Source: Actinomycetota bacterium (lineage in GTDB: Bacteria > Actinomycetota > Acidimicrobiia > IMCC26256 > PALSA-610). From it: 56,714 bases of DNA. This document shows, piece by piece, positions 1 through 56,714 of this stretch. The notes beneath the pieces are model-generated. The model made no database searches. It saw only the letters and a list, made by a program, of their open reading frames with translations, and was not told the DNA's origin. Position 1 is the first letter of the stretch, and each line of letters begins with the position of its first letter. The translations under genes were made by a program, and so were the position numbers. The stretch is from contig PLBO01000070.1 in NCBI GenBank assembly GCA_003134555.1, positions 18,400 through 75,113 on the forward strand, given 5' to 3'.

Positions 1-669
1 CGCTTCGGGATGTGCGACACGTCCAACGCGATGCTGTCAGCCGTCGGTGTGTTGCTGGCGCTGGTGCATCGGCAGCGGACGGGCGAAGGGCAGGAGTTGT
101 GGACGAGCCTGCACGACGGGGGGATGGTGTTCACGTCCGATGTGTGGCTCGACGAGAGCGGCGCACCGTGGCCGGGGCGGCCCGAGCTCGATATCGAGCA
201 GCAGGGGTTGTGGCCGGGCTACCGCATCTACCGCTGCCAAGACGGCGTGTGGCTCTGCGTGGCCGCGGTGGGGAACAAGGCGTGGGACGCGCTGCTGGCC
301 GCGACCGGGGTGGCGGGCGGAGACGGCGCCGAGCTGGCGGCCGTGTTCGGCTCCCGGCCCGCGCTGGCGTGGTCGCGGGAGCTCGACGCCGCCGGTGTGC
401 CCAACGAGTTGGTGGTCGACAGTTTCGAGGGGCGCACCGTGCTCCACGACGATGACAACGTGCGGCTCGGGCTCGTGGCCAGCTACGACCACCCGGAGTT
501 CGGGCCGATGCGCCAGTTCGGCGCGCTCTGGCAGTTCTCCGACACGCCGGTGCAGATCGGCGGCCCGCCGCCGCTGGTTGGCCAGCACAGCCGCGAGGTA
601 CTCCGGGCCGCCGGGTTCGCCGACGGCGACATCGACGCCCTGATCGAGTCCGGCGTCGTCGTCGGGTAG
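1..669 (+). CDS. CaiB/BaiF family CoA-transferase, C-terminal part (5' end outside window)
   Basis: The reading frame is open from base 1 to the stop at 667-669, so the N-terminal half lies outside the window; an internal ATG at 10 is not the true start. About 222 residues are visible. The motif RTGEGQELWTSLHDGG and the later segment WLCVAAVGNKAWDAL match the region after the catalytic Asp and the small domain of class III CoA-transferases, which move CoA between a carboxylic acid and an acyl-CoA in the cytoplasm. The C-terminal block LVGQHSREVLRAAGF is the usual family ending. The acceptor acid cannot be inferred. A second CaiB-like gene lies at 4769-5992 on the other strand. Confidence 0.85.
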   Translation, partial: RFGMCDTSNAMLSAVGVLLALVHRQRTGEGQELWTSLHDGGMVFTSDVWLDESGAPWPGRPELDIEQQGLWPGYRIYRCQDGVWLCVAAVGNKAWDALLAATGVAGGDGAELAAVFGSRPALAWSRELDAAGVPNELVVDSFEGRTVLHDDDNVRLGLVASYDHPEFGPMRQFGALWQFSDTPVQIGGPPPLVGQHSREVLRAAGFADGDIDALIESGVVVG

Positions 670-710
670 CAGCGGGGCCCGGCCGGGCGTCGGCCCGCCG
701 CCCTCGCCCG

Positions 711-731
711 CGCGCCGGCCGCGCCGGCGCG
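711..731. terminator. GC-rich hairpin downstream of the CaiB fragment
   Basis: A perfect 9-bp inverted repeat, CGCGCCGGC and GCCGGCGCG around a 3-nt loop, lies 42 bp after the stop at 669. There is only a weak T-rich stretch after it (GTTTTGTG at about 742), so intrinsic termination is plausible but unproven. The remainder of 670-793 shows nothing else recognisable. Confidence 0.4.
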
Positions 732-793
732 GTCTGACAGCGTTTTGTGTACCTATAGCTACCAATTCTGCTTTCAGACCGCGGCAGGCCCTT

Positions 794-801
794 CCGGTCT
801 G
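794..801. repeat. Left 8-bp target-site duplication of IS1595-type element 1 (CCGGTCTG)
   Basis: CCGGTCTG here is repeated exactly at 3774-3781, each copy abutting one end of the inverted repeats. Eight-base duplications are characteristic of IS1595-family transposition. Confidence 0.88.
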
Positions 802-831
802 GGGGACGTTGAACGTGACAAACCCATGCCC
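802..831. repeat. Left terminal inverted repeat of element 1
   Basis: The repeat begins GGGGACGTTGAAC and pairs with the right repeat at 3744-3773, with four mismatches in 30 positions. Confidence 0.9.
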
Positions 832-838
832 CTAGAAT
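809..838 (+). promoter_or_regulatory. Inward promoter beginning in the left inverted repeat of element 1
   Basis: A -35-like TTGAAC (809-814), an 18-bp spacer and a -10-like TAGAAT (833-838) stand 7 nt before the GTG at 846. This is leaderless geometry and no Shine-Dalgarno is visible. The right end of the element has the same arrangement. Confidence 0.6.
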
Positions 839-845
839 CAGGCGC

Positions 846-1736
846 GTGCGGAAATGGGCGCGAACGGCGCAGAACTTCGTCCTCTTTTCAATTGAGCCGG
901 TTCGGTCAGTTGGGAAACGGCTCAATCTGGTGATCAGCCTGGTAGGGATCAGTGCTGTTGGTTTGGTTGGATCGGTGCTAGGTCCACATGGCAAGCACCA
1001 TGCGTCGCACTGGCCTTGGGGGATCGCCGGGGTGTGCTTTGGAACGATGGTTCTGTTCTTGATTGCTGGCGTGCGCCTGCAAGGACAGTTAGAACACCCA
1101 GATTCCCGAGAGCTACCAGATGAGCATCGTGAAGAACTGAATGCAGCAGCATTGCAACTCGCTAACCGAATCGCAGCCAAGGTGGGTGTGATTTACGAGG
1201 TAGACGGCGTCCATGAGGACGTCATGCGCCGGTCATTCCATGGGCATTTCCCTGAGCTGGCCTCGCTAGTCGATGAATGGGCCGCTTACACAGATCGTGC
1301 TGCCGAGCTACGGCAGCAACTCACCGCCATGCTCTCTGACCGGATGAACCAGATGGGGTTGACCCCGCCCGCGTGGCCAACGGCAACCCAAGTCCCGTGG
1401 CAGGTTTCCGGTCTCCTGGCTGACCAAGCCGAAGTTGACGAACTCGTGGGATACCCCCTGCCTCTTCAATGGGATCATCCGAACCCGACCGCGACGATGC
1501 AACATCACTGGACGTGGAGAGGGATCTATCTCTTCAACTCGCAAGGCCGCACTGACGACGGGCAGTCGCTCCGGGACACTTTCGAGTCATTCATCGACGA
1601 TATACATCTGCTGGCTGAGGCTCAGGCGCTCAAGATCCCATTGATTCCTCGCCGCCACATCCAAGACCGAGTTCTAGCGCAGCTACAAACGGCGGCCTCG
1701 CTGCACCGCTTCCGGGGATCATGCGAACTGTGCTGA
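846..1736 (+). CDS. Passenger gene of element 1: two-helix membrane protein of unknown function
   Basis: I do not recognise the family. The 296-residue product has a short basic N-terminus (MRKWARTAQ), two hydrophobic helices at about residues 27-45 and 60-78, then about 215 soluble residues rich in Trp, His and Gln. Two close membrane segments followed by a large cytoplasmic domain is a layout shared by several bacterial defence effectors, but no named domain is visible. The GTG start is set by the TAGAAT hexamer 7 nt upstream. It reads convergently towards the hicBA-like operon, with the stops one base apart. Base composition looks less GC-rich than the catabolic genes around it. Confidence 0.72.
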   Translation: MRKWARTAQNFVLFSIEPVRSVGKRLNLVISLVGISAVGLVGSVLGPHGKHHASHWPWGIAGVCFGTMVLFLIAGVRLQGQLEHPDSRELPDEHREELNAAALQLANRIAAKVGVIYEVDGVHEDVMRRSFHGHFPELASLVDEWAAYTDRAAELRQQLTAMLSDRMNQMGLTPPAWPTATQVPWQVSGLLADQAEVDELVGYPLPLQWDHPNPTATMQHHWTWRGIYLFNSQGRTDDGQSLRDTFESFIDDIHLLAEAQALKIPLIPRRHIQDRVLAQLQTAASLHRFRGSCELC

Positions 1737-1737
1737 C

Positions 1738-1857
1738 CTACTGCTCGGCTTCTGTCTCGTCCTCGCGTAGATCGACGTTGAGAAGCACCCGTAGCGCGTC
1801 CTTCGGGTCCATATCGACGTTCACCCGGTCCTCGTCCTCGGTAGGGATGTCAGACAT
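1738..1857 (-). CDS. 39-residue acidic small protein downstream of the hicA-like gene
   Basis: This short frame starts at ATG 1857, only 3 nt after the stop of the HicA-like gene, so translational coupling is likely. The product begins MSDIPTEDEDRVNVDMDP and is strongly acidic throughout. It has no signal peptide or membrane segment. Its position as third gene of a toxin-antitoxin-like operon suggests an accessory role, but I recognise no family. It is too short for default gene callers and could be missed or spurious. Confidence 0.5.
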   Translation of the reverse strand: MSDIPTEDEDRVNVDMDPKDALRVLLNVDLREDETEAEQ

Positions 1858-1860
1858 TGG

Positions 1861-2181
1861 CTATCCCTCCGCGTCTGGAGGCACCGCCGCTGCCGCTTCA
1901 GCGAACGCTTCTAGCGGGATGTTCGTTTGCGCGGCGATTCGGATCGTTGCCGGGCGTGGGATCCAGTCGTATTGCGGCACGTTAATGTACTTATTGTTCT
2001 CACCGGCTGCGCCGTACTTCACCCAGATGATGTTTTGGCCGACAGCCGTGCCGGTGAAAGGTTCATACCCATGTGCCACGAGCACCGCTTCCAGATGTGC
2101 CCGCGTGCACTGGGGAACGAAATCAAACCACTCAGCCAACGCCTGCGAGCAATCCCACTGGTCCGGTTCGGAAGTAGCCAT
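1861..2181 (-). CDS. HicA-like protein (candidate toxin of element 1)
   Basis: The 106-residue protein starts at ATG 2181 (MATSEPDQ), overlapping the end of the HicB-like gene by 50 bp. Its second half follows the HicA double-stranded-RNA-binding-like pattern: LVAHGYEPFTG, then a strand IIWVKYG, then INVPQYDW and a C-terminal helix reading IPLEAFAEA. In HicA toxins this fold cleaves mRNA using a conserved His in a GSHH-type strand. Here the aligned segment is VGQNIIWV with no His, so ribonuclease activity is doubtful and it may be a divergent or inactive HicA. The assignment rests on pattern and on its HicB-like neighbour. Confidence 0.5.
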   Translation of the reverse strand: MATSEPDQWDCSQALAEWFDFVPQCTRAHLEAVLVAHGYEPFTGTAVGQNIIWVKYGAAGENNKYINVPQYDWIPRPATIRIAAQTNIPLEAFAEAAAAVPPDAEG

Positions 2182-2515
2182 CCTCGCCGGTTCGAGACGG
2201 TATCTCAACCGTCTTGTCGTTGGTGGGCGCACCGGCAATAAGAGCGACCCCGTGCTCAATGAAGAACCGCTCGCGGTCGTCGAGAGCCTCAAGGGTGTTG
2301 AGCAGAGCAATCGCTGCGTCAAGCGCGTTGGCGAACGCTTCATCAATGTCGGAGCCGAAGGACGACACGTCAAGATCTACACAGTCGCCTATCCAAACGC
2401 CATCCTCGTGGCGAAGTTGGAACCGAAGAAGGATATGAGCCACGGGATGGTCGTCCCCCGACCGCATCACGACCCAAGCACGTCGATTACGCAGATCCAA
2501 GTCGCTATGAATCAT
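2132..2515 (-). CDS. HicB-like antitoxin-type protein
   Basis: The 127-residue product contains the HicB core: a strand pair in HEDGVWIGDCVDLDV, then the SFGSDIDEAFANALDAAIAL segment corresponding to the family pattern of a periodic signal followed by an EA-rich helix. HicB proteins have a partial RNase-H fold, bind and neutralise HicA, and repress their own promoter. ATG 2515 is preferred to an upstream TTG at 2560 because it has a G-rich Shine-Dalgarno and lies inside the operator/promoter arrangement at 2532-2560. No separate DNA-binding domain is obvious. It is the first gene of a hicB-hicA-small ORF operon. Confidence 0.6.
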   Translation of the reverse strand: MIHSDLDLRNRRAWVVMRSGDDHPVAHILLRFQLRHEDGVWIGDCVDLDVSSFGSDIDEAFANALDAAIALLNTLEALDDRERFFIEHGVALIAGAPTNDKTVEIPSRTGEDGYFRTGPVGLLAGVG

Positions 2516-2531
2516 CCTCGGCCCCCCAAAA

Positions 2532-2560
2532 ATGACACGCGTGTCGTTTCCACCGATCAA
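2532..2560 (-). promoter_or_regulatory. Promoter and palindromic operator of the hicBA-like operon
   Basis: Reading the minus strand, TTGATC (2555-2560), a 17-bp spacer and TGTCAT (2532-2537) form a plausible promoter. A perfect 12-bp palindrome GACACGCGTGTC (2534-2545) overlaps the -10 hexamer, where a HicB-type repressor would act. Autoregulation is inferred. Confidence 0.5.
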
Positions 2561-2641
2561 GTGTACCGCCGAACAGGACAGAAATCCTTGACAGGCGAGG
2601 GGGAATGCTTGACCTGTGACGAACGACCGTTCTACCTGCGA

Positions 2642-3724
2642 TTATGCCCCCGTGACCCGGCGGTAGGTCAGCCGCCGCCCGGCGACTTGGCCCATCAGAC
2701 GGCGCACCCTGGCCTCGTCGGTGACCTTCCGGGTCGAGTACCGGAAGTCGAACTCGGCCAGGTAGCGGGGCAGGTGCTCGGTGCTGACGTGGTGGTGCGT
2801 CCCGTCGATGGACCGCTTCAGTTGGCTGAAGTAGCCCTCAAGGGCGTTGGTCGAAACCATCATCTTGTTCTTGCCCTTACCCTCGTAACGGACGTACTCG
2901 TCCTCGGAGTGGTTGACCGTCCGGTGCGCAGCGACCTCGGGTTCCAAAGCGCGGTAACCGGTCCACTCGTCGGTGTGAAGCTCAGTGGCGCTCATATCGA
3001 CCTGCTCGCTGATCGCCTTCCGCAACGTCGCCCCGGTCACGTCAGGGATGACCTTGGAGCGAACCTCGCCCGTCTGAGTGTCGATCAGCGACAGCACCGA
3101 CGACTTGCGGTAGCCGGGGCCGGGGTGGCTGGCACCGACAGATTGGCCGAGCACTTCTTCGCTCGGAACGATAGGAACCGGAACAGCACCCTTCGGCTGG
3201 TAGGACCAGCGGTCCTTGACGTGCCGGTTCCTCTCGGAACCGCCGATGAACGTCTCATCGGCCAGCACGATGCCAGACAGCAACGATTCCGGGGCACCGC
3301 GGCGCATGCCCTCACGGAGCCGGTGGGCCATGAACCACGCCGTCTTAGGGGCAACGCCGTACTTGCGTTCGATCTCGCGGGCGGCGATGCCGTTCTTGTT
3401 GGCGCACATCTCGTGGATGACCATGAGCCAGGTACGAATCTCGACCTTGGAGCCGTGCATCACGGTCCCGGTGGTAACCGAGAACTGCTTGCGGCACGCC
3501 GCGCATTTCCAAACCCGGCGCGGCGATTCGCTGCCGGTACGGGTCTTGCGCGTGGGGTTGTTGGGCCGGGTCAGGGTGTTCGCCGGGGCCAGGTAGTAGT
3601 GCTTTCCGACGGTCCCGCAATGCGGGCACTCGGGGCCGTTCGGCCAGCGAAGCTTCTCCAAATAGGCGTAAGCGTCGGACTCGCTATCGAACCTTGTCAT
3701 CTTAACGGACGCGCCCTTGGCCAT
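2642..3724 (-). CDS. IS1595-family transposase of element 1
   Basis: The 360-residue enzyme cuts and joins the ends of element 1. An N-terminal zinc ribbon (CPHCG followed by CAACRKQF) is followed by a helix-turn-helix-like region (GIAAREIERKYGVAPKTAWFM) and the ISXO2-type catalytic core: first Asp in LADETFIGG, second in HTDEWTGY, and the third acidic position in ALEGYFSQLKR. Longer frames reach 3802, but that start lies outside the element; ATG 3724 lies 7 nt after a TATCCT -10 and is chosen. The gene appears intact. Confidence 0.9.
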   Translation of the reverse strand: MAKGASVKMTRFDSESDAYAYLEKLRWPNGPECPHCGTVGKHYYLAPANTLTRPNNPTRKTRTGSESPRRVWKCAACRKQFSVTTGTVMHGSKVEIRTWLMVIHEMCANKNGIAAREIERKYGVAPKTAWFMAHRLREGMRRGAPESLLSGIVLADETFIGGSERNRHVKDRWSYQPKGAVPVPIVPSEEVLGQSVGASHPGPGYRKSSVLSLIDTQTGEVRSKVIPDVTGATLRKAISEQVDMSATELHTDEWTGYRALEPEVAAHRTVNHSEDEYVRYEGKGKNKMMVSTNALEGYFSQLKRSIDGTHHHVSTEHLPRYLAEFDFRYSTRKVTDEARVRRLMGQVAGRRLTYRRVTGA

Positions 3725-3731
3725 AGGAAAG

Positions 3732-3760
3732 AGGATAATGGAAGTGCCTGGGTTTGTCAA
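3732..3760 (-). promoter_or_regulatory. Transposase promoter formed by the right inverted repeat of element 1
   Basis: TTGACA (3755-3760) lies within the inverted repeat. A 17-bp spacer and TATCCT (3732-3737) follow, with 7 nt to ATG 3724. Spacing is consensus and the transcript would be leaderless. Transposase binding to the repeat could repress it; that is inference. Confidence 0.65.
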
Positions 3761-3773
3761 GTTCAACATCCCC
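3744..3773. repeat. Right terminal inverted repeat of element 1
   Basis: Read on the minus strand it begins GGGGATGTTGAAC and matches the left repeat at 26 of 30 positions. Confidence 0.9.
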
Positions 3774-3781
3774 CCGGTCTG
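3774..3781. repeat. Right 8-bp target-site duplication of element 1 (CCGGTCTG)
   Basis: Exact copy of 794-801, directly abutting the right inverted repeat. Confidence 0.88.
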
Positions 3782-3789
3782 GACAATCT

Positions 3790-3812
3790 CATGTAGTTTC
3801 ATGTAGATCTAC
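3790..3812 (+). promoter_or_regulatory. Direct repeat and palindrome upstream of the AbiEi-like gene
   Basis: CATGTAG occurs twice, 10 bp apart (3790-3796 and 3800-3806). The second copy runs into the perfect palindrome GTAGATCTAC (3803-3812), which ends 5 bp before ATG 3818. Antitoxins of the AbiEi type can bind repeats at their own promoters, so this is a candidate operator. Element 1 inserted 9 bp upstream. Confidence 0.4.
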
Positions 3813-3817
3813 TCTCA

Positions 3818-4759
3818 ATGACTGACGCAGAAGCCGATCGGCGACTTGAAGCCCGGGCGGCCAAGCAGCACGGGGTACTCACGGTGACGCAGGCGTACGA
3901 GGCCGGGCTGAGCCGGGGTGCGATCCGCCATCGGGTCGAATCCGGGCGGTGGGAGGCGGTCGTACCTGGCGTCTATCGACTTCGGGGGACTCTGGTGACC
4001 TGGGAGCTTCGCCTGCACGCCACGGTCATCGGAGCCGGCCGGGGCGCCGGCCGGGGTGCCGTGGCGTCGCACCGCTCCGCCGCCCAGCTGCATGGCATCC
4101 CTGGCTTCAGCGGCAACTGGGTCGAGGTAACCGGTCCGCTCGGACTCCATCCTCGGGCCCGTCCCGCCCGGGGCTTTGCCAGCCGGCGCTTGCCGGCCCA
4201 CCATGTCATGCGGGTCGATGGGATACCCGCCACGTCGGTCGCGCGCACGTTGCTCGACCTGGCTGGGGTGCTCGATCCCGACCAGACGGAGCGGGCGCTC
4301 GACAACTGCCTGGTCCGCGGGCTGGTGACGCCGGAGGGGGCGTGGCTCGTCTACCACGACGTGGGCGGGCCTGGCCGCACGGGCAGCCGGCTCTTCCGCG
4401 ACCTCTTGGCCGCTCGGAGCGAGGGGTACGTCGCCCCCGCGAGCGAGCTCGAGCGCCGTTTCATCCAGGACGTGATCGTCGCTTTCCAGCTCCCGATGCC
4501 CGGACGCGAGGAGGACGTCGGCGACAGCGATGGGTGGATCGGCCGGGTCGAGTTCGTCTACGCCGGCGCCAAGGTGCTCGTCGAGCTGGACGGCAGGCTG
4601 TACCACACGGCGCTCGTCGACCGCCGGCGCGATCGGGACCGGGACAACCGGTTTATGGCCGCCGGATGGCGGGTTATCCGGATCGACTACGAGATGCTGA
4701 CCAAGGCGCCGGCGTACGTGGCCGAGCTCATACGCAGGGCGCTGCAGGCCGCGGCCTGA
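3818..4759 (+). CDS. AbiEi-type N-terminal domain fused to a DUF559 endonuclease-like domain
   Basis: The 313-residue protein starts with a winged-helix AbiEi-like region (about residues 5-60: HGVLTVTQAYEAGLSRGAI, then WEAVVPGVYRL). A middle region (about 60-190) contains SVARTLLDLAG. The C-terminal domain (about 215-310) resembles DUF559/Vsr-like PD-(D/E)XK folds: VEFVYAGAKVLVELDGRLYH, then DRDRDNRF and GWRVIRIDYEM. Such proteins are common in actinobacteria and usually have no recognised toxin partner, as here. The function could be regulatory or nucleolytic. The gene is intact, but its upstream region was interrupted by element 1. Confidence 0.75.
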   Translation: MTDAEADRRLEARAAKQHGVLTVTQAYEAGLSRGAIRHRVESGRWEAVVPGVYRLRGTLVTWELRLHATVIGAGRGAGRGAVASHRSAAQLHGIPGFSGNWVEVTGPLGLHPRARPARGFASRRLPAHHVMRVDGIPATSVARTLLDLAGVLDPDQTERALDNCLVRGLVTPEGAWLVYHDVGGPGRTGSRLFRDLLAARSEGYVAPASELERRFIQDVIVAFQLPMPGREEDVGDSDGWIGRVEFVYAGAKVLVELDGRLYHTALVDRRRDRDRDNRFMAAGWRVIRIDYEMLTKAPAYVAELIRRALQAAA

Positions 4760-4768
4760 CGCGCTCCG

Positions 4769-5992
4769 TCAGGCGACGACGCCTTTGACCTTCAGCTCGA
4801 CGATGGTGTCCCAGTCGATGCCGAGCAACTCGGAGAGGATCTCGTCCCCGTGTTCGTTGAAATCCGGGCCGCGCAAGGGAGGGGTGGGCTCCTCGTTGAA
4901 CTGAACCGGGCTGGTGACGAGCCGGAAGGTGTTGCCCTCCTTCGTCTGCAACTCGCGCACATACCCGTTGGCGACGGCCTGGGGATCGTCGACGACCTGC
5001 AGGGTGTCCTGGCACGGTGCCCACTGGCCCTTGAAGTCGCTGAGGCGCTCGAGCCACTCGTCGAAGGTGCGTGACCCGAACTCCCCGACCAGTATCTCGG
5101 CGGCGGCGGGGGCGTTGGCCGAGAGGTCCTCAGAGGTCGCGAACCGCGCGTCGGTCACCAGCTCCGGCCGGCCGAGGACCCGGCACATGTCCGGCCAGTA
5201 GTGGAAGTACTGCAGGCACGAGAAGCCCAGCCACCGCCCGTCCTTGGTCTTGTACGTTCCCGTGAGCGGGTTGCGGACCTTGTCCCGGCTCGATGGGCCC
5301 TGCAGCCACGGCACGTTGAGCTGCATCGACAGGGCGATCGCCGCGCTCATGGCCCACATGCCGGTCCCGAGCAGTGACACGTCGACGACCGTGGCCTCGC
5401 CGGTCCGTTCGCGGTACAGCAGCGCGGTCGAGATGGCCCCGGCGATCGTCATGGCTCCGATGCAGTCGCCGTACGCGGGGGCCGGCGGCGGCGGCATGTT
5501 GTCGATCTCGAAGGCCTTCGATGCCATGCCGTTGCCCGACCGGCAGTGGAAGGCGAGGAAGTCGTAGCCACCCTGGTCGGCGTCAGGGCCCTTGGGTCCG
5601 TAGCCCGAACCGCGCACGTAGATGATGTTGGGATTGTGGGCCCGGATGTCGTCCACATCGATGTGGAGGCGCCCACGCACGCCCGGGTTTTTGTTTGTCA
5701 AGAACACGTCACACGTCTTGGCCAGGTCGTACAGGATCTGCGCGCCCTCGGGTTGGGCCAGGTCGAGACCGATGCTCTTCTTGCCGCGGTTGGAGTGTTC
5801 GAGGATCACGTGCACGCCACCGGTGAGTGGCAGCACTCCGGTGCTGGCCAGGCCACGCATTGCGTCGCCCCGCTCCACGTGCTCGACCTTGATGACTTCG
5901 GCTCCCCACTCGGCGAGGATCGCGGAAGCAGCCGGCACGAAGGTGTGCTCGGCCACTTCGAGAATGCGGATTCCTGCCATCACACTCGGCAC
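4769..5992 (-). CDS. CaiB/BaiF family CoA-transferase
   Basis: A 407-residue class III CoA-transferase with the N-terminal Rossmann-like block ILEVAEHTFVPAASAILAEW, the segment GLDLAQPEGAQILYDLAK, and the catalytic Asp at about residue 176 in the motif YGDCIGAMTIAG, aligned with Asp169 of formyl-CoA transferase. It would transfer CoA to a carboxylic acid. The start is GTG 5992 because AAGGAG at 5998-6003 stands 5 nt upstream; ATG 5980 lacks a good ribosome-binding site. It is divergent from a TetR gene at 6136, which may regulate it and the ligase at 6834. The acid substrate is unknown. Confidence 0.88.
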   Translation of the reverse strand: MPSVMAGIRILEVAEHTFVPAASAILAEWGAEVIKVEHVERGDAMRGLASTGVLPLTGGVHVILEHSNRGKKSIGLDLAQPEGAQILYDLAKTCDVFLTNKNPGVRGRLHIDVDDIRAHNPNIIYVRGSGYGPKGPDADQGGYDFLAFHCRSGNGMASKAFEIDNMPPPPAPAYGDCIGAMTIAGAISTALLYRERTGEATVVDVSLLGTGMWAMSAAIALSMQLNVPWLQGPSSRDKVRNPLTGTYKTKDGRWLGFSCLQYFHYWPDMCRVLGRPELVTDARFATSEDLSANAPAAAEILVGEFGSRTFDEWLERLSDFKGQWAPCQDTLQVVDDPQAVANGYVRELQTKEGNTFRLVTSPVQFNEEPTPPLRGPDFNEHGDEILSELLGIDWDTIVELKVKGVVA

Positions 5993-6123
5993 GTCGGCTC
6001 CTTGGTTCTGGTTCCCGAGATCGGGTTCGCGACAGGATGCCCGGGCGCCGGTGGCCCCGTCCACCTCGTCGGTACCCGATGACGGCTCCTCGATGAATCT
6101 ACGTTCAATGTTCTGGAAGTCGG

Positions 6124-6129
6124 TATCGT
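6124..6129 (+). promoter_or_regulatory. -10 element of the leaderless tetR gene
   Basis: TATCGT lies 6 nt before ATG 6136 with no Shine-Dalgarno between. The divergent CaiB gene instead has a clear Shine-Dalgarno. Confidence 0.5.
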
Positions 6130-6135
6130 GGGGCC

Positions 6136-6789
6136 ATGCCCAGGAGCACGCTGCCCGCTGCCAGCCGCCGGGAGGAACGCCGGCTCCGCCAGCAGGACAT
6201 CGGTCGGTCCCAACTGCTCGACGCAGCTGAGGAGGTCTTCGGCCGCAAGGGCTTTCACGAGGCCACCCTCAAAGAGGTCGCCGATCTGGCGGAGTTCGCC
6301 GTCGGGTCGGTGTACTCGTTCTTCGAAAACAAGGATGACCTGTTCCGGCAGATCTTCGTCCGCCGGGGCGCGGAGTTCATCCCGCAACTGCATGCGATCC
6401 TGGATGACAAAAGCGCATCACCCGTCGAGCAACTTCACGCGCTGGTCGACTTCGAAGTTGGGTTTTTCCGGGCGCACCCGCACTTCGGCCGGCTGTACCT
6501 TCGGTACTCGAGCGCCGCGTACCTGTCTACGGACCGCGAGATCGACCTGGTCATGAAGGAACGGTACGAGGACGCTATGCAACTCCAGGCGGCCCTGTTT
6601 CGCCGCGGCCAGCGCGCCGGCGTCCTCTGCGACGGCGATCCCGAGGTGCTCGCCCGCCTCTTCAGCGGGATCATGTCGGCGTACCAGGCCCTCGACCCCG
6701 CCGTCGTGTCTGACGACGTCGCGCCGCGGGAGCGGCTTCCACTCACCGACCTGCACGGCATCATCGACCGGACCTTCGTCGTGCCCTGA
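6136..6789 (+). CDS. TetR/AcrR family transcriptional regulator
   Basis: The 217-residue protein has the TetR helix-turn-helix at about residues 22-65: GRSQLLDAAEEVFGRKGF, then ATLKEVADLAEFAVGSVYSFF and KDDLFRQI. The C-terminal ligand domain has no recognised signature. It lies between a divergent CaiB CoA-transferase and a downstream acyl-CoA ligase, so an acyl-CoA or acid effector controlling both is likely. Candidate operators are GTTCA/TGAAC repeats in the two flanking intergenic regions. Confidence 0.88.
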   Translation: MPRSTLPAASRREERRLRQQDIGRSQLLDAAEEVFGRKGFHEATLKEVADLAEFAVGSVYSFFENKDDLFRQIFVRRGAEFIPQLHAILDDKSASPVEQLHALVDFEVGFFRAHPHFGRLYLRYSSAAYLSTDREIDLVMKERYEDAMQLQAALFRRGQRAGVLCDGDPEVLARLFSGIMSAYQALDPAVVSDDVAPRERLPLTDLHGIIDRTFVVP

Positions 6790-6827
6790 ACGCGCTCCGA
6801 ACGCGCATTCAATCTGCTGATAAGCTT

Positions 6828-6839
6828 GTTCAAGTGAAC
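6828..6839. promoter_or_regulatory. Palindrome over the start codon of the acyl-CoA ligase gene
   Basis: GTTCA-AG-TGAAC is a perfect inverted repeat with a 2-bp centre and overlaps GTG 6834. A related GTTCAATGTTC lies at 6103-6113 in the CaiB/TetR intergenic region. Both could be TetR operator half-sites; this is inference. Confidence 0.35.
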
Positions 6840-8438
6840 GACCGGGTCTGGATCGACGACGGTGACGAGCGGACGATCATCGATCTGCTGCGTCAGCGGC
6901 TCGAGCGGGACCCCGATGGCGAGTACCTCGATGTCGTCGGCACGAAGGTGTCAGCGGCCGACGTGATCGACCGCGGTGGCCGGATTGCTGCGGTGCTGGC
7001 CGATCTTGGCGTGCCACGCGGCGGGCGCGTCGCCACGCTCGTGGAGAACTCGCCGGATGCCGCGCTCGCCTGGTGGGGCACCATCCTCGCCGGCGGTGTC
7101 GCGGTGCCGATCAACACGGCGTACAAGGGGGAGTACCTCCGCCATCAACTCGCGGACTCGGGGTCGACGGTCCTGCTTGTCGAACCGGCGCTCGTCGAGC
7201 GAGCGGCCCGCATCGCGGGTGATATCCCGAGCCTCGACCACGTCGTCGTGCTCGGCGACGCGGACTGGCATGACCGGTTGGCTTCGTCGCCTGTGGCCCC
7301 GGCGGCCGCGGTGCGGCCGTCGGACCTCGGTACCTTCATCTACACGGGCGGCACGACCGGCCCGTCGAAGGGGTGCATGCTGAGCCACCGGTACCACGAG
7401 GTGCTGTCGCGGCAGATCGGCATGTGCTGGAAGCGCACGGCCGACGATGTTGTCTGGACGCCGTTGCCACTGTTCCACTTCAACGCCATCGTCACGGCGG
7501 TCCTCGGACCGCTGATCTATGGCGGTCGAGCGGCGATCGAGCACCGGTTCTCCGTGTCCCGGTTCTGGTCGGAGATCAACCGCACCGGCGCGACGATCAC
7601 CTCGACACTCGGCACCATGGCCTACCTGCTCGCCCACGATGTGGACCGACCAGAGATGCCGCTGTCGGGCTCGACGAGCGCCAACGCCTCGCTGCGGCTG
7701 ATCGGCGCGGCGCCCCTGCCCACCGAGGTGGACTCCATTCTCAAAGAACGGTTTGGAGTCAACACGTTCAGCGGCGCCTACGGCACCACGGAGGCGTCTC
7801 TTCTCTCCTGGCAGCCGCCGGGCGTGGCCAACAAGCCCAACGCGGCCGGTGTCATCAACGATGAGTACTTCGACGTCCGGATCTTCGACGACGACGATCA
7901 CGAGCTACCACGGGAGACGTCGGGCGAGATCGTCGTGCGCCCCAAGCGGCCGCACACCATGTTTGAGGGGTACTGGGGTCGCCCCGAGGCGACGGTCGAA
8001 TCGAGCCGCAACTGGTGGTACCACACCGGGGACATCGGACGGATCGACGACGAGGGGTACCTCTACTTCGTCGACCGGAAGGCTGACTACCTGCGGCGCC
8101 GCGGCGAGAACATCTCGAGCTTCGAGATGGAAAAGGTGTTGTACGGCCATGCCGTGATCAAGGACGTGGCGGTGCATGCGGTACCCAGCCCGCTCGGCGA
8201 GGACGACGTCAAGGTCACCGCGGTGCTGCAGGAGGATTCGAGCGTCGGCGAGGAGGAGCTGTGCCGCTGGATCGCCGACCGCGTGCCTTTCTTTGCCATC
8301 CCGCGCTATATCGAGTTCCGCTCCGATCTTCCCCGAAACCCCGTCGGGCGCGTGCTCAAGTACCAGCTTCGGGACGAGGGCGTCACGGAGCACACCTGGG
8401 ACCGTGAGGCGGCCGGGGTGACCTTCGACCGGCGCTGA
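6834..8438 (+). CDS. AMP-binding acyl-CoA ligase
   Basis: The 534-residue adenylate-forming enzyme activates a carboxylic acid with ATP and joins it to CoA. The phosphate-binding motif is YTGGTTGPSKG at about residues 170-180, the adenine-site motif is GAYGTTEASLL, the hinge-proximal motif is YHTGDIGRIDDEGYLYFVDR, and the C-terminal catalytic lysine region is NPVGRVLKYQLRDEG. GTG 6834 is used. It lies 45 bp after the TetR gene on the same strand and probably belongs to that regulon. The DYLRRRGENIS variant is typical of CaiC-like ligases rather than long-chain FadD. Confidence 0.88.
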   Translation: MNDRVWIDDGDERTIIDLLRQRLERDPDGEYLDVVGTKVSAADVIDRGGRIAAVLADLGVPRGGRVATLVENSPDAALAWWGTILAGGVAVPINTAYKGEYLRHQLADSGSTVLLVEPALVERAARIAGDIPSLDHVVVLGDADWHDRLASSPVAPAAAVRPSDLGTFIYTGGTTGPSKGCMLSHRYHEVLSRQIGMCWKRTADDVVWTPLPLFHFNAIVTAVLGPLIYGGRAAIEHRFSVSRFWSEINRTGATITSTLGTMAYLLAHDVDRPEMPLSGSTSANASLRLIGAAPLPTEVDSILKERFGVNTFSGAYGTTEASLLSWQPPGVANKPNAAGVINDEYFDVRIFDDDDHELPRETSGEIVVRPKRPHTMFEGYWGRPEATVESSRNWWYHTGDIGRIDDEGYLYFVDRKADYLRRRGENISSFEMEKVLYGHAVIKDVAVHAVPSPLGEDDVKVTAVLQEDSSVGEEELCRWIADRVPFFAIPRYIEFRSDLPRNPVGRVLKYQLRDEGVTEHTWDREAAGVTFDRR

Positions 8439-8511
8439 CACACGCCCGAAAGCGCCGCATTCGGCGGGCAAATCGACCTCAGTTCCCGTACGAACGGTCC
8501 GATACCTGTCG

Positions 8512-9369
8512 ATGCGCAAATGCGGGTCGTGCGGCTCCCTGCTGCTCGGTGAAGGTGATACCTGTACCCGCTGCGGCGCGCCGCTGCCGGCGCTGACTCC
8601 GGCCGGCGCTCCCGCGGCCGCCGCCCCGGCGTCGTGGGGCGGTCCTTCCGCCTCGGCGCCCCCGCGATCGTCGTTCGGCCGGCTGTCGATCCCGCCGCCG
8701 GTCGGGCCGACCGCTCCCGCGAGCGGGCCGGAGGGTCCACCTTCGGCGTTGCCGGCACTGCGCGAGGCCTGGCAGCCCATGACGATGCCGGCTCCGGTCC
8801 GCCGGCCGGGCCCGACCCGGCTGGGCCTGGTCGCGCTCGCAGTCTCGGTCGCGCTTTTGTCCGGGGCAGGCGTAACCCGTCTGTTGCATTCGGACCCACT
8901 TCCGTCGGGCACCAGCGCGTTCGTCGACGGCGGCGGCGTCACCTACACGTCGGCCGACGGCGCGTTCCTCGTGCAGCTGCCGCAATCGCCCACGATCGAC
9001 CGACGAACGATCACCGTCGACTCGGTGTCGGCGACCATCTACACCGCCATCGCCTCGAGCAACGACTATGAGATCGGCGCCGCCAGCATCGCGTTTCCGA
9101 TCTCGATATCGCCCGATCGCGTCAACGCTGTACTCGAGTCGGCCCTGGCGGAGGGCATCCACGGTTCGAACGGCAAGCTCGTGCACAAGGACGTGACGAT
9201 GCGCGGCTCGCAGCCCGCGATCGAGGGCCGCTTCAACGCGCCGGACGGCTACAAGGCGCACCTGCTCGTCGTGTCGTCGGGCTCGACGCTCATCATGTTG
9301 ATCGTGCACGCGAAGACGGGGACCGAACGGCTGTACAAGGCGCTCGAGACGTCATTGCTGGTTCGATAG
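8512..9369 (+). CDS. Zinc-ribbon protein with a single membrane anchor
   Basis: The 285-residue protein has an N-terminal zinc ribbon (CGSC at residues 4-7, CTRC at about 22-25), a Pro/Ala-rich linker to about residue 100, one transmembrane helix at about 103-125 (LGLVALAVSVALLSGAGV) and a C-terminal domain likely outside the cell. No catalytic motif is visible. The layout, cytoplasmic zinc ribbon plus extracytoplasmic domain, recurs in actinobacterial proteins of unknown function. It shows no clear tie to the flanking catabolic genes. Confidence 0.75.
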   Translation: MRKCGSCGSLLLGEGDTCTRCGAPLPALTPAGAPAAAAPASWGGPSASAPPRSSFGRLSIPPPVGPTAPASGPEGPPSALPALREAWQPMTMPAPVRRPGPTRLGLVALAVSVALLSGAGVTRLLHSDPLPSGTSAFVDGGGVTYTSADGAFLVQLPQSPTIDRRTITVDSVSATIYTAIASSNDYEIGAASIAFPISISPDRVNAVLESALAEGIHGSNGKLVHKDVTMRGSQPAIEGRFNAPDGYKAHLLVVSSGSTLIMLIVHAKTGTERLYKALETSLLVR

Positions 9370-9398
9370 CGGTCGTTCGAGAGCGAAGGTACCGACGC

Positions 9399-10136
9399 TC
9401 AGCGGCGCCGCGCCTTCCAGATCCACTCGGCCGGCCAGCGCCGTGCCCACTTCGGCGGCGCGAAATCGAGGTAGGTCGTCGACGCGTCTTCGCCTGCGCA
9501 CAGCTCGACGAGATCCTCGACTTCGAAGCCGTTCGCGCGCAACACCTTGATCCAGGCGCCGGGCGGGAGCACCCAGTCGATCGTGCCCTCGTCGAGCGCC
9601 ATCTGTCCGAGCTGCGAGTAGTCGATGTGCAGCTTGCGCGTCTGCTGATCGCGTGCGTCGTCCCACGTGAGGTACAGCATCGGGTGCGTACAACAGAACG
9701 CCAGCAGCCCACCGGGCCGCAGGAGACGCGCGCATTCGGACACGCTGACGTCGGGATCACAGAAGCTCAACGCGCCGTGGTCGCAGAACACGACATCGAA
9801 GCTCGAGTCCGCGAACGGCAATTGCTCGCCGCTGGCGTGGACCAGCGGCAGTGTCGCCGCCGACCGCCGGGCGTGCAGGAGTTGCGCATGCGAGACGTCG
9901 AGACCGACGACGCGCGCCCCGCGCTCGGCGAGCGCGACCGACCACTGCGCCGCGCCGCATCCGAGCTCGAGCACGCGTAGGCCGTCGACGTCGCCGAGCA
10001 CCTGCAACTCCGACTCGGGGACGCGGTACGCCCCCCACGCCAACGGCGAGCGCGCCAGCTGTTCGCCGTGGGCGGCTTGATAGCTGTCGGCGTCGGCGTC
10101 CCAGAACGCGCGGTTGTGACGAACGTGCGAGCTCAC
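9399..10136 (-). CDS. Class I SAM-dependent methyltransferase
   Basis: A 245-residue enzyme with the methyltransferase_11 fold: motif I LRVLELGCGAAQWS, post-I acidic strand VVGLDVS, motif II SFDVVFCDHGALSF and motif III ARLLRPGGLLAFC. It opens SSHVRHNRAFWDADADSYQ, a common start for small-molecule methyltransferases. GTG 10136 overlaps the stop of the amidohydrolase gene by four bases (GTGA), so the two are translated together. The substrate is unknown. Confidence 0.88.
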   Translation of the reverse strand: MSSHVRHNRAFWDADADSYQAAHGEQLARSPLAWGAYRVPESELQVLGDVDGLRVLELGCGAAQWSVALAERGARVVGLDVSHAQLLHARRSAATLPLVHASGEQLPFADSSFDVVFCDHGALSFCDPDVSVSECARLLRPGGLLAFCCTHPMLYLTWDDARDQQTRKLHIDYSQLGQMALDEGTIDWVLPPGAWIKVLRANGFEVEDLVELCAGEDASTTYLDFAPPKWARRWPAEWIWKARRR

Positions 10137-11410
10137 GCGGTCGGCGCGAACCCGGCCATCGTCATCGGCTCGCGGTGCTCGACCCTCCGACCCTTCGACT
10201 GGATCGACACGTCGTGACCCGAGGCCTCGGCGCGCAACGCGCCGACTGTGCACTTCTCTCGGGCGCGGATCGAGAACGGGTCGAAGCGGAAGAAGCGCAT
10301 CGCGTTCTCGTGCGTCATCTCGTCGATCTCGGGATCGGTGAGGTCGGTGTGCGCCCACGTCTGCATCATTCTCTCGGGCGCATCGGGCCAGATCGCGTCG
10401 CTGTGCGGGTAGTCGGTCTCGATGCAGATCCGGTTGGTGCCGATCTCGCGCGCGTGCCGGGCGCCGAAGTCGTCCTCGATGAAGCAGAGGACCACCCGCT
10501 CCATGAAGACCTGGCTCGGCAACTTGTCGCCGAAGTCGGCGAAGGTCCACGCCTTGTGCGCGGTGTAGGAGTGGTCGAGGCGCTCGAGGAAATAGGGGAT
10601 CCAGCCGATCCCGCCCTCGGAGAGCGCGACGGTGACGTCGGGGAACTTCTTGAACACGGGTGAGAAGATGAGGTCGGCCGCGGCCTGCACGATGTTCATC
10701 GGCGCCAGCGTGATCATCACGTCGACGGGTGCGTCCTCCGCGGTGACCACCAGCTTCGACGACGAGCCGATGTGCATGTTGACGATCGTCCCCTCGTCGC
10801 TGCACGCGCGCCAGAACGGGTCCCAGTGATCGGTGTGCAGGCTCGGCAGGCCGAGGGGCACGGGATTCTCCGGGAAGGTGATGGCGTGACAGCCCGCCCT
10901 CGCGACCCGGTGCACCTCGTCGGCGATCGCGGAGGGGTCCCAGATGGGCGGGATCGCGAGCGGGATCAAGCGATCCGGCGCCGCGCCGCACCATTCCGTG
11001 ATGTGCCAGTCGTTGTACGCGCGGCACAGCGCGAGCGCGGCGTCCTTGTCGTCGAGCGCGGCGAAGAGTCGGCCCGCGAACCCGGGGAGCGACGGGAAGT
11101 TCAGCGAACCGAGTACCCCGTTCGCCGACATGTCGAGCACCCGCTGCTTTACGTCGTAGGTGCCGGGCCGCAGTTCGTCGAAGCTCGTCGGATCCATGCC
11201 GTATTCCTCGGGCGGGCGCCCGGCTACGGCGTTGAGGCCGACGTTCGGGATGTCGAAGTCGAGAAACTTCCAACGGTCGGTGCCGTCGGGCATGTGCTCG
11301 ATCCGCGGCGCGATGTCCTTGTACTTCGCGGGGAGGTGATGCTCGAACAAATCGGGCGGTTCCACGACGTGATCATCGACGCTGACAAGGATCATGTCGT
11401 CCATGCGCAT
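10133..11410 (-). CDS. Amidohydrolase_2 family metal-dependent hydrolase or decarboxylase
   Basis: The 425-residue TIM-barrel protein begins ILVSVDDHVVEPPDLFEHH, the metal-binding opening of amidohydrolase_2 proteins related to ACMSD and to actinobacterial proteins of catabolic loci. IETDYPHSDAIWPDA is the C-terminal catalytic Asp region, and a middle segment reads EGGIGWIPYFLERLDH. Family members decarboxylate or hydrolyse ring-derived acids using a divalent metal. It is transcribed divergently from the thiolase-like gene at 11455 across 44 bp. TAAACT 7 nt before ATG 11410 suggests a leaderless transcript. Confidence 0.85.
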   Translation of the reverse strand: MRMDDMILVSVDDHVVEPPDLFEHHLPAKYKDIAPRIEHMPDGTDRWKFLDFDIPNVGLNAVAGRPPEEYGMDPTSFDELRPGTYDVKQRVLDMSANGVLGSLNFPSLPGFAGRLFAALDDKDAALALCRAYNDWHITEWCGAAPDRLIPLAIPPIWDPSAIADEVHRVARAGCHAITFPENPVPLGLPSLHTDHWDPFWRACSDEGTIVNMHIGSSSKLVVTAEDAPVDVMITLAPMNIVQAAADLIFSPVFKKFPDVTVALSEGGIGWIPYFLERLDHSYTAHKAWTFADFGDKLPSQVFMERVVLCFIEDDFGARHAREIGTNRICIETDYPHSDAIWPDAPERMMQTWAHTDLTDPEIDEMTHENAMRFFRFDPFSIRAREKCTVGALRAEASGHDVSIQSKGRRVEHREPMTMAGFAPTA

Positions 11411-11417
11411 GACGCGG

Positions 11418-11446
11418 AGTTTACGTCGCTCGCCTTGGGCTAGCTT
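11418..11446. promoter_or_regulatory. Divergent leaderless promoters between amidohydrolase and thiolase-like genes
   Basis: On the minus strand TAAACT (11418-11423) lies 7 nt before ATG 11410. On the plus strand TAGCTT (11441-11446) lies 8 nt before GTG 11455. Neither gene has a clear Shine-Dalgarno. The -35 elements would have to overlap within the 44-bp gap. Confidence 0.5.
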
Positions 11447-11454
11447 CCCGGCTC

Positions 11455-12630
11455 GTGCAGAGACGGGTGTGTATCGTCGGGGTCGGGCTGTCGGACGGTC
11501 CGGTGACCCCGGAGCTCAGCGGGGTGATGCTCGAAGCGCAGTCGTTCCGGCGCGCGCTCGACGACGCCGGCCTCGAGAAGGACGACATCAGCGGCTTGGC
11601 GAGCGCGGGCTACGGCGGCATGCACGAGGTGGCGCTCGCCGAGTACCTCGGCCTGACGCCGCGCTGGCTCGAATCGTCGAGCGTGGGCGGATCGAGCTTC
11701 GAGTTCCACGCGATGCACGCCTACCGCGCCATCCAGAACGGCGACGTCGACACGGTCGCGATCGTGTACGGCAACAACCAGCTGTCGGCGTCGGGGCGCA
11801 CGCTCGGCACCGGTGGGGGCGGCGGTGGCGGCCGCGGTGGAATGGCGCTCCCGTTGCCCATGGCCTACGAGTTCCCGACCGGGCTCACGCTCGTCGGCGC
11901 GTACGCCATGGCCGCGCAACGGCACATGCACGAGTACGGCACCAGACCCGAGCAGCTCGCGTCGATCTCGGTGCAGACGCGTGAGCACGCCGGGCGCAAC
12001 CCGAATGCCATGTATCGCGATCCGATCACGGTCGACGACGTGATGTCGTCGCGACTCGTCGCGGATCCGTTGCACAAGCTCGACTGCTGTGTGATCTCCG
12101 ACGGCGGCTGCTGCGTGATCATGACCACCGAAGAACGCGCGCGCGACCTTCCGCGTCGCCCGGTGTACGTGCGCGGCGCGGCCGGTGGTACCACGCACCA
12201 CTCGATCGCGGCAATGGCCGACATGACGCGCACCGCCGCGGCCGTGAGCGGCCCGAAGGCGTTCGCGGAGGCCGGGATCACGCCCGCCGACGTCGACATG
12301 TTCGCGATGTACGACTCGTTCACTTACACGGTTCTCGTGGTGCTCGAAGATCTCGGGTTCGCGCCCAAGGGTGAGGGCGGCGCGTTCGTGACCGACAACG
12401 GCGGCAACCTGCGGCTCGGTGGCGCGCTCCCGACGAACACCGACGGCGGCGGGCTCTCGTGCACGCATCCCGGTATGCGCGGTCTCTTCTTGTTGTGCGA
12501 GGCGACGCGGCAGCTCCGCGGCGATGCGGGCGACAGCCAGGTACCCGGCGCCGAGATCGCGGTCGCGCACGGCAGCGGCGGCTGGCTATCGACGCAGGGG
12601 ACCGTGGTTCTGGGCACGGAGGGAAACTGA
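11455..12630 (+). CDS. Ltp-type thiolase-like protein (probable acyl-CoA retro-aldolase)
   Basis: The 391-residue protein has the thiolase fold of SCP-x/Ltp lipid-transfer proteins: VCIVGVGLSDG start, SSVGGSSFEFHAMHAYRAI, MYDSFTYTVLVVLEDLGF, LGGALPTNTDGGGLS and the C-terminal AVAHGSGGWLS. The position of the thiolase nucleophilic Cys reads VGGSS, without Cys. Ltp2-type enzymes also lack it and use Tyr residues for retro-aldol cleavage of a beta-hydroxyacyl-CoA. It overlaps the DUF35 gene (ATGA at 12627-12632 region), as expected for an Ltp/DUF35 complex. The substrate is likely a branched or steroid-like acyl-CoA, by inference. Confidence 0.82.
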   Translation: MQRRVCIVGVGLSDGPVTPELSGVMLEAQSFRRALDDAGLEKDDISGLASAGYGGMHEVALAEYLGLTPRWLESSSVGGSSFEFHAMHAYRAIQNGDVDTVAIVYGNNQLSASGRTLGTGGGGGGGRGGMALPLPMAYEFPTGLTLVGAYAMAAQRHMHEYGTRPEQLASISVQTREHAGRNPNAMYRDPITVDDVMSSRLVADPLHKLDCCVISDGGCCVIMTTEERARDLPRRPVYVRGAAGGTTHHSIAAMADMTRTAAAVSGPKAFAEAGITPADVDMFAMYDSFTYTVLVVLEDLGFAPKGEGGAFVTDNGGNLRLGGALPTNTDGGGLSCTHPGMRGLFLLCEATRQLRGDAGDSQVPGAEIAVAHGSGGWLSTQGTVVLGTEGN

Positions 12631-13055
12631 TGCCGGACTGGAGCGAAGTTCCCAAGTGGTTGATGCCGCGCCCGACCCACGAGGACCGGGAGTTCTGGGA
12701 GGGCGCGAGCCGGAGCGAGCTGCGCATCCAACACTGCAGGAGTTGCGGGCGACACCAGCATTACGCGCGGATGCTGTGCAGCCATTGCGGGAAGCAGACC
12801 GTCGATTGGGTGACCGCGACCGGTGGTGGCACCGTCTATTCGTTCACCGTGATCCGCCAGAACGGCGTCCCACCGTTCAACGAACGCGTCCCGTTCGTCG
12901 TGGCGACCATCGACCTCGACGAGGACGGCGCGCGCTTGATCGCGGCGATGCCGGAGCTCGACCCCGCCGACGCGCGCATCGGCATGCGCGTGCGCGCCGC
13001 GTTCCGTCCCGCGGGCGAGCAGCTCGGCTTCGTCGATTTCGTCGCCGCGGACTGA
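12630..13055 (+). CDS. DUF35 OB-fold/zinc-ribbon partner of the thiolase-like protein
   Basis: The 141-residue protein has a rubredoxin-like zinc ribbon (Cys36, Cys39, Cys50, Cys53 in CRSCG and CSHCG) followed by an OB-fold (GGGTVYSFTVIRQNG, then VPFVVATIDLDEDG). DUF35 proteins bind Ltp-type thiolases and help bind the acyl-CoA and complete the active site. Its ATG shares a base with the stop of the preceding gene, so the two subunits are made in equal amounts. It converges on a TetR gene whose stop lies 7 bp away. Confidence 0.88.
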   Translation: MPDWSEVPKWLMPRPTHEDREFWEGASRSELRIQHCRSCGRHQHYARMLCSHCGKQTVDWVTATGGGTVYSFTVIRQNGVPPFNERVPFVVATIDLDEDGARLIAAMPELDPADARIGMRVRAAFRPAGEQLGFVDFVAAD

Positions 13056-13061
13056 GGCCGA

Positions 13062-13661
13062 TCAGGCGTGGTTCGCGGAGCCGTTCGTCCCTCGGCTGAC
13101 GATCGACACGACGAGCTTGGCGAGCACGGCTTCGACCTGCTCGGGCGTGCGCGGCGCGCGTCGTAGCCGTTCGTAGGTGGCGTACGAGGTGAGCGCGCCG
13201 AGTGCGTCGGTGGCTTCGTCGATCGTCCAATGGGCGCGCATCTGGCCGGAGGCCGACAGCGCCTCCATGAGCCGCCGCAATTGTTTGTCGTCGATCCCTT
13301 CGGCGCCCTGATCGCCACCCGTCAGCGCCGTGAGCGTCCGCAGGCCGTTCATGCGTTCCTCGTGCTCCGCCCAGTGCCGGCACACCGCGCCGAGGATGTC
13401 GCGCAGCGCTACCAGCGGATCGGTGGTCGGGGCTCGGGCCTCGTCCATCGTGACCGTCCGGGCGATCGACGACGCGAGCTCGTCGAGCACGGAGCGCTTC
13501 GAGCGGAAGTGCTCGTACACGGTCGCGCGTGCGACTCCGGCTTCCTTGGCCAGCACGTCCATGCTGAACCCGGACGCGCCCCGATCACGGGTCAGACGAC
13601 CGGCGGCATCGACGATGCGCGTGCGGGTTGCGCGGACGAGTTCACGCCGGGTGGGGCTCAT
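13062..13661 (-). CDS. TetR family transcriptional regulator
   Basis: The 199-residue protein begins MSPTRRELVRATRTRIVDAA, followed by the helix-turn-helix FSMDVLAKEAGVARATVYEHF and KRSVLDELASS. The C-terminal domain resembles TetR_C members of unknown ligand. It is convergent with the Ltp/DUF35 pair, 127 bp downstream of the Ppx gene on the same strand, and has a 25-bp inverted repeat 65 bp upstream that may be its operator. Confidence 0.87.
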   Translation of the reverse strand: MSPTRRELVRATRTRIVDAAGRLTRDRGASGFSMDVLAKEAGVARATVYEHFRSKRSVLDELASSIARTVTMDEARAPTTDPLVALRDILGAVCRHWAEHEERMNGLRTLTALTGGDQGAEGIDDKQLRRLMEALSASGQMRAHWTIDEATDALGALTSYATYERLRRAPRTPEQVEAVLAKLVVSIVSRGTNGSANHA

Positions 13662-13725
13662 AGAACGTTTCCCAGATTCATTTGCCTCTGCCTGCTCGCC
13701 GGACCGCCCGGGCCATTTCACCGCT

Positions 13726-13750
13726 CGGGCTTCGAACTTTTCGAATCCCG
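13726..13750. promoter_or_regulatory. 25-bp inverted repeat upstream of tetR
   Basis: CGGGCTTCGAA and TTCGAATCCCG flank a 3-bp centre, with 10 of 11 arm positions paired. It lies between ppx and tetR. It could be the TetR operator or a weak terminator of ppx; there is no T-tract, so operator is favoured. Confidence 0.4.
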
Positions 13751-13788
13751 CCTTCCCGGTTCCCGGCCCAGTCGGGCGTTCGGGCTGG

Positions 13789-15351
13789 TCAGACGTCTGC
13801 CGCCACGCGAGATCCGCCCACGACGAGCTCCAGCTCCCGTTCGAAGACCTTTTCGAAGAGTTCGCGACGTCGCCGCGCACCCCAGAGCTCCAACTCGGCA
13901 TCGTCGTGGGTCGTGAGTCGAATGACAACGAGGTCTTTACCCACAAATGCCTCGAGATCCTCAACCCCGCCCCGGCGGCCTCGATCCAGGCCGTCAGCTA
14001 CCCGTAAGAGAGCGGCGAGCTTCCGGAGCCGGGGCCGGTCGTCGGGGGGAAGGGTGCCGAAGCGGGCCTCGGAAGATTTCGGGTCCCCCCGCCGGTGATG
14101 ACGCACGAGCGCGGCGAGGAATGCGATCTCCGACGGCTCGAACCCGCGCAGCTCGCCGTTCTCGACGAGGTAGGCGGCGTGACGGTGGTGTCCCTTGCGG
14201 GACACGTGCTGGCCGACGTCGTGCAGGAGTGCCGCGAACTCGAGCATCTCGCGGTCGTGCTCGGCGAGCCCGTGGAGCTCGAGGGTCTGGTCGAAGAGTC
14301 GCAGGGCGAGATGTGCGACGTGCGCGGTATGGGCGCCGTCGGAGTTGCAACGCCGGGCGAGGCTCGCGACCGACGCGCGGCGCAACGCTCGCGGATCGTC
14401 CGTCCAGTCGCTCGGGTCGTGGCTGTGCACCGCGTCGAGCACGATGCCCTCGCGCAGCGCCCAGTCGCTTGCGGTCAGGCCGTCGAGCTCGAACAGCTCG
14501 AGCGCCGTCACCAACAAAGTGGAACCGGCCGGGAGCAGCTCGGCACGCCGCTGTTCCTCGAGGCCGGGCATCCGCCGGCGTTCCGATGTCTTCGCGGCCA
14601 TGATGCGTTCGTGGAGCGCGTCGAAGTCGGCGCGAGTCGCCCGCAGGGCGTTCGTGCTCGCGGGCATCGTGCTCTCGCCGGAGCGCAACGCGACCGCCAT
14701 GCGCACGAGGTCGTTGAGCGTTCCGCTCGTGCCGACCGCGAGTCGGGGGCTACGCCCCAGCACCTCGTCGACGAGCGGTTCCAGGCCGGCCCGCACGCGT
14801 TCGTCGAGTCGCTTGCGGTCGGCCGTCGACGGTGGGTCGTCGTGCACGCACTCCGCGGTGAGCCGGCCGACCCCGAGGGGGAGGCTCGTCGCCCACCGAA
14901 GTCCGGCGGCGTCGCCGATCATGACCTCGACGCTTCCGCCGCCGATGTCGACGCACAGCGCGGGCGCGGGCTCGAGCACGACGCTCGCCCGCACCGCCGC
15001 GAACACGAGCCGCGCCTCCTCGATCCCGTTGATCACCTCGACCTCGACGCCGGTCTCGGCCTCGATGCGGTCGACGAGCTCGCTGCCGTTGGCGGCGGTG
15101 CGGATCGCGCTGGTCGCCCGCGCGATCACCTCGCGTGCGCCCAAGGCGTCGGCGAGTTGGCGGAGCCGGCGGACCGCGGCGACGGCACGATCGGCCGTCG
15201 GGCCGGGGATGCGGCCGTGGCGGGCGACGTCGTCGCCGAGGCGCAGCATCTCCTTCTCGCGGGCGACGGCGGTAAATGTGCCGTCGAGGTGCACGTCGGC
15301 GACGAGCAGATGGAAGGAGTTCGATCCGAGGTCGAGCGCGGCGATGCGCAT
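13789..15351 (-). CDS. Ppx/GppA exopolyphosphatase family protein with HD-type C-terminus
   Basis: The 520-residue protein starts MRIAALDLGSNSFHLL, the phosphate-binding opening of the ASKHA fold. A second signature CVDIGGGSVEVMIGD and a third VGTSGTLNDLVRM complete the phosphatase core (about residues 1-300). The C-terminal half has an HD-like domain (HTAHVAHLALRLFDQ, then FAALLHDVGQHVSRKGHH). Family members degrade polyphosphate or pppGpp. Open frame continues upstream to 16575 but is antisense to the aldehyde dehydrogenase; ATG 15351 follows TAGCGT by 8 nt. Confidence 0.9.
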   Translation of the reverse strand: MRIAALDLGSNSFHLLVADVHLDGTFTAVAREKEMLRLGDDVARHGRIPGPTADRAVAAVRRLRQLADALGAREVIARATSAIRTAANGSELVDRIEAETGVEVEVINGIEEARLVFAAVRASVVLEPAPALCVDIGGGSVEVMIGDAAGLRWATSLPLGVGRLTAECVHDDPPSTADRKRLDERVRAGLEPLVDEVLGRSPRLAVGTSGTLNDLVRMAVALRSGESTMPASTNALRATRADFDALHERIMAAKTSERRRMPGLEEQRRAELLPAGSTLLVTALELFELDGLTASDWALREGIVLDAVHSHDPSDWTDDPRALRRASVASLARRCNSDGAHTAHVAHLALRLFDQTLELHGLAEHDREMLEFAALLHDVGQHVSRKGHHRHAAYLVENGELRGFEPSEIAFLAALVRHHRRGDPKSSEARFGTLPPDDRPRLRKLAALLRVADGLDRGRRGGVEDLEAFVGKDLVVIRLTTHDDAELELWGARRRRELFEKVFERELELVVGGSRVAADV

Positions 15352-15408
15352 CGGACGTGACGCTACCCACGCGCGTACCCTGGGCGGACCATCGCGCGGA
15401 GGGAAACC

Positions 15409-16875
15409 ATGGAACTTGCGTTCGAGGCCCGGATGTTGATCGACGGTCGGCTGGTGGAGGCGCAGGGCGCCCGTACATACGACAACGTCAACCCCGCCAC
15501 CGAATCGGTCATCGGACCCGTCGCCGACGCGTCGACGGCCGACATGGAACGAGCCGTCGCCGCGGCCCGGCGGTCGTTCGACGAGACGACGTGGTCGACC
15601 GATCGTGCGTTCCGCAAGAGCTGCCTCCAACAACTGAAGGACGCGCTCGACAAACACCGTGAAGAGCTCCGGCCGCAGATCGTCGCGGAAGTCGGCACGC
15701 CGATCGGTCTCACCTTCGCGATCCAACAGGACACCTGCATCGACGACATGCAGTGGGACATCGACCTCATCGATGGCTACAACTGGGAGTACGAGCTCGG
15801 CAATCACGAGTTCTTCGGCTTGAACTCGAACCGGCTCGTGATCCGCGAGCCCATTGGCGTCGTCGGCGCGATCACACCGTGGAACTTCCCCTTCATGCTC
15901 AACCTCTCGAAGATCACGCCCGCGCTCGCCTCCGGCTGCACGGTCGTGCTGAAGCCCGCGCCCGACACTCCCTACGCGGCGACGTGGATCGGCCGGCTCG
16001 TGGCCGAGGAGACCGACATCCCGGCCGGCGTGTTCAACGTCGTGACGGCGTCCGATCCCGCCGCGGTCGGCGACGTGCTGAGCGGCTCGCCGCTCGTCGA
16101 CATGATCTCGTTCACCGGCTCGACCGCGGTCGGTAAGCACATCTCCGCGCGCGCCGCCGACACACTGAAGCGCGTGTTCCTCGAGCTGGGTGGCAAGTCC
16201 GCCAACATCGTGCTCGACGACGCCAACTTCGCCGAGGTGTTGCCCGGCTCGGGCATGGTCTGCATGCACTCCGGTCAGGGCTGCGCGATCACCACGCGGT
16301 TGCTCCTCCCGCGTTCGCGCTACGACGAGGGTGTCGAGATGGTGAAGGCCGCGTTCGAGAGCTTCCCCTACGGCGACCCGACCGACTACAACAACATGGC
16401 CGGGCCCCTGATCAACGCCCGTCAGCGCGAGCGAGTGCTCGGCCTGATCGAGAAGGGCAAGGAGGAAGGCGCGCGGTGCATCGTCGGCGGTGGCGCCGCG
16501 ACCCAGTTCGACAAGGGCTACTACGTGCAGCCGACGCTGTTCGTCGACGTCGACCCCGACTCGACGATCGCCCAACAGGAGGTCTTCGGGCCGGTGCTCG
16601 CAGTGATCCCGTACGACGACGACGACGATGCCGTGCGCATCGCGAACAACTCGCGTTACGGCTTGTCGGGTGCGGTGAACGGCGGATCGCTCGAGCGGGC
16701 GGTGTCGGTCGCGCGCCGCATTCGTACCGGAACGATCGCGGTCAACGGTGGCCAGTGGTTCGGACCCGACTCACCCTTCGGTGGCTACAAGGAGAGCGGT
16801 CAGGGCCGCGAGCACGGCGTCGCCGGTTTCGAGGAGTACCTCGAGACCAAGACCGTCGGGCTCCCCGCGACCTGA
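15409..16875 (+). CDS. NAD(P)-dependent aldehyde dehydrogenase
   Basis: The 488-residue enzyme oxidises an aldehyde to the acid. It has the cofactor-side motif TPWNFP (Asn159), the general base Glu259 in LELGGKS, and the catalytic Cys292 in HSGQGCAI. FGPVLAVIPY and SPFGGYKESGQGREHG form the usual C-terminal region. A strong Shine-Dalgarno GGAGGG precedes ATG 15409. It is divergent from ppx across 57 bp. It fits a terminal alcohol/aldehyde oxidation step feeding the CoA ligases, but the substrate is unknown. Confidence 0.93.
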   Translation: MELAFEARMLIDGRLVEAQGARTYDNVNPATESVIGPVADASTADMERAVAAARRSFDETTWSTDRAFRKSCLQQLKDALDKHREELRPQIVAEVGTPIGLTFAIQQDTCIDDMQWDIDLIDGYNWEYELGNHEFFGLNSNRLVIREPIGVVGAITPWNFPFMLNLSKITPALASGCTVVLKPAPDTPYAATWIGRLVAEETDIPAGVFNVVTASDPAAVGDVLSGSPLVDMISFTGSTAVGKHISARAADTLKRVFLELGGKSANIVLDDANFAEVLPGSGMVCMHSGQGCAITTRLLLPRSRYDEGVEMVKAAFESFPYGDPTDYNNMAGPLINARQRERVLGLIEKGKEEGARCIVGGGAATQFDKGYYVQPTLFVDVDPDSTIAQQEVFGPVLAVIPYDDDDDAVRIANNSRYGLSGAVNGGSLERAVSVARRIRTGTIAVNGGQWFGPDSPFGGYKESGQGREHGVAGFEEYLETKTVGLPAT

Positions 16876-16879
16876 TCGT

Positions 16880-18052
16880 TCACGCCGCCCGCGCCGGCGG
16901 CGGGCGAAGCTTGCGTTTGCGCGTGGCGGGATCGGGCGGGCCGAGTTGCCAGCCGCCCGATTTGAGCCGGTGGTGCGCGTAACAAAGCCAGCACAAGTTC
17001 GCGAACGACGTCGATCCGCCTCGGGCGTGCTCGTGCACATGGTCGCGTTCGAGGTATCCGCGCTGATGGCACGCGTCGACATCGCATTCGCGGCCGCTCA
17101 CGACGAGCGCAGTCATGACCTCGGCGGGGACGTGCCGGCCGAGGTGCGCGACGGTGAGGATGTCCTTGCCCTTCTTCACGACCGCGGTCACGAACGCAGA
17201 CCCGAGCAACTCCTTGACCCAGGCGACGTCGACGGGACCGACGCCTGGGATTTCACATACCTCACCGTCGGCGGTTCCGCCGCGCACGAGGGCACCGTGA
17301 TCGACGACCACGTGAACGACGGCGTTCACGCCCTTGGAGGCAACGACCGGAACGTCGAACGTATTGCCGAGAATGAAACTCTCGACCGCATCGGCCGCGT
17401 ACGCGGCGAGGGACTCATGCGTTCCGGACTTGTGGGCGCGGAAGATGCGTTGCTTCTGCGCTTCTATCGCGGCGATTATCCGACCACCGACTTCCGGTGT
17501 GAACCGGTACCGTCCGGCGATCATCCCGTCGGTATCCGTCCAGGAGTGCCATTCCCGAAGCGTTCGCTGCCGCTTCGCCCGCGTCGCGTGATCTTCCACC
17601 TCCGCGCGTGCGCCGACACAGGCATCCCGAAGCGAAACCAGGCCACCCTGCGCCGATGCCAACAGCTTCGCTTCCGCCGCCGGATTCGCCGTAGCGGTCT
17701 CGGCGATCATCTGCGCCGCTCGCGCCGACAGCCGCCCTCCCCGCACCGCTGCATCAGTCGCCGGAAGGCGCTCGAGCTTCGACGCGGTCTCGATCGCGGC
17801 GCGCACCTCGCCTGTACCCACGCCGATCGTGCGCGCTACCAACGTCGCGGCGTTGCGTTCGCCCGCACGCACGTGCGCGTGGGTCTCCTCGATCCGCTTC
17901 GCGGTCTTGGCCAACATGCCGTCGACAACTCGCCGGATCGCACCCAGCTCGTCGACCGCACGCAGCGCGGCTTCCGCCGACAACGACGACGCGTCGAACG
18001 TCCGGGCGACATCATCGAGCAGGTTGCGAGACGAAGCGAGCGAAGCGAACAT
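16880..18052 (-). CDS. DUF222 domain HNH endonuclease (13E12 repeat type)
   Basis: The 390-residue protein has an N-terminal helical DUF222 domain (about residues 20-280) and a C-terminal HNH motif: CDVDACHQRGYLERDHVHEHARG, with the metal/nucleophile DHVHEH and WLCYAHHRLKSGG. Such genes are multicopy in actinobacteria and behave like mobile or SOS-linked endonucleases. ATG 18052 is preferred to TTG 18070 because a TACGAT -10 lies 8 nt upstream and because the second copy at 46505-47577 starts the same way (MF). An SOS-like box overlaps the start. Element 2 inserted just upstream. Confidence 0.82.
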   Translation of the reverse strand: MFASLASSRNLLDDVARTFDASSLSAEAALRAVDELGAIRRVVDGMLAKTAKRIEETHAHVRAGERNAATLVARTIGVGTGEVRAAIETASKLERLPATDAAVRGGRLSARAAQMIAETATANPAAEAKLLASAQGGLVSLRDACVGARAEVEDHATRAKRQRTLREWHSWTDTDGMIAGRYRFTPEVGGRIIAAIEAQKQRIFRAHKSGTHESLAAYAADAVESFILGNTFDVPVVASKGVNAVVHVVVDHGALVRGGTADGEVCEIPGVGPVDVAWVKELLGSAFVTAVVKKGKDILTVAHLGRHVPAEVMTALVVSGRECDVDACHQRGYLERDHVHEHARGGSTSFANLCWLCYAHHRLKSGGWQLGPPDPATRKRKLRPPPARAA

Positions 18053-18066
18053 CTGTTCGTATCGTA
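18046..18066 (-). promoter_or_regulatory. SOS (LexA)-like box and -10 element at the HNH gene start
   Basis: CGAACAGATGTTCG on the minus strand (18046-18059) has the actinobacterial LexA-box arms CGAAC and GTTCG with a 4-bp centre containing the ATG. TACGAT (18061-18066) is the -10 hexamer, 8 nt before ATG 18052. The other DUF222-HNH gene has the same arrangement. Confidence 0.6.
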
Positions 18067-18071
18067 ACAAC
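18064..18071. repeat. Left 8-bp target-site duplication of IS1595-type element 2 (GTAACAAC)
   Basis: GTAACAAC recurs exactly at 21078-21085, each copy abutting one inverted repeat. It overlaps the -10 region of the HNH gene. Confidence 0.88.
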
Positions 18072-18101
18072 GGGAACTATCAATTGACGACACGTACGGC
18101 G
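18072..18101. repeat. Left terminal inverted repeat of element 2
   Basis: It begins GGGAACTATCAATTGACG and pairs with 21048-21077 at 25 of 30 positions. Confidence 0.88.
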
Positions 18102-18112
18102 CTCGATCATGC
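18084..18112 (+). promoter_or_regulatory. Inward promoter in the left inverted repeat of element 2
   Basis: TTGACG (18084-18089) inside the inverted repeat is followed after 17 bp by TCATGC (18107-18112), 6 nt before ATG 18119. The -10 match is weak, but the spacing copies that of element 1. Confidence 0.4.
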
Positions 18113-18118
18113 TCGGCC

Positions 18119-18328
18119 ATGGTCATGGACAGGAAGTACAGCGCCCACGTCCACGCGATGGACACCCAACTGATCGCCGTCGCTCGTTCCGGCAATGAGG
18201 ACAGCGCCGATGCCGTCGGAAGGGTCGTCGCTCTCGCATTCGCGGAGTTGGTTCAAGCATTCTCGGATCTTGCGACCGATTTCTACGCGTTGGAATTGCG
18301 GCTCAAGGCTGTCGAAAACAAGGACTAG
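18119..18328 (+). CDS. Small helical protein of unknown function (element 2 passenger)
   Basis: A 69-residue product beginning MVMDRKYSAHVHAMDTQL, predicted to be mostly helical, with the amphipathic stretch LAFAELVQAFSDLATDFYAL near its end. I do not recognise it. ATG 18119 sits 6 nt after a possible -10 in the inverted repeat; ATG 18125 is an alternative. A frame on the opposite strand (18107-18361) is judged a shadow. The following gene starts 98 bp downstream on the same strand. Confidence 0.5.
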   Translation: MVMDRKYSAHVHAMDTQLIAVARSGNEDSADAVGRVVALAFAELVQAFSDLATDFYALELRLKAVENKD

Positions 18329-18426
18329 AAGCCCGTCGGTGTCGATTTCGATCCTCAGCACGTTGATCCGGAACCCTGAGACCCTGATTCATCTTTGGCT
18401 CTGAGGTTTCGTGATACGCTGATCGC

Positions 18427-18861
18427 GTGGATCTCGCCGCTGCTCTCACCGACGCCGAACAGGCCCTTGCCGAACTGTTGAAGACGCGGTCCGAACTCGA
18501 CGGGGCCATCGAAGATCGTCAGGCCGAGATATACGGTCTGCAACTTGCGCTCTCGCGCCATCGGCCCGAGGACGAAAACGAGATCATCTTTCCCGTCGAT
18601 CTTGGCCCTGAGGCCTCGGGCAAATATTGGCGAGGACTTGCCCGCGTCGACGCCATCGACAAGGTGTTGACGACGATGGAGACTCCGATGGGGCCGACGG
18701 AAATCTCCGAGTACCTCGGCGGTATGGGTCGCAATGACACGCCCAACGACGTTTCCGCCGCACTCGCCTACCTCAAGCGCATCGGCCGAGTCGTGCGTGT
18801 TGGCCGAGCGCGGTGGACGACACCGCAACAAGAACTTCGGGAGGTCGCGAACGCCTCCTGA
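18427..18861 (+). CDS. Coiled-coil/winged-helix-like protein (element 2 passenger)
   Basis: A 144-residue protein from GTG 18427. Residues 1-40 form a heptad-like helix (LTDAEQALAELLKTRSELDG), and residues about 75-135 read like a winged helix for DNA binding: PMGPTEISEYLGGMG, VSAALAYLKRIGRVVRVGRARW. The pattern, a helix turn then a short wing ending in Trp, is typical of predicted regulators next to mobile genes. I do not recognise a named family. It could regulate passenger or transposase expression. Confidence 0.6.
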   Translation: MDLAAALTDAEQALAELLKTRSELDGAIEDRQAEIYGLQLALSRHRPEDENEIIFPVDLGPEASGKYWRGLARVDAIDKVLTTMETPMGPTEISEYLGGMGRNDTPNDVSAALAYLKRIGRVVRVGRARWTTPQQELREVANAS

Positions 18862-18914
18862 ACAAGGTCTGCGCCGATCCGCCTCGCCAAGGCGGTAGGC
18901 GTGGAAAGCAAAGC

Positions 18915-18960
18915 CCCCTGGGTTGGGACCGCACCGCCAGTGCGGCCACCCACCCAGGGG
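18915..18960 (-). terminator. Long hairpin downstream of the element 2 transposase
   Basis: CCCCTGGGT (18915-18923) pairs perfectly with ACCCAGGGG (18952-18960) and encloses a second perfect stem CCGCAC/GTGCGG (18929-18945). On the minus strand the stem is followed by a T-rich CTTTGCTTT, which fits an intrinsic terminator for leftward transcription from the transposase. Confidence 0.45.
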
Positions 18961-18964
18961 ACTC

Positions 18965-19033
18965 GGGGCTAGCAGCTTCGCCAGGTCGAGCCTTAGAACT
19001 TGGACCTGACGGGTTGGACTCCCGTTAGCTCCA
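18965..19033 (+). ncRNA. tRNA-shaped structured RNA (69 nt) in element 2
   Basis: GGGGCTA (18965-18971) pairs with TAGCTCC (19026-19032, one G-U), followed by an unpaired A like a tRNA acceptor and discriminator. ACGGG-TTGGACT-CCCGT (19009-19025) is a 5-bp stem with a 7-nt loop like a T-arm, directly stacked on the acceptor stem. Between them a GCTT/GAGC D-arm-like stem is possible, or a competing perfect CAGGTC/GACCTG stem. There is no variable loop, no U at position 33, and no encoded CCA. It is therefore not a canonical tRNA but a tRNA-like structure or decayed tRNA. Confidence 0.35.
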
Positions 19034-19105
19034 CTAATTAGACCACACCACGGGTACCCGGCGGAGCCGAAGTACCGGTGGGCCACACCGACGACGGGAG
19101 CGGCC

Positions 19106-19303
19106 ATGGCCGATCTACCCGAGAAGAACACCACCGGGCGCCCGCGGCCACCGGGTGACGACGTAGCCGCCAAGCAGGTTCCGACGACCGAGGACGGGTT
19201 TCTCGACGCGCTCGGTCGCGTTAGCCAGCCACCGCAACCCGAGAAGAAACGGCGCGGTCGAGGATCGCCCAGAAAATCGGGTCGCGGCCGTTCCGACGGT
19301 TGA
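19106..19303 (+). CDS. Small protein with a basic RKSGRGR tail (element 2 passenger)
   Basis: A 65-residue product from ATG 19106: a polar Pro-rich N-terminus (ADLPEKNTTGRPRPPGDD), a short helix (EDGFLDALGRVSQ) and a strongly basic tail ending KSGRGRSDG. It overlaps the 3' end of the transposase gene on the other strand by 83 bp. The 47-residue protein of element 3 (30936-31079) has a very similar tail (SRKSGGRGR). Nucleic-acid binding is likely from composition alone; the family is not recognised. Confidence 0.45.
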   Translation: MADLPEKNTTGRPRPPGDDVAAKQVPTTEDGFLDALGRVSQPPQPEKKRRGRGSPRKSGRGRSDG

Positions 19304-20141
19304 ACCGGAAGCTGTACTCGTCCAAGTAGGACTGCAAGTACTCGGTCGACACCGCGTGATACGTGCCGCGGATGCCGTTCTTCACCAACGACCAGAAGCC
19401 CTCGATCGTCTGCGTGTGAACGTTGCCGTTCACGTACACGCCGGTCGAGTGGTTCACGCGGTGGTGCCTCTGAAACGTGCGGTGAAGATCCTTGTAGCCG
19501 ACGTACTCGTCGGTGAACACCGTCGATGCCGGTAGCACGTACTTGCGGTACTGCGCACCGAGGCTCCCCGCATCGACACCGGGAACGATCTTCGTGATCA
19601 CGCGGCCACCGCGCTCCACCGCACCGAACACCGCCGTCTTCGGTCCGACCTTGCGACCCTTGCTGTTCTTGCGCACGCCGCCGAAGAATGCTTCGTCCAT
19701 CTCGACTTCGCCGGTCAACTGCTCGTCGTCGTCGGCGAGCAACGTGCGGATCTGCTTGAACATGCGGTGCGCGGTCGGGTAGCTCACACCGATCTCGCGC
19801 TCCAGCTGCTTCGCGCTCATGCCGCAGCGCGTCGAGGACATTAGGAAGATCGCCCAGAACCACATCTGCAACGACGTGGTCGACTTGTGAAAGATCGTGC
19901 CCGCGGTCGGGTATACCTGGTGACGGCAGTACTGGCAGGAGTACGCCGCGCGGCTCGCTATCCGGTGGAACTTCGTGACCTTGCCGCACTTCGGGCACTC
20001 GGACCCGTCCGGGTACATCCGGGCCTTGAGCCAGTCCACGCACGCGTCGTTGTCCGGGAATAGCTCTAAGAAGCGCGAGTACGTCATCTGGGACTCGCTG
20101 CAATCCGTGGGTTCTACTGAGCATCGCTGCCTCGCTGCCAT
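19221..20141 (-). CDS. IS1595-family transposase of element 2
   Basis: A 306-residue transposase with N-terminal zinc ribbon (CPKCGKV, then CQYCRHQVYP), a helix-turn-helix segment (MSAKQLEREIGVSYPTAHRM) and the DDE core: VEMDEAFFGG, FTDEYVGYKDL and TIEGFWSLVKN. ATG 20141 is chosen over 20177 because TATACT lies 6 nt upstream and because 20172-20177 form the -35. It differs strongly from the other two transposases here, so the elements are not recent copies of one another. Confidence 0.9.
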   Translation of the reverse strand: MAARQRCSVEPTDCSESQMTYSRFLELFPDNDACVDWLKARMYPDGSECPKCGKVTKFHRIASRAAYSCQYCRHQVYPTAGTIFHKSTTSLQMWFWAIFLMSSTRCGMSAKQLEREIGVSYPTAHRMFKQIRTLLADDDEQLTGEVEMDEAFFGGVRKNSKGRKVGPKTAVFGAVERGGRVITKIVPGVDAGSLGAQYRKYVLPASTVFTDEYVGYKDLHRTFQRHHRVNHSTGVYVNGNVHTQTIEGFWSLVKNGIRGTYHAVSTEYLQSYLDEYSFRFNRRNGRDPIFWAILDRAVSSRVAVAG

Positions 20142-20147
20142 GCCCAC

Positions 20148-20177
20148 AGTATATAACACCACTGCACGTACGTGCAA
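20148..20177 (-). promoter_or_regulatory. Transposase promoter with a 14-bp palindrome in its spacer
   Basis: TTGCAC (20172-20177), an 18-bp spacer and TATACT (20148-20153) lie 6 nt before ATG 20141. The perfect palindrome TGCACGTACGTGCA (20163-20176) overlaps the -35 and the spacer and is a likely repressor site. Confidence 0.6.
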
Positions 20178-20184
20178 CCACTTT

Positions 20185-21027
20185 TCATGCGAACCTGATC
20201 CGGGTCGTCCGAAGGATTCCCAGGGACGCCAACTCCTGCTTGCCCGCGATCAGCTCGGTCACCAGCAGTGGAACGCCGTCGTCCCAACCGCCGCCGCCCT
20301 CCGGGGGATACAACGGAGCGATGGTGCGGTCGGCCTGCTCAAAGAAGAACAGTGCGACTTCGGCGCTTTCCTGCGGCCCCAAGTTGAGCGGTCCGGTCAG
20401 CGGATCATTGGCCCAATGTGGCTCCACAGCCGGCCCGGTGTGCTTCGCGTGCCAACTCAGCTGATCGTGGAATCGGTGCGGGTAATAGTCGGCGTAGCCC
20501 TCGACCTGAAGGGCGAAATCGAGGGTGGCACTGTCGTTCTTCGATCGGTTGGTGATCGTCAAGTGATCGACATGAAGCCACCGCGGTTGGTCTGGGATCG
20601 GTATCTGCGCGGTGGCGCTCGGGATGAGATCCACCAGCCGTCCCTGCTCGATTCCCCGAACCCGTAAGTCGAGAACGATCCGGCGCTTGAACCATCCCAA
20701 GCGCAAGAGCGGGAATAGCGTGAGCAACCCCGCGGCAGATCCGATCACGATCAACGCAGTGAGCGCCCCGGTCGGGTATCCCGGCTTGGGTTGTCCCACG
20801 GGAGGGACAGCAGCCCAAATGGCCGCGACAGCCAACCCGGCGAGGCCGAACGCCGCGCTCATGATCGCAATCCCATAGGCCAACCAATGGCCGCGATCGA
20901 GGGACCGCTCGTCGGCAAACTCGCTAACAGGTCGCCAGATATCGGGTCGACCAGAGCCGACCCATACGACCGCGAGTACCCCGACGAAGAGGAGAGCCCA
21001 GATGCCTGCGGAGACTGCGTCGAACAT
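20185..21027 (-). CDS. Membrane-anchored protein of unknown function (element 2 passenger)
   Basis: The 280-residue product has three N-terminal membrane helices (about 5-24, 48-72 and 86-108) and a C-terminal soluble domain of about 165 residues, predicted beta-rich, with WLHVDHLTITNRSKNDSATLDF and GPQESAEVALFFFEQ. The soluble part resembles immunoglobulin-like or carbohydrate-like folds only loosely. I do not recognise the family. It starts 50 bp inside the right inverted repeat, as the end genes of element 1 do, so the repeat probably supplies its promoter. Confidence 0.65.
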   Translation of the reverse strand: MFDAVSAGIWALLFVGVLAVVWVGSGRPDIWRPVSEFADERSLDRGHWLAYGIAIMSAAFGLAGLAVAAIWAAVPPVGQPKPGYPTGALTALIVIGSAAGLLTLFPLLRLGWFKRRIVLDLRVRGIEQGRLVDLIPSATAQIPIPDQPRWLHVDHLTITNRSKNDSATLDFALQVEGYADYYPHRFHDQLSWHAKHTGPAVEPHWANDPLTGPLNLGPQESAEVALFFFEQADRTIAPLYPPEGGGGWDDGVPLLVTELIAGKQELASLGILRTTRIRFA

Positions 21028-21047
21028 GGACTAATCGTCGCACGAAC

Positions 21048-21077
21048 CGGCGTACGTGTCGCGATTTGATAGTTACC
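21048..21077. repeat. Right terminal inverted repeat of element 2
   Basis: Read on the minus strand it begins GGTAACTATCAAATCGCG and matches the left repeat at 25 of 30 positions. Confidence 0.88.
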
Positions 21078-21085
21078 GTAACAAC
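21078..21085. repeat. Right 8-bp target-site duplication of element 2 (GTAACAAC)
   Basis: Exact copy of 18064-18071. Confidence 0.88.
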
Positions 21086-21142
21086 GGGGTGCGACACTGA
21101 CGACGAGATAGAGCCGACGTCCGCGTCGCCGCGCACACGCGC

Positions 21143-21928
21143 CTACTGCTGCGAACGTGCGAACGCGATCGTTCCCTCGAGGAAGGCCGCGACGTCGGCC
21201 GACTTGTGCGCGTACACGCCGTTGAACCAGTCGGGCACCGATACCTCCAACTGGTCCTGCTCGATCATCGTCAGCACCGGATCGACGATCGCGTCGACCG
21301 GCAGCATCTCCACGCCCGTCGTGCCGAGGGGATCGTTGTCGGGTAGGTGGAACAGCTCGGTGTCGATCACACCCGGGTAGAGCACGTGGATCTTGACCGG
21401 CGTGTCGCGGAGGTCGACCTGGAGACACTCGGCCCACGCCGAGATCGCCGCCTTGGTCGCCGCGTACGCAGCTTCGGCGGGCGGCGAGAGGCGAGCTGCG
21501 ACGGAAGACACGTACATGAGCCGCCCGCTGCGGGCGACGATCTCGTCGAGCAGCGCGAACGTGAGCCGCACCGGCGAGAAGTAGTTGATGCGCATCGTCG
21601 ACTCGACGATCTCGGGGGTGAGGTCGAAGACCCGCTTGCGCTTCGGGATCCCGGCGTTGTTCACCAGCACGTCTACGCCACCCAGCTCCTGCGACGCGCG
21701 GCGCGCGAACGCGGCCAGCCCGTCGAGATCGGCAAGGTCGACCGTCCACGCGCGTGATTCGGGCGCGTGCACGCGACAACGTTCGAGCACCACGTTGAGC
21801 TGGTCGGTTCGGCGCGCGCAGATCCCCACGGTCGCGCCTCGCTTTGCGAATCCGACTGCGAGCGCGGCGCCGATGCCTGCCGACGCGCCGGTGACCAACA
21901 CGTGCTTCCCACTCAGGTCGTAGCTCAT
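21143..21928 (-). CDS. Short-chain dehydrogenase/reductase
   Basis: A 261-residue classical SDR: TGASAGIG at about residues 13-20 for NAD(P) binding, NNAG at 90-93, catalytic Ser141/142 and Tyr155-Lys159 in YAATK. It would interconvert an alcohol and ketone. ARR after the second strand suggests NADP preference. It is divergent from another SDR at 21966 across 37 bp, and its end lies 57 bp from element 2. The substrate is unknown. Confidence 0.9.
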   Translation of the reverse strand: MSYDLSGKHVLVTGASAGIGAALAVGFAKRGATVGICARRTDQLNVVLERCRVHAPESRAWTVDLADLDGLAAFARRASQELGGVDVLVNNAGIPKRKRVFDLTPEIVESTMRINYFSPVRLTFALLDEIVARSGRLMYVSSVAARLSPPAEAAYAATKAAISAWAECLQVDLRDTPVKIHVLYPGVIDTELFHLPDNDPLGTTGVEMLPVDAIVDPVLTMIEQDQLEVSVPDWFNGVYAHKSADVAAFLEGTIAFARSQQ

Positions 21929-21965
21929 GCGGGCCGACGGTAGTCGCCGCTAGCCTCGACCGGCC

Positions 21966-22757
21966 ATGCCCCTCACGCCCGCCTCCGCGCTGCTCACCGA
22001 TCGCCTCGTCCTCGTCACCGGCGCGGCGCAGGGCATCGGTGCCGCGGTGGCCGGAGCGTGCGCGCGTTTCGGCGCTGACCTGGCCGTCTGCGACCGCGAT
22101 ACCGACGGCCTGGCTCGCACCGCGGCCGACGTCGAGGCCTCGGGTCGCCGCGTGGTTGCGGGAGTGCTCGACGTGCGCGACGGCGACGCGGTCCGGGATT
22201 GGGTCGGCACGCTCCCGCGCGTCGACGTCCTCGTCAACAACGCGGGTGGCGGGTTCCGCGCCGAGTTCCTCGACGTGAACGACAACGGGCAGGATTCGCT
22301 CGTCCGCGAGAACTTCACGAGCGTCACGAACTTCGTGCGCGCCTCGGTGCCGGTCATGCCGGCCGACGGACGGGCGTCGATCGTCAACATCACTTCGATC
22401 GAGGCGCACCGGGCCGCGCCGGGGTTCGCCATCTACAGCGCCATGAAGGCCGCACTCGTCAACCTGACCAAGTCGCTCGCGCTCGAGCTGGGCGACCGGC
22501 GCATACGCGTGAACTGCATCGCACCCGACGTCATCCCTACACCCGGCATCGGCGGCGACCTCCCGGTGAAGACCCCGCTACCGATCGCCGGTCACGTCGA
22601 CGACGTCGCCGGCGCCGTGATCTACCTCGCGTCCGATCTCGGGCGCTTCGTCACCGGCACCACCATCCACGTCGACGGCGGGAATCTCGCCGCGGGCGGC
22701 TGGGGGCGTGCGATCGACGGCAGCTGGGTGACCGCGGGTGAGGAAGTGGTCCCGTGA
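21966..22757 (+). CDS. Short-chain dehydrogenase/reductase
   Basis: A 263-residue classical SDR with TGAAQGIG (about 18-25), NNAG (91-94), Ser around 143 and Tyr157-Lys161 (YSAMK). The acidic VCDRD after the second strand favours NAD. It overlaps the LLM oxidoreductase gene by four bases (GTGA at 22754-22757), so the two act together. Confidence 0.9.
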   Translation: MPLTPASALLTDRLVLVTGAAQGIGAAVAGACARFGADLAVCDRDTDGLARTAADVEASGRRVVAGVLDVRDGDAVRDWVGTLPRVDVLVNNAGGGFRAEFLDVNDNGQDSLVRENFTSVTNFVRASVPVMPADGRASIVNITSIEAHRAAPGFAIYSAMKAALVNLTKSLALELGDRRIRVNCIAPDVIPTPGIGGDLPVKTPLPIAGHVDDVAGAVIYLASDLGRFVTGTTIHVDGGNLAAGGWGRAIDGSWVTAGEEVVP

Positions 22758-23599
22758 AGTTCGGTGTCGCGCTCGGAGCGCTCAATCCTCATTTCCATCT
22801 CGACGCGACGATGGCGGCGGAGGAGCTCGGTTACGAGTCGGTGTGGCTGCCGGAGCATCTCATGTTCACGCGCGCGATGTCGCGCTCGCCGCACCCGGGC
22901 CAGACTCATCCCCCCGTTCCCCCCGACGCCCCGATCTTCGACGCGTTCGCGTACCTCGCGTACCTCGCGGGCCGGACGGAGCGGGTGCGGCTCGGCACGC
23001 ACGTCTTCAACATCGGGCTGCGGCATCCGTTCACGACGGCGCGCGGCGCGCAGACGGTCGATCTGCTGTCGAACGGTCGGTTCGAATTCGGGATCGGCGC
23101 GTCGTGGCTCGAGGAGGAATGGGACGCCGCGCAACTCGATTTCTCGACGCGCGGCCGACGGGTCGACGAGGCGGTCGAGATCTGCAAGCGCCTCTTCACC
23201 GAGGAGACGATCTCGCACCACGGCGAGTTCTTCTCGTTCGACGAGGTGGTGTTCGAGCCGAAGCCCACACAAAAGCCTTGGCCACCCATTCTCGTCGGCG
23301 GCGAGTCGAAGGCAGCGCTGCGTCGCGCGGCGCGGCTCGGCGACGGTTGGATCGGGATGGGTCACTCACTGGAATCGGCCGCGACGCAGATCGGGTCGTT
23401 GCGCGCGCTGCTGGCCGAGTACGGGCGCGAGAATGTGCCCTTCCAGATGGTGCTCGGAGGTCCGGTTGCATCCGTCGACGACGTTCGTCGTTGGGAGGAC
23501 GTGGGGGTGACGCGGATGATCGTGTCACCGTGGCGCCGCTCGCCCGAAGCGGTCGAGGCCATGCAGCGGTTCGCCGACGCGGTGGTGCGCGCCTCGTGA
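22754..23599 (+). CDS. LLM-class (probably F420-dependent) oxidoreductase
   Basis: The 281-residue TIM-barrel protein has the luciferase-like opening FGVALGALNPH, SVWLPEHLMF, VRLGTHVFNIGLRHP and FGIGASWLEEEW, typical of the F420-dependent group common in actinobacteria. It would transfer hydride to an unsaturated or ketone substrate. GTG 22754 overlaps the SDR stop. A flavin rather than F420 cannot be excluded from sequence alone. Confidence 0.85.
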   Translation: MKFGVALGALNPHFHLDATMAAEELGYESVWLPEHLMFTRAMSRSPHPGQTHPPVPPDAPIFDAFAYLAYLAGRTERVRLGTHVFNIGLRHPFTTARGAQTVDLLSNGRFEFGIGASWLEEEWDAAQLDFSTRGRRVDEAVEICKRLFTEETISHHGEFFSFDEVVFEPKPTQKPWPPILVGGESKAALRRAARLGDGWIGMGHSLESAATQIGSLRALLAEYGRENVPFQMVLGGPVASVDDVRRWEDVGVTRMIVSPWRRSPEAVEAMQRFADAVVRAS

Positions 23600-23621
23600 A
23601 GAACCGCCGGCCGCTCGGCGT

Positions 23622-24389
23622 TCACGACGTGACGTCGTCGACGAGGAGCTCGGGCGCGCGCGCGAAGTCGCGGATCGAGCCCACATGGCGGAAGGCGACC
23701 TCGACCACACCGGGCTGCATGGTGTGACACACGCCCGCCATGGTGGGCGGCAGACCGCTCGCGACTGCGATCGCGTCGAGGTCCATGCCGCGACCCATGC
23801 CGATGTCGCATGCTCGCCGCAACGTGATCGCGCGTTCCGCGTCGTCTTCCGGGAGGGCTTCGTCGGCCCAGCGCATGAAGCCGCCTTTCCAGGGCGCGGC
23901 ATCGAAGGGTGCGACGGCGTCGACGATGCCGCCCCAGCTGATCTCCCAATCGAGTGAAAGCGCGCCGTCGACCCAGAGCCGGCAGCGGGACGCGCCGGTG
24001 GCGGGATCGCGTCGCGGCACTTCGAGCTCGTACACGCGTTCCGTCCGTTGCCACGCGGCGTGCGTGATCGCGTGGCAGGCGGCGTCGAACTGATGTGTGC
24101 AGTTCTGCTTCGGGTCGGTCCAGCGTCCGGCCGCGGTGAATCGCCGGGCGAGAGGCATCGTCGCGAGCTTCCTCAGCGGCACGGCGGCGTCCGGACAGGT
24201 CGACCATGGCCACCGCAATGATTGCGCGTCGACCGACTCCACCCGCTCGCCGTCGTGGCGCAGCGTGACCACGAAGTGGTGAAAATCGTCCTCGAGGTCG
24301 GATTCCACGACGCCGGGCTCGAGCGTGACGATGCGGATGCGCCGCCGGTACGCGTCGGCTTCGAGGTCGTAGTCGGGCCGGGATGACAT
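23622..24389 (-). CDS. DUF2889 domain protein
   Basis: The 255-residue protein contains the DUF2889 pattern: YDLEADAYRRRIRIVTLEPG, DDFHHFVVTLRHDGERVESV, then FDAACHAITHAAWQRT. DUF2889 proteins occur beside actinobacterial acyl-CoA and aromatic catabolic genes, but their activity is not known to me. ATG 24389 follows TAACCT by 7 nt, a leaderless arrangement, and is divergent from the amidohydrolase at 24419. Confidence 0.75.
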   Translation of the reverse strand: MSSRPDYDLEADAYRRRIRIVTLEPGVVESDLEDDFHHFVVTLRHDGERVESVDAQSLRWPWSTCPDAAVPLRKLATMPLARRFTAAGRWTDPKQNCTHQFDAACHAITHAAWQRTERVYELEVPRRDPATGASRCRLWVDGALSLDWEISWGGIVDAVAPFDAAPWKGGFMRWADEALPEDDAERAITLRRACDIGMGRGMDLDAIAVASGLPPTMAGVCHTMQPGVVEVAFRHVGSIRDFARAPELLVDDVTS

Positions 24390-24396
24390 CGACGTC

Positions 24397-24412
24397 AGGT
24401 TAGGTGAACAAT
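24397..24412. promoter_or_regulatory. Divergent leaderless promoters between DUF2889 and amidohydrolase genes
   Basis: TAACCT on the minus strand (24397-24402) lies 7 nt before ATG 24389. AACAAT on the plus strand (24407-24412) lies 6 nt before ATG 24419. Only 29 bp separate the two start codons. Confidence 0.45.
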
Positions 24413-24418
24413 GCGGAT

Positions 24419-25564
24419 ATGCGGTCCGTCGTCGACTCCGACCAACACCTCTACGAGACCCGCACGATGTGGTGCGATCACATCGACCCCGATCGGCGTG
24501 ACGACGCGCTGCGCATCGTCGACGACGAGCTCGGGTACCCGTGGCTGACCTGGCGGGATCGAAAGCTGCAGCCGGCCGACGTGCAACGGCCGGGGGAGAC
24601 CTCCGCGCTCGGGACGCTGCACGAACGCATTCGCGCCGGGCGTCCGCCGGAGACGCGCTACGACGACGAGCTGCCGCGCGACTACTGGGACGCGGCCGCA
24701 CGCGCCGACCGGCTCGCGGCGATGGGTGTCGACGAGGCCGTCGTCTTCCCCAACTTCGGTCTTCTCTGGGAGCGCACGCTCGATGCCGATCTGGGCGCGC
24801 TCACCGCGAACATGACCGCCTGGAACCGCTGGTGCGCGTCGGTGGCGACCGACGGGCGCGGCAAGGTGCATCCGGTCGCGCACGTCACGCTGCGCGACGA
24901 GCAATGGCTTCTGGCCGAGCTCGCGCGCTTGGAACGCGACGGCGTGCAGCTCGCAATGGTCGCGCCGGCGGTCGTCGACGGCCGACCGCTCTCGCATCGC
25001 GACCACGACGCGATGTGGCGCGCGTTCGTAGAACATGGTGTGCGCCCGCTGTTCCACGTCGCCGATCAGCGGCGACCCTTCGCCGATGCTTGGTACACCG
25101 ATCCGGCCGACGCATTCGTGTCGACGCTCGACTCGGTGTTCCTGTGGACCGCAGCCGCGCTCGCGTGCACCGACCTCATCTTGAACGGCACGCTCGAGCG
25201 TCACCCCGATCTTCGGATCGGGATCGTGGAGCTGAGCGCGGTTTGGGTCCCGATGTTCCTGATGATGCTCGACGGCGGCTCCGACTTCACCGCCCGACTC
25301 AACGGTCGTCCGCTCGCGCCACTGCCGATGCGCCCGAGCGAGTACTTTCGGCGACAAGTGCGCGTCTCGTCGTTCTCGTACGAGCTGCCGTCGCGGCTGA
25401 TCCGCCAGACCGGAGACCTTTACATGTGCTGCTCCGACTACCCGCACTCCGAAGGGACTGCCACACCTCTCGCCGACTACGCGGGCTCGGCGATCCCGCT
25501 CGGGCCCGACGACGCGCCCGGGTTGTTCCGCGACAACGTGTCGATGCTGTTGGACCGCCCGTGA
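24419..25564 (+). CDS. Amidohydrolase_2 family protein
   Basis: The 381-residue product starts MRSVVDSDQHLYETRTMW; the DSDQHLYE metal-binding opening and the later DYPHSEGTATPLADY place it in amidohydrolase_2, like the protein at 10133-11410 but clearly diverged from it. GTG 24404 is an alternative start. It overlaps the alpha/beta hydrolase gene by four bases (GTGA), suggesting sequential action, for example ring or side-chain hydrolysis. Decarboxylation is also possible in this family. Confidence 0.83.
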   Translation: MRSVVDSDQHLYETRTMWCDHIDPDRRDDALRIVDDELGYPWLTWRDRKLQPADVQRPGETSALGTLHERIRAGRPPETRYDDELPRDYWDAAARADRLAAMGVDEAVVFPNFGLLWERTLDADLGALTANMTAWNRWCASVATDGRGKVHPVAHVTLRDEQWLLAELARLERDGVQLAMVAPAVVDGRPLSHRDHDAMWRAFVEHGVRPLFHVADQRRPFADAWYTDPADAFVSTLDSVFLWTAAALACTDLILNGTLERHPDLRIGIVELSAVWVPMFLMMLDGGSDFTARLNGRPLAPLPMRPSEYFRRQVRVSSFSYELPSRLIRQTGDLYMCCSDYPHSEGTATPLADYAGSAIPLGPDDAPGLFRDNVSMLLDRP

Positions 25565-26517
25565 CCCAACGTGCCGATCCCGACGGTCCGCCGCGCCACG
25601 ACGTACCGATCAACGGGCACAGCGCGTTCACGATTGTCGACGGGCACCAGGTGCACTACCTGGCGTGGGGGCGGCGGGGCGCGGCGCCGGTCGTCTGCCT
25701 GCACGGTGGGGGCCAGACCGCATACATGTACGAGGAGCTGGGCACAGCTCTCAGCGATCGCTGGTTCGTGCTCGCGCCCGATCTGCCCGGCCACGGAGAC
25801 TCCGACGTCGACGCCGCGCTGAGCCCGCCCACGGCGGGCCTCGATCGGCGTTCGTTGGCCGCGAGCGTCGTCGGGCTCCTCGACTTCGTCGGCATCGAGC
25901 GCGCGGTGTTCGTCGGCGCCTCGCTCGGCGGCATCACCTCGTTGACGATCGCGGCGATGGATCCGAATCGCGTCGAGGGCATCGTGCTGATCGACATCGG
26001 GCACCGGCTCGAGGACGACGGTGTCCGGCGCATCGTCGAGTTCATGACCAAGCACGAGAGCTTCGCGTCACTCGACGAAGCCGCGGCCGCAATCGCCGAG
26101 TACCTGCCGGGCCGCAAGAAGCAGTCACCGGCGCGTTTGACGCGCAACCTGCGCCAGCGCGCCGACGGCCACTGGGTATGGAAGCACGCCCTGGGTCGCA
26201 ACCTTCGTTCGGCATCGGCATCGGCGTCGGCGACCGCGAACGACTCGGACGGCTCGGACGGCTCGAACGCGCCCGGCGATTGGCGCGGCCTCACGGCCGG
26301 GATGGACGAGGAGCTGGTGCGACTCGTGTGCCCGGTGCTCGTGTTGCGCGGTGCGCAAAGCGACGTGCTCTCCGACGAGGGTGCGCGCGAGGTTGCCGCG
26401 CTGGTTCCGAACGCGCGCGTCGCGACCATCAACGCCGCCGGTCATCTCGCCGCGGGCGACAACCCCGAGTCGACGGTCTCGCTCGTCCGCCACTTCCTCG
26501 AAGAGACCGGTTGGTAG
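25561..26517 (+). CDS. Alpha/beta hydrolase
   Basis: The 318-residue enzyme has the oxyanion HGGGQ at about 49-53, nucleophile Ser121 in VGASLGG, and a C-terminal catalytic His in NAAGHLAAGDNP. It could hydrolyse an ester, a thioester or a C-C bond. A low-complexity linker at about residues 217-236 (SASASASATA then SDGSDGS) comes from repeated CGGCAT/CGACTCGG-type DNA at 26209-26275. GTG 25561 overlaps the amidohydrolase stop. Confidence 0.87.
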   Translation: MTQRADPDGPPRHDVPINGHSAFTIVDGHQVHYLAWGRRGAAPVVCLHGGGQTAYMYEELGTALSDRWFVLAPDLPGHGDSDVDAALSPPTAGLDRRSLAASVVGLLDFVGIERAVFVGASLGGITSLTIAAMDPNRVEGIVLIDIGHRLEDDGVRRIVEFMTKHESFASLDEAAAAIAEYLPGRKKQSPARLTRNLRQRADGHWVWKHALGRNLRSASASASATANDSDGSDGSNAPGDWRGLTAGMDEELVRLVCPVLVLRGAQSDVLSDEGAREVAALVPNARVATINAAGHLAAGDNPESTVSLVRHFLEETGW

Positions 26518-26533
26518 CGCGCCTCGACGCGCG

Positions 26534-26986
26534 TCAGCGTTGGATCAGTAGTTCGTCGGGTAGGGAGCCCTGGAACCACAACGTCGTCTCGACCCGTTTC
26601 GCGATCTTCCAACCGGCATCGGTACGCACGAGGTCGTCGTCGTAGCGCGCGCCGACGAAGAAGAAGTGGAGCGCGCCTTCGCGCGTCGCCGCGCCTTGCG
26701 GGTTTGTCACCATCGTGCGGCAGGTCGCGCGGTCGCCCTCGATCCGCACGTCGATGTTCGCCATCAGATGTTGTGTCACCGGGAACGCCGACATCACCTT
26801 CTCGAGCCAGCCCCGCACCTTGGGGTACGGACCGGCCTTGCCGCCGGGATTCGACGAGTAGTCGACGTGGGCGTCGTCGGTGAAGCACGAGTCGAGAAGC
26901 GCCCAGTCCTTCGTGTCGATCGCCCAGCCGTAGCGGACGATGACGTCGTGGATCTCGGCGCGATCGGAGAGCTCTTGGGGCGTCAC
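26534..26986 (-). CDS. SnoaL-like (NTF2-fold) protein
   Basis: The 150-residue protein has the SnoaL_4/NTF2 pattern: EIHDVIVRYGWAIDTKDW near the start, LLDSCFTDDAHVDY, and the C-terminal GWKIAKRVETTLWFQG. The fold serves cyclases, isomerases, dehydratases and non-catalytic roles. GTG 26986 overlaps the hotdog gene's stop by four bases, so they form a unit. The chemistry is not determined. Confidence 0.82.
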   Translation of the reverse strand: MTPQELSDRAEIHDVIVRYGWAIDTKDWALLDSCFTDDAHVDYSSNPGGKAGPYPKVRGWLEKVMSAFPVTQHLMANIDVRIEGDRATCRTMVTNPQGAATREGALHFFFVGARYDDDLVRTDAGWKIAKRVETTLWFQGSLPDELLIQR

Positions 26987-27465
26987 GGGGAGAGAGGCTT
27001 GGGATCGGCCGCGCCCGGCTTGCAGTTGATCGCGAGTGTGAACTTCGTGGTGACGACGGGCTTCGACGTGCGCTCGCTCGACCACGTCGTCTCGGTCACG
27101 TAGAACTCGAGCTTTCCACCGTCGCTCTTGGCCTTCTCGTACACGTCGGAGATGACGCCTTCACCGATAAGTACGTCGCCGGCGTGCGGCCAGTCGCCAC
27201 CGTGGTAGATGAACTCCTGCTCGCCGTGGAGGATCGCGCGGCCCTTCCCGCGGAGGTTCTCGATCGGCAGACCGGCCGCGCCGCCGACGCCCATCGAGCC
27301 CCAGTAGGGCATCACGAACGGGAACGTGGGCGGCACGGGCGCGGCGTCGGTGTTGTACACCGGGTCGTTGTCCATCAGTGCCTGCGCGAACACTCGGATC
27401 GGCCCGCGCTCGATGATCACCTTCTGGGTGCCGAGCGGCCGTCCCTTGAGCTCGCTGAGTGCCAC
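26983..27465 (-). CDS. MaoC/FAS1-like dehydratase domain (single hotdog)
   Basis: The product (about 160 residues) carries a single N-terminal-type MaoC hotdog: ERGPIRVFAQALMDNDPVY, VPPTFPFVMPYWG, and the core LHGEQEFIYHGGDWPHAGDVL. Such subunits often need a partner with the catalytic Asp-His pair, and none is adjacent. GTG 27465 is preferred because GGAGG lies 8 nt upstream; ATG 27471 and GTG 27480 are alternatives. A close paralogue lies at 44402-44881. Role: hydration of an enoyl-CoA, by inference. Confidence 0.78.
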   Translation of the reverse strand: MALSELKGRPLGTQKVIIERGPIRVFAQALMDNDPVYNTDAAPVPPTFPFVMPYWGSMGVGGAAGLPIENLRGKGRAILHGEQEFIYHGGDWPHAGDVLIGEGVISDVYEKAKSDGGKLEFYVTETTWSSERTSKPVVTTKFTLAINCKPGAADPKPLSP

Positions 27466-27485
27466 AGCCATCGCCTCCACATCGA

Positions 27486-27503
27486 GCTGACGTGCGTGTC
27501 AGC
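27486..27503. promoter_or_regulatory. Inverted repeat upstream of the MaoC-like gene
   Basis: GCTGAC and GTCAGC flank a 6-bp centre, about 20 bp upstream of the start region. It may be an operator in the 83-bp gap between the ligase and MaoC-like genes. Confidence 0.25.
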
Positions 27504-27548
27504 GTTCCGGACGCGGGAGGTTACAAGCGGGCGGCCGGGATGCGCATG

Positions 27549-29087
27549 TCAGCTCCTCGCCGCCTGTTCGCGCAACTTGTGTTTCATCACCTTGCCCGTG
27601 GCGTTTCGGGGGAGCTCGTCGACGAACCAGAGGTGTCGGGGGCGTTTGTAGTCGGCGAGATGCTCGACGCAGAAGGCGAGCAGGGTGTCGGTCGACAACG
27701 ACGCGCCCGGCTTGCACACCACGAAGGCGCCGACGTCCTCGCCCAGTACTTGATGCGGCACACCGACGACTGCGGCTTCCTGCACGTCGGCGTGCTCGAG
27801 CAGCACCGCCTCGACGTCGGTCGCATAGATGTTGTTGCCGCCGCGGATGATCATGTCCTTGATACGGCCCGAGATGTAGACGAAGCCGTCGGCGTCGAGG
27901 TACGCGAGGTCGCCCGTGCGGAGCCAACCATCGGCCGTCCAGGTGGACGCGTTCGCGCCGTCGTCCTTGTAGTACTCGCGGCGCTTGCCCGGCAGGCGGA
28001 CGAGCAGCTCGCCGACCTCGTGCGCGGGCCGATCCTCGTCGGTCTCCGGATCGACGACCCGGACCTCCATCGGCGGGTTCGGTTTGCCGACGGATCCGAT
28101 GCGCTTGTCGGCTTCCTCCTTCGGCATCGTGATGAACGCGGGCCCGGCTTCCGTGAGCCCGTAGGAGTTGATCACCGAGGCTTGTGGCATGCGGTCCTGC
28201 AGCTTTTTCAACGTGGCGGGCGCAAGCGGGGCGCTCCCGATCGACACCGCGATCGGTCCCGAGAGGTCGGCCGACGCGAAGCGCGGGCTCGCCGTGATGA
28301 GCTCGGCCATCGCGGGAACGAGGAAGATCATCATCGGCTTGTCGCGCTCGACGACGTCGAACCAGCGATCGACGTCGAACTTGGCCATGTAGAGGCCGGT
28401 GAGCCCCATCTTCATGGGATTGAAGATGAAGCTCATCCCGGCGAACGTGAACAGCGGCGCGCCGTGCAGCCACCCGAGGTCGGTCCAGCTCGGTGCGCAG
28501 TTCGGGATCATCGCGACGTTGCGGTGGCGGACGAGCACACCCTTGGGCAGGCCGGTGGTGCCCGACGTGTACATGATGTCGGCGATGTCGTCGGCGTCGA
28601 GCGGCACCTGGGTGTCGCTCGGGTCGTACGCGTCGAGATCGGCCCAGTTGTTCGTCTCGAGGATTGCGCTGATCGGCATCGTCGCGGCGACAGTGTGTGC
28701 GTTCGCGAGTAGTCGCTCGTTGGTGACGACGACGGTCGGCTCGGCGTGACGCAGGATCGTCAACACCTCGTCGATCGACAAGCGGGTATTGACCGGAACC
28801 ACGACCGCGCCGGCCTTGTGTATGCCCGCGTAGGCCACGATCCACTGCAGGCAGTGATCACTGTCCATGTAGAGCGCGACCCGGTCCTGTTTTGCGACCC
28901 CGTGGTCGACGAGCCAACGCGCGATCTGGTTCGAACGCTCGTCCCAAGCGCGGAACGTGATGGTCGCGCCCGCGTCGAGATCGGTGTAGGCGACGCGGTC
29001 GGGCCCGCGGCGCGCCATGAACCGCAGCTGGTCGACGAGCAGGTGCCCTTCGGGAGCCTCCGGTGCGTCTGGCGATGCCGCGCTCAT
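27549..29087 (-). CDS. AMP-binding acyl-CoA ligase
   Basis: A 512-residue FadD-type ligase. The phosphate-binding motif is YTSGTTGLPKGV (about 173-184), the adenine motif is SYGLTEAGP, DGWLRTGDLAYLDADGF follows, and the hinge is GRIKDMIIRGGNN. The catalytic Lys region is LPRNATGKVMKHKL. Its ATG shares ATGA with the SDR stop at 29084-29087, so the SDR and ligase are co-translated. It activates an unknown acid. Confidence 0.92.
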   Translation of the reverse strand: MSAASPDAPEAPEGHLLVDQLRFMARRGPDRVAYTDLDAGATITFRAWDERSNQIARWLVDHGVAKQDRVALYMDSDHCLQWIVAYAGIHKAGAVVVPVNTRLSIDEVLTILRHAEPTVVVTNERLLANAHTVAATMPISAILETNNWADLDAYDPSDTQVPLDADDIADIMYTSGTTGLPKGVLVRHRNVAMIPNCAPSWTDLGWLHGAPLFTFAGMSFIFNPMKMGLTGLYMAKFDVDRWFDVVERDKPMMIFLVPAMAELITASPRFASADLSGPIAVSIGSAPLAPATLKKLQDRMPQASVINSYGLTEAGPAFITMPKEEADKRIGSVGKPNPPMEVRVVDPETDEDRPAHEVGELLVRLPGKRREYYKDDGANASTWTADGWLRTGDLAYLDADGFVYISGRIKDMIIRGGNNIYATDVEAVLLEHADVQEAAVVGVPHQVLGEDVGAFVVCKPGASLSTDTLLAFCVEHLADYKRPRHLWFVDELPRNATGKVMKHKLREQAARS

Positions 29088-29974
29088 TCTCCGAACCCCA
29101 TGCGAGGGATCTTGGTGAGGTGCCCGGCGAAGATCTCATCTTTGCGAGCGATGAGCTCCTCCGGTGTCCAGCGGCCCTTGTCGCGGTCGGTGTCGGTGCG
29201 GTCGAGCGTGTGTACCCGCTGCCAGCCCTGCATGAGGTGGATCCGGGTGCCCCACATCACGAACACCTGGCCCGACACGTCGGCGGCGGCGTCGCTCGCG
29301 AGGAAGCACACGAGCGGGGCGATGTTCTCGGGCTCCCACTCGGCGCCTTGCATGTACTCGTCCGCGCCGGGCATCGACTCGGTCATCCGCGTGCGGGCGC
29401 GTGGGCACACGACGTTCGCGGTGACGCCGTACTTCTTCAGCTCACGCGCGATCACGATGGTCATCGAGATGATGCCGGCCTTCGCGGCTGAGTAATTCGC
29501 TTGGCCCAACTGGCCGAACAACCCCGACTCCGAGGCGGTGTTGACGATGCGCCCGTTCGGGGTCTCGCCGGCCTTGCCGCGCGCTCGCCAATGTGCGGCC
29601 GCCGCGTGACAGGTCGACATGTGTCCCTTGAGGTGCACGTCGATCACCGCGTCCCAGTCCGGTTCGGTGATGTTGAAGCTCATCGCGTCGCGGAGGATCC
29701 CGGCGTTGTTCACCAGGATGTCGAGTCGACCGTACGTATCGATCGCGTGCTGCACCACTGCGCCACCGCCGCTCCAGGTCGCGACGTCGTGGGAGCTCGG
29801 CGTGCCGGTGCCGCCCGCGTCGACGATCTCTGAGACGGTGTCGGCCGCCCGGCCGGGTTCGAGGTCGTTGACGACGACGCATGCGCCCTTGTCGGCCAGA
29901 AGTCGCGCGTGGCCGCGGCCGATGCCGCCGCCCGCACCGGTGACCACGGCGACCTTTCCGGTGAGGAGACCCAC
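29084..29974 (-). CDS. Short-chain dehydrogenase (17-beta-HSD4/MFE-like)
   Basis: A 296-residue SDR with TGAGGGIG near the start, VVNDLE at the cofactor-specificity strand (Asp favours NAD), NNAG, and a YSAAK active site in QANYSAAKAGI. The long C-terminal extension (GQVFVMWGTRIHLMQGW and beyond) matches 3-hydroxyacyl-CoA dehydrogenases of the multifunctional-enzyme type. A paralogue lies at 43377-44309. GTG 29974 is chosen from the domain start. It leads an operon with the ligase. Confidence 0.88.
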   Translation of the reverse strand: MGLLTGKVAVVTGAGGGIGRGHARLLADKGACVVVNDLEPGRAADTVSEIVDAGGTGTPSSHDVATWSGGGAVVQHAIDTYGRLDILVNNAGILRDAMSFNITEPDWDAVIDVHLKGHMSTCHAAAAHWRARGKAGETPNGRIVNTASESGLFGQLGQANYSAAKAGIISMTIVIARELKKYGVTANVVCPRARTRMTESMPGADEYMQGAEWEPENIAPLVCFLASDAAADVSGQVFVMWGTRIHLMQGWQRVHTLDRTDTDRDKGRWTPEELIARKDEIFAGHLTKIPRMGFGE

Positions 29975-29984
29975 GCGCTGGAGG

Positions 29985-30641
29985 CTAGGACACCGCCGAC
30001 ACGGGCGGCAGGACGACGATCTCACCGGGGTAGATGAGGCTCGGGTCTCCGGAGCGGAGGGTGGGACGATTCGCGACGATCACGGCGCGCCAGTAGCGCG
30101 CGACCTCGGGATCGCCGGGACGACGACCGGTCGTCTGCATGAGCGACGCGCGCGCGATGAGCCAGAGGCTGTCGCCGGCGCGCACGATCGCGTGCTGCGG
30201 AACCTCGGCCGGTGCGATCGCCGCGGCGGGCGCCGGGGCCGGTCTCGGGGTCTCGGGTGCGCGCACGACGGGTTGATCGTCGACGACGGCGGAGACGCGC
30301 GGGGGAGCGACGGCTTGGGCGGGCAGCGCCTGGAGCGCGACACACGCGCCGACGATCGCGACCTCGACCAGCCGGCGGAGCCCGACGGGAAGGACCGGCG
30401 AGATCCGGCGGGCGAGCCGCGGACGGGAGAGCCCGAGCGCGACGACGCAGGCGCCGGTCGCGACGAAGAGCCATGCGCTCGCGGCGAGCGCGACGACCCA
30501 TGCAACGGCGAGCGCGAGATCGTCGCCGCGCGACCAGACGCTTTGCGTCAGCGGCGGCCGGGCGACGACGAGGACGCCGAGGGATGCGAAAGCGAGGAGC
30601 GTGACGACGACGAGCCGTATTCGGGGACGTTCGAGTTGCAC
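29985..30641 (-). CDS. Membrane protein with C-terminal LysM domain
   Basis: The 218-residue product has three hydrophobic helices (about 9-27, 43-68 and 90-108), a Pro/Ala-rich linker, and a C-terminal LysM (about 150-215): AIVRAGDSLWLIARASL, ending LIYPGEIVVLP. The LysM carries an insertion (YWRAVIVANRPTLRSGDP) common in actinobacterial versions. It likely binds peptidoglycan outside the membrane. GTG 30641 lies 6 nt after a -10 hexamer. Confidence 0.83.
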   Translation of the reverse strand: MQLERPRIRLVVVTLLAFASLGVLVVARPPLTQSVWSRGDDLALAVAWVVALAASAWLFVATGACVVALGLSRPRLARRISPVLPVGLRRLVEVAIVGACVALQALPAQAVAPPRVSAVVDDQPVVRAPETPRPAPAPAAAIAPAEVPQHAIVRAGDSLWLIARASLMQTTGRRPGDPEVARYWRAVIVANRPTLRSGDPSLIYPGEIVVLPPVSAVS

Positions 30642-30647
30642 GAAGCA

Positions 30648-30677
30648 TGCATATCAAAACATCTGAGAATGTGTCAA
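30648..30677 (-). promoter_or_regulatory. Promoter of the LysM gene
   Basis: TTGACA (30672-30677), an 18-bp spacer and TATGCA (30648-30653) precede GTG 30641 by 6 nt. It is intact, so the left end of element 3 must lie to its right. Confidence 0.55.
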
Positions 30678-30786
30678 ACTTTGTTATCGGGGTTGCCAGC
30701 GGTAGCTTGGCCGGAGGTACCGACTGCTTTGACGCACCAAATCAGGGCCTCACCGTCGGCTTGGTGGCGGCGGGTACCGTTGGGGC

Positions 30787-30939
30787 GTGACTCATAGGAA
30801 GCCGGTCCCGAAGCATGAACACCCCAAGCCCGAGCCGACCGACTACGAGAGGTTCGAGGACCTGGCGAAGAAGCTCGCCCGGGTGCCGAAACGGGAGATC
30901 GACGCGGAGCGAACGAAACAGAACGGGAACGGGAAATGA
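30787..30939 (+). CDS. 50-residue charged small protein (element 3 passenger)
   Basis: From GTG 30787, the product begins MTHRKPVPKHEHPKPEP and continues with a predicted amphipathic helix, YERFEDLAKKLARVPKREID. Small mobile-element proteins often have this FEDLAKKLxxVPKxEI type of helix. It overlaps the next ORF by four bases (ATGA), which supports translation of both. No function is recognised. Confidence 0.55.
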   Translation: MTHRKPVPKHEHPKPEPTDYERFEDLAKKLARVPKREIDAERTKQNGNGK

Positions 30940-31079
30940 CCGAGGACGACAAGCCAGCCGCGCAACCCGAACAACCGGCGCAGCCTGCGAAGAAGCCCGA
31001 AAACATTCCCGCGAAGGAAGCCACCGTGAAGCGGTCGCGCAAGTCGGGCGGCAGAGGCCGAAACGTCAAGCGGCGCTAG
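30936..31079 (+). CDS. 47-residue protein with acidic/Pro N-terminus and basic tail (element 3 passenger)
   Basis: ATG 30936 overlaps the preceding stop (ATGA). The product starts MTEDDKPAAQPEQPAQP and ends with the basic SRKSGGRGRNVKRR. The tail resembles that of the 65-residue protein in element 2 (19106-19303). A nucleic-acid-binding role is inferred from charge only. Its stop overlaps the stop of the convergent membrane-protein gene. Confidence 0.5.
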   Translation: MTEDDKPAAQPEQPAQPAKKPENIPAKEATVKRSRKSGGRGRNVKRR

Positions 31080-31567
31080 CGCGAATAACCCACCGCGAGA
31101 GCCCACGCAACCACCTGCAAGCCCAAGCAGCTGCACGCGATAGCGAACACGATCTGCAGGCATGCGAGAATCCTGTCGTTCTTCTCGCGAAAACCCTCGA
31201 ACGATTTCGCAAGATGCGCAGTGACGGTGATCTCATCCAGCGCAGCCCCTTCGATCAACCGGTCGATATATGGCGCAAGTTCGTGTTCCGTGTGGAAGGT
31301 TCGCGGCCAGAGCACGACCACCGACGCGACAACGGTCGCGCCGAACACGATGAATGCGAACCACTCGCAGCCGGTCGAGAAGTCCGAGCGGCCGCTCTTG
31401 AACGTCACCGCGCCGAACACGGCCGCGACGATCGACGCACCAAGTAGAACGGTCGCTACCGACCCCCGCAACGAGTTCAGCGCGGTTTCCTGCGCTTCCA
31501 CCTGACGCCGCGCTTCTTCGAGAACTTTCGCCGCCGCTGGACCGTTGTCGAACAGTTCGTCGGTCAT
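31076..31567 (-). CDS. Multi-helix membrane protein, possibly SLATT-like (element 3 passenger)
   Basis: A 163-residue protein with an N-terminal helix (AAAKVLEEARRQVEAQETAL), two membrane segments (about 35-55 and 68-88), a central amphipathic region and a third hydrophobic segment near the C-terminus (IVFAIACSCLGLQVVAWALA). SLATT-type effectors combine a helical cytoplasmic part with two membrane helices, and this is similar in outline only. ATG 31567 begins TDELFDNG. It lies 14 bp downstream of the transposase on the same strand. Confidence 0.6.
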   Translation of the reverse strand: MTDELFDNGPAAAKVLEEARRQVEAQETALNSLRGSVATVLLGASIVAAVFGAVTFKSGRSDFSTGCEWFAFIVFGATVVASVVVLWPRTFHTEHELAPYIDRLIEGAALDEITVTAHLAKSFEGFREKNDRILACLQIVFAIACSCLGLQVVAWALAVGYSR

Positions 31568-31581
31568 CGCAGCCTTCTTCC

Positions 31582-32526
31582 TTACGCGGTCAGTTCCGTC
31601 CAAGTCAATCTCCGGCCAGCTATGCGGCGGAGCACGGTCTGGAAGCGTTCCAGATCGGTGAGGTCGCGCAGGTTGAACGCGAATACTCGCTCATCGACAT
31701 AGCGCCACAGGTGCGCCTCATCGACGGCGACGTAGGTGCCGTGAAGGCTTCGCTTCAGGAGCGCCCAGAAGTTCTCGATCCCGTTTGTGCTGACCCGCCC
31801 GCGGGCGTACTCGCCGATGTGATGGTCGACCGCCTGGTGCTTGTAGTCGCCGGTCAGCGCGCGGTAGCCGATCGCGGCGTCGGTGTAGACAGCGGCACCC
31901 GGCTCGACGTTGCGGACAACGTGCCCGCGCGGCGAGTTCCACTTCGTTTCGAGCATGACTTCCGCGACGACTTGCGAAGCCTGTTCCTCGGTGGTGCGTT
32001 GCAGTGAGCCGACCACCATCTTCTTGTCCGCGATCCCGCCCCGAACGGTGAGCTTGCGTGCTCGGTCACCCTTGCGGACGTTCTTCGCTGCCCCGCCGAT
32101 GTAGGTCTCGTCAACCTCGACTTCGCCGTCGAGCTTCTGGAATGTGCCCGTCCGCATCGCCAAACGGATGCGATGCAAAACGAACCACGCGGCCTTCTGG
32201 TTGATCCCCACCGCGCGGCCAAGCTCGTGCGACGAAACACCGTTCTTCGAATTGGCGATGAGCCAGATGGAACACAGCCACTTGTCGAGCGGGATCGCGG
32301 AGTCCTCGAAGATCGTCCCCTGCTTGACGCTGAATTGGCGATGACAGTCGCGGACCTTGCACTTCCAGAGCCCGCGCGAGGACAGCCAGTAGTGCTCTGT
32401 GCCTTCGCACGAGGGGCAGACCGGCCCATCCGGCCACCGAAGCTTCGCCACGAAGTCGATGCAGACCTGCGGGTCAGCAAAGTAGCGGGTTGCTTCGAGA
32501 AGGGTGCGGGGCAGGTTCTTACTCAC
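31582..32526 (-). CDS. IS1595-family transposase of element 3
   Basis: A 314-residue transposase with a zinc ribbon (CPSCEGTEHYW, then CKVRDCHRQF), a helix-turn-helix-like part (GVSSHELGRAVGINQKAAW) and the DDE core: VEVDETYIGG, YTDAAIGYRAL and GIENFWALLKRSLHG. GTG 32526 lies 6 nt after TACACT. The frame is complete. It is clearly distinct from the transposases of elements 1 and 2. Confidence 0.9.
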   Translation of the reverse strand: MSKNLPRTLLEATRYFADPQVCIDFVAKLRWPDGPVCPSCEGTEHYWLSSRGLWKCKVRDCHRQFSVKQGTIFEDSAIPLDKWLCSIWLIANSKNGVSSHELGRAVGINQKAAWFVLHRIRLAMRTGTFQKLDGEVEVDETYIGGAAKNVRKGDRARKLTVRGGIADKKMVVGSLQRTTEEQASQVVAEVMLETKWNSPRGHVVRNVEPGAAVYTDAAIGYRALTGDYKHQAVDHHIGEYARGRVSTNGIENFWALLKRSLHGTYVAVDEAHLWRYVDERVFAFNLRDLTDLERFQTVLRRIAGRRLTWTELTA

Positions 32527-32538
32527 GTGGTGAGTGTA
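32521..32538 (-). promoter_or_regulatory. -10 element and palindrome at the element 3 transposase start
   Basis: ACTCAC-GTG-GTGAGT (32521-32535) is a perfect inverted repeat centred next to the GTG start codon. TACACT (32533-32538) is 6 nt upstream of it. The layout suggests repressor binding over the start of a leaderless transcript. Confidence 0.5.
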
Positions 32539-32555
32539 CGACTCGGGTGTGACAG

Positions 32556-33341
32556 CTACGACGGGCGCAGATGCTCGATGCTCGATGCTCCGAGTACGTC
32601 CCCTTCGGTCAACTCACGCTGCGACTCGGAGCCGCCGTATAGGAGTCGAAGCACGACCTGCGCCGCGTCAAGCCACTCGCGCTGCCGCTGGGCGTCGAAG
32701 CTCCCAGCTTTGGGGTCCGGTAGCTCCTGCCAGAGCCCTACGAGCAATGGGTGGCGCACGGGAAGCGTTGACTCGCTCCGTGCAGGAGCCGGTCGAGTGT
32801 GAGGGGATTCGTCAGGTTCGACCGAGGCCACAGCGGGCATTGTAGGCCCTGGCTTCACCAAGCGTTCGCGTCCGTGACGGAAGAAGCCAGCTTGCTCGGC
32901 GGAGCGTTGCAGCGACTGCCGCGCCTTGGCAGAAACCTTCGGGCTTACCCCAAGCCGCCCCAGTTCGTGCTCAAATCCTTGGTCGTGGGGGAGATTACGC
33001 CCTTTGAACCGCTCGAATACGGCAGCGTAGAGTGGGACTGCGAGGAATGCTTCTACCTTGGCCGCGTCCTCTGTCTGCGGATCGAGAGCACGACTGCCCA
33101 GTTCCGTGAGCTGGACTTGACCGCCTCGAATCGTCTCTAGAAGGCCGAACGTGGCAGCGGTAGCGATCTTGTTACGGAAGGCTCCGCTGACGTTGTAGCC
33201 CATCGCGCCGGCCAGCTGGTCAAGCGAGCACTCGAACCCGAAATTGGCATGGATTACACGGGCCAATTCCAGAGCATCATCGAGATCCCCATAGGGAAAC
33301 CGAATCGAAGATCGTTCTCGTGTCTGCGTTGTTTCTGCCAT
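32556..33341 (-). CDS. Winged-helix-like protein of unknown function (element 3 passenger)
   Basis: The 261-residue protein has an N-terminal region of two helix-turn-helix-like units: DDALELARVIHANFGFECSL then AGAMGYNVSGAFRNKIATAA, GLLETIRGGQVQLTELG. A second helical part follows (PLYAAVFERFKGR), and the C-terminus is low-complexity then helical. Such proteins of actinobacterial mobile DNA have no assigned function that I can name. ATG 33341 lies 6 nt after TATTCT and about 50 bp inside the right end of the element. Confidence 0.65.
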   Translation of the reverse strand: MAETTQTRERSSIRFPYGDLDDALELARVIHANFGFECSLDQLAGAMGYNVSGAFRNKIATAATFGLLETIRGGQVQLTELGSRALDPQTEDAAKVEAFLAVPLYAAVFERFKGRNLPHDQGFEHELGRLGVSPKVSAKARQSLQRSAEQAGFFRHGRERLVKPGPTMPAVASVEPDESPHTRPAPARSESTLPVRHPLLVGLWQELPDPKAGSFDAQRQREWLDAAQVVLRLLYGGSESQRELTEGDVLGASSIEHLRPS

Positions 33342-33492
33342 ACCAAGAGAATACCAGAAGGCTAGGCAGAAACAATCGGAAACTAGGCCACTACCGGGCG
33401 GTCGCGCGGTGCGTGGTTGCGCTCGCGCGTCGGGAGCGCAGGCAGAACGGAGGGGCGGTCAGAAAAATTGTCTGCCTCGTATGCCGGTCCGC

Positions 33493-33521
33493 GTGACTCG
33501 CCCGATCGCGGCGGCTATGCT
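33493..33521 (+). promoter_or_regulatory. Promoter of the short leader ORF
   Basis: GTGACT (33493-33498), a 17-bp spacer and TATGCT (33516-33521) lie 5 nt before ATG 33527. Confidence 0.45.
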
Positions 33522-33526
33522 TGAAG

Positions 33527-33598
33527 ATGACGAAGCCCCACCGAAGTGGGGCCCGTCCCGAGTCTCTCCGAGAGGAGGTGGTGCCTATGAGGGTCTGA
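33527..33598 (+). CDS. 23-residue leader-type ORF
   Basis: The ORF reads MTKPHRSGARP...EEVVPMRV and stops at 33596-33598. It starts 5 nt after a TATGCT -10, so its transcript would be leaderless. Its codons coincide with a hairpin GCCCCAC-CGAA-GTGGGGC (33535-33552) and contain a strong internal Shine-Dalgarno GAGGAGG just before ATG AGG GTC TGA. Leader peptide, small protein or chance are all possible. Confidence 0.4.
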   Translation: MTKPHRSGARPESLREEVVPMRV

Positions 33599-33743
33599 CG
33601 CCGGTGGAACCGGCGCAATCGATGCCCTATCCGACTACCGGAGCGCCCTCACGGCCCAAACCGTGGGGGTGTTCCGCGTCGGAACACCATTGTACGTCCG
33701 ATCGGCACCCCTGGCGAGCTTCGAAGGGGTTGGTGAGCCAGGG
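33599..33743 (+). ncRNA. Highly structured stretch upstream of a hypothetical gene
   Basis: Consecutive hairpins occur: CGCCGGT/ACCGGCG (33599-33615), CCCTCACGG/CCGTGGGGG (33646-33669), GTGTTCC/GGAACAC (33669-33687), then a CCCTGGC (33709-33715) that can pair with GCCAGGG (33737-33743), while the overlapping ACCCCT (33707-33712) can pair with AGGGGT (33725-33730). These last two pairings exclude each other, as in switches or attenuators. The stretch 33396-33526 holds nothing else I can identify. No known riboswitch family fits. Confidence 0.35.
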
Positions 33744-33761
33744 CAGTCGGTACCTGGCCGG

Positions 33762-34436
33762 ATGGCAGCAGAAGCTCGCGACCGCGTATCCAATCTCGAG
33801 TTCTGGTCCGGGCGCACCCGCAACGGTGGGGCGGGCGAAGACCCGCAGCGCGGTCGTCGGGGGTTTCGGCGTCCGTCGTTTGGTCGCGCGGCGCGCACTC
33901 CGCGTAGTCGCGCGCGGCCGATGGCAGCCGCCGCGCTGCTAGCCGGTCTCGCGGCCGCGTGGCTCATGGCCGGTCACGGCTCGCGCCCGTCCGCCGCGAC
34001 GGATGCACCGCCCGCGGTAGCCGCTCCCTCGCTCGTCTCGTCGCCCACTGTCTCGACCGCGACGACGGTGCCTCTTTCCCGTGATTGTCGGGGGCTCTCG
34101 CCCACGCGACGCGACGTGCGCTGCGTCGTCGACGGGATCGACCTCGAGGTTCGGTTGTTCACGCCCGCTAGCGTCGCCGCGGCCTACCGGCGCGCGGCCG
34201 GCGCCGATGTCGCCGCTCGATCAGGCACACCGGCGTGCGCCCGCGGGGTCGCCGACGAGCGCGCCTGGTCGGCGCCGGCCTCGCCCGGTGCCGCGGTGGG
34301 GCGCTACCGATGCCGGTTCGAGCGCGGGCGCGCGGCGATGTGGTGGACGCGCGGCGACCGGCTTGTCCACGCGGTCGCGCGCGACGGCGACCTCGCCGGG
34401 TTGTTCTCGTGGTGGCGCGCCCACCCGTCGGAGTGA
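33762..34436 (+). CDS. Membrane-anchored protein of unknown function
   Basis: From ATG 33762 the product (224 residues) has a basic Arg-rich N-terminus, one membrane helix (about 66-86, MAAAALLAGLAAAWLMAG) and an extracytoplasmic part rich in Ser/Thr/Ala, ending with a compact domain: GRYRCRFERGRAAMWWTRGD, then LAGLFSWWRAHPSE. A C-terminal WT...WW ending recurs in Acidimicrobiia-like membrane proteins and kinases as I understand them, but the function is not recognised. The frame is open up to GTG 33663, but that would place the start in the structured stretch. Confidence 0.6.
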   Translation: MAAEARDRVSNLEFWSGRTRNGGAGEDPQRGRRGFRRPSFGRAARTPRSRARPMAAAALLAGLAAAWLMAGHGSRPSAATDAPPAVAAPSLVSSPTVSTATTVPLSRDCRGLSPTRRDVRCVVDGIDLEVRLFTPASVAAAYRRAAGADVAARSGTPACARGVADERAWSAPASPGAAVGRYRCRFERGRAAMWWTRGDRLVHAVARDGDLAGLFSWWRAHPSE

Positions 34437-34448
34437 GAGCTTGACGCC

Positions 34449-34973
34449 ATGCCCGACTCCGACGACGTTCCGGCCGACCACCCGTACGGCGGTTTCACGA
34501 GCGAGGTCATCGAGCTCCTCCGCACCGCGCACTCGTCGACCCCGTTGCACCAGCTCCTCGGGCTGCAGTTCGTCAGCGGCCCCGACCCGAGCGTCGTGAT
34601 CGTCGAGATGCCGGTCGCTGCGGGCGCGTTCAACGGGTCGGGCAACCTGCACGGCGGGGCGATCGCGAGCCTGGTCGACGTCGCCTCCGGCTCGGCCGCG
34701 GCACGGGCCGGAACCTTCCGGCCCGGCGAGAACACGCTGGTCACCGCCGACATGCACGTCCGCTACCTCGGCCGGCCGAAGGGCACGGTGGTGCGCGCCG
34801 AGGCCCGGGTCATGCGCGCCGGCCGCCAGCTCATCGTCGTCGAGTGCCGGGTGACCGACGACCTGGGCAACACCATCGCGTTCGCCGACTTCGCCGGGAT
34901 GATCGTCCCGCTGCGCCAACCCCTGCGGCCCGAGGGAGCCGCGGCCGGCGACGCGCACGTCCCCGATCTGTAA
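34449..34973 (+). CDS. PaaI-type hotdog thioesterase
   Basis: A 174-residue hotdog protein with the PaaI/YdiI signature FNGSGNLHGGAIASLVDVASG, where LHGG and the Asp of VDVA form the active region, and MHVRYLGRPKGTVVRAEA. It hydrolyses acyl-CoA thioesters, releasing CoA from dead-end products. It lies 12 bp after the preceding gene on the same strand. The specificity is unknown. Confidence 0.88.
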   Translation: MPDSDDVPADHPYGGFTSEVIELLRTAHSSTPLHQLLGLQFVSGPDPSVVIVEMPVAAGAFNGSGNLHGGAIASLVDVASGSAAARAGTFRPGENTLVTADMHVRYLGRPKGTVVRAEARVMRAGRQLIVVECRVTDDLGNTIAFADFAGMIVPLRQPLRPEGAAAGDAHVPDL

Positions 34974-35063
34974 GGCGGCTCGACCTCTCCGCGAGGATCC
35001 CTGACGGGACCACGAAAGGTTTGGTACGTTCGACCGCCATTTCAGAACAACCGGGAGCGTGCG

Positions 35064-35813
35064 ATGGAGATCTTCCACCGGATTGGCTTGTCCGAGGCCT
35101 TCCGCATTTCCCACGTCATCGTGGCGGTGATGTGGATGGGCCTGCTGTGGTACTTCAACTTCGTGCAGACTCCCGCCTTCGCGGAGATGGAAGCGAGCTC
35201 GCGCAACGACGCGTTCGACAAGCTCACGTGGCGCGCGCTCTGGTGGTTCCGTTGGTCCGCCGCGGCCACCGTCGTGTTCGGGCTGCTGATCATCGCGATC
35301 GCGCCGACCGGCACCTACAACAGTGACTTTTGGATCCACAGTTCCGCCGGTCCGACGCTGTTGGTCGGCATCCTGTTCGGTCTCGCGATGTTCCTCAACG
35401 TGTGGCTCGTCATCTGGCCGAACCAGCAGATCGTGATCGCGAACGCCCGCACGCTCAAGGCGGGTGGAGAAGCGAATCCGAATGCAGCCGCCGCGGCTCG
35501 CGCCGGCGCGATGGCCTCGCGGCAGAACACGATCTTCTCGTTACCGCTGTTGGTGTTCATGGTCGGCGCCGCGCACTTCTACGCGGCCGGCCCGATCTTC
35601 GGTGGCGGTCTCAGCTCCGGGAAGTGCATCGTCTACGTGCTGATCGGCATTGCGGTCATGGCCGTGCTCGAGCTGAATGCGCTGGGGATGATCAGCGGGC
35701 GCGGGAACACCGGCCTCAACATGATCTACGAGACCCACAAGAATGCGATGTACACGGGCATCGCCCTGATCGTCGCGTTCTACATCCTCGCCGAGATCCT
35801 GCTGAGGGTCTGA
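35064..35813 (+). CDS. Multi-pass membrane protein of the urate hydroxylase PuuD N-terminal type
   Basis: The 249-residue protein has about seven membrane helices. The first reads SHVIVAVMWMGLLWYFNFVQ, with the conserved His and WYFNF that define the PuuD/DUF989 membrane domain; a second conserved His occurs in AHFYAAGP. In PuuD this part is joined to a cytochrome c domain, which is absent here. Haem or quinone redox chemistry in the membrane is therefore likely but unproven. No purine genes lie nearby, so a role other than urate oxidation is possible. Confidence 0.72.
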   Translation: MEIFHRIGLSEAFRISHVIVAVMWMGLLWYFNFVQTPAFAEMEASSRNDAFDKLTWRALWWFRWSAAATVVFGLLIIAIAPTGTYNSDFWIHSSAGPTLLVGILFGLAMFLNVWLVIWPNQQIVIANARTLKAGGEANPNAAAAARAGAMASRQNTIFSLPLLVFMVGAAHFYAAGPIFGGGLSSGKCIVYVLIGIAVMAVLELNALGMISGRGNTGLNMIYETHKNAMYTGIALIVAFYILAEILLRV

Positions 35814-35831
35814 CCCGGCCGACCGTCCGCG

Positions 35832-36962
35832 CTACACGCCGAGGAGATCGGCAATGTGCGCGCGGTGAGTACCGCTCGACCCGAACAGGGGCTCCAGCGA
35901 TTTGACGCGCTTCACGTAGAGGTGCATGTCGTGCTCCCACGTGTAGCCGATCCCGCCGTGGATCTGGATGCCCTCCTTGGCCAGCAGGCGCTGGCAGTCG
36001 CCGGCCGCGACCTTCGCCACCGACGTCGCCGACGTGCGCCTCGGGTCGTCCTCGGCGATCGTGAGGGCGGCGAAGTAACCGGTGGCGCGCGCGCGTTCGA
36101 GCGACACGATCATGTCGGCGAACTTGTGCTTGATGGCCTGGAACGACCCGATCGGGACTCCGAACTGCTCGCGCTGCTTGGCGTACTCGAGCGTGACGTC
36201 GAAGATGGTCTGCGCGGCGCCGACGATCTCGAGGGCGGTCGCGACGGTGGCCTCCTCGATCGCGCGCCGCAGCGCGGCCGCGCTCGACGACCGACCGTCG
36301 CCGAGCACCCGGTCGCGCTCGACCCTCACGCCGTCGAGATCGACGTGCGCGAGGCGACGGCTGCCGTCGAGCGCGTGCACGCGTCTCGTTCGGGTCGCGG
36401 CGACCGGTACGACCAGTGCGTGGACACCGTCGTCGCCCGACGTGCCGGGCTCGCGGGCGACGACGACGAGCTCGTCGACCGCGTCGCCTTCGACGACGAA
36501 CCGCTTCTCGCCCGCCAGCACGGCATGGGCACCGTCGACGACAACCGTCGCGGTGACCGAGGCCGGGTCGAACGAGCCTCGCTCCTCTGCGATCGCGAGT
36601 GCACCGGAGCAGTTACCGGCGGCGACGGCACCGAGAAACCGGGTGCGCTGCTCGGCGGTTCCGGTCTCTCGCACCGCGGGGACGAACTGCGTCACGGTCG
36701 TGAGCAGCGGCCCGGGCGCGATCACCCGCCCGATCTCCTCGGCGAGGATGCCCGCTTCGATCATTCCGAGACCGATGCCGCCGTCGGATTCGGGGACGGT
36801 GAGGGCACACCAGCCCAACCCGGTCAGCGTCGTCCAGAGCGCGTCGAGCGGAACGTCGTCGTCGACGACCCGGCGTGCAAGTGCAACGGGACTTTCCTTG
36901 GCCAGCACCGCGCGCATCGAGTCGCGCAGCTCTTCTTGATCGGCGGTGAGTTCGAGCTCCAT
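35832..36962 (-). CDS. Acyl-CoA dehydrogenase (FadE-like)
   Basis: The 376-residue flavoprotein has the N-terminal helical pattern LELTADQEELRDSMRAVLA, VPESDGGIGLGMIEAGILAEEIGR, FAD/substrate strands in the middle and the C-terminal IQIHGGIGYTWEHDMHLYVKR. The catalytic Glu position near IHGGIGYTWEH is often absent in the alpha partner of heteromeric FadE pairs. Such short FadE proteins in actinobacteria frequently work as heterotetramers. It converges on the PuuD-like gene. Confidence 0.87.
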   Translation of the reverse strand: MELELTADQEELRDSMRAVLAKESPVALARRVVDDDVPLDALWTTLTGLGWCALTVPESDGGIGLGMIEAGILAEEIGRVIAPGPLLTTVTQFVPAVRETGTAEQRTRFLGAVAAGNCSGALAIAEERGSFDPASVTATVVVDGAHAVLAGEKRFVVEGDAVDELVVVAREPGTSGDDGVHALVVPVAATRTRRVHALDGSRRLAHVDLDGVRVERDRVLGDGRSSSAAALRRAIEEATVATALEIVGAAQTIFDVTLEYAKQREQFGVPIGSFQAIKHKFADMIVSLERARATGYFAALTIAEDDPRRTSATSVAKVAAGDCQRLLAKEGIQIHGGIGYTWEHDMHLYVKRVKSLEPLFGSSGTHRAHIADLLGV

Positions 36963-36992
36963 GGCCTCGTGACTGTGAGACGTCGAGTCGGG

Positions 36993-38465
36993 TCAGGTTA
37001 GGAGCTTGGCGATCTCCTCCACCAAAGCTCGCCGGTCGACCTTTTCGCCGACGGTCAACGGCAACGAGTCGACGACGTGCATGGCTTCGGGCAGCTTGTA
37101 GGTCGCGATGTGCGGGCCGGCGAAGTCGCGCAACTCGGCGAGCGACGGCGGGCGATCCCGGTCGCGCGGGACGACGGCCGCGACGCCGATCTCGCCCATG
37201 ACGTCGTCGGGTCGGGGCACCACCGCGATGGCGGCGACGTCGGGATGCGTCGACAGCACGCTCTCGATCTCGACCGGATACACGTTGTAACCGCCACGCA
37301 CGTACATCTCCTTGCTCCGGCCTACGAGTCGCAGCCGACCGCGATCGTCGACCCAACCGAGGTCGCCGGTGCGCACGAAGCCGTCGGCGGTGAAGGCCGC
37401 ACGCGTCTGCTCCGGATCCCGCCAGTAGCCGGACATGACGGCGGGGGAGCGCAGGCAGACCTCGCCGATGTCGTCGCCCGAGACGGGTTCGCCGTCGCCG
37501 TCTCGCAGTGACATGTCGACACTCGCGTGCGGTCGGCCGACACTGATGATCGCGTCCTCCTCCGGGTCGTCGAACGCGGTGCCGAGGCCAATGCCCGCTT
37601 CCGTGCACGAGTAGCGGGTGGCGAGTCGCGCGCCGAACCGCCGCCGCGCCTCCTCGGCGAGGCCGGGCGTGATCGGACCGCCACCCGCGATGATGTATTG
37701 CACCGTCGCCAGGTCGAAGTCGTCGAACGTGGGATCGCGCAGCATGAGCGCGAGTTGCGTCGGTACCCCCGCGACTGTCGTCATGCGTTCGCGCGCGAGG
37801 AGCTCGAGCGCGGGTCGGGCGTGCCAGCGCTCCATGATGAACGTGGTGCCGCCGCGCCGGAGATTGCCGGCGAGCTTGGTCATGAACCCGAGGTGCGCGA
37901 ACGAGGTGCCGCTGAAGGAACGGCCACCGCCGTCCCACGTGTCGCCGACGTCGGTCTGCGTGATGAACGCGAGCTGGCTGTTGCAGTAGAGCGCGCCCTT
38001 CGGGAGACCGGTAGTACCCGAGGTGAAGATGATGGCGACCGGGCGATCCGGATCGGGCGTCAACTCCGGGGGCGCCGCTCCCTGCACGCGCAGCCCCTGC
38101 AGCACGGTCTCGGCCGAGGAGCCCGGCGGTGCTTCCTCGGTCGTGACGACGACGCGCGGTTCAGCGACGGCGAGGATCGCTCCGCGTTCGCGTTCGGAGA
38201 GCCGGTCGTTCACGCCCGCGGTGATCGCACCGAGCTTCGCGATCGCGGCGTAGGTGAGGAGGTATTCGGGTCCGGCGGGCAATACCAATCCGACGACGTC
38301 GCCCGCGCGCACGCCCCGCGCCGCGAGCCCGACCGCGACCTCGTCGGAGAGCCGATCGACTTCGGTATACGACAGCGACCAGCCGAGCGGAGTGACGTAG
38401 GCGGTACGATCCGCGAAACGGCGGGCGGCTTCTGCGATCGTCCAGGGCAGCCCCGGGGGAGACAT
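36993..38465 (-). CDS. AMP-binding acyl-CoA ligase
   Basis: A 490-residue adenylating enzyme with FTSGTTGLPKG (about 147-157), YSCTEAGIGLG, DGFVRTGDLGWVDDRGRL and RSKEMYVRGGYN. ATG 38465 lies 6 nt after TACGCT, giving a leaderless mRNA. Its start codon overlaps the start of the divergent TetR gene by two bases within one CATG. It is the last of a ligase/dehydrogenase cluster with the acyl-CoA dehydrogenase downstream. Confidence 0.9.
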   Translation of the reverse strand: MSPPGLPWTIAEAARRFADRTAYVTPLGWSLSYTEVDRLSDEVAVGLAARGVRAGDVVGLVLPAGPEYLLTYAAIAKLGAITAGVNDRLSERERGAILAVAEPRVVVTTEEAPPGSSAETVLQGLRVQGAAPPELTPDPDRPVAIIFTSGTTGLPKGALYCNSQLAFITQTDVGDTWDGGGRSFSGTSFAHLGFMTKLAGNLRRGGTTFIMERWHARPALELLARERMTTVAGVPTQLALMLRDPTFDDFDLATVQYIIAGGGPITPGLAEEARRRFGARLATRYSCTEAGIGLGTAFDDPEEDAIISVGRPHASVDMSLRDGDGEPVSGDDIGEVCLRSPAVMSGYWRDPEQTRAAFTADGFVRTGDLGWVDDRGRLRLVGRSKEMYVRGGYNVYPVEIESVLSTHPDVAAIAVVPRPDDVMGEIGVAAVVPRDRDRPPSLAELRDFAGPHIATYKLPEAMHVVDSLPLTVGEKVDRRALVEEIAKLLT

Positions 38466-39132
38466 GGCCGAAGCGTACAAGTCGTCTCGACGAGCGACCG
38501 GTGGACGTGATGTCGCGGCGCCGGCGGGTACGCCGGCCGCCGCGAGAGAGCTGCGGGCCCAAGGTCGCAAGACAATGCGGAAGCTGCTCGACGCGGGGAT
38601 GCGAGTATTCGCCGAGCGCGGCTTCCACGCCGCCCGGGTCGACGACATCGTCCGCGCCGCGCGCACGTCGCACGGAACCTTCTACCTGTACTTCGCGAAC
38701 AAGGAAGAGCTGCTGCGCGCGCTCGCCATCCAATGCGCGCAGGAGATGGGCGCGCTGGCCGGTGGTCTCGGCGAGGTCTCGGGTGACGAGGCGGGCGCGG
38801 CCGAGCTGCGGCAGTTCCTCGAGACGTTCTTCTCGACCTACGCGCGGTTCGGGCCGGTTCTGCGCGCGTGGATGGAGGGCAACGTCGAAGATCGCGAGAC
38901 CAGCCGCCTGGGCGTGATCGCGTTCACCGACATCGCCACTGCGCTCGGTGCGCGCATGCGAGACGCCGGCGCGCGCGGCGATGCCGCTTCGGTGTCGGCA
39001 CTCATGGCGCTGCTGGAGCGGTTCGCGTACTTCCTGGTGTCGCGCCGGCTCGAGTTCGATTCCGACGCATTGTTCGACACCGTCACTCGGGTCGTGCACC
39101 GCGGCTTCTTCGGCGCGCCGCTCGCCGCCTAG
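38464..39132 (+). CDS. TetR family regulator divergent from an acyl-CoA ligase
   Basis: A 222-residue protein. The helix-turn-helix spans about residues 38-82: KTMRKLLDAGMRVFAERGF, ARVDDIVRAARTSHGTFYLYF and KEELLRALA. ATG 38464 is needed to keep the first helix, because the next in-frame start would cut it. GGGGGAG sits just upstream. It probably controls the ligase at 36993-38465; the effector would be an acyl-CoA or acid. Confidence 0.85.
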   Translation: MAEAYKSSRRATGGRDVAAPAGTPAAARELRAQGRKTMRKLLDAGMRVFAERGFHAARVDDIVRAARTSHGTFYLYFANKEELLRALAIQCAQEMGALAGGLGEVSGDEAGAAELRQFLETFFSTYARFGPVLRAWMEGNVEDRETSRLGVIAFTDIATALGARMRDAGARGDAASVSALMALLERFAYFLVSRRLEFDSDALFDTVTRVVHRGFFGAPLAA

Positions 39133-40268
39133 GGCGAGTCAGTTGCGACGTCGGGTGCTTCGGCCTCGGACGACTCGGACTCCGACTCGCCCTCAGCGGT
39201 AGGGAAGCGGGTCGAGAGGTAGATCGCCTTGGTGGCGCCGAGCAGCGGGATCGCGAAGAGGCCGCCGACGAGCCCGCCCGCCGCGACTCCGACCAAGGCG
39301 GCGACCATCGTCGCGGGCGGGGAGAGGCGCACGGCGCGACCGATGATCAACGGTTGTAGCACGTGGTTCTCGAGTTGCTGGTACACGAGGAAAATGGCGA
39401 GCGCGATCAACCCGACCACCGCGCCTTGCGTGACCGCGAGGAGGACGAAGACCACGCCGCCGAGGAAACCGCCGATCTGCGGGATCGGATTCGTGATTGC
39501 AACCCACACGGCGATCAACGGCGCGAGCGGCACGCCGAGCGCGAGGGAGCCCGTGAGCATCACGACGCCGGCCAGCGCCGCGACGAGCAGGGTGCCCGCG
39601 ATGTAACGGCCGACGACGTGGTAGACGAGGCGCCCCATCCGATCGGCGTCGGCGCGCCGGCGTTCCGGCACGAGCCGACGGGCGCCGCCGACGAGGAACT
39701 CGCCGTCGAGCACGATCGTGATCGCGAGCAGGATCGTGAACAAAGCCGCGGCGACACCGTCGGCGACAGCACCGGCTGCGCTCTCGATCGGTTTGGAGTT
39801 GGTGCTCAGGTGCTTCGGCATGTCGTTCAGCCACTGCTGCACCTTCTCCGACGCATTGGCTTCACGCAGTCGCGGGCCGACGATCGGGAGCTGGCCGAGG
39901 TCTTTGACGGTCTGGGGGATCTGCTTGTTGAAGTCGCGCACTTCGCGGATCGTGGGAACGGTGATCAACGCGACGACGACCGTGACGAAGAGCGCGGCCG
40001 TGATCAGCACGACGCCGGCGGCGGTTCGGCGATCCCATCCCGTTCGCCGCTTCAGTGCTTCGACCAGTGGATTCAGCGCGAAGGCAAACAGCGCGCCGAG
40101 TGCGAGCGCCGACAGGGTGCGCGGGATCGAGCGGATGAACCAGACCGCGATCGCGAACAACGCGACTGCGATGGCGAGAGGAATGGCGGAGCGCGGATCG
40201 AGATCGATACCGTCGGTGGGCAGAGGGTCGGCCGTAGGGACCGAGGGTCCGATCGGAGGGGACTCCAC
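39129..40268 (-). CDS. AI-2E (PerM/YdiK) family transporter
   Basis: The 379-residue membrane protein has about eight helices and the family pattern: an N-terminal helix block (AIPLAIAVALFAIAVWFI), a long amphipathic middle part (REVRDFNKQIPQTVKDLGQL), a conserved TNPIPQIGGFLGG loop and PIPQ motif. Family members export signals or small hydrophobic compounds. An acidic Ser-rich tail (GESESESSEAEAP) follows. It shares a 19-bp divergent promoter with the related gene at 40288. Confidence 0.85.
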   Translation of the reverse strand: MESPPIGPSVPTADPLPTDGIDLDPRSAIPLAIAVALFAIAVWFIRSIPRTLSALALGALFAFALNPLVEALKRRTGWDRRTAAGVVLITAALFVTVVVALITVPTIREVRDFNKQIPQTVKDLGQLPIVGPRLREANASEKVQQWLNDMPKHLSTNSKPIESAAGAVADGVAAALFTILLAITIVLDGEFLVGGARRLVPERRRADADRMGRLVYHVVGRYIAGTLLVAALAGVVMLTGSLALGVPLAPLIAVWVAITNPIPQIGGFLGGVVFVLLAVTQGAVVGLIALAIFLVYQQLENHVLQPLIIGRAVRLSPPATMVAALVGVAAGGLVGGLFAIPLLGATKAIYLSTRFPTAEGESESESSEAEAPDVATDSP

Positions 40269-40273
40269 GTCGG

Positions 40274-40280
40274 TATCGTA
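40274..40280. promoter_or_regulatory. Overlapping divergent -10 elements between the two AI-2E genes
   Basis: TATCGTA contains TATCGT on the plus strand (40274-40279), 8 nt before ATG 40288, and TACGAT on the minus strand (40275-40280), 6 nt before GTG 40268. The two start codons are only 19 bp apart. This looks like a symmetric bidirectional promoter making two leaderless mRNAs. Confidence 0.6.
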
Positions 40281-40287
40281 CGAGCCG

Positions 40288-41415
40288 ATGGTCGATGTGG
40301 CGCGCACGCTCCGGGTCCGGCTGTCGGTTCGCTCCGCGCTGGCCCTCGTGTTCGCGCTCGGCCTCACGTTCTTGCTCCTCGCGATCGCGCGCGACGCCGA
40401 GCGGGTCATCGCGTGGGCGCTCTCGGCGATGGCGATCGCCGCCATGGTCCGCCCCGCGATCGTGTGGCTCTCGCAATTCCGCTTCATTCCCCGCGCAGTC
40501 GCCGTGATCCTGACCGCGTTCCTCATGCTCGGCGCGATCGGCTTCGCCGGTTACAAGATCGTGCACGACGTCTCCGACGCGATGAGCAGCCTGCAACAGG
40601 CCGCCCCTCAGCGCGCGGCCGAGTTGGAGCAGAACTCCAAGTTCTTCCGCGAGATCAAACTGAAGGCGCGTGTCACCAACCTCGTCGACGCGATCCCGGC
40701 GCGGCTCGCGGGCGGCGCCGCGCCGGATGTAATCAAGTCGGCAGTATCGCAAGGTGTCGCGTTCGTCGCCGGGCTCATCCTCACGATCTTCTTCGTGCTC
40801 TACGGGACCCGCATCATCGACGGCGGTCTCGGTCTCATCGAGGACGAGGCCGTCCGGCGGCGGACGCAGTACGTGATGCGCGACGGATCGCGGCGCGCCC
40901 TCTTCTTCGCCCGCGTGAAGCTCTGGGAGGCGCTCGTCGAGGCGCTGCTGGCGTTTGCGATCGCGCGTGCGGCCGGCGTCCCGGGCGCGGCCGCGCTCGC
41001 GGTGTGGGTCGGTCTGTGGAGCTTCCTGCCCGTCGCCGGCGTGCTCATCGGCGGGTTGCCGATCATCGTCTTCGCTGGCGCACACACGATGACGCGCGCG
41101 TTCGTTGTGGCCGGGTGCTTTGTCGTGATCCTCGTCTGCGACTGGTGGGTGAATCGCTGGCTCGAGCGGCGCACGGTGCACGTGGGCTCGTTCGTGATCG
41201 TGCTCACCGCCTTCGGCGGTCTCGAGCTCTACGGGCTGACCGGCGCGTTGCTGTTCATGCTCGGCGCAGTGCTCGGGGTCGCGCTGATCAGCGAGATCGG
41301 ACCGGAGGAAGTCGCCGAGGCGCTCGCCGCGGGCCCGCTGGAGCCGGAGCCGGAGATAGCGTCGCCGGTGGCACCACCCGGCCGCTTCCGGGTGCTGCTC
41401 AGGCGCCGAGGATGA
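40288..41415 (+). CDS. AI-2E (PerM/YdiK) family transporter, divergent paralogue
   Basis: A 375-residue homologue of the neighbour on the other strand, with the same topology: helix block SVRSALALVFALGLTFLL, middle part SSLQQAAPQRAAELEQNSK, and VWVGLWSFLPVAGVLIGGLP in place of the TNPIPQIGG loop. The two may form a heteromer. The substrate is unknown. The gene converges with the thiolase-like gene by 17 bp. Confidence 0.82.
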   Translation: MVDVARTLRVRLSVRSALALVFALGLTFLLLAIARDAERVIAWALSAMAIAAMVRPAIVWLSQFRFIPRAVAVILTAFLMLGAIGFAGYKIVHDVSDAMSSLQQAAPQRAAELEQNSKFFREIKLKARVTNLVDAIPARLAGGAAPDVIKSAVSQGVAFVAGLILTIFFVLYGTRIIDGGLGLIEDEAVRRRTQYVMRDGSRRALFFARVKLWEALVEALLAFAIARAAGVPGAAALAVWVGLWSFLPVAGVLIGGLPIIVFAGAHTMTRAFVVAGCFVVILVCDWWVNRWLERRTVHVGSFVIVLTAFGGLELYGLTGALLFMLGAVLGVALISEIGPEEVAEALAAGPLEPEPEIASPVAPPGRFRVLLRRRG

Positions 41416-42547
41416 CAGTGCTCGCCGACGAGAACCAGCCGCCCGTTCCGTTCACGCATGCGAGTTGCGCGTTCTCGACCTGGCGGCCCTGCGCCTCCCC
41501 GCGGAGCTGACGCGTCGCTTCCACGAGCAGGAACATGCCGCGCATGCCCGGATGGCAGTGCGACAGCCCGCCGCCGTCGGTGTTCGTCGGGAGCGCGCCG
41601 CCCAGGCGGAGCCGGCCGTCGGCGACGAAGGGCCCACCTTCGCCCGGTTGGCAGAAGCCGAGCGCCTCGAAGCTCGCCAGCACCATGTGCGTGAACGCGT
41701 CGTAGATCTGGCAGATGTCGATGTCGTCGGGGGTCACGCCGGCGCGCCCGAAGGCGTGCTTGCCGCTTTGCACGGCGGGCGAGCGGGTGAAGTCGTCCCA
41801 TTCGCTCATCGTCGTGTGGCTCGTCGCTTCTCCGGTGCCCAGCACCCACACGGGCTTCTTGGCGAGGTCGCGCGCACGTTCTTCGGTGGTGAGCACCACC
41901 GCGCCGCCGCCGTCGCTGCGGATGCAGCAATGCAGCTTCGTCAGCGGGTCGGCCATCATCCGACTGCTGTTCACCTCGTCGATGGTGATGGGGTCGCGGT
42001 AGAAGGCCTCGGGGTTGAACGAGGCGTTGTAGCGCGTGCTCACCGCGATCTCGGCGAGCTGCTCGATCGTGGTGCCGAATTCGTGCATGTGCCGGCGCGT
42101 CGCCATCGCATACTTCGAGATGAGTGTGTGGCCGAACGGCACGTCGAACTGGATCGGGCCGCGACCGCCGAAGCCGAGGTTCGCGGTCCGCCGGCGCGCC
42201 TTGAGGTCGGCGCGGGTGGTCGAACCGTACGCGAGTACGACGACTTCGGCGTGGCCGGCGAGAATCGCCGCGGTGGCGTGTTCGACCATGAACTCCCAGG
42301 TGGCGCCGCCGACGCTGGTCCCGTCGACCCACGTCGGTCGGAGCCCGATGTACTCGGCGATCTCGATGGGAGCGAGCATGCCCATGGCGCTGGAGCCGAA
42401 GCCGTCGATATCGGCCTTTGTGAGCCCGGCGTCCGCGATCGCACGCGACGCGGCCTGGAAGTGGAGCTCGAAGGGGGTCTTGGTGTCGACGCGCCCAATG
42501 TCCGACAACGCCGCGCCGACGATTGCGACTTTCCCGGTACCGGCCAT
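41399..42547 (-). CDS. Ltp-type thiolase-like protein
   Basis: The 382-residue protein has the same features as 11455-12630: VAIVGAALSDIG, the Cys-less VGGATWEFMVEHATAAI, IYDAFTHMVLASFEALGF, LGGALPTNTDGGGLS. It is probably an acyl-CoA retro-aldolase or thiolase. No DUF35 gene is adjacent, unlike the first pair, so its partner may be elsewhere in the genome. ATG 42547 shares a base with the upstream crotonase stop (TGATG). Confidence 0.83.
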   Translation of the reverse strand: MAGTGKVAIVGAALSDIGRVDTKTPFELHFQAASRAIADAGLTKADIDGFGSSAMGMLAPIEIAEYIGLRPTWVDGTSVGGATWEFMVEHATAAILAGHAEVVVLAYGSTTRADLKARRRTANLGFGGRGPIQFDVPFGHTLISKYAMATRRHMHEFGTTIEQLAEIAVSTRYNASFNPEAFYRDPITIDEVNSSRMMADPLTKLHCCIRSDGGGAVVLTTEERARDLAKKPVWVLGTGEATSHTTMSEWDDFTRSPAVQSGKHAFGRAGVTPDDIDICQIYDAFTHMVLASFEALGFCQPGEGGPFVADGRLRLGGALPTNTDGGGLSHCHPGMRGMFLLVEATRQLRGEAQGRQVENAQLACVNGTGGWFSSASTVILGA

Positions 42548-43380
42548 CAGCGCAGTTTCCACTCCACGCGCTTGCCGGACGCGAACATCTGCTGTCCTTC
42601 GGCGATCGAGTCCTGACTCGTTCCCATCGCGACGTACGCATAGCCGAGCCGCACGGCTTCGCGCTGCGGCATCGAACGCGTCGACCAGATGGCGCGCACC
42701 GTTCCTTCGATCGCGAGCCGCGGCTGCGACGCGATGATCGCGGCGATCTCACGTGCTCGCGTCGCGAGCTCGGTGCCCGGGACCACCTCGCTGACCATGC
42801 CGATCTGGTGCGCCCGCTGCGCTGACATGCGCTCGTAGTTGCCGAGGAGCGACAAGCGCATGATCTCGGGAAACGGCGTGATGCCCGCCATGTGGATCGG
42901 CTCGAACGCGGCGGTCATGCCGTAGGTGACGTGCGGGTCGAAGAAGGTCGCGTGGTCGGCCGCGATGATGAACTCGACCTCGCCGAGCATGTAGAAGGCT
43001 CCGCCGCACGCCATCCCGTTGACGGCCGCGATCACCGGCTTCCAGAGGTCGCACGACTTGGGGCCGATGTTGTCGCCCGGGTCGTTGAACATGAACGGTG
43101 TGGCGCCCGAGCCCACGATGTCGTGGTCGGTCGTCGCGTCTCCCTCGCCGCCCATCTGCTCCATGCGGTCGATGCCGGTGCAGAACGCCTTGTCGCCGGC
43201 TCCGGTGAGGACGACGCAGCGCACCGGGTCGTGCCGGCGGAGCGCCCGCCACAACGTGTGCAGCTCACGCTGCATCAGCGAGTTGAACGCGTTGTGAACG
43301 GTGGGCCGGTTGAGCGTGACGACTGCAACTCCGTCGTCGCCCTCGTCGTAGGCGAGGGTTTCGAAAGCGGGGATCGTCAT
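42547..43380 (-). CDS. Enoyl-CoA hydratase/isomerase (crotonase) family protein
   Basis: A 277-residue crotonase-fold protein: VAVVTLNRPTVHNAFNSLM, the oxyanion half AFCTGIDRMEQ and MACGGAFYMLGEV. The two catalytic Glu positions of classical hydratases are not evident (GGAFY and FFDPHVTYG occupy the usual GGGCE and FxxPEVxxG segments), so it may act as an isomerase, lyase or hydrolase. Its ATG overlaps the SDR stop (ATGA), and the thiolase-like gene follows, giving a hydratase-dehydrogenase-thiolase unit. Confidence 0.85.
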   Translation of the reverse strand: MTIPAFETLAYDEGDDGVAVVTLNRPTVHNAFNSLMQRELHTLWRALRRHDPVRCVVLTGAGDKAFCTGIDRMEQMGGEGDATTDHDIVGSGATPFMFNDPGDNIGPKSCDLWKPVIAAVNGMACGGAFYMLGEVEFIIAADHATFFDPHVTYGMTAAFEPIHMAGITPFPEIMRLSLLGNYERMSAQRAHQIGMVSEVVPGTELATRAREIAAIIASQPRLAIEGTVRAIWSTRSMPQREAVRLGYAYVAMGTSQDSIAEGQQMFASGKRVEWKLR

Positions 43381-44309
43381 GCCCGGCGCTGCGCGTCGAT
43401 TCCCGGATTCTCGCTCTGGAACACGTACCGGTTGACGATGCGGCCGATGTCGGCCGGATCCCACTGCTTGGGCTTGCCTTCCTTGTCGGTGGCGAGGAAC
43501 TGCTCGCCCATCTCCCACGGGCGGTACCGCGCGAGGTTGTTGCCGACGAGCCGGAACACCTGGCCGGTGACGTGCAGTGCTTCGTCGGACGCGAGCCACA
43601 CGACCGCGGGAGCGGAGTTGCCGGGGTTCATCGCCTCGAACTCGGTGTAGTCCTCGGGGTTCTTGACCTCGATCTTCATCGCCTGCGCGACCATACGCGT
43701 GGCGCCGCCGGGGCCGATGCAGTTCGCACGGACGCCGTAACGACTCAGCTCGAGGCTCGCGATGATCGTCATTGCCGCGATGCCGGCCTTTGCCGCGCCG
43801 TAGTTGATCTGGCTGGCCTGACCCTGAAGGCCCGCGCTCGACACCGTGTTGATGATCGCGGCGCGGGGCTGGCGGCCTTCCTTCGATTCGTTGCGCCAGT
43901 AGGCCGAGGCGTGGTGCATCGTGTTGAACGCGCCGTACATGTGCACCTTCACGACCGTGTCGAAGTCTTCGGGCGACATCGAGAACATCATCTTGTCGCG
44001 CAGGACGCCGGCGTTGTTGACCAGCACGTCGAGCCGGCCGAACGCGTCGACCGCGGTACCGATGATGTTCTTCGCGCCGTCGAAGTCGGCGACGCTGTCG
44101 TAGTTCGCGACGGCCTCGCCCCCGCGTTTGGTGATGACCTCGACGACCTCGTCGGCCGCACGCTTGTCGGAGCCCTCGCCACTCACCGATCCACCGAGGT
44201 CGTTGACCACGACCTTCGCGCCGTGGTCGGCGAGCATGATCGCTTCGCCGCGTCCGACGCCATTGCCCGCACCGGTGACGATGGCCACCTTGCCGTCGAG
44301 CATGCCCAT
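43377..44309 (-). CDS. Short-chain dehydrogenase (17-beta-HSD4/MFE-like)
   Basis: A 310-residue SDR similar to 29084-29974: VTGAGNGVGRGEA, VVNDLGG, NNAG, and the active site QINYGAAKAGI. The long C-terminal part (GQVFRLVGNNLARYRPWEMG) fits 3-hydroxyacyl-CoA dehydrogenase of the multifunctional-enzyme type. AGGGGGA lies 8 nt upstream of ATG 44309. It heads the three-gene operon with the crotonase and thiolase-like genes. Confidence 0.9.
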   Translation of the reverse strand: MGMLDGKVAIVTGAGNGVGRGEAIMLADHGAKVVVNDLGGSVSGEGSDKRAADEVVEVITKRGGEAVANYDSVADFDGAKNIIGTAVDAFGRLDVLVNNAGVLRDKMMFSMSPEDFDTVVKVHMYGAFNTMHHASAYWRNESKEGRQPRAAIINTVSSAGLQGQASQINYGAAKAGIAAMTIIASLELSRYGVRANCIGPGGATRMVAQAMKIEVKNPEDYTEFEAMNPGNSAPAVVWLASDEALHVTGQVFRLVGNNLARYRPWEMGEQFLATDKEGKPKQWDPADIGRIVNRYVFQSENPGIDAQRRA

Positions 44310-44401
44310 TTGCGCGTTCCCCCTGGTGACAAGAAAACTGACGTTGGCGTCACCGTAGCGCGGGCTCGAAAGCTCGTGCCAAGGGCGAGGAGCAGGCGGG
44401 C

Positions 44402-44881
44402 ATGTCGGTTGACACGAGCGTGATCGGGCGGCGAACGGGTGCGTGGCGCGTCGCGCTCGACCGCTCCGTGCTCGCGAACTTCGCCGCGTCGGTCGGCGAT
44501 CGCAGTGACGCGTATCGCGGCGCCGACACGCCCGCGCCGCCGACCTTCACGTTCGCCGCGCCCTACTGGTCGAGGCTCTCGACCGGCGAGCAGCCGGCCG
44601 ATCCCACCGAGGGCGGCGGGAATCCGATGCACGTCATCATGGGTCAGTTGCACGCGCAGGGCGCGCTCGTGCTGCACGGTGAGCAGGAGTTCGTTTACCA
44701 CCGCACTCCGGTCGCGGGCGACGTGCTCGACGGCATACAGACGATCACCGATATCTACGAGAAGGCTTCCGACAATGCGGACATGACATTCGTCGTCATG
44801 GAAACGAAGTGGAGCGACGCACGGGACGGTTCGCCCGTCGTGACCGAACGCTTCAACCTGATTGCCCGGCTCAAGCGATAG
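44402..44881 (+). CDS. MaoC/FAS1-like dehydratase domain (single hotdog)
   Basis: A 159-residue paralogue of 26983-27465: APPTFTFAAPYWS, LVLHGEQEFVYHRTPVAGDVL, DIYEKASDNADMTFVVMETKW. It probably hydrates an enoyl-CoA together with another hotdog subunit. It is divergent from the SDR operon by 92 bp, and a second SDR follows 11 bp downstream. Confidence 0.82.
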   Translation: MSVDTSVIGRRTGAWRVALDRSVLANFAASVGDRSDAYRGADTPAPPTFTFAAPYWSRLSTGEQPADPTEGGGNPMHVIMGQLHAQGALVLHGEQEFVYHRTPVAGDVLDGIQTITDIYEKASDNADMTFVVMETKWSDARDGSPVVTERFNLIARLKR

Positions 44882-44892
44882 GGGACCCAAGC

Positions 44893-45672
44893 GTGGGACG
44901 TCTGCAGGACAAGGTCGCGATCATCACCGGTGCCGGGCAGGGCATAGGTCTCGCGTACGCGCAACGGTTTCTCGACGAGGGCGCCAAGGTTGTCGTCGCC
45001 GAGATCAACGAGGAGCGCGCGGCCGCCGGAATGCAGACCCTCGCGGGCAAGGGTGACGCGATCTTCGTGCCCACCGACATCTCCGATCCCGACTCGGCGC
45101 AAGCCTGCATCGACAAAGCGGTCGAGGCATTCGGAACCGTGCACATCCTCGTCAACAACGCCGCGCTCTACTACGACATCGACAACTTCGATCCCAGCTT
45201 CGAGTACCTGAAGAAGGTGTTCTCGGTCAATCAATTCGGTGCGTGGCTGATGGTGCGGGCCGCGGCGCCGGTGATGGCGAAGCAGCAGTACGGGCGCGTG
45301 ATCAACCAGTCGTCCGGTGCGGCCTACGCCTATTCGTTCCCCACCTTCGGTGACGAGTTCACCGGCCTCGGCAACTACAGCTACTCGATCACGAAGTGGG
45401 GCATCGTCGGCTTGACCAAGTTCATGGCCGCGCAGCTCGGGGCCTGGAACATCACCGTCAACTGCATCGCGCCCGGCGTCACGATGACAGAAGCGACGAA
45501 GAAGATCGTCCCCGACTTCTACATCGAGGGAATGACCGCGCAGACCGCGATGAAATCCACGCTCGAGCCCGAGGACCTTGCCGGCGCGTGCGTGTTCTTC
45601 GCGAGCGACGATGCCAAGTTCGTGACCGGCCAGACGCTGGTCGTCGACGGCGGCCTCGCGATGCCCGCCTGA
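44893..45672 (+). CDS. Short-chain dehydrogenase/reductase
   Basis: A 259-residue SDR from GTG 44893: IITGAGQGIGLAYAQRF, VVVAEINEER, NNAA instead of NNAG, and the active site in NYSYSITKWGI. The Glu after the second strand favours NAD. It follows the MaoC-like gene on the same strand and would oxidise the corresponding hydroxyacyl-CoA. Confidence 0.9.
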   Translation: MGRLQDKVAIITGAGQGIGLAYAQRFLDEGAKVVVAEINEERAAAGMQTLAGKGDAIFVPTDISDPDSAQACIDKAVEAFGTVHILVNNAALYYDIDNFDPSFEYLKKVFSVNQFGAWLMVRAAAPVMAKQQYGRVINQSSGAAYAYSFPTFGDEFTGLGNYSYSITKWGIVGLTKFMAAQLGAWNITVNCIAPGVTMTEATKKIVPDFYIEGMTAQTAMKSTLEPEDLAGACVFFASDDAKFVTGQTLVVDGGLAMPA

Positions 45673-45673
45673 G

Positions 45674-46471
45674 CTACGGGCGGCAGACGATCTCGCCGTG
45701 CAGGACGGCGAACCATCCGTCGGGGTGCGCGGCCCAGCGGCGCCAGGCCGCGGCCAGCTCCTCGAGCTCGGCGCGGGTTGCGAAGTTGTCGCGCTCGGCC
45801 TGTTCGGCGATGGCGGAGGTCGTCATCCGGTCGGCCCAGAGGTCACCCCACCACGCGCGATCGTCGGGGGTGGCGAAGCACCACGCCGACGCGGTGGGAG
45901 CGACCTCGGAGAACCCGCCCGCGTGGGCCCACGCCAACAGGAACCGTCCGGCATCGGGTTCACCGCCGTTGGTGCGTGCGATGTTGCGGTACAGCGCGAG
46001 CCACGCGTCGAGCGTCGGCTCCTCGGGATACCACGTGAACGCGGCGTAGTCGCTGTCGCGCGCGGCGACGACGCCGTCGGGCCTGCATACCCGCCGCATC
46101 TCGCGCAGTGCGCCGACCGGATCGGGCAGGTGCTGCAGGACCTGGTGCGCGTGCACGACGTCGAACGACGAGTCGGGAAAGTCGAGGGCGTACACGTCGC
46201 CGGTCGAGAACTCTGCGTTGTCGACGCCGGAAGCGTCTCGTCGCGCCTGGTCGACCACATCCGCCGACGCGTCGATGCCGACCACGCGCCCGGGCGCGAC
46301 CCGATTGGCAATGTCGACCGTGATCGTTCCCGGGCCGCATCCCACGTCGAGCACCCGCGCGCCGCGAACAAATCGAAGCGCGACATAGGCCGCCGAGTTC
46401 TCGACGGTGCGCCAGCGATGCGATCGCAGCACGCTCTCGTGGTGACCGTGCGTGTACGTCATGCCGGCCAT
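45674..46471 (-). CDS. Class I SAM-dependent methyltransferase
   Basis: A 265-residue enzyme: ARVLDVGCGPGTITVDIAN (motif I), VVGIDASADV, FSTGDVYALDFPDSSFDVV (motif II) and MRRVCRPDGVVAAR (motif III), typical of UbiE/methyltransferase_11. The substrate is unknown. It converges on the SDR gene with one base between the stops. Confidence 0.88.
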   Translation of the reverse strand: MAGMTYTHGHHESVLRSHRWRTVENSAAYVALRFVRGARVLDVGCGPGTITVDIANRVAPGRVVGIDASADVVDQARRDASGVDNAEFSTGDVYALDFPDSSFDVVHAHQVLQHLPDPVGALREMRRVCRPDGVVAARDSDYAAFTWYPEEPTLDAWLALYRNIARTNGGEPDAGRFLLAWAHAGGFSEVAPTASAWCFATPDDRAWWGDLWADRMTTSAIAEQAERDNFATRAELEELAAAWRRWAAHPDGWFAVLHGEIVCRP

Positions 46472-46504
46472 GATCCCACGGCCGCGGCGAGGAGACCGAG
46501 ACGT

Positions 46505-47577
46505 TTACGCGGCGCGGGCTTGGGCGTCGTGGGTGTGTCGGTGGCGGTGGTGGTTCCAACACAGGAGTTGGAGATTCTCGAGGTTGGTGGGTCCGCCGCG
46601 GGTCCAGTGCACGATGTGATGGGCTTCGCAGGAGTCGGGTGGTCGGTCGCATCCGGGGGCTTGGCAGTGTTGGTCGCGTACGACGAGCGCTTTCCAGATT
46701 GCGGGTGGGATGGTGCGCGTGGCGCGGCCGACGTCGAGGATTTCGGAGCGGCCGGTGGTGATGACCCGGCTGATGTCGCAGTCGCAGGTGAGTCGTTCGA
46801 GTGTCGCGGCCGAAAGGTGACCGTTGTGACGGCTCTCCGTACGCACGCTGGCGGTGAACTCAGGTGTGTTCCCGGGCAGCTCGTCGAGATCGACGACGAC
46901 GGTGACGTGGGGGCGGACGTTGCGGGTCCGCCGAGCTCACCGCGATCCAGGGAACGGCGTAGGAGGTTGGTGAGGGCGTCGAAGCGTCGTTGCGCGGGCG
47001 TTCTGGGGTCGTGGTCGACGCGGTCGCGGTCCATCTCCGCGTTGATCGCCGCGTTACGGATGGCGCCGGTTTCGGGATCGCAGATCCCGTCGTAGGTGAC
47101 CATGCCGTCGAGGGTGGTCGACATGTGGTGCCGTCGTCGTTCGAACAGCGCGTCGTCGGACACCGCGCCGTCGCCGTCGATCGCGTCGATCAGGTAGCGG
47201 ACGACCCCGCTCAGTTGTTTGGGGAGGTGTTGGAGGGCGAAGTCGACGAGCTGGGTTTCGCCGTCGGAGATCGCGCCGGCGCGTTCGGGTGTGTACGCGT
47301 TCGCGACCACGACCGCGTGCCGTTGGGAGATCTCTCCACGTTCGAACGCGGCCGCGACTTGCGGAAGGTCTTCGAGTTTGCGTGCCAGTTCGACGTGGCC
47401 GCGTGCGACGCCTTGGTCGATCCGACATACGGCCCGCAGTGCGGAGGCGGTGTTGAGGAACCCGTCGGCGGCCCAGTCGCCCGACCGGTCGTACGCGGCG
47501 ACCTTTTTCAGCCACGCAGCCATGCGCGCCTCGAGGTCGCGCTGTTCTTCCGCGATCTCTTCGAGCGACACGAACAT
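46505..47577 (-). pseudogene. DUF222-HNH endonuclease gene interrupted by a frameshift
   Basis: From ATG 47577 the DUF222 domain reads in one frame (MFVSLEEIAEEQRDLEA to RRSLDRGELGG); then, around 46924-46926, a base appears to be missing, and the sequence continues in the next frame as NVRPHVTVVVDLDELPG and the HNH CQAPGCDRPPDSCEAHHIVHW, ending at 46505. Joined, it would be about 357 residues, like the intact copy at 16880-18052. Staying in frame gives a nonsense Ser/Pro-rich tail to 46459. A sequencing or assembly error in the GGG run is possible. Confidence 0.75.
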
Positions 47578-47590
47578 ATGTTCGATAATA
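47571..47590 (-). promoter_or_regulatory. SOS (LexA)-like box and -10 at the second DUF222-HNH gene start
   Basis: CGAACATATGTTCG (47571-47584) is a perfect 14-bp palindrome with the LexA-box arms CGAAC and GTTCG and contains ATG 47577. TATTAT (47585-47590) stands 7 nt before the ATG. The -10, operator and start codon thus lie within 20 bp. Confidence 0.7.
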
Positions 47591-47717
47591 GTCGAATAGT
47601 GCCTATAAAACAAGGAGAAAGTCGATCAACAAAACGCGCTGCAAGCTCGCGTCAACCGACGCTGGCAGGGTGGAGGGATTCGTCGTAGCGTTCGGCGGTC
47701 GGAGAGGCGGGGCGGCG

Positions 47718-50700
47718 ATGCGGCGATTGGTTATCGCGTGGCTCATTACGGCCGCGGTACTCGTTCCCGTCGCCTCGCGTGCGGGCGCGGTCACGTCGGA
47801 TGCCGGCACCCGGCTGGTGCGTCCCTTGTTGGCGGGAGGTTCTGCGCACGTGTGCGCGCTTCCAGGCGCAGGCACGATGGAGTGCTGGGGCGCGAACAGC
47901 TCCGGCCAGCTCGGCGAAGGCACCACGGCGAACAGTTCCGATGCGAGCCCGGTGAGCGGGCTCGCGGGCGCGGTCACGATCGCGGCGGGCACCGCGCACA
48001 CCTGCGCGGCCCTGGCCGGCGGATCGGTGAAGTGTTGGGGGAGCGACGCGTCGGGCCAGTTGGGCGACGGGACCAACACCACCTCGAAGTTGCCGATCGC
48101 GGTGACCGGCTTGAGCGGTGCGATCACTGTCGCCGCGGGTAACGCGCACTCCTGCGCGCTCGTCGTCGGCGGAATCGTCAAGTGCTGGGGCGCGAATGCT
48201 TCGGGCCAGCTCGGCAACAACAGCACAACGGCATCGTCGATACCGGTGACCGTAGTGGGAGTGTCTGGTGCGATCGCGGTCGCGGCGGGCAATGCCCATT
48301 CGTGCGCGTTGCTCGCGACGGGAACGGTGAAGTGTTGGGGAGCAAACAGTTCCGGTCAGCTCGGCAACAACACCTTGACCGGCTCGTCGACACCGGTGAC
48401 GGTGACCGGCTTGAGCGGGGTGGTCGCGGTCGGCGCGGGTAGCTTCCATATGTGCGCGGTGCTCGCGGACGGAACCGCGCAATGTTGGGGCCAGAATCTT
48501 TTGGGTCAGCTCGGAAACGGCACGACGACCGGGTCACCGGTTCCGGTCGTGGTGAGCGGGTTGGCGGGTGCGGTCTCCCTCGGGTTGGGCGCGAATCACT
48601 CGTGTGCCGTCTTGGCGGACGGGACGGTGAGATGTTGGGGCGCGAATGGCTCGGGGCAGTTGGGGAACGGCACCACGATGAGCTCCGCCACCCCAGTGGC
48701 GCCGAGCGGCCTGATCGGTGCGATCGACGTCGTCGGCGGGGGCGCCTACTCGTGCGCGTTGCTCGCCGAGCGGGCCGCCAAATGCTGGGGCAACAACGCC
48801 GCCGACCAGCTTGGTAACGGCAAGACGACGAGCTCTGCCCTGCCGGTCCTGGTCGCCGGCCTGACCGCGGGCAGTCGCATCGGTAACGGCGGATTCCATA
48901 GCTGCGTCGTCGTGTCGTCGACGGCGACCGCGAAGTGCTGGGGTTGGAATGCATACGGGCAGGTGGGTAACGGCGGCTCGAGCTCCACCACTGTTTCGAC
49001 GCCGGCTGCGGTCGCGAATCTGACGAACGTCGTCGGCGTCGCAATCGGCGAGGTCCATTCCTGCGCGCTCCTGGTCAGCGCGACGGTCAGGTGCTGGGGC
49101 AGCAACAGCAATGGCCAGTTGGGGAACGGAACCACGACGAACTCCGCCACGCCGGTAGTGGTGAGCGGGTTGCTCGACGTAGTTGCCATTTCCGCGGGCG
49201 GTTCCAATACGTGCGCGGTCATCGCGAACGGCGCCGTGGAATGCTGGGGCGCGAACAGTGTTGGCCAGCTGGGCAACGGCACTACGGTCTCGTCGTCGGC
49301 CCCGGTTGCGGTCAGCGGCATCACTAGCGCGATCGGTGTCGATTCCGGCACGCGAGACACATGCGCCGTGCTGCAGGGCGGCACCGTGAAATGTTGGGGC
49401 TTCAACGACTACGGCGAGCTCGGTAACGGCACGACCGCCGGCTCGTCTACTCCCGTCACCGTCAGCGATCTGAGCGGCGCGATCGCGGTCCAGGCAGGCG
49501 ACCTTCATGTGTGCGCCGCGCTGGTCACCGGCGCGGTCAAGTGTTGGGGCAACAACGAATTCGGCCAGTTGGGAGACGGCAGCACGACCGGTCCGCAGCT
49601 CTGCGTCGGGAACACCGCGTGCAGCACGACTCCGGTCACGGCGGCGGCGATCACGACCGCCTCGGAACTTTCGGCGGGCGACGCATATTCGTGTGCGTAC
49701 CTCGCGGGTGGCGCCGTCAAATGTTGGGGCCGCAACACCAACGGGCAGTTGGGCAACGGCACCACAGATGATTCTTCGACACCTGCAGTGGCGACCAATC
49801 TCGCCGGTGTGATCGCAGTCGCTGCGGGCGGCAACGCCCTCGACGGCGGTCACTCGTGCGCGCTGCTAGCCAGTGATGTGGAGAAGTGTTGGGGCGACAA
49901 CACCAGCGGGCAACTCGGCAACGGTACGTTCGCCGATTCGTTGACGCCGGTGCCGGTCCACAATCTCACCGGCTTGGTGGTTCCGGTCTCCTTGGTGGCC
50001 GGTCAGAGCCACACGTGTGCGTTGTTGGGGAACAGCGCGGAGAAGTGCTGGGGTGCCAACGCGTCCGGTCAGCTGGGCAACGGTACGACTGCAAACTCGC
50101 CCCTGCCGGTCGCGGTCAGTGGTGTGCTGGCGAGCGGTGTCGCCGCGGGAGGCGGTCACTCGTGCGCGGTGGTGCCGGCGGGGACGGTCAACTGCTGGGG
50201 TCTCAATACGTCCGGCCAGGTCGGTGACGGCACGACGACCAACCGATTGGTCCGGGCCGCGGTGAGCGGCTTGTCGAATGTCGTCGCGGTCGCCGACGGC
50301 GACGCGCATTCGTGTGCTTTGCTCGTCACGGGCGCGGTCGACTGCTGGGGCCTCAACGGTTCGGGCCGGCTGGGCAACAATTCGACGACGAATGCTTCGA
50401 CGCCGGTAGCCGTGAGCGGCCTCGCCGGCGGAGTCGCGATCGGCACCGGCACTGCGCACTCTTGTGCGTTGTTGGTGGGCGGCACCGTGAAGTGTTGGGG
50501 ACTCAACAGCTCCGGACAGCTCGGCGACGGCACGCTCTCGACCCGGATCACGCCTGTCGCGGTCAGCGGTGTGAGTGGCGCGATCGCGATCGCGCTCGGT
50601 GCGAACGATTCCTGTGCACTGCTGGGTACGGGCACGGTCAAATGTTGGGGCGCGAACAGCTCGGGGCAGTTGGGCGACGGCACGACGACGAACCGGCCGA

Positions 50701-51023
50701 TCGCGGTCGCGGTTGCGGGCCTGAGCGGCGTGGTGGCGGTCGCGGCCGGCACCTCGCATTCCTGCGCGGTGCTCGCGGGTGGCGCGGTCAGGTGTTGGGG
50801 ACTGAACAATTCGGGCCAGCTCGGGAACGGCACGACAACGGGCTCACCGACCTTCGTCGCGGTGACCGGATTGACCACCGCGGTCGCGGTGGCGACGGGT
50901 GCGAACCATTCGTGCGCCCTGCTCGGAAGCGGGCTCACGAAATGCTGGGGTCTCAACAGCGCCGGACAGCTCGGCGATGGTTCGACAACGACACGACTCG
51001 CACCAGTTACCGCACTGGCATAG
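47718..51023 (+). CDS. Secreted RCC1-repeat protein with 21 repeats
   Basis: The 1101-residue protein has a Sec signal peptide (MRRLVIAWLITAAVLVPV, then ASRAGAV). After it come 21 RCC1 repeats of about 50 residues with the pattern HSCALL...KCWGANSSGQLGNGTTT. Seven RCC1 repeats make one beta-propeller, so three full propellers are expected. Each repeat has two Cys, likely disulfide-bonded outside the cell. Repeat 12 has an insertion with two extra Cys (QLCVGNTACST). There is no anchor at the C-terminus. Target and function are unknown; surface adhesion or binding is possible. ATG 47718 is chosen over 47670 for the signal peptide. Confidence 0.9.
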   Translation: MRRLVIAWLITAAVLVPVASRAGAVTSDAGTRLVRPLLAGGSAHVCALPGAGTMECWGANSSGQLGEGTTANSSDASPVSGLAGAVTIAAGTAHTCAALAGGSVKCWGSDASGQLGDGTNTTSKLPIAVTGLSGAITVAAGNAHSCALVVGGIVKCWGANASGQLGNNSTTASSIPVTVVGVSGAIAVAAGNAHSCALLATGTVKCWGANSSGQLGNNTLTGSSTPVTVTGLSGVVAVGAGSFHMCAVLADGTAQCWGQNLLGQLGNGTTTGSPVPVVVSGLAGAVSLGLGANHSCAVLADGTVRCWGANGSGQLGNGTTMSSATPVAPSGLIGAIDVVGGGAYSCALLAERAAKCWGNNAADQLGNGKTTSSALPVLVAGLTAGSRIGNGGFHSCVVVSSTATAKCWGWNAYGQVGNGGSSSTTVSTPAAVANLTNVVGVAIGEVHSCALLVSATVRCWGSNSNGQLGNGTTTNSATPVVVSGLLDVVAISAGGSNTCAVIANGAVECWGANSVGQLGNGTTVSSSAPVAVSGITSAIGVDSGTRDTCAVLQGGTVKCWGFNDYGELGNGTTAGSSTPVTVSDLSGAIAVQAGDLHVCAALVTGAVKCWGNNEFGQLGDGSTTGPQLCVGNTACSTTPVTAAAITTASELSAGDAYSCAYLAGGAVKCWGRNTNGQLGNGTTDDSSTPAVATNLAGVIAVAAGGNALDGGHSCALLASDVEKCWGDNTSGQLGNGTFADSLTPVPVHNLTGLVVPVSLVAGQSHTCALLGNSAEKCWGANASGQLGNGTTANSPLPVAVSGVLASGVAAGGGHSCAVVPAGTVNCWGLNTSGQVGDGTTTNRLVRAAVSGLSNVVAVADGDAHSCALLVTGAVDCWGLNGSGRLGNNSTTNASTPVAVSGLAGGVAIGTGTAHSCALLVGGTVKCWGLNSSGQLGDGTLSTRITPVAVSGVSGAIAIALGANDSCALLGTGTVKCWGANSSGQLGDGTTTNRPIAVAVAGLSGVVAVAAGTSHSCAVLAGGAVRCWGLNNSGQLGNGTTTGSPTFVAVTGLTTAVAVATGANHSCALLGSGLTKCWGLNSAGQLGDGSTTTRLAPVTALA

Positions 51024-51026
51024 GAG

Positions 51027-53303
51027 CTAACTCGCGGCGACGCGGATGTGAACTTTGGTCCAGCCCGAGGCGCCGATCTCGACCGCGAGGTCCCAGATAC
51101 CCGTTTCGGTGTCGTACGTCGACGCGACTTGCACGGTGCCGGCCGCGGGCGCCCACGCACTCGCGGAGATCGCAGACTGCGACCAGCCGACGAGGTGGAC
51201 GCGTTCGTCGGCGCCGAGCATCGTCACCACAATGGAGCCGTCGGGGTCGATCGCAACGTCGGCGACGCGAGCGTCACCTGCACACGCGTACAGATCGGGG
51301 TCGCCGATCACGGCAACACCGCCGGGGAGTATCGGCGCCAGAACGCGATAGTCCCAGCCGGCGGGCTCGAGCTCGATGTCGTACGTGCCGTCGGCGGGCA
51401 TGGCTTCGACGCGCCGCTTGCGCCAATCGAACACAGCTACCGAGTCGGTCTGGGGACGGTCCTCTCCGAGATCGCTCAACGCAACCCGTGCTTCGTGTGG
51501 CTGCTTGTCGATTGCGACGTTGAGTGATGCGACGTAACCCCAACGGCCCACCGAGTGCTGCGTATGGGTCGCGCCCACGAGCGGCTCGCCCGACCACACG
51601 GGCGCGGAGAACGCGGCTCGATCAATTGCACAGACAGGGACGTCCGGACGCACGAGTACGCCGTCGGCGCGACAGGTCCGGCGGATGAGCTCGACGTCGG
51701 CCTCGCCGATCCGGTCACCGACCCCTACCGGTCCCGCCGAAAGTGCCGCCAGCAAGGCTTCGACTTCGCGGGTTTCGGAGCTTCGCGCGGAGTGGAACAC
51801 GTCCTTGTACGGCCAGAGTCCGAGTGCCCGGGCCATGACGTTGGTGTGCAGGAACCACGCCCACAACACCTCGGGCCCGACCAGGTACCCGTGGTCGCCG
51901 CTCGTGCGGATCGACGTCACGTGGCGGAGTCGGCTCGTCTGCGCGAAGTCGGCGGGTGAGGCCATGCACCACTGCGCGTGCAGGTTCCGCGCACCGAGGC
52001 CAGCGTCGATGCCCTCCTGCCAGTCCGCGGCGCGGCCGACGGCGCGCAGCTGGCGCACGCCCAGAAAGCATTCGATCAACCAGTCGTGCTCGAATACCTC
52101 GACGCCCCAGGCAACGGCTTGATCGAGCAGGCGGCAGTAGAGCTCGTCGTCTTGCGGATGCGCGCGGTCGCCGTCGATCCACATCGAAAAGTCGTCGGCG
52201 TACGGCGACTGCGCGGACAGGTGACGGCAATGCGTGACCAGTGGCCTTCGACCGAGGCGGTCGCGCAACGCGTTGACGCCGTCGGGGAGCACGTCGGCAC
52301 GGGGCTCCCATACGAGCATGCCGGTCGGCGGGACTTCCCATTCATCGGTGTCGAGAGGACGCAACACCTGGTGTGGATACCACCACGAGTCGAGCTGAAC
52401 TGCACCCACAGGCGCGCCGCGCGCTTCGAGATCGTCGACCGCCGCGACGATCGTCGAAGCGGCGTCGAGGCCGGCTTCGGTGCGATACCAGTACGCGCTG
52501 CCGTTGTCGGTCCAGTACGACAATCGAGTGCCGAGAACGTCGGCGTCGCGTTCCGGCGCGGGTACGCCCGACGCCGATCGCAGGAGTTGCGCCCAGCGAG
52601 CGAAACAGTCGCGGGCGCCGGCGCCGGCGATGACCGCCAGCTCGGTCGCGAAACCGGCCGGTACGTCGTCGATATCGCCGTGCCAGCCGACACGAACGCC
52701 CGCGCCGGCCTGGTCCGGTCCGGCGGGCACCGCGATCACCTGCTCGTGAAATGCGTCCAGCGGAGCCAGCAACATCGTGCGACCGTCGGGCGCGACGAGA
52801 CCCAGGGGCATGACGACCGCCGGACGGAAACCCAACAGTCGCCACTTGGCCATCGCCGCATCACTGAACACCGGCAACGCGAACTCGGTGTACTGGAATC
52901 CGAACGACCGGAGGCCGTCCGGTGCGCCAGCGTCGGCTCGGCGGCGCGGATCGAATCGCCACGCGACCGAGGGCTCCGCGAAACCGTCCGTCGCCAAGCC
53001 TCGCCGCGACTCGGTCGCCTCCAGACGCAAGACGACGACGGGGGCGTCGGTGAGCGCGCGTATCTCGCCGACGAGCCCACCCGATTCGATCCTCACGCTG
53101 CTCGCAGACGCGGAGACCCCTTCCGCGGCCGAGGCATTCGGGGTGACCAACCGGCCCGGACCGAGCCAATCGGACTCGTGCCGATCAGACTTTTCCCAAC
53201 CGATCCGCAACTCGCCCGCCGCGGTCACATCGACCCGCAGCGGACCCGCCGCCAACGAATAGCCGTCTCCAACGTCGGGCACGGCAGCATTCAATCGGAT
53301 CAC
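51027..53303 (-). CDS. GH36/raffinose-synthase-like glycoside hydrolase
   Basis: The product (about 758 residues) has an N-terminal beta-sandwich, a TIM barrel with VGAVQLDSWWYPHQVL (the usual Asp of the melibiase-type barrel) and a C-terminal segment LLAALSAGPVGVGDRIGEAD then GVLVRPDVPV, typical of GH36 and raffinose synthase-like families. It would cleave an alpha-galactosyl or related sugar. No signal peptide is visible. The start is uncertain; GTG 53303 is used since the divergent hydrolase starts at 53336. It converges with the RCC1 gene. Confidence 0.65.
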   Translation of the reverse strand: MIRLNAAVPDVGDGYSLAAGPLRVDVTAAGELRIGWEKSDRHESDWLGPGRLVTPNASAAEGVSASASSVRIESGGLVGEIRALTDAPVVVLRLEATESRRGLATDGFAEPSVAWRFDPRRRADAGAPDGLRSFGFQYTEFALPVFSDAAMAKWRLLGFRPAVVMPLGLVAPDGRTMLLAPLDAFHEQVIAVPAGPDQAGAGVRVGWHGDIDDVPAGFATELAVIAGAGARDCFARWAQLLRSASGVPAPERDADVLGTRLSYWTDNGSAYWYRTEAGLDAASTIVAAVDDLEARGAPVGAVQLDSWWYPHQVLRPLDTDEWEVPPTGMLVWEPRADVLPDGVNALRDRLGRRPLVTHCRHLSAQSPYADDFSMWIDGDRAHPQDDELYCRLLDQAVAWGVEVFEHDWLIECFLGVRQLRAVGRAADWQEGIDAGLGARNLHAQWCMASPADFAQTSRLRHVTSIRTSGDHGYLVGPEVLWAWFLHTNVMARALGLWPYKDVFHSARSSETREVEALLAALSAGPVGVGDRIGEADVELIRRTCRADGVLVRPDVPVCAIDRAAFSAPVWSGEPLVGATHTQHSVGRWGYVASLNVAIDKQPHEARVALSDLGEDRPQTDSVAVFDWRKRRVEAMPADGTYDIELEPAGWDYRVLAPILPGGVAVIGDPDLYACAGDARVADVAIDPDGSIVVTMLGADERVHLVGWSQSAISASAWAPAAGTVQVASTYDTETGIWDLAVEIGASGWTKVHIRVAAS

Positions 53304-53335
53304 CGCAACCCGGCGCGGAATTACACTCCGACCGC

Positions 53336-54487
53336 ATGACGATCGACGGTTACGTCGCGACGGAATTCGAGCCGGTGCTCGACGCATTCGCGCAGAACTT
53401 CGACGAGCGCGGAGAGATCGGGGCGGCGGTGAGCGTGTATCTCGACGGGCAGCCGGTCGTCGATCTCTGGGGCGGTCTGGCCGATCCGACGAACGGCGGG
53501 CGCTGGAAGGAAGACACGCTCGTGCTCGTCTACTCCGCGACGAAAGGCGTCACGGCCGTCTGCGCGAATCTCCTCGTGCAGCGGGGCGAGCTCGATCCCG
53601 AGGCGGCGGTCGCCACGCTCTGGCCGGAGTTCGCGGCGAACGGGAAGGACGCGATCACCGTCGGCCAGGTGATGTCGCATCAAGCGGGCTTGCCGTACGT
53701 CGAGGGCGACTTCACGCTCGAGGAATCGCTCTCGTGGGCGCCGATGGTCGAGGCGCTGGCGGCGCAGGCGCCGATCTGGGAGCCGGGAACGAAGCACGGC
53801 TACCACATGCGTACGTACGGATGGCTCGTGGGCGAGATCATGCGTCGAGTCGATCCGAGGCATCGCAGCGTCGGCACGTTCTGGCGCGAAGAAGTGGCTG
53901 ACGCGCTTGCCCTCGACTTCTGGATCGGTCTGCCGGAGGCGCTCGAGCCGCGCGTCGCGCAACTCGTCCCACCCCGCACTGATCTGCGCGAGGCGTTGCG
54001 CGCGTTCGGCGACGACCTGTTGCTCGGGCGCGTGTTCTCGAATCCCGGGGGTCACTTCAACTACGACGAGATGTGGAACACCCGCCGGCTGCATGCGGCC
54101 GAGCTCCCGTCGTCGAACGGAATCGGGAGCGCGCGCGGCCTCGCGCGCCTCTACGCGTCGTGCATCGGTGAGGTCGACGGCCACCGGACGCTGCAGCCCG
54201 AAACTGTCGATCGCGCGACCACCGAACGAGCCTGCGGCCCCGACGAGGTGTTGATGACCGACAGTTGCTTCGGTCTCGGCTTCATGCTCGGGTCGTCGTT
54301 CGGGGCGGCCAATCCGCCGCGCGCGTTCGGGCACGCCGGCGCCGGTGGGTCGCTGGCTTTCGCCGATCCCGGTACCGGGCTCGCGTTCGGATACGTGATG
54401 AACCACCTGCGCTTCGACCCGCAAGGCGATCCGCGCAGTGAGGAGCTCGTGCGCGCGGTCTACCGCGCGCTCGCGCCGGGGAGCTGA
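53336..54487 (+). CDS. Serine hydrolase of the beta-lactamase/EstB type
   Basis: The 383-residue protein has the class C-like SxxK motif at Ser67-Lys70 (YSATKG), a Tyr-containing second motif in HGYHMRTYG, and GHAGAGGS in place of KTG. It is cytoplasmic by sequence (no signal peptide), so an esterase or amidase role is likelier than beta-lactam resistance. It overlaps the convergent acyl-CoA dehydrogenase gene by 28 bp. Confidence 0.88.
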   Translation: MTIDGYVATEFEPVLDAFAQNFDERGEIGAAVSVYLDGQPVVDLWGGLADPTNGGRWKEDTLVLVYSATKGVTAVCANLLVQRGELDPEAAVATLWPEFAANGKDAITVGQVMSHQAGLPYVEGDFTLEESLSWAPMVEALAAQAPIWEPGTKHGYHMRTYGWLVGEIMRRVDPRHRSVGTFWREEVADALALDFWIGLPEALEPRVAQLVPPRTDLREALRAFGDDLLLGRVFSNPGGHFNYDEMWNTRRLHAAELPSSNGIGSARGLARLYASCIGEVDGHRTLQPETVDRATTERACGPDEVLMTDSCFGLGFMLGSSFGAANPPRAFGHAGAGGSLAFADPGTGLAFGYVMNHLRFDPQGDPRSEELVRAVYRALAPGS

Positions 54488-55636
54488 TCGAAGGGGAGCG
54501 CGCGGTCGACGCGTGGTTCCTCGGGCAGGCCGAGCACCCGCTCACCCACGATGTTGCGCTGGATCTCGTCGGTGCCGCCGCGAATCGAGATCGACGGTGC
54601 GGTCAGGAACAACGTCTGCCATTCGCCGTGCGGATCGAGCGCCGCGTCGGCGCCGAGAAGGCGCGCCGCGAGCGCGGTATACGACTTGAACAACGCGGCC
54701 CCGCGTATCTTCATCCCCGACCCTTCCGGACCCGGACGTCCGGCGCGGGCGGTGTCGCGTGCGCGGCGAGCCGTGTACCCCATGACCCGCGTGTCGATGA
54801 CCAACCTCGCGAGCTCCCCGCGGATCACGGGGTCGGAAGCGCACCCGCGCGCGCGTGCGAGCTCGACGAGCCGGTCGACGTCGAGGAGCCCGCCGGTCCC
54901 GCCGGCCGTCGACGCACCCCGTTCGTACGAGAGGCACGTGAGCGCGACCCGCCATCCGTCGCCGACCTCGCCGATACGGTCGGCATCGGCGATGCGCGCG
55001 TCGTCGAGGAAGACCTCGGTGAAATGGGCGTCGCCGTTCATCTGTCGCAACGGGCGGACGTCGACGCCGTCGGCCCGGAGATCGAGTGCGAACGCCGTGA
55101 TTCCGCGGTGCTTGGGGACCGAAACGTCGTGCCGCGCGAGCAGCAGCCCGAAGCGCGCATAGGCGCCCCGGCTCGTCCATACCTTCTGACCGTTCACCCG
55201 CCACTCGTCGCCATCGCGCGTCGCACGCGTCGCGAGTCCGGCCAAATCCGATCCCGCGCCGGGTTCCGAGAACAGCTGGCACCAGATCTCCTCACCGTTC
55301 GCGATCGGTGGCAACCAGCGTGCGCACTGTTCGGCGCGGCCGTGGGCGAGCAACGTCGGACCGACGAGCTCCAGACCGACGAGGTACGGGTACAGGTCGG
55401 GGACCGCGAAGCCCCCGAGCTCACTGCGCACGATGCCGACGTTGTCGGGGGTTGCGTCGAGTCCTCCGTAGTCCTTCGGCCAGGAGGGGACGGCGAGCCC
55501 CGAGCCGGCGAGCGCGTGAAGATATCCACGACTGGCTACGAGATCGTCGGAACCCGCGCCGAGCACCGATGTGTGCGCGTCGGCGCGCCGGGGCGACAAC
55601 CGCGCCGCGAGCTCGGCCCGCACCCACGCGCGGAAG

Positions 55637-55644
<8 letters not shown>
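54460..55644 (-). CDS. Acyl-CoA dehydrogenase
   Basis: The 394-residue flavoprotein has VPSWPKDYGGLDATPDNVGIV, the FAD-binding LFSEPGAGSDLAGLATRA, VNGQKVWTSRGAYARFGLLLA and the C-terminal SISIRGGTDEIQRNIVGERVLGLP. It makes an enoyl-CoA by alpha,beta-dehydrogenation. GTG 55644 overlaps the upstream ligase stop by 8 bp, so it is co-translated with it. The end converges on the serine hydrolase gene. Confidence 0.9.

Positions 55645-56714
<1,070 letters not shown>

Follow-up and report, generated by a model that had tools for sequence, protein, structure and literature searches.

A tRNA-like gene with a UAG anticodon inside an IS1595-family element whose transposase is enriched in the matching CUA codon

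The element, its boundaries and its gene content

The locus lies in the window, by which we mean the whole 56,714-nt stretch of DNA that was analysed, and consists of a 3006-bp IS1595-family unit (18072-21077) with terminal inverted repeats matching at 25 of 30 positions and the 8-bp target duplication GTAACAAC present twice. The two ends, GGGAACTATCAATTGACGACACGT and GGTAACTATCAAATCGCGACACGT, match at 20 of 24 positions, or 25 of 30 by blastn, and a mechanical scan for target-site duplications combined with inverted repeats (TSD+IR scan) returned this pair as its top solution; in the control, with the right flank reversed, matches were found in only 4 of 60 loci, all of them at 15-16/24. The transposase matches PF12762 (DDE_Tnp_IS1595, 7e-40) and the zinc ribbon PF12760 (2e-8), and its score against NCBIfam NF033547 (transpos_IS1595) was 208 bits in comparison to a cut-off of 75. 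A sequence-only reading of this DNA had claimed a second IS1595-type element here with 25/30 repeats and exact duplications; its coordinates proved right and the family is confirmed by Pfam and NCBIfam. The features are collected in Table 1.

Table 1. Features of the IS1595-family element and its target site, in positions of the window
Feature	Position	Strand	Basis or remark
Left target-site duplication GTAACAAC	18064..18071	.	exact match to 21078-21085; single copy in the empty site of G166
Left inverted repeat, IS1595-family element	18072..18101	.	25/30 match to right end
Small ORF, 69 aa	18119..18328	+	no family match; CTA 0/7 Leu codons
Passenger, 144 aa, coiled-coil N-terminus and winged-helix-like (wHTH) C-terminus	18427..18861	+	called by eye
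Strong hairpin directly upstream of tRNA-like RNA	18913..18962	+	also 5' of other copies, where sequences differ
Alanine-type tRNA-like RNA, 69 nt	18965..19033	+	pattern scan; covariance model R1, 85 bits; covariation over ten copies
Small convergent ORF, 65 aa, motif TTEDGFLDALGRVSQ, basic tail	19106..19303	+	83-nt overlap with transposase 3' end
IS1595-family transposase, 306 aa	19221..20141	-	Pfam and NCBIfam; CTA codons at residues 27, 100, 203
Leu100 codon CTA in transposase, context FLMSSTRCG	19842..19844	-	CTA in 9/10 tRNA-bearing relatives
Passenger membrane protein, 280 aa, N-terminal hydrophobic segments	20185..21027	-	upstream of and co-directional with transposase
Right inverted repeat	21048..21077	.	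pairs with left end
Right target-site duplication GTAACAAC	21078..21085	.	exact match to left copy

A comparison with close genomes for empty sites had been proposed, and such a site was found in a genome of the same genus, G166, which has one GTAACAAC at the joint and flanks 88% identical on both sides, the left one compared over 2.6 kb and the right one over 1.9 kb. This site shows that the 18072-21077 unit really transposed and supports the mobility of the element. Passengers fixed at the same locus without a transposase had been named as the finding that would count against the reading; the G166 locus lacks the whole unit. No DNA similarity to the element was detected in phage and plasmid collections, and the sole matches in the plasmid collection were transposases of less than 60% identity.

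Element 1, at 802-3773 of the window, encodes a transposase 29% identical to that of the present element and has different ends, and the TSD+IR scan placed a third element at 30716-33754, which together mark them as separate arrivals, in agreement with the earlier suggestion that the present element arrived independently of element 1. In all, about 70 elements of 1.0-3.8 kb were delimited by the scan, almost all of which hold further sequence in addition to the transposase; the recurrent large passenger families were a protease-like family in 25 elements and an 'RSALDHL' family in 16-19. Several of the loci come from metagenome bins, whose assignment may be wrong.

The cargo, as had been noted, does not resemble any known resistance or catabolic gene, and two of the passengers, searched against viral contigs, gave no matches. 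The passengers are as previously described except for the 144-aa ORF, which is no nondescript small ORF but looks like a coiled coil followed by a winged helix. For this protein no confident Pfam match was obtained and no homologue was found in 58 genomes of the order; position-equivalents occur at loci L053, L056, L216, L231 and L285, and a wHTH gene recurs adjoining the tRNA-like RNA. The slot of the 280-aa protein is occupied in L053 and L054 by unrelated membrane proteins, and the 280-aa protein behaves like ordinary exchangeable cargo. Most delimited elements contain a small ORF that converges on the transposase and either overlaps its 3' end or abuts on it, with a shared motif (e.g., IPVPxRxxFLxxLxKA) which in some Acidobacteria elements forms the C-terminal tail of a passenger protein. 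Because this family is conserved across the IS subgroup, the small convergent ORF looks like a core part of the subgroup. A function in ArfA-like ribosome rescue was considered for the basic-tailed ORF and dropped, the tail being variable and antisense to the transposase end.

The tRNA-like RNA and its relatives

The RNA at 18965-19033 folds into a 7-bp acceptor with G3.U70 and A73, a 2-bp D stem, a 5-bp T arm and a long anticodon-like hairpin, the loop of which (CUUAGAA) contains U33 and the anticodon UAG. The tRNA-shaped RNA that had been noticed at this position is real, though neither ARAGORN nor Rfam, including the Rfam tRNA model, calls it, and Rfam at a lax threshold gave chance microRNA matches only. 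It is conserved in L053 by blastn against the relatives. A covariance model built from four copies recovered L138, L215, L188 and L174, none of which was in the model, and ten alanine-type copies are now recognised, eight beside IS1595 transposases plus L285 and L286. G3.U70 is kept in all ten and the discriminator A73 in nine; acceptor positions 4-7 and the T stem covary, and 119 of the 120 acceptor and T-arm cells form standard pairs over the ten copies, a value reached by 0 of 5000 shuffles. The 19-56 pair between the D-loop and T-loop, as deduced from the alignment, is G-C in L053 and L054 and C-G in the window.

A 26-nt stretch with an 85% match to the 3' end of the host tmRNA would be compatible with a defunct piece of a tRNA or tmRNA, perhaps left from a former attachment site and carried along passively by the element. 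The tmRNA or attachment-site remnant was dropped once the covariation appeared, and as the ten copies show covariation, all retain G3.U70 and recur at the same place in elements from different hosts, we consider a dead fragment extremely improbable. Rfam RF00023 (tmRNA) had no match in the element, and the host has two ordinary tmRNAs elsewhere.

The UAG loop is present in eleven copies, of which nine are alanine-type (the eight linked to IS1595 and L285) and two are serine-type with an 8/4 branch; every IS1595-linked copy carries the UAG anticodon, the loop being CCUAGAA in L138. The serine-type tRNAs, in L231 and L056 (Dormibacterota MAG), have G73, a long variable arm and the UAG loop in the same setting, and the scan that revealed them, which allowed 8/4 and 9/3 acceptor branches, gave any match in only 3 of 600 shuffled regions. 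The alanine-type copy in L286 has a different loop and adjoins a DDE_Tnp_1 transposase; an amber-suppressor reading of this copy was rejected, as the transposase frame ends at UAA and has no internal UAG. In L285 (genome G694) a wHTH-hairpin-tRNA module occurs with no transposase nearby and no small ORF, so that the module can occur apart from IS1595 and, together with L286, the tRNA family is seen to be wider than IS1595. A test of whether the passengers travel with IS1595 transposases had been proposed; the RNA and the small ORF recur with the transposase lineage, the L285 module being the case without one.

In a pattern scan of all loci the RNA turned up in the closest relatives only, 170-210 nt beyond the end of the transposase gene and on the other strand; L174 is the exception, with both RNA and small ORF upstream of the transposase and on its strand. 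The usual order, kept even in L174, is hairpin, RNA and, 40-100 nt further on, small ORF. The anticodon stem is long, bulged and non-standard, which makes ribosomal use uncertain. Both this stem and the placement before the small ORF would suit a cis-acting leader that is not used by the ribosome, in which the tRNA-Ala fold would allow RNase P, AlaRS or another tRNA-binding protein to cut or regulate the small-ORF mRNA. We regard such a leader as unlikely, because three observations would be left unaccounted for, namely the conservation of UAG in the loop, its retention on a serine-type body and the CTA enrichment at a key transposase leucine (see below), and because L285 has no small ORF.

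CUA codons in the linked transposases

The anticodon UAG reads CUA, a leucine codon. In the 34 host ORFs of the window CTA accounts for 11 of 967 leucine codons (1.1%), in comparison to 43 of 188 (23%) in the ten transposases of tRNA-bearing elements. The value for 48 relatives without the tRNA and of similar high GC3 is 67 of 970 (7%; odds 4.0, p 8e-10, a per-sequence statistic that overstates independence, since the ten transposases cluster on the tree, eight in one clade and L138 and L056 close to it), and no other codon is as strongly enriched as CTA in the tRNA-linked transposases. The wHTH genes beside the tRNA use CTA in only 1 of 79 leucine codons (0 of 16 in the window), indicating that the transposase skew does not come from regional composition. 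The 65-aa ORF has one CTA codon (19115-19117), and the CTA excess of the small ORFs alone was not significant (p 0.09). L231 was the non-member with the highest CTA fraction before its serine-type UAG tRNA was recognised.

The Leu100 column is leucine in most relatives and has CTA in nine of the ten tRNA carriers in comparison to 3 of 130 others; the chance of this, given the CTA use of each gene, is about 5e-6 per column and 8e-5 over 17 leucine columns. With the ten transposases amounting to about one tree neighbourhood, a phylogenetic test on independent pairs was without power, and the tRNA-bearing transposases may have had a single origin. The codon argument draws on a synonymous CTA that is fixed at about 50-65% protein identity while other invariant-leucine columns use mixed codons.

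Enrichment of CUA together with a matching anticodon might also be expected of a helper tRNA supplying CUA decoding for the CUA-rich genes of the element in hosts with little tRNA-Leu(UAG). A helper is in our view very unlikely, because the acceptor identity is alanine or serine and not leucine, the host already carries an ordinary tRNA-Leu(UAG), and CUA at a position that admits leucine only would be misread. The avoidance of CUA by the host could further mean that the tRNA mistranslates CUA-rich foreign genes, such as those of lower-GC phages and plasmids, and is carried as defence or addiction cargo, the transposase merely tolerating CUA. The L285 module would agree with this, having no transposase and a wHTH protein that weakly matches AbiEi, and allo-tRNA-like genes have been suspected as toxin-antitoxin parts (PMC7609411). 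We nevertheless hold defence or addiction to be distinctly unlikely, as it does not predict CUA at a near-invariant transposase leucine, and PADLOC found no defence family among the window's passengers.

In a profile likelihood test the CUA sites overall suited leucine best, with a per-site support far weaker than that of CTC, CTG and TTG, and some CUA sites favoured alanine, serine or glycine. A simple reassignment of CUA to alanine was rejected by this Codetta-style test, leucine being the best single reading, so CUA has not undergone a simple or clean reassignment. The occurrence of CUA at a single critical leucine and otherwise at tolerant sites is in keeping with ambiguous decoding.

Proposed missense control and comparison with known systems

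The RNA and the small convergent ORF had been listed as passengers, which is apt for the exchangeable membrane protein; these two recur with the transposase lineage across hosts and cargo, and the anticodon matches a transposase-enriched codon, so that they are not ordinary passengers. We tentatively propose, giving it slightly less than an even chance, that the element encodes a misacylated CUA-reading tRNA which would mistranslate, and so restrain, its own transposase, with charging, decoding and the effect on transposition all predicted from sequence. The chimeric tRNA gene would be a near-constant part of an IS1595-type lineage, joining alanine (in some relatives serine) acceptor identity to a UAG anticodon, and the transposase, and probably also the small convergent protein, is loaded with CUA, including at a near-invariant leucine. 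The wHTH gene and the tRNA would be expected to share a transcript, from which tRNA-processing enzymes would free the tRNA. Host tRNA-Leu(UAG) would read CUA as leucine and yield active transposase, while competition from the element tRNA would place alanine or serine there and yield missense, inactive transposase. Transposition would then be limited in trans, in a manner scaling with copy number and at little cost to the host proteome. It is also plausible, if a shade more doubtful, that the codon-anticodon matching evolved with the transposase, CUA being kept at an essential leucine where Ala- or Ser-tRNA(UAG) would lower the amount of functional transposase, which would amount to programmed missense decoding.

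If this is true, transposons would regulate themselves, and possibly each other, by means of a rare codon and a mobile tRNA carrying the wrong amino acid; no description of such control of a transposon was found in the literature searched. The delimited elements, the conserved identity elements and anticodon, and the matching codon at a key residue make the question of what transposon-linked allo-tRNA-like genes do directly testable. Standard tRNA finders and Rfam miss tRNA-like genes of this kind.

Among known systems, the element resembles IS1595 insertion sequences with passengers in its transposase domain, zinc ribbon, GG-starting inverted repeats, 8-bp duplications and cargo, and differs in also containing a gene for a tRNA and a conserved small ORF that converges on the transposase; neither feature was encountered for the family in the literature searched, nor were tRNAs encoded by transposons more generally. 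The RNA itself is most readily compared with the allo-tRNAs, reportedly described by Mukai and co-workers in 2017, with which it shares alanine (G3:U70) or serine identity, a non-cognate anticodon, an occurrence in soil bacteria and, less clearly, an unusual acceptor/T branch. G3.U70 and A73 are combined with UAG in the alanine type; in L231 and L056 UAG occurs together with G73 and a long variable arm, and these two also match the published description in their 8/4 branch. In comparison to the 12-bp branch (8/4 or 9/3) of allo-tRNAs, the window copy is best read as 7/5, or as 8/4 with a G.U eighth pair, and the long variable arm is absent from it and from the other alanine-type copies. Also unlike the allo-tRNAs, the window copy belongs to a transposon with defined ends, and the codon that matches its anticodon is enriched in the transposase gene there. 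Work by others has shown that allo-tRNAs of the alanine and serine types can function in E. coli with non-cognate anticodons, and some transposon-linked allo-tRNA-like RNAs are reported to be inactive there; on overlap with transposon-related ORFs the review mentions no more than a pseudogene, and it leaves the role undecided (PMC7609411).

The tRNA-like domain of tmRNA is similar in its alanine identity (G3.U70, A73), little or no D stem and T arm, whereas the window RNA is a contiguous 69 nt with no tag ORF, has an anticodon-like UAG loop and gives no Rfam tmRNA match. In Streptomyces, bldA is a true, host-encoded leucine tRNA that reads a rare leucine codon in selected genes. The present system is alike in having a rare leucine codon in selected genes and one tRNA that reads it, and differs in that the tRNA is mobile and has alanine or serine identity.

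Further IS1595 elements and their passengers

Two further IS1595 elements were observed in the window, with cargo different from that of the main element. Perfect 8-bp duplications, CCGGTCTG and TGGCCGGA, flank the first and third window elements, respectively. Cargo of the third includes a winged-helix-like (wHTH) protein of 261 aa and a 50-aa ORF whose homologue in comparison locus L049 is the small convergent ORF there.

Among the delimited IS1595 elements (for example L069, L058 and L097), a protease-like passenger is shared by 25, and the 'RSALDHL' passenger family (~270 aa) was found in 16-19 whose hosts belong to several phyla. In L058, L059, L077, L097, L109 and L128, the passenger protein itself ends in a C-terminal tail bearing the small-ORF motif, as if this module had been fused to the cargo.

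In L231, whose element bears a serine-type tRNA, the transposase is split over two reading frames, reflecting a frameshift that is either programmed or a sequence error.

Coordinates of the features
Feature	Location	Coordinates
First IS1595 element	window	802-3773
Third IS1595 element	window	30716-33754
Split transposase	L231	4670-5609
wHTH, hairpin and tRNA(UAG) module	L285	5582-6393
Region with the alanine-type tRNA-like RNA	L286	7730-9179
tmRNA gene 1	G000 (L003)	C83:322396-322748
tmRNA gene 2	G000 (L004)	C51:9193-9545

tmRNA and tRNA-like genes

The two tmRNA genes of the window's genome have diverged from each other, with 70% identity.

In L240, the sequence just 3' of the transposase holds a tRNA-like gene of glutamine type. 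Its anticodon region is non-standard and recurs shortly after the gene as an inverted copy of 17 nt. No IS1595 transposase or inverted repeats were found near the L285 module. The L286 RNA (G3.U70, loop CUCUAAA, hairpin upstream) neighbours an IS5-like DDE_Tnp_1 transposase, suggesting that other IS families may also carry the alanine-type tRNA-like family.
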